DNA from: Candidatus Zixiibacteriota bacterium
GTDB taxonomy: Bacteria; SM23-81
NCBI GenBank assembly: GCA_030628225.1
Contig: DAOVRJ010000134.1
Span: forward strand, 1-6,840
Direction of reading: 5' to 3'
Length of the DNA: 6,840 bases
In this document: positions 1 through 6,840 of the stretch, piece after piece
Layout: each line of letters starts with the position of its first letter
Numbering within the stretch: position 1 is the stretch's first letter
Notes under the pieces: model-generated
Database searches by the model: none
Seen by the model: only the letters and a program-made list of their open reading frames with translations
What the model was told of the DNA's origin: nothing
Translations under genes and position numbers: made by a program

Positions 1-1
1 A

Positions 2-79
2 GAAAGTAAAAAATATGACGTGAATTCATACGTGAGAAGGCTCCAAGAACTTTATTCTGAACTGGTATCAACAGGGTAG
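2..79 (+). CDS. C-terminal end of a probable glycosyltransferase (partial)
   Basis: An open frame enters from the left edge and ends at TAG 77-79, leaving 25 residues. The tail contains KYDVNSYVRRLQELYSEL: an aromatic-D-V followed by an amphipathic helix ending in LY-x-x-L. This resembles the C-terminal helix of many GT4-family (GT-B fold) glycosyltransferases, where a segment such as 'FD...v..y..lY..L' closes the protein. The neighbours, a polysaccharide deacetylase 96 nt downstream and other glycan genes, support that reading. It rests on a short tail only; any protein ending in an amphipathic helix could look similar. The real start lies outside the window. Confidence 0.5.
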   Translation, partial: ESKKYDVNSYVRRLQELYSELVSTG

Positions 80-129
80 AACTTCTTAAGAGGGAATTTG
101 AGAGGTGTTGTCGGTGTTTTAAGGAGCAA

Positions 130-171
130 ATGAGAGATCATTGGGGTATATTGAGTCTGAGCAAGGTTTGA
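130..171 (+). other. possible 13-codon leader ORF ahead of the deacetylase gene
   Basis: ATG at 130 is preceded by AAGGAG (121-126), the best Shine-Dalgarno match in this intergenic gap although only 3 nt away. It opens a 13-codon frame (MRDHWGILSLSKV) ending at TGA 169-171, 4 nt before the ATG ATG of the deacetylase gene. The frame differs from that of the deacetylase. If translated, it could deliver ribosomes to the weakly served start at 176 by termination-reinitiation. The peptide resembles nothing I recognise. Chance is a fair alternative. Confidence 0.2.
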
Positions 172-175
172 TTTT

Positions 176-1414
176 ATGATGTGGGCGACGTTCCTTAATA
201 AATTGCGCTGGAGCTATCAAAAGAACGCACCGGATCTAATTACTTTGTTCCTGCGCAACTATCCGGATTTCGTATTTAGCAGAGGAACAGTGCCGATAGG
301 CAATGAAATCCCCGTTTTTGTTTTTCACTCAGTTGAGCCAGTATCTTTTGAAGAGAAATTGGCATTTCTGGCAGGCAATAATTACAGGACATTGAATGGA
401 GAGGAGTTTCGGGCGGCAATTGCTGGAGAAACCCGGGAATCGGAACATAGTGTACTTCTGACATTTGACGATGGTATTGCCACACTGTGGACAGTTGCCT
501 TTCCCCTGCTTCAAAAGTATGGTTTTAAAGCAGTCAGTTTTATCATTCCAGGATGCATACCCGATCATGTACCTGAATCGCCGACCTTTATTGATTATGA
601 AAAGAAACGGATTCCGGCAAAATCGCTATTGGCCCGGGAACAGGGCAACTACCCTTTGTGCTCATGGCAGGAAATCAAGGAGATGCATGCCAGTGGGGTG
701 ATCGATTTCCAGTCACATACAATGTACCACCACAGGATTCATGTGTCGTCCCTGTTGGTTGATTTTATTCATCCCAACTTTGATTTTCATTTTCATTCAA
801 ATGTGAATGTGCCGGTTTGCCGCGTTCGGGGGAAGTTGGACTTTGCGCGGAAGATGCCGTGGGGTACCCCGGTATATCGGTTTGAGCCGGTCATGCAAGG
901 CCATTTGCAGTATTTTGATGACCAAACGGTACGAGCTGCTTGCGTTGAACACGTACTTCGCTGGGGCGGCGAAAAATTCTTCATACGGAAAGACTGGCGG
1001 AAGCGGCTTCAAAAGGTCCATCACCAGGCCTGTCAATGCAAGGACAACGGAGAGTATGAAACGCCAGCCGGGCAGGAAAAAGCAATTTTTGAAGATATAC
1101 GACAGGCGAGGGTAATAATTGAAGGGCATTTGCCGGGGAAAACCGTCGATCAACTGTGCTATCCCTGGTTTATAGGCAGTCCTTTGGCGGTCGAGCAATC
1201 CCGTCGGGCTGGCTATCGCGTAAATTACTGGGGCATTTTCCCGCGGCGTAAAACAAACCGGCCGGGCGATGATCTATTCTATGTACCACGTATAGAGGAT
1301 CAATACATTTTCCGCCTGCCGGGAAAAGGGCGTAAAAGCCTGATGGAGATAGTGACCAAAAAATTCAGGACCAACATGCCGCATTTTGTTCGTCGGTTAA
1401 AGATCGATGCTTAA
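176..1414 (+). CDS. polysaccharide deacetylase family protein (NodB-type)
   Basis: A 412-residue protein with the carbohydrate esterase 4 / NodB hallmarks, expected to remove acetyl groups from a glycan through a metal-dependent mechanism. Residues 46-53 (PVFVFHSV) match the usual first strand ('PVLMYHRV'). TFDDG at 96-100 gives the catalytic-base Asp98 and metal-ligand Asp99. SHTMYHH at 180-186 gives the H-S/T-x-x-H metal pair His181/His185. CYPW at 328-331 matches the third motif (R-x-P-[YF/W]). The gap between motifs 2 and 3 is about 140 residues against roughly 40 in compact NodB domains, so about 100 residues are inserted; the inserted part includes an aromatic/His-rich stretch (202-208) and a basic segment (271-282). 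No signal peptide or membrane segment is visible, so a cytoplasmic or peripheral location is likely. Start: ATG 176 or 179, with only a weak AAGG (163-166) upstream; an in-frame TGA at 158-160 excludes earlier starts. It probably modifies the polymer made by the adjacent glycosyltransferases; the substrate is not readable from sequence. Confidence 0.88.
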   Translation: MMWATFLNKLRWSYQKNAPDLITLFLRNYPDFVFSRGTVPIGNEIPVFVFHSVEPVSFEEKLAFLAGNNYRTLNGEEFRAAIAGETRESEHSVLLTFDDGIATLWTVAFPLLQKYGFKAVSFIIPGCIPDHVPESPTFIDYEKKRIPAKSLLAREQGNYPLCSWQEIKEMHASGVIDFQSHTMYHHRIHVSSLLVDFIHPNFDFHFHSNVNVPVCRVRGKLDFARKMPWGTPVYRFEPVMQGHLQYFDDQTVRAACVEHVLRWGGEKFFIRKDWRKRLQKVHHQACQCKDNGEYETPAGQEKAIFEDIRQARVIIEGHLPGKTVDQLCYPWFIGSPLAVEQSRRAGYRVNYWGIFPRRKTNRPGDDLFYVPRIEDQYIFRLPGKGRKSLMEIVTKKFRTNMPHFVRRLKIDA

Positions 1415-1462
1415 GAAAAAGGGAGCGTTTGTAGCCAGTTTGCCAGCTGGAGTTGATTAAGC

Positions 1463-1490
1463 AGAGCAATGCTTTTTGCCCTATTTTTTT
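1463..1490 (+). terminator. weak candidate intrinsic terminator after the deacetylase gene
   Basis: AGAGCAA (1463-1469) can pair with TTGCCCT (1476-1482) with one A-C mismatch around a 6-nt loop. It is followed by A and seven T residues (1484-1490). The U-tract is good but the stem is short, so termination may be partial. It lies 49 nt after the deacetylase stop and 76 nt before the flippase-like gene, so the two genes may still be partly co-transcribed. The perfect palindrome CCAGCTGG (1443-1450) lies just before it. Confidence 0.35.
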
Positions 1491-1565
1491 AACCTTTGGG
1501 AACAAGATCATCTCAGAAAGCGAAATCCGTAATAGTATGGATGAGAGGCCAAGAGCTATTTTCTC

Positions 1566-2558
1566 ATGTTTAAGAAGATAACGAATAGCAAGATATTCTT
1601 TTACCTGAGACTAATCTTCGGGATCATTCTTCTTTTTCTGCTTCTCAAGATGGTTGATTTGCAGAAAGTAATGACGACTATCATCTCTGCAAAGCCTGAG
1701 CTGGTGATCATTGGATTTGTGGGTCTTCTGATAGATCGCATATTAATGGCCTACCGCTGGGTGCTTCTCCTGTGGGTCAAAAAACTTGAGATTCGTTTCA
1801 TTCATGTCGTTCGCATTTACTTCCTGAGTACTTTCCTGGGTAACTTCTTGCCATCTACCGTAGCTCCTGATATCGTGAGGATCTACTGTGTTTCGAGAAG
1901 CACGTCCAACTCAAAAGTGGTCATCTCGTCTATGGCTGTTGACAGAATTATTGGCAATTTCTCCCTTGCGATTTTGACAATAATTGCGTTCTTTATTCTT
2001 CAGCTTACAGGTGCCCTTAAGTTGGATCCAATTGCCTGTTATACTATCTTGGCGTTTCTTCTGATCAGCATAATGCTTCCATTTATCATATGGCATCCTA
2101 GGGCCACAGGTGCGATATCACGGCTGATTCGCCGGAAAAAAAGAGGAACTTGGTCGAAAAAGATCCTTGAGGTTTGTGACGTTTTTCTATCATACAGGGA
2201 TCAGCGAACAACTCTCGGTAAAGTGCTGTTGGTCGCCTTCCTCAATCAACTTGGGTCAATACTTGTCGTTTATGTGCTCGCCCTGGCTTTCGCAAGCACG
2301 GTCTCACCACTGTATTTCCTGCTGTTTGTTCCTCTGGCGAGCTTCTTAGCCATGTTGCCCGTTTCAATAGGAGGAATAGGGGTCTTAGAAGGCGCCATTG
2401 TCTTTTTTTTCTCACGGCTGGGGATGTCGATCGAGACATGTCTTGCCCTTGCGCTTCTTTATCGGACGATGCTGCTGGTGGCGACCTTGCCTGGCGGAAT
2501 TATCTATGCTGTTGAGGGGCTTTCTGTAAAAAAAATATCGATGGGCAAAAACTGCTGA
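1566..2558 (+). CDS. flippase-like integral membrane protein (LPG synthase TM / AglD family, formerly UPF0104)
   Basis: A 330-residue, strongly hydrophobic protein with about seven to eight membrane segments by eye (near 10-28, 44-62, 81-97, 130-150, 156-175, 217-240, 242-264, 290-315). Three family signatures are present in the right order. FLSTFLGNFLPSTVAPDIVR (86-105) corresponds to the 'fl.n.lLPg..GgDvvR' loop. AVDRIIGN (124-131) corresponds to the conserved 'eR..g' segment. LPVSIGGIGVLEGAI (264-278) corresponds to 'lP.s.gGlGvrE'. Proteins of this family include the transmembrane part of MprF and archaeal AglD and are commonly found beside glycosyltransferases, where roles in lipid-carrier handling or translocation are proposed rather than proven. 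Length is normal for a stand-alone member. A basic cytoplasmic-type loop (185-205, RLIRRKKRG...KK) separates the two halves. The first signature has PSTVAPD where most members have PG-x-x-GGD, a mild deviation. Start ATG 1566 has a modest AAGAG (1551-1555) upstream. Confidence 0.85.
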   Translation: MFKKITNSKIFFYLRLIFGIILLFLLLKMVDLQKVMTTIISAKPELVIIGFVGLLIDRILMAYRWVLLLWVKKLEIRFIHVVRIYFLSTFLGNFLPSTVAPDIVRIYCVSRSTSNSKVVISSMAVDRIIGNFSLAILTIIAFFILQLTGALKLDPIACYTILAFLLISIMLPFIIWHPRATGAISRLIRRKKRGTWSKKILEVCDVFLSYRDQRTTLGKVLLVAFLNQLGSILVVYVLALAFASTVSPLYFLLFVPLASFLAMLPVSIGGIGVLEGAIVFFFSRLGMSIETCLALALLYRTMLLVATLPGGIIYAVEGLSVKKISMGKNC

Positions 2559-2597
2559 TGAAGAAAAGCGCTGCCGGAAACCCCGCTTTTGGCGGAA

Positions 2598-2627
2598 CTT
2601 GCTTAAGGAAGGTCTGCTCAAAGCAAG
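2598..2627 (+). terminator. hairpin downstream of the flippase-like gene, possible terminator
   Basis: CTTGCTT (2598-2604) and AAGCAAG (2621-2627) form a perfect 7-bp stem with a 16-nt loop, 39 nt after the stop codon at 2556-2558. It is followed by CTTTA rather than a long T-run, so intrinsic termination would be weak; it may instead protect a 3' end. A smaller GC stem, CCGC/GCGG (2583-2586 with 2592-2595), lies just upstream. Confidence 0.3.
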
Positions 2628-2722
2628 CTTTAGGCGAAATGAGATAGTGAGAGAACAGATTTTTCGGCAAGACAGACTCAGAATTGTAGTTATTGCTCGA
2701 CTGTATAAATTTTAACAAATTC

Positions 2723-2779
2723 GTCATAAAAGCGACCGATGTATGACTCTAATGATTTGGTGATTAATTCTTGTATGAC
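2723..2779 (+). promoter_or_regulatory. candidate enhancer (upstream activating) sites: TATGAC repeats
   Basis: TATGAC occurs at 2742-2747 and 2774-2779, each preceded by TG, giving TGTATGAC 32 nt apart. Its inverse, GTCATA, lies at 2723-2728, so the first two form a dyad with a 13-nt spacer. They sit about 119, 100 and 68 nt upstream of the transcription start predicted from the sigma-54 element (about 2842), the range where sigma-54 enhancer-binding proteins usually bind. The 32-nt spacing is about three helical turns, so the two direct copies face the same side. Assignment is inference from position and repetition; the cognate regulator is not in the window. Confidence 0.4.
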
Positions 2780-2815
2780 AAAACCTTCGTGATTTTCCAG
2801 CGGTTTGAGACAATA

Positions 2816-2831
2816 TGGCATAGTTGTTGCA
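2816..2831 (+). promoter_or_regulatory. sigma-54 (RpoN) -24/-12 promoter
   Basis: The sequence TGGCATAGTTGTTGCA matches the consensus TGGCACG-N4-TTGCW at ten of twelve defined positions. The invariant GG (2817-2818) and GC (2829-2830) are exactly 12 nt apart, as required. Transcription would begin near 2842, on the + strand, toward the secreted multidomain protein. Sigma-54 promoters need an activating enhancer-binding protein, and repeated TATGAC elements lie upstream in a suitable position. No comparable match was seen in the two other intergenic gaps. Confidence 0.72.
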
Positions 2832-2841
2832 TGATTTTTGT

Positions 2842-3199
2842 GGAAAGGAAGCATCTTTGATCAGCGACACACCGGGAAATAGCTCAAAAAAGCAAGGCTG
2901 TGAAGGGAGCCGACGAACGCAGGACGCCCTGACTAGCTGGCCCACATAGTGTTGTAACGGATTTTGATCTGTTGGCTGTAAGCGGGCGTAAAGAGGGGAT
3001 AGTTCTGTTTACGGATATTTTCCTCGGCAGGTGGTCAACTTTTAAACAAAAATGTATGATGGCGCTTTGAATATAGCTTTTGACGGGCAGGATGACGAAA
3101 GCTTATGCCATTTCACAATAAAGCATGATAATATACAGTAGTAGTGCAATTTCCATGGTGAGAACGTTGTCTCTCTGAAATAGATAGGGGATGTTGCGA
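2842..3199 (+). other. long predicted 5' leader with several hairpins
   Basis: If transcription starts near 2842, the leader before ATG 3200 is about 358 nt, unusually long. Visible stems are GGCT/AGCC (2896-2899 with 2908-2911) and CAGG/CCTG (2920-2923 with 2928-2931). A 7-bp stem with one G-U pair (2956-2962 with 2967-2973, TTTG loop) and CGTAAA/TTTACG (2987-2992 with 3008-3013) follow. None is followed by a T-run, so they do not look like terminators. The leader could carry a regulatory RNA element, but I could not match it to a known riboswitch class. Confidence 0.3.
3186..3190 (+). promoter_or_regulatory. ribosome binding site deciding the start of the secreted protein
   Basis: AGGGG lies directly against ATG 3191 (0 nt spacing) but 9 nt before ATG 3200. 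The spacing favours initiation at 3200 (MNKPMNRVGQ...) over 3191 (MLRMNK...). A further ATG at 3212 is in frame but farther from the site. Confidence 0.6.
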
Positions 3200-6100
3200 A
3201 TGAACAAACCTATGAACAGAGTCGGTCAACGCCTGATTGTCCTGGTCGCTGATCTTTGTTGTCTCACCCTGGCCCTGGGATTTTTTGCTTTTGGAGAGGC
3301 GCAGGGACAGGATGTTCCTCTCTGGGAACGTTTTTCCCGTCAAGTGAGCAATACAGAACCTTATCAGAATCCGTTTCAGGATGTATCGCTTACGGCAACT
3401 TTCACAGCACCATCGGGGAAGACCTATGAACAGTGGGGATTCTATAGGGGAGAACAGCTCTGGGAGATACGCTTCATGCCCAATGAGTTGGGTAGTTGGA
3501 GCTACGAAGGGGGTTTCTCAGATGGTTCCGACAGCGTCTCGGGCAGCTTCACGTGTGTGCCTTCAGACATTCCCGGCCCGCTCAAGCCATACTCGCAGAA
3601 TCAGCGCTGGTTCGCCTCCGCTGATGACACTCCAGTCCTTCTCGTGGGTTACTATACAGACGGTCTCTTCAGGACGAATCAATCTTTTTGGCAACCCTGG
3701 ATTGACGACAAGGTTGCCTTCGGCTTCACTTTGCTCTCCTCGGGACCGTTTGATCTTAATTGGTGCCAGGTGCAGGGCTGTACCGACCGGGCGCCCTGGC
3801 CCGAGAGCGGTGCAGATTTTGACTATACCAGGTTTGACCTGGCCGCCTGGGACGCGTACGAGGAGATCGTCACATACATACAGAGCAAGGGCGTCTATTA
3901 TCACACCTGGGGAGGGTTTCTAGGAGGTACGAACAACTACCCGGCACCTCCCACAGATGAGCTCAAGCGTCTCCATCTGCGTTACGGAGCCGCCCGATTC
4001 AATAGCTACTGGCATCTCATCAACAACAACGTGACAAGCGAGTGGCAGGAGGGATACGACGAAAACACCATGAATTACTGGGGAGAATTCGTGGGCAACC
4101 TCTATCCTTTCCATATGGGTTCAGTTCATCCATTGGATGTCGGTCTTCATACAACCGGGGATCTTGCTTATGATTGGATTACTTACGACAGCTCCCAGAA
4201 GGCTACTTACAGCCAGTTCATCGAGTCTTTTAACCTTTCTGGACGTCCCCAGTTATCCACCGAGGAAGTCTGGTGGCCTATTCCTCAAAGTTCTGCCACA
4301 GAGAGGAGGAGGGCAGCCTGGAGCTTCACCATGGGGGGAGTAAGTGGTTTCCTGGGTGGCAAGAACAGCGATGGCAGTTTGGAACCCCCGGAAGGCAATT
4401 CTTTGAACAAAGGAGATCATAAAATCCTCTCCGAGTTCATGCATTCTATTGCCTTTGGACAAATGTCACCGCGGGATGACTTGCTGGTATCAAGATCGAA
4501 CAGCGACATTCATCTGCTGGCGCACCATGGTTCTGAATATGTCATTTACTTCCCGGCTGGTGGAGATATCACGATCGATCTTTTTGGAGCAGGGGGGGGT
4601 CTTGAAGTGGAATGGCTCAACCCACAGACCGGAGATATTACTTTCCTGGATCCCGTTCCCGGCGGGGGTGAGCAAAGTTTCGCAGCGCCGGACACAGATG
4701 ACTGGGTTTTACACTTAGGAGGGTTGCCACCCGATGAGACCCCGCCCACCGTTCCGCAAAATCTAGATGCTACTGCCCAAAGCGAGGATCAAATTGATCT
4801 CACCTGGCAGGCATCCAGTGATCCTGAGTCAGGTGTCAGTTACTACAAGATATATAGAGATGGCATGAGTGTGGGGCAACCCTCCAGCACCTCATTCTCG
4901 GACACAAACCTTGATGAAAACACAACATACACTTATGAAATAGCTGCAGTGAACGGGGTAGGACTGGAGTCGCAAAAGAGTGCCCCTGCTCTAGCAACGA
5001 CCTTTGCCGACACGACTCCTCCCACCATCGCATCCGTGTCGGTCATCAGCACCACCCAGCTTGACGTGCAATTCAGCGAGCCCGTTGAGGAGATCTCTGC
5101 TGAGAATGAAGTCAATTATGGTATCGACCACGGAATCGTTGTCTTTAATGCCAACCTGGACCTGGATTTATCTACGGTGCACCTGACAACAAGCGAGCAT
5201 GTCGAGGAGATTATTTATACCATCACTGTGAACAACATCCAGGACAGGGCATCGATTCCCAATACCATAGAGCCAAACAGTTCTGCTAACTACCAGATTG
5301 TTCTTGAGCTTGAGGTTTCCAATCTGAGCAAAGAGGACTACCGGACCGCAGAGCTGGGAGTGGGGGATCAGTACTATGTGGATCGTGCCTATACTATTAT
5401 TAACGTTCCGCCGGAGTATGAGGGGCTGTTGTGGATTAAAACGGCCAACGATGACAAGCTTGGCACCTTAGAGCAGTTCCTTACCTTTACGGTGAACCAG
5501 AATGTGACCGTGTATGTTGCCTATGACAATCGGGCTTCTAGCTTGCCTTTTTGGGTAACTGACCATTATACCCCGACGGGTGCGGGGATCGGGGTCAGCG
5601 ATGTGGACGCCTCGCCCCTTCAGTTGTGGGCTCGGGATTTTCCCGCTGGAGACGTGGTCATGGGGGGAAACAGGGCTGAGGGTGCCAGTGGAGCGGCGAG
5701 CATGTATGTTATATTGCTTCGTGGCTATGGTCCTGCTGCCGATACAACAGCGCCACTTATTTCTCAGGTGGCCGCCACCGACATCACCGATTCCACGGCG
5801 ACCATCCAGTGGTCCACGGATGAGCTCTCGGATTCCCGGGTCGAGTACGGGCTGACCATCGCTTACGGTTCGATGACTCCTCTGGACACAGCCATGGTCT
5901 CTCAACATAGTCTCGGTTTGTCAGGTTTAATGCCCGGGAGCCTATATCATTACAGGGTTCAAAGTACGGATGGTACGAGCAATACAGCCCGCTCCGAAGA
6001 TCATACCTTTGAGGCCAACGATGAGACCCCACCGCAGATTTTTTCCATCGAGGTCTCGGCCCTCTCGGACAGCGCGGCGACCGTCGGCTGGTCCACAGAT

Positions 6101-6634
6101 GAGCCGGCCGACTCCAGGGTGGAGTATGGATTAACCCCCGGTATCTATGATTGGTGTGTGGAGGATACGTTCCTGGTGGTGTCACATAGCCTCGAGCTGG
6201 TCGGCCTGACCCCGGCCACGACGTATTTTTTCTGCGTTCGAAGCCAGGATGCAGCGGACAATGTCGCCACATCAGCAGAAAGCACCTTCGTGACCCTTGA
6301 GACCGGCGATGAGACCCCACCGCAGATTTTCTCCATCGAGGTCTCGGCCCTTTCGGACACAGGGGCGATCATCGGCTGGTCTACGGACGAGTTGGCTGAT
6401 TCCAGGGTGGAGTATGGATTAGCTCCTGGTTTCTATGATTGGTCTGTGGAGGATACGCTCCTGACGTTGTCGCATAGCCTCGGGATAATCAGCTTGACCT
6501 CGGCCACACAATATCATTTTCGCGTTCTAAGTCAAGACACATGGGGCAACGCCAGCACATCTCCGGATTGCACCTTCGTGACCAAGCACGAATTGCCTGG
6601 TCCTCCGGGGAAGCCGGAGCATTATGACGATTAA
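3200..6634 (+). CDS. secreted multidomain glycoside-hydrolase-like protein (DUF5060, DUF4038-like barrel, Ig/FN3 stalk)
   Basis: A 1144-residue exported protein; numbering is from ATG 3200 (the longest frame starts at 3191). Residues 1-36 form a Sec signal peptide: basic start, hydrophobic core 11-31, likely cleavage after AQG. Residues about 40-122 resemble DUF5060 (GFYRGEQLWEIRFMPNELGSW near 79-99). Residues about 130-430 resemble the TIM-barrel glycoside hydrolases grouped with DUF4038. Acid candidates are Glu281 (SEW) and Glu355/Glu356 (TEEVWWP), followed by the typical ERRRAAWSFTMGG (368-380). Residues about 429-507 match the small beta domain called 'putative collagen-binding domain of a collagenase', ending DWVLHL. 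Then come an FN3 domain (513-604), an Ig-like domain (605-702, 'LDVQFSEPV'), a YVDR/TANDDK/VYVAYD module (703-845), and three FN3-like repeats (848-938, 941-1036, 1037-1132) with SRVEYG, like the N-terminal domain of purple acid phosphatases. It ends in a short polar tail without PEP-CTERM, LPXTG or membrane anchor. It probably acts outside the cell on a polysaccharide, possibly the product of this locus; substrate and activity are unproven. Confidence 0.82.
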   Translation: MNKPMNRVGQRLIVLVADLCCLTLALGFFAFGEAQGQDVPLWERFSRQVSNTEPYQNPFQDVSLTATFTAPSGKTYEQWGFYRGEQLWEIRFMPNELGSWSYEGGFSDGSDSVSGSFTCVPSDIPGPLKPYSQNQRWFASADDTPVLLVGYYTDGLFRTNQSFWQPWIDDKVAFGFTLLSSGPFDLNWCQVQGCTDRAPWPESGADFDYTRFDLAAWDAYEEIVTYIQSKGVYYHTWGGFLGGTNNYPAPPTDELKRLHLRYGAARFNSYWHLINNNVTSEWQEGYDENTMNYWGEFVGNLYPFHMGSVHPLDVGLHTTGDLAYDWITYDSSQKATYSQFIESFNLSGRPQLSTEEVWWPIPQSSATERRRAAWSFTMGGVSGFLGGKNSDGSLEPPEGNSLNKGDHKILSEFMHSIAFGQMSPRDDLLVSRSNSDIHLLAHHGSEYVIYFPAGGDITIDLFGAGGGLEVEWLNPQTGDITFLDPVPGGGEQSFAAPDTDDWVLHLGGLPPDETPPTVPQNLDATAQSEDQIDLTWQASSDPESGVSYYKIYRDGMSVGQPSSTSFSDTNLDENTTYTYEIAAVNGVGLESQKSAPALATTFADTTPPTIASVSVISTTQLDVQFSEPVEEISAENEVNYGIDHGIVVFNANLDLDLSTVHLTTSEHVEEIIYTITVNNIQDRASIPNTIEPNSSANYQIVLELEVSNLSKEDYRTAELGVGDQYYVDRAYTIINVPPEYEGLLWIKTANDDKLGTLEQFLTFTVNQNVTVYVAYDNRASSLPFWVTDHYTPTGAGIGVSDVDASPLQLWARDFPAGDVVMGGNRAEGASGAASMYVILLRGYGPAADTTAPLISQVAATDITDSTATIQWSTDELSDSRVEYGLTIAYGSMTPLDTAMVSQHSLGLSGLMPGSLYHYRVQSTDGTSNTARSEDHTFEANDETPPQIFSIEVSALSDSAATVGWSTDEPADSRVEYGLTPGIYDWCVEDTFLVVSHSLELVGLTPATTYFFCVRSQDAADNVATSAESTFVTLETGDETPPQIFSIEVSALSDTGAIIGWSTDELADSRVEYGLAPGFYDWSVEDTLLTLSHSLGIISLTSATQYHFRVLSQDTWGNASTSPDCTFVTKHELPGPPGKPEHYDD
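6020..6595 (+). repeat. tandem duplication of an FN3-coding unit (2 x 288 nt)
   Basis: Two adjacent 96-codon units, 6020-6307 and 6308-6595, encode residues 941-1036 and 1037-1132 of the secreted protein. By hand alignment about two thirds of residues are identical and there is no length difference. The first 50 or so bases of each unit differ at only about two positions, which points to a fairly recent duplication or to gene conversion between units. A third, more diverged copy of the same domain type precedes them (residues 848-938). Confidence 0.85.
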
Positions 6635-6665
6635 GAAAGCATTTTTTGCACCGAAGATTTTATGA
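6624..6665 (+). other. possible 13-codon ORF bridging the secreted protein and the glycosyltransferase
   Basis: ATG 6624 lies inside the last codons of the secreted protein and opens MTIKKAFFAPKIL, stopping at TGA 6663-6665. That stop overlaps the AGGAGG of the next gene and is in the same frame as it, only 6 nt before GTG 6672. No clear ribosome binding site precedes ATG 6624. It could help translational coupling, or be chance. Alternatively the TGA could be a sequencing error or mutation in a longer N-terminus, though the downstream start is adequate without it. Confidence 0.15.
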
Positions 6666-6670
6666 GGAGG
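6665..6670 (+). promoter_or_regulatory. strong ribosome binding site (AGGAGG) of the glycosyltransferase gene
   Basis: A perfect AGGAGG sits 1 nt before GTG 6672 and 4 nt before TTG 6675. The spacing favours TTG 6675, or use of either codon. No terminator-like hairpin lies between 6634 and here, so this gene is probably co-transcribed with the secreted protein. Confidence 0.65.
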
Positions 6671-6671
6671 A

Positions 6672-6840
6672 GTGTTGCAGAGGTCCAACGCAGTCCAGCG
6701 GGATGGGAAAAGGGTATGTCTTTCCGTGGTCATCCCGGTTTTTAATGAACAGGAAAATGTCCAGCCCGTCTATGCGCAGCTGAAGGAAGTGTTGGAGCAA
6801 CTGGGGCGCAGCTATGAGATTATCTTCGTCGACGATGGCA
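6672..6840 (+). CDS. family 2 glycosyltransferase, N-terminal part (runs off the window)
   Basis: An open frame of 56 codons continues past the right edge. It contains LSVVIPVFNEQENV (18-31), the first strand and nucleotide-binding loop of GT2 enzymes with the GT-A fold. About 20 residues later EIIFVDDG (49-56) appears, whose DD contacts the nucleotide-sugar. The spacing and 'PVFNE.ENV' form resemble the DPM1/ArnC-like group that transfers a sugar to a polyprenyl phosphate, but the distinguishing C-terminal half, including any membrane segments, is not visible. Start: an in-frame TGA at 6663-6665 excludes earlier starts. GTG 6672 and TTG 6675 are both possible, and no in-frame ATG precedes the first conserved strand. 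It lies 37 nt after the secreted protein, on the same strand. Confidence 0.88.
   Translation, partial: MLQRSNAVQRDGKRVCLSVVIPVFNEQENVQPVYAQLKEVLEQLGRSYEIIFVDDG

Follow-up and report, generated by a model that had tools for sequence, protein, structure and literature searches.

We identified TGGCATAGTTGTTGCA, at positions 2816-2831 of the window, as what is quite probably a working −24/−12 promoter for a secreted protein and probably also for the glycosyltransferase gene behind it, within a surface/EPS regulon of several sigma-54 promoters. The window is the whole 6,840-nt stretch of DNA analysed here and corresponds to contig C259 of the 2.34-Mb draft genome G000. Three other genomes of the phylum were compared, and among the related genomes G001 represents a second genus. 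The features of the window are:

176-1414, plus strand: PgaB-like polysaccharide deacetylase-family gene, by domain matches, upstream of the site.
1566-2558, plus strand: gene for an LPG_synthase_TM/flippase-like membrane protein, by domain matches.
2723-2779, no strand assigned: candidate activator sites, with TGTATGAC at 2740-2747 and 2772-2779 (32 bp apart) and inverted TTTATGAC at 2723-2730.
2816-2831, plus strand: predicted sigma-54 (−24/−12) promoter, TGGCATAGTTGTTGCA, by direct reading and motif enrichment.
2842-3199, plus strand: leader of about 350 nt, reaching the hydrolase start.
3032-3060, plus strand: sigma-70-like hexamers TGGTCA-N17-TATGAT in the leader, a rival or second promoter.
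3191-6634, plus strand: gene for a secreted multidomain protein (referred to as the hydrolase) with a signal peptide, DUF5060, a middle part, Collagen_bind_2, fn3 and three Pur_ac_phosph_N (fn3-like) domains.
6672-6840, plus strand: 5′ part of a GT2-family glycosyltransferase gene, with a GTG start after GAGGAGGA, continuing past the contig end.

A first-pass annotation of the window had described a near-consensus sigma-54 site with exact GG-to-GC spacing, and both its sequence and its coordinates proved exact: GG occupies 2817-2818 and GC 2829-2830, with 10 nt between them, and the only mismatch to TGGCACN5TTGCW is a T in place of C at position 2821. Since C and T occur equally often at the matching position of 52 intergenic training sites from three other genomes of the phylum (0.48 and 0.52, respectively), TGGCATAGTTGTTGCA is in effect a consensus site for the lineage. 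The window contains 26 matches with up to three mismatches, a total at the level given by shuffles; TGGCATAGTTGTTGCA is the sole match with one mismatch, and all of the remaining ones have three. The probability of an exact TGGCAYN5TTGCW on the plus strand of the 632-nt intergenic region was P = 0.00135 (first-order Markov simulation), and a chance origin of TGGCATAGTTGTTGCA is unlikely. The site is co-directional with the hydrolase gene downstream. At sigma-54 promoters, RpoN-dependent transcription starts about 12 nt past the GC, and the predicted start is accordingly around 2841-2843. No copies of the window intergenic region were found elsewhere in G000.

The same annotation had placed the promoter ahead of a secreted, hydrolase-like stalk protein and a glycosyltransferase, in agreement with the signal peptide, the glycosidase-type architecture, the fn3-like domains and the GT2-family gene. 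DUF5060 and Collagen_bind_2 both exceeded their cut-offs, the middle 321 aa matched no Pfam family, and a PDB relative described as a ‘putative glycoside hydrolase’ (4n0r) aligned to the DUF5060 part alone; the DUF5060-type protein may be a glycan-active enzyme. A domain search found no PEP-CTERM domain in it, and a structure prediction without alignment was set aside (mean pLDDT 39). Of the start codons ATG 3191 and ATG 3200, the second is the more probable, as it lies about 10 nt after AGGGG (3185-3189). Only 37 nt separate the hydrolase stop from the glycosyltransferase start, a spacing suggesting that the two genes are probably co-transcribed. No hydrolase ortholog was found in the three other genomes at E 1e-10, leaving the window site without a phylogenetic footprint, and none was found in the family, order, phylum or named genome contigs.

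In a whole-genome pattern search, TGGCAYN5TTGCW occurred 17 times in G000 compared to 2 for a backward-read control, and the corresponding counts in three other genomes of the phylum were 18 versus 5, 30 versus 2 and 11 versus 2. About 12 of the 17 exact G000 sites are intergenic or directly ahead of a real start; at least four exact matches (L004, L006, L008 and L016) lie within coding sequence. With a matrix trained on other genomes of the phylum only, the window site scored 21.8 bits. Across the scanned part of G000 (about 0.64 of 2.34 Mb, in stretches partly chosen for holding sites), the density of hits at or above this score was 49 per Mb in intergenic versus 3.5 per Mb in coding sequence, a 14-fold difference that rests on 3 + 2 hits; at thresholds of 11-15 bits, which give more hits, the ratio was about 9 to 12. 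We estimate a false-discovery rate of about 5% for an intergenic hit of this quality. The scan that the first-pass annotation had proposed for other glycan genes with a −24/−12 element thus supports the site, through both the 17-to-2 excess and the matrix enrichment, and EPS and glycan-type genes are among the targets.

A signal-peptide-like start, as called by a simple heuristic predictor, was found behind 9 of 11 co-directional intergenic G000 sites, the window gene included, compared to 34 of 126 background genes with an upstream gap (P = 5×10−4, Fisher test). The G000 targets comprise a PEP-CTERM protein, two proteins with type-IX-like tails, a zinc carboxypeptidase and an SLBB polysaccharide-export protein, and those in relatives include pilin-like, flagellar-rod-like and small heat-shock-like genes, assigned from N-termini only. 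Several sites stand ahead of related genes in both G000 and G001 (L002/L089, L011/L090, L013/L084, L014/L059 and the EPS operon, L005/L085), with relatedness judged from N-termini except for the EPS pair, for which protein identity was used. By eye, we also observed a TTGACA-N17-TAAAAT-like sigma-70 promoter 60-90 nt past the sigma-54 site at L003, L011, L014, L059 and L090, which suggests dual promoters at several secreted-protein genes of G000 and G001.

Given these distributions, we consider it very improbable that TGGCATAGTTGTTGCA is a functionless chance match. Chance matches do arise, as the exact matches within G000 coding sequence indicate, and the window site has no footprint in relatives, but the local P of about 0.0014, the great excess of intergenic over coding density at the window score, and the correct orientation upstream of a gene of the class dominant among the other sites all argue against it.

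The EPS operon of G000 carries a sigma-54 site of its own. On contig C34, a sigma-54 activator gene lies just upstream of this site (TGGCATATATTTTGCT), which is followed by genes coding for an SLBB export protein, a chain-length protein, a kinase-type ATPase, an epimerase and an XrtA-type polysaccharide deacetylase, the last scoring over its family cut-off. A G000 exosortase, accompanied by EpsI, likewise scored over the XrtA cut-off. Gene order and sigma-54 site are the same in the G001 EPS operon, the proteins being 65-82% identical. In both genomes, the stretch from the sigma-54 site to the EPS export gene also codes for a conserved and apparently unannotated protein of about 66 aa (VKVxVQV...VLKYDVxYxxKLxVAxWQLLPGQGELI):

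L040 (C34), about 6172-6372, minus strand: EPS-leader protein of G000.
L172 (C77), about 11954-12155, plus strand: EPS-leader protein of G001.

About 22 kb downstream of the G001 EPS promoter, relatives of the window flippase (28% identity) and of the window deacetylase (38% identity) adjoin one another, and a further flippase relative lies on an EPS/exosortase contig of G002. From the paired relatives in the G001 EPS locus, the window likely forms the distal part of the G000 EPS locus, other portions of which would lie on C34 and C202 in a broken assembly.

Other secreted glycan-type genes of EPS/exosortase loci are also preceded by sigma-54 sites. On C77 of G001, TGGCATAGAAGTTGCG lies 64 nt before the gene for a secreted propeller-like protein (weak GH32 match, E 0.11), after the flippase/deacetylase pair and a GT2 gene; on C173 of G000, an identical TGGCATAGAAGTTGCG lies 344 nt before the gene for a heparinase-II/III-like secreted protein, beside the exosortase:

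L179:11137 (G000 C173): TGGCATAGAAGTTGCG promoter before the heparinase-like gene.
L173:17274 (G001 C77): TGGCATAGAAGTTGCG promoter before the propeller-like gene.

These promoters have a common upstream sequence, GTTCAAATYCTRTACAGT, and BLASTP found no relation between the two proteins, as if one promoter had been kept with differing cargo in two genera. On C75 of G002, the gene behind a sigma-54 site lies near an exosortase and encodes a secreted protein whose GH28 match is below threshold, and the window gene appears to fit this series of satellite secreted glycan-type genes. A DUF5060 protein encoded outside the EPS contig of G001 had no sigma-54 site and had, by eye, a good TTGACA/TAGAAT-type promoter, indicating that the sigma-54 link belongs to the locus and not to the enzyme family. 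The EPS operon's own sigma-54 site, which is conserved in a second genus, and the sites at other secreted glycan-type genes of such loci both cast doubt on the earlier claim that induction of the extracellular enzyme is separate from that of the biosynthetic genes; a separate promoter in a shared regulon appears more likely than a separately induced enzyme.

G000 encodes RpoN and eight full sigma-54 activators. The closest relatives of this RpoN come from Candidatus Eisenbacteria (47%) and Gemmatimonadota, and by these relatives the source organism is non-proteobacterial. Of the parallel with PrsK/PrsR-linked loci drawn in the first-pass annotation, the regulators themselves were recovered, as PrsR (TIGR02915, 579.9 bits) and PrsK (TIGR02916, 396.1 bits) both exceed their NCBIfam cut-offs (502.6 and 300, respectively); the enhancer was not, as the TTTACA core is absent upstream of the window site. 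The TPR gene ahead of PrsK scored below the PrsT cut-off (62 versus 312 bits). On C205 of G000 (L178:5526-10597), genes for a TPR lipoprotein, PrsK and PrsR are consecutive, and a GGDEF gene just downstream has a sigma-54 site ahead of it. Neither TTTACA nor TGTAAA occurs in the 140 nt preceding the window site, which rules out this PrsR enhancer motif there; the motif was present at 5 of 83 sites. PrsR is a possible activator of the window site, but TTTACA is missing there and G000 has seven other activators. The TGTATGAC repeats of the window are not common to other sigma-54 promoters and make a weak candidate. An ACTGTAYA-type activator motif common to the window, C173 and C77 was unconvincing (4 of 78 promoters versus 1.7 expected in shuffles).

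The hydrolase gene could instead be transcribed mainly from a sigma-70-type promoter in the leader, such as that at 3032-3060, or by transcripts reading through from the flippase gene, with the sigma-54 site acting as a secondary, conditional element. We take this possibility seriously without favouring it: six promoter-like sigma-70 sites occur on both strands of 2500-3250 where 1.1 are expected, no terminator was found between the flippase and hydrolase genes, the hydrolase leader is long, and several other sigma-54 genes of G000 and G001 have by-eye sigma-70-like promoters past their sites, but the window-leader hexamers are weak matches (9 of 12) whereas the sigma-54 site is near-perfect. 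It seems highly unlikely that the target of the promoter is not the hydrolase but a small gene or non-coding RNA within the leader. Hidden small genes do occur behind such promoters, as the conserved protein in the EPS-operon leaders illustrates, yet on the plus strand of the window leader all frames are short (20-41 aa), with no convincing small gene, and the leader matched no Rfam family and has an ordinary folding energy (z-score 0.05). A riboswitch was rejected on the same grounds, with no Rfam match in the window leader or in 16 related-site leaders, and apparent homology between the window and C173 leaders came down to short chance matches.

Under the reading that we prefer, a sigma-54 promoter driving the hydrolase gene, RNA polymerase with RpoN would bind TGGCATAGTTGTTGCA, an NtrC-type activator, itself controlled by a two-component kinase or a signal of that sort, would open the promoter, and transcription from about 2842 would run through the gene for the secreted DUF5060-type protein and probably on into the glycosyltransferase gene. 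Transcription from TGGCATAGTTGTTGCA, the action of any one activator on it and co-regulation of the window hydrolase with EPS synthesis are all inferred from the sequence. The regulon would also take in the core XrtA-type EPS operon, the PEP-CTERM protein and other exported proteins. With several promoters in one surface/EPS regulon, enzyme and polymer would each have a promoter of their own and would likely be induced in related conditions, which suggests that synthesis of the polymer and the extracellular proteins that modify glycans may have a sigma factor in common. More tentatively, sigma-54 might control the whole EPS module, consisting of the XrtA-type export operon and satellite promoters with varying secreted glycan enzymes, the window gene being one cargo; if so, a single signal would govern both the production and the remodelling of the cell's matrix.

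The arrangement resembles proteobacterial RpoN/PrsK-PrsR control of PEP-CTERM genes in having a −24/−12 site before a secreted protein gene, in a long intergenic region, in an exosortase/EPS organism, and in that G000 has PrsK, PrsR, an XrtA exosortase and an XrtA-type deacetylase over family cut-offs. In that system, where motif 1 lies about 63 nt ahead of the sigma-54 site and ends with TTTACA, a motif pair and the PrsK/PrsR profile were reported in Proteobacteria only, as of 2006 (Haft et al. 2006, PMC1569441), and RpoN-dependent transcription of a PEP-CTERM gene, with a mapped start, is documented for pepA of the floc-forming Aquincola tertiaricarbonis (PMC9850573). Unlike that system, G000 is non-proteobacterial by its RpoN relatives, the window target is without PEP-CTERM, the TTTACA enhancer was not found, and the core EPS export operon carries a sigma-54 site too; the distance from site to start codon also differs, at about 375 nt in the window versus a mean of 71 in Haft et al. 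(PMC1569441). It is well established that sigma-54 controls exported and exopolysaccharide functions (Francke et al. 2011, PMC3162934), and the sites before exported proteins, pilin-like and flagellar-rod-like genes, the EPS operon and lipoproteins agree with this theme. Our analysis carries the known link between sigma-54 and cell-surface polysaccharides into a probably uncultured lineage of a sparsely sampled phylum, and extends the theme to secreted glycan-type enzymes.
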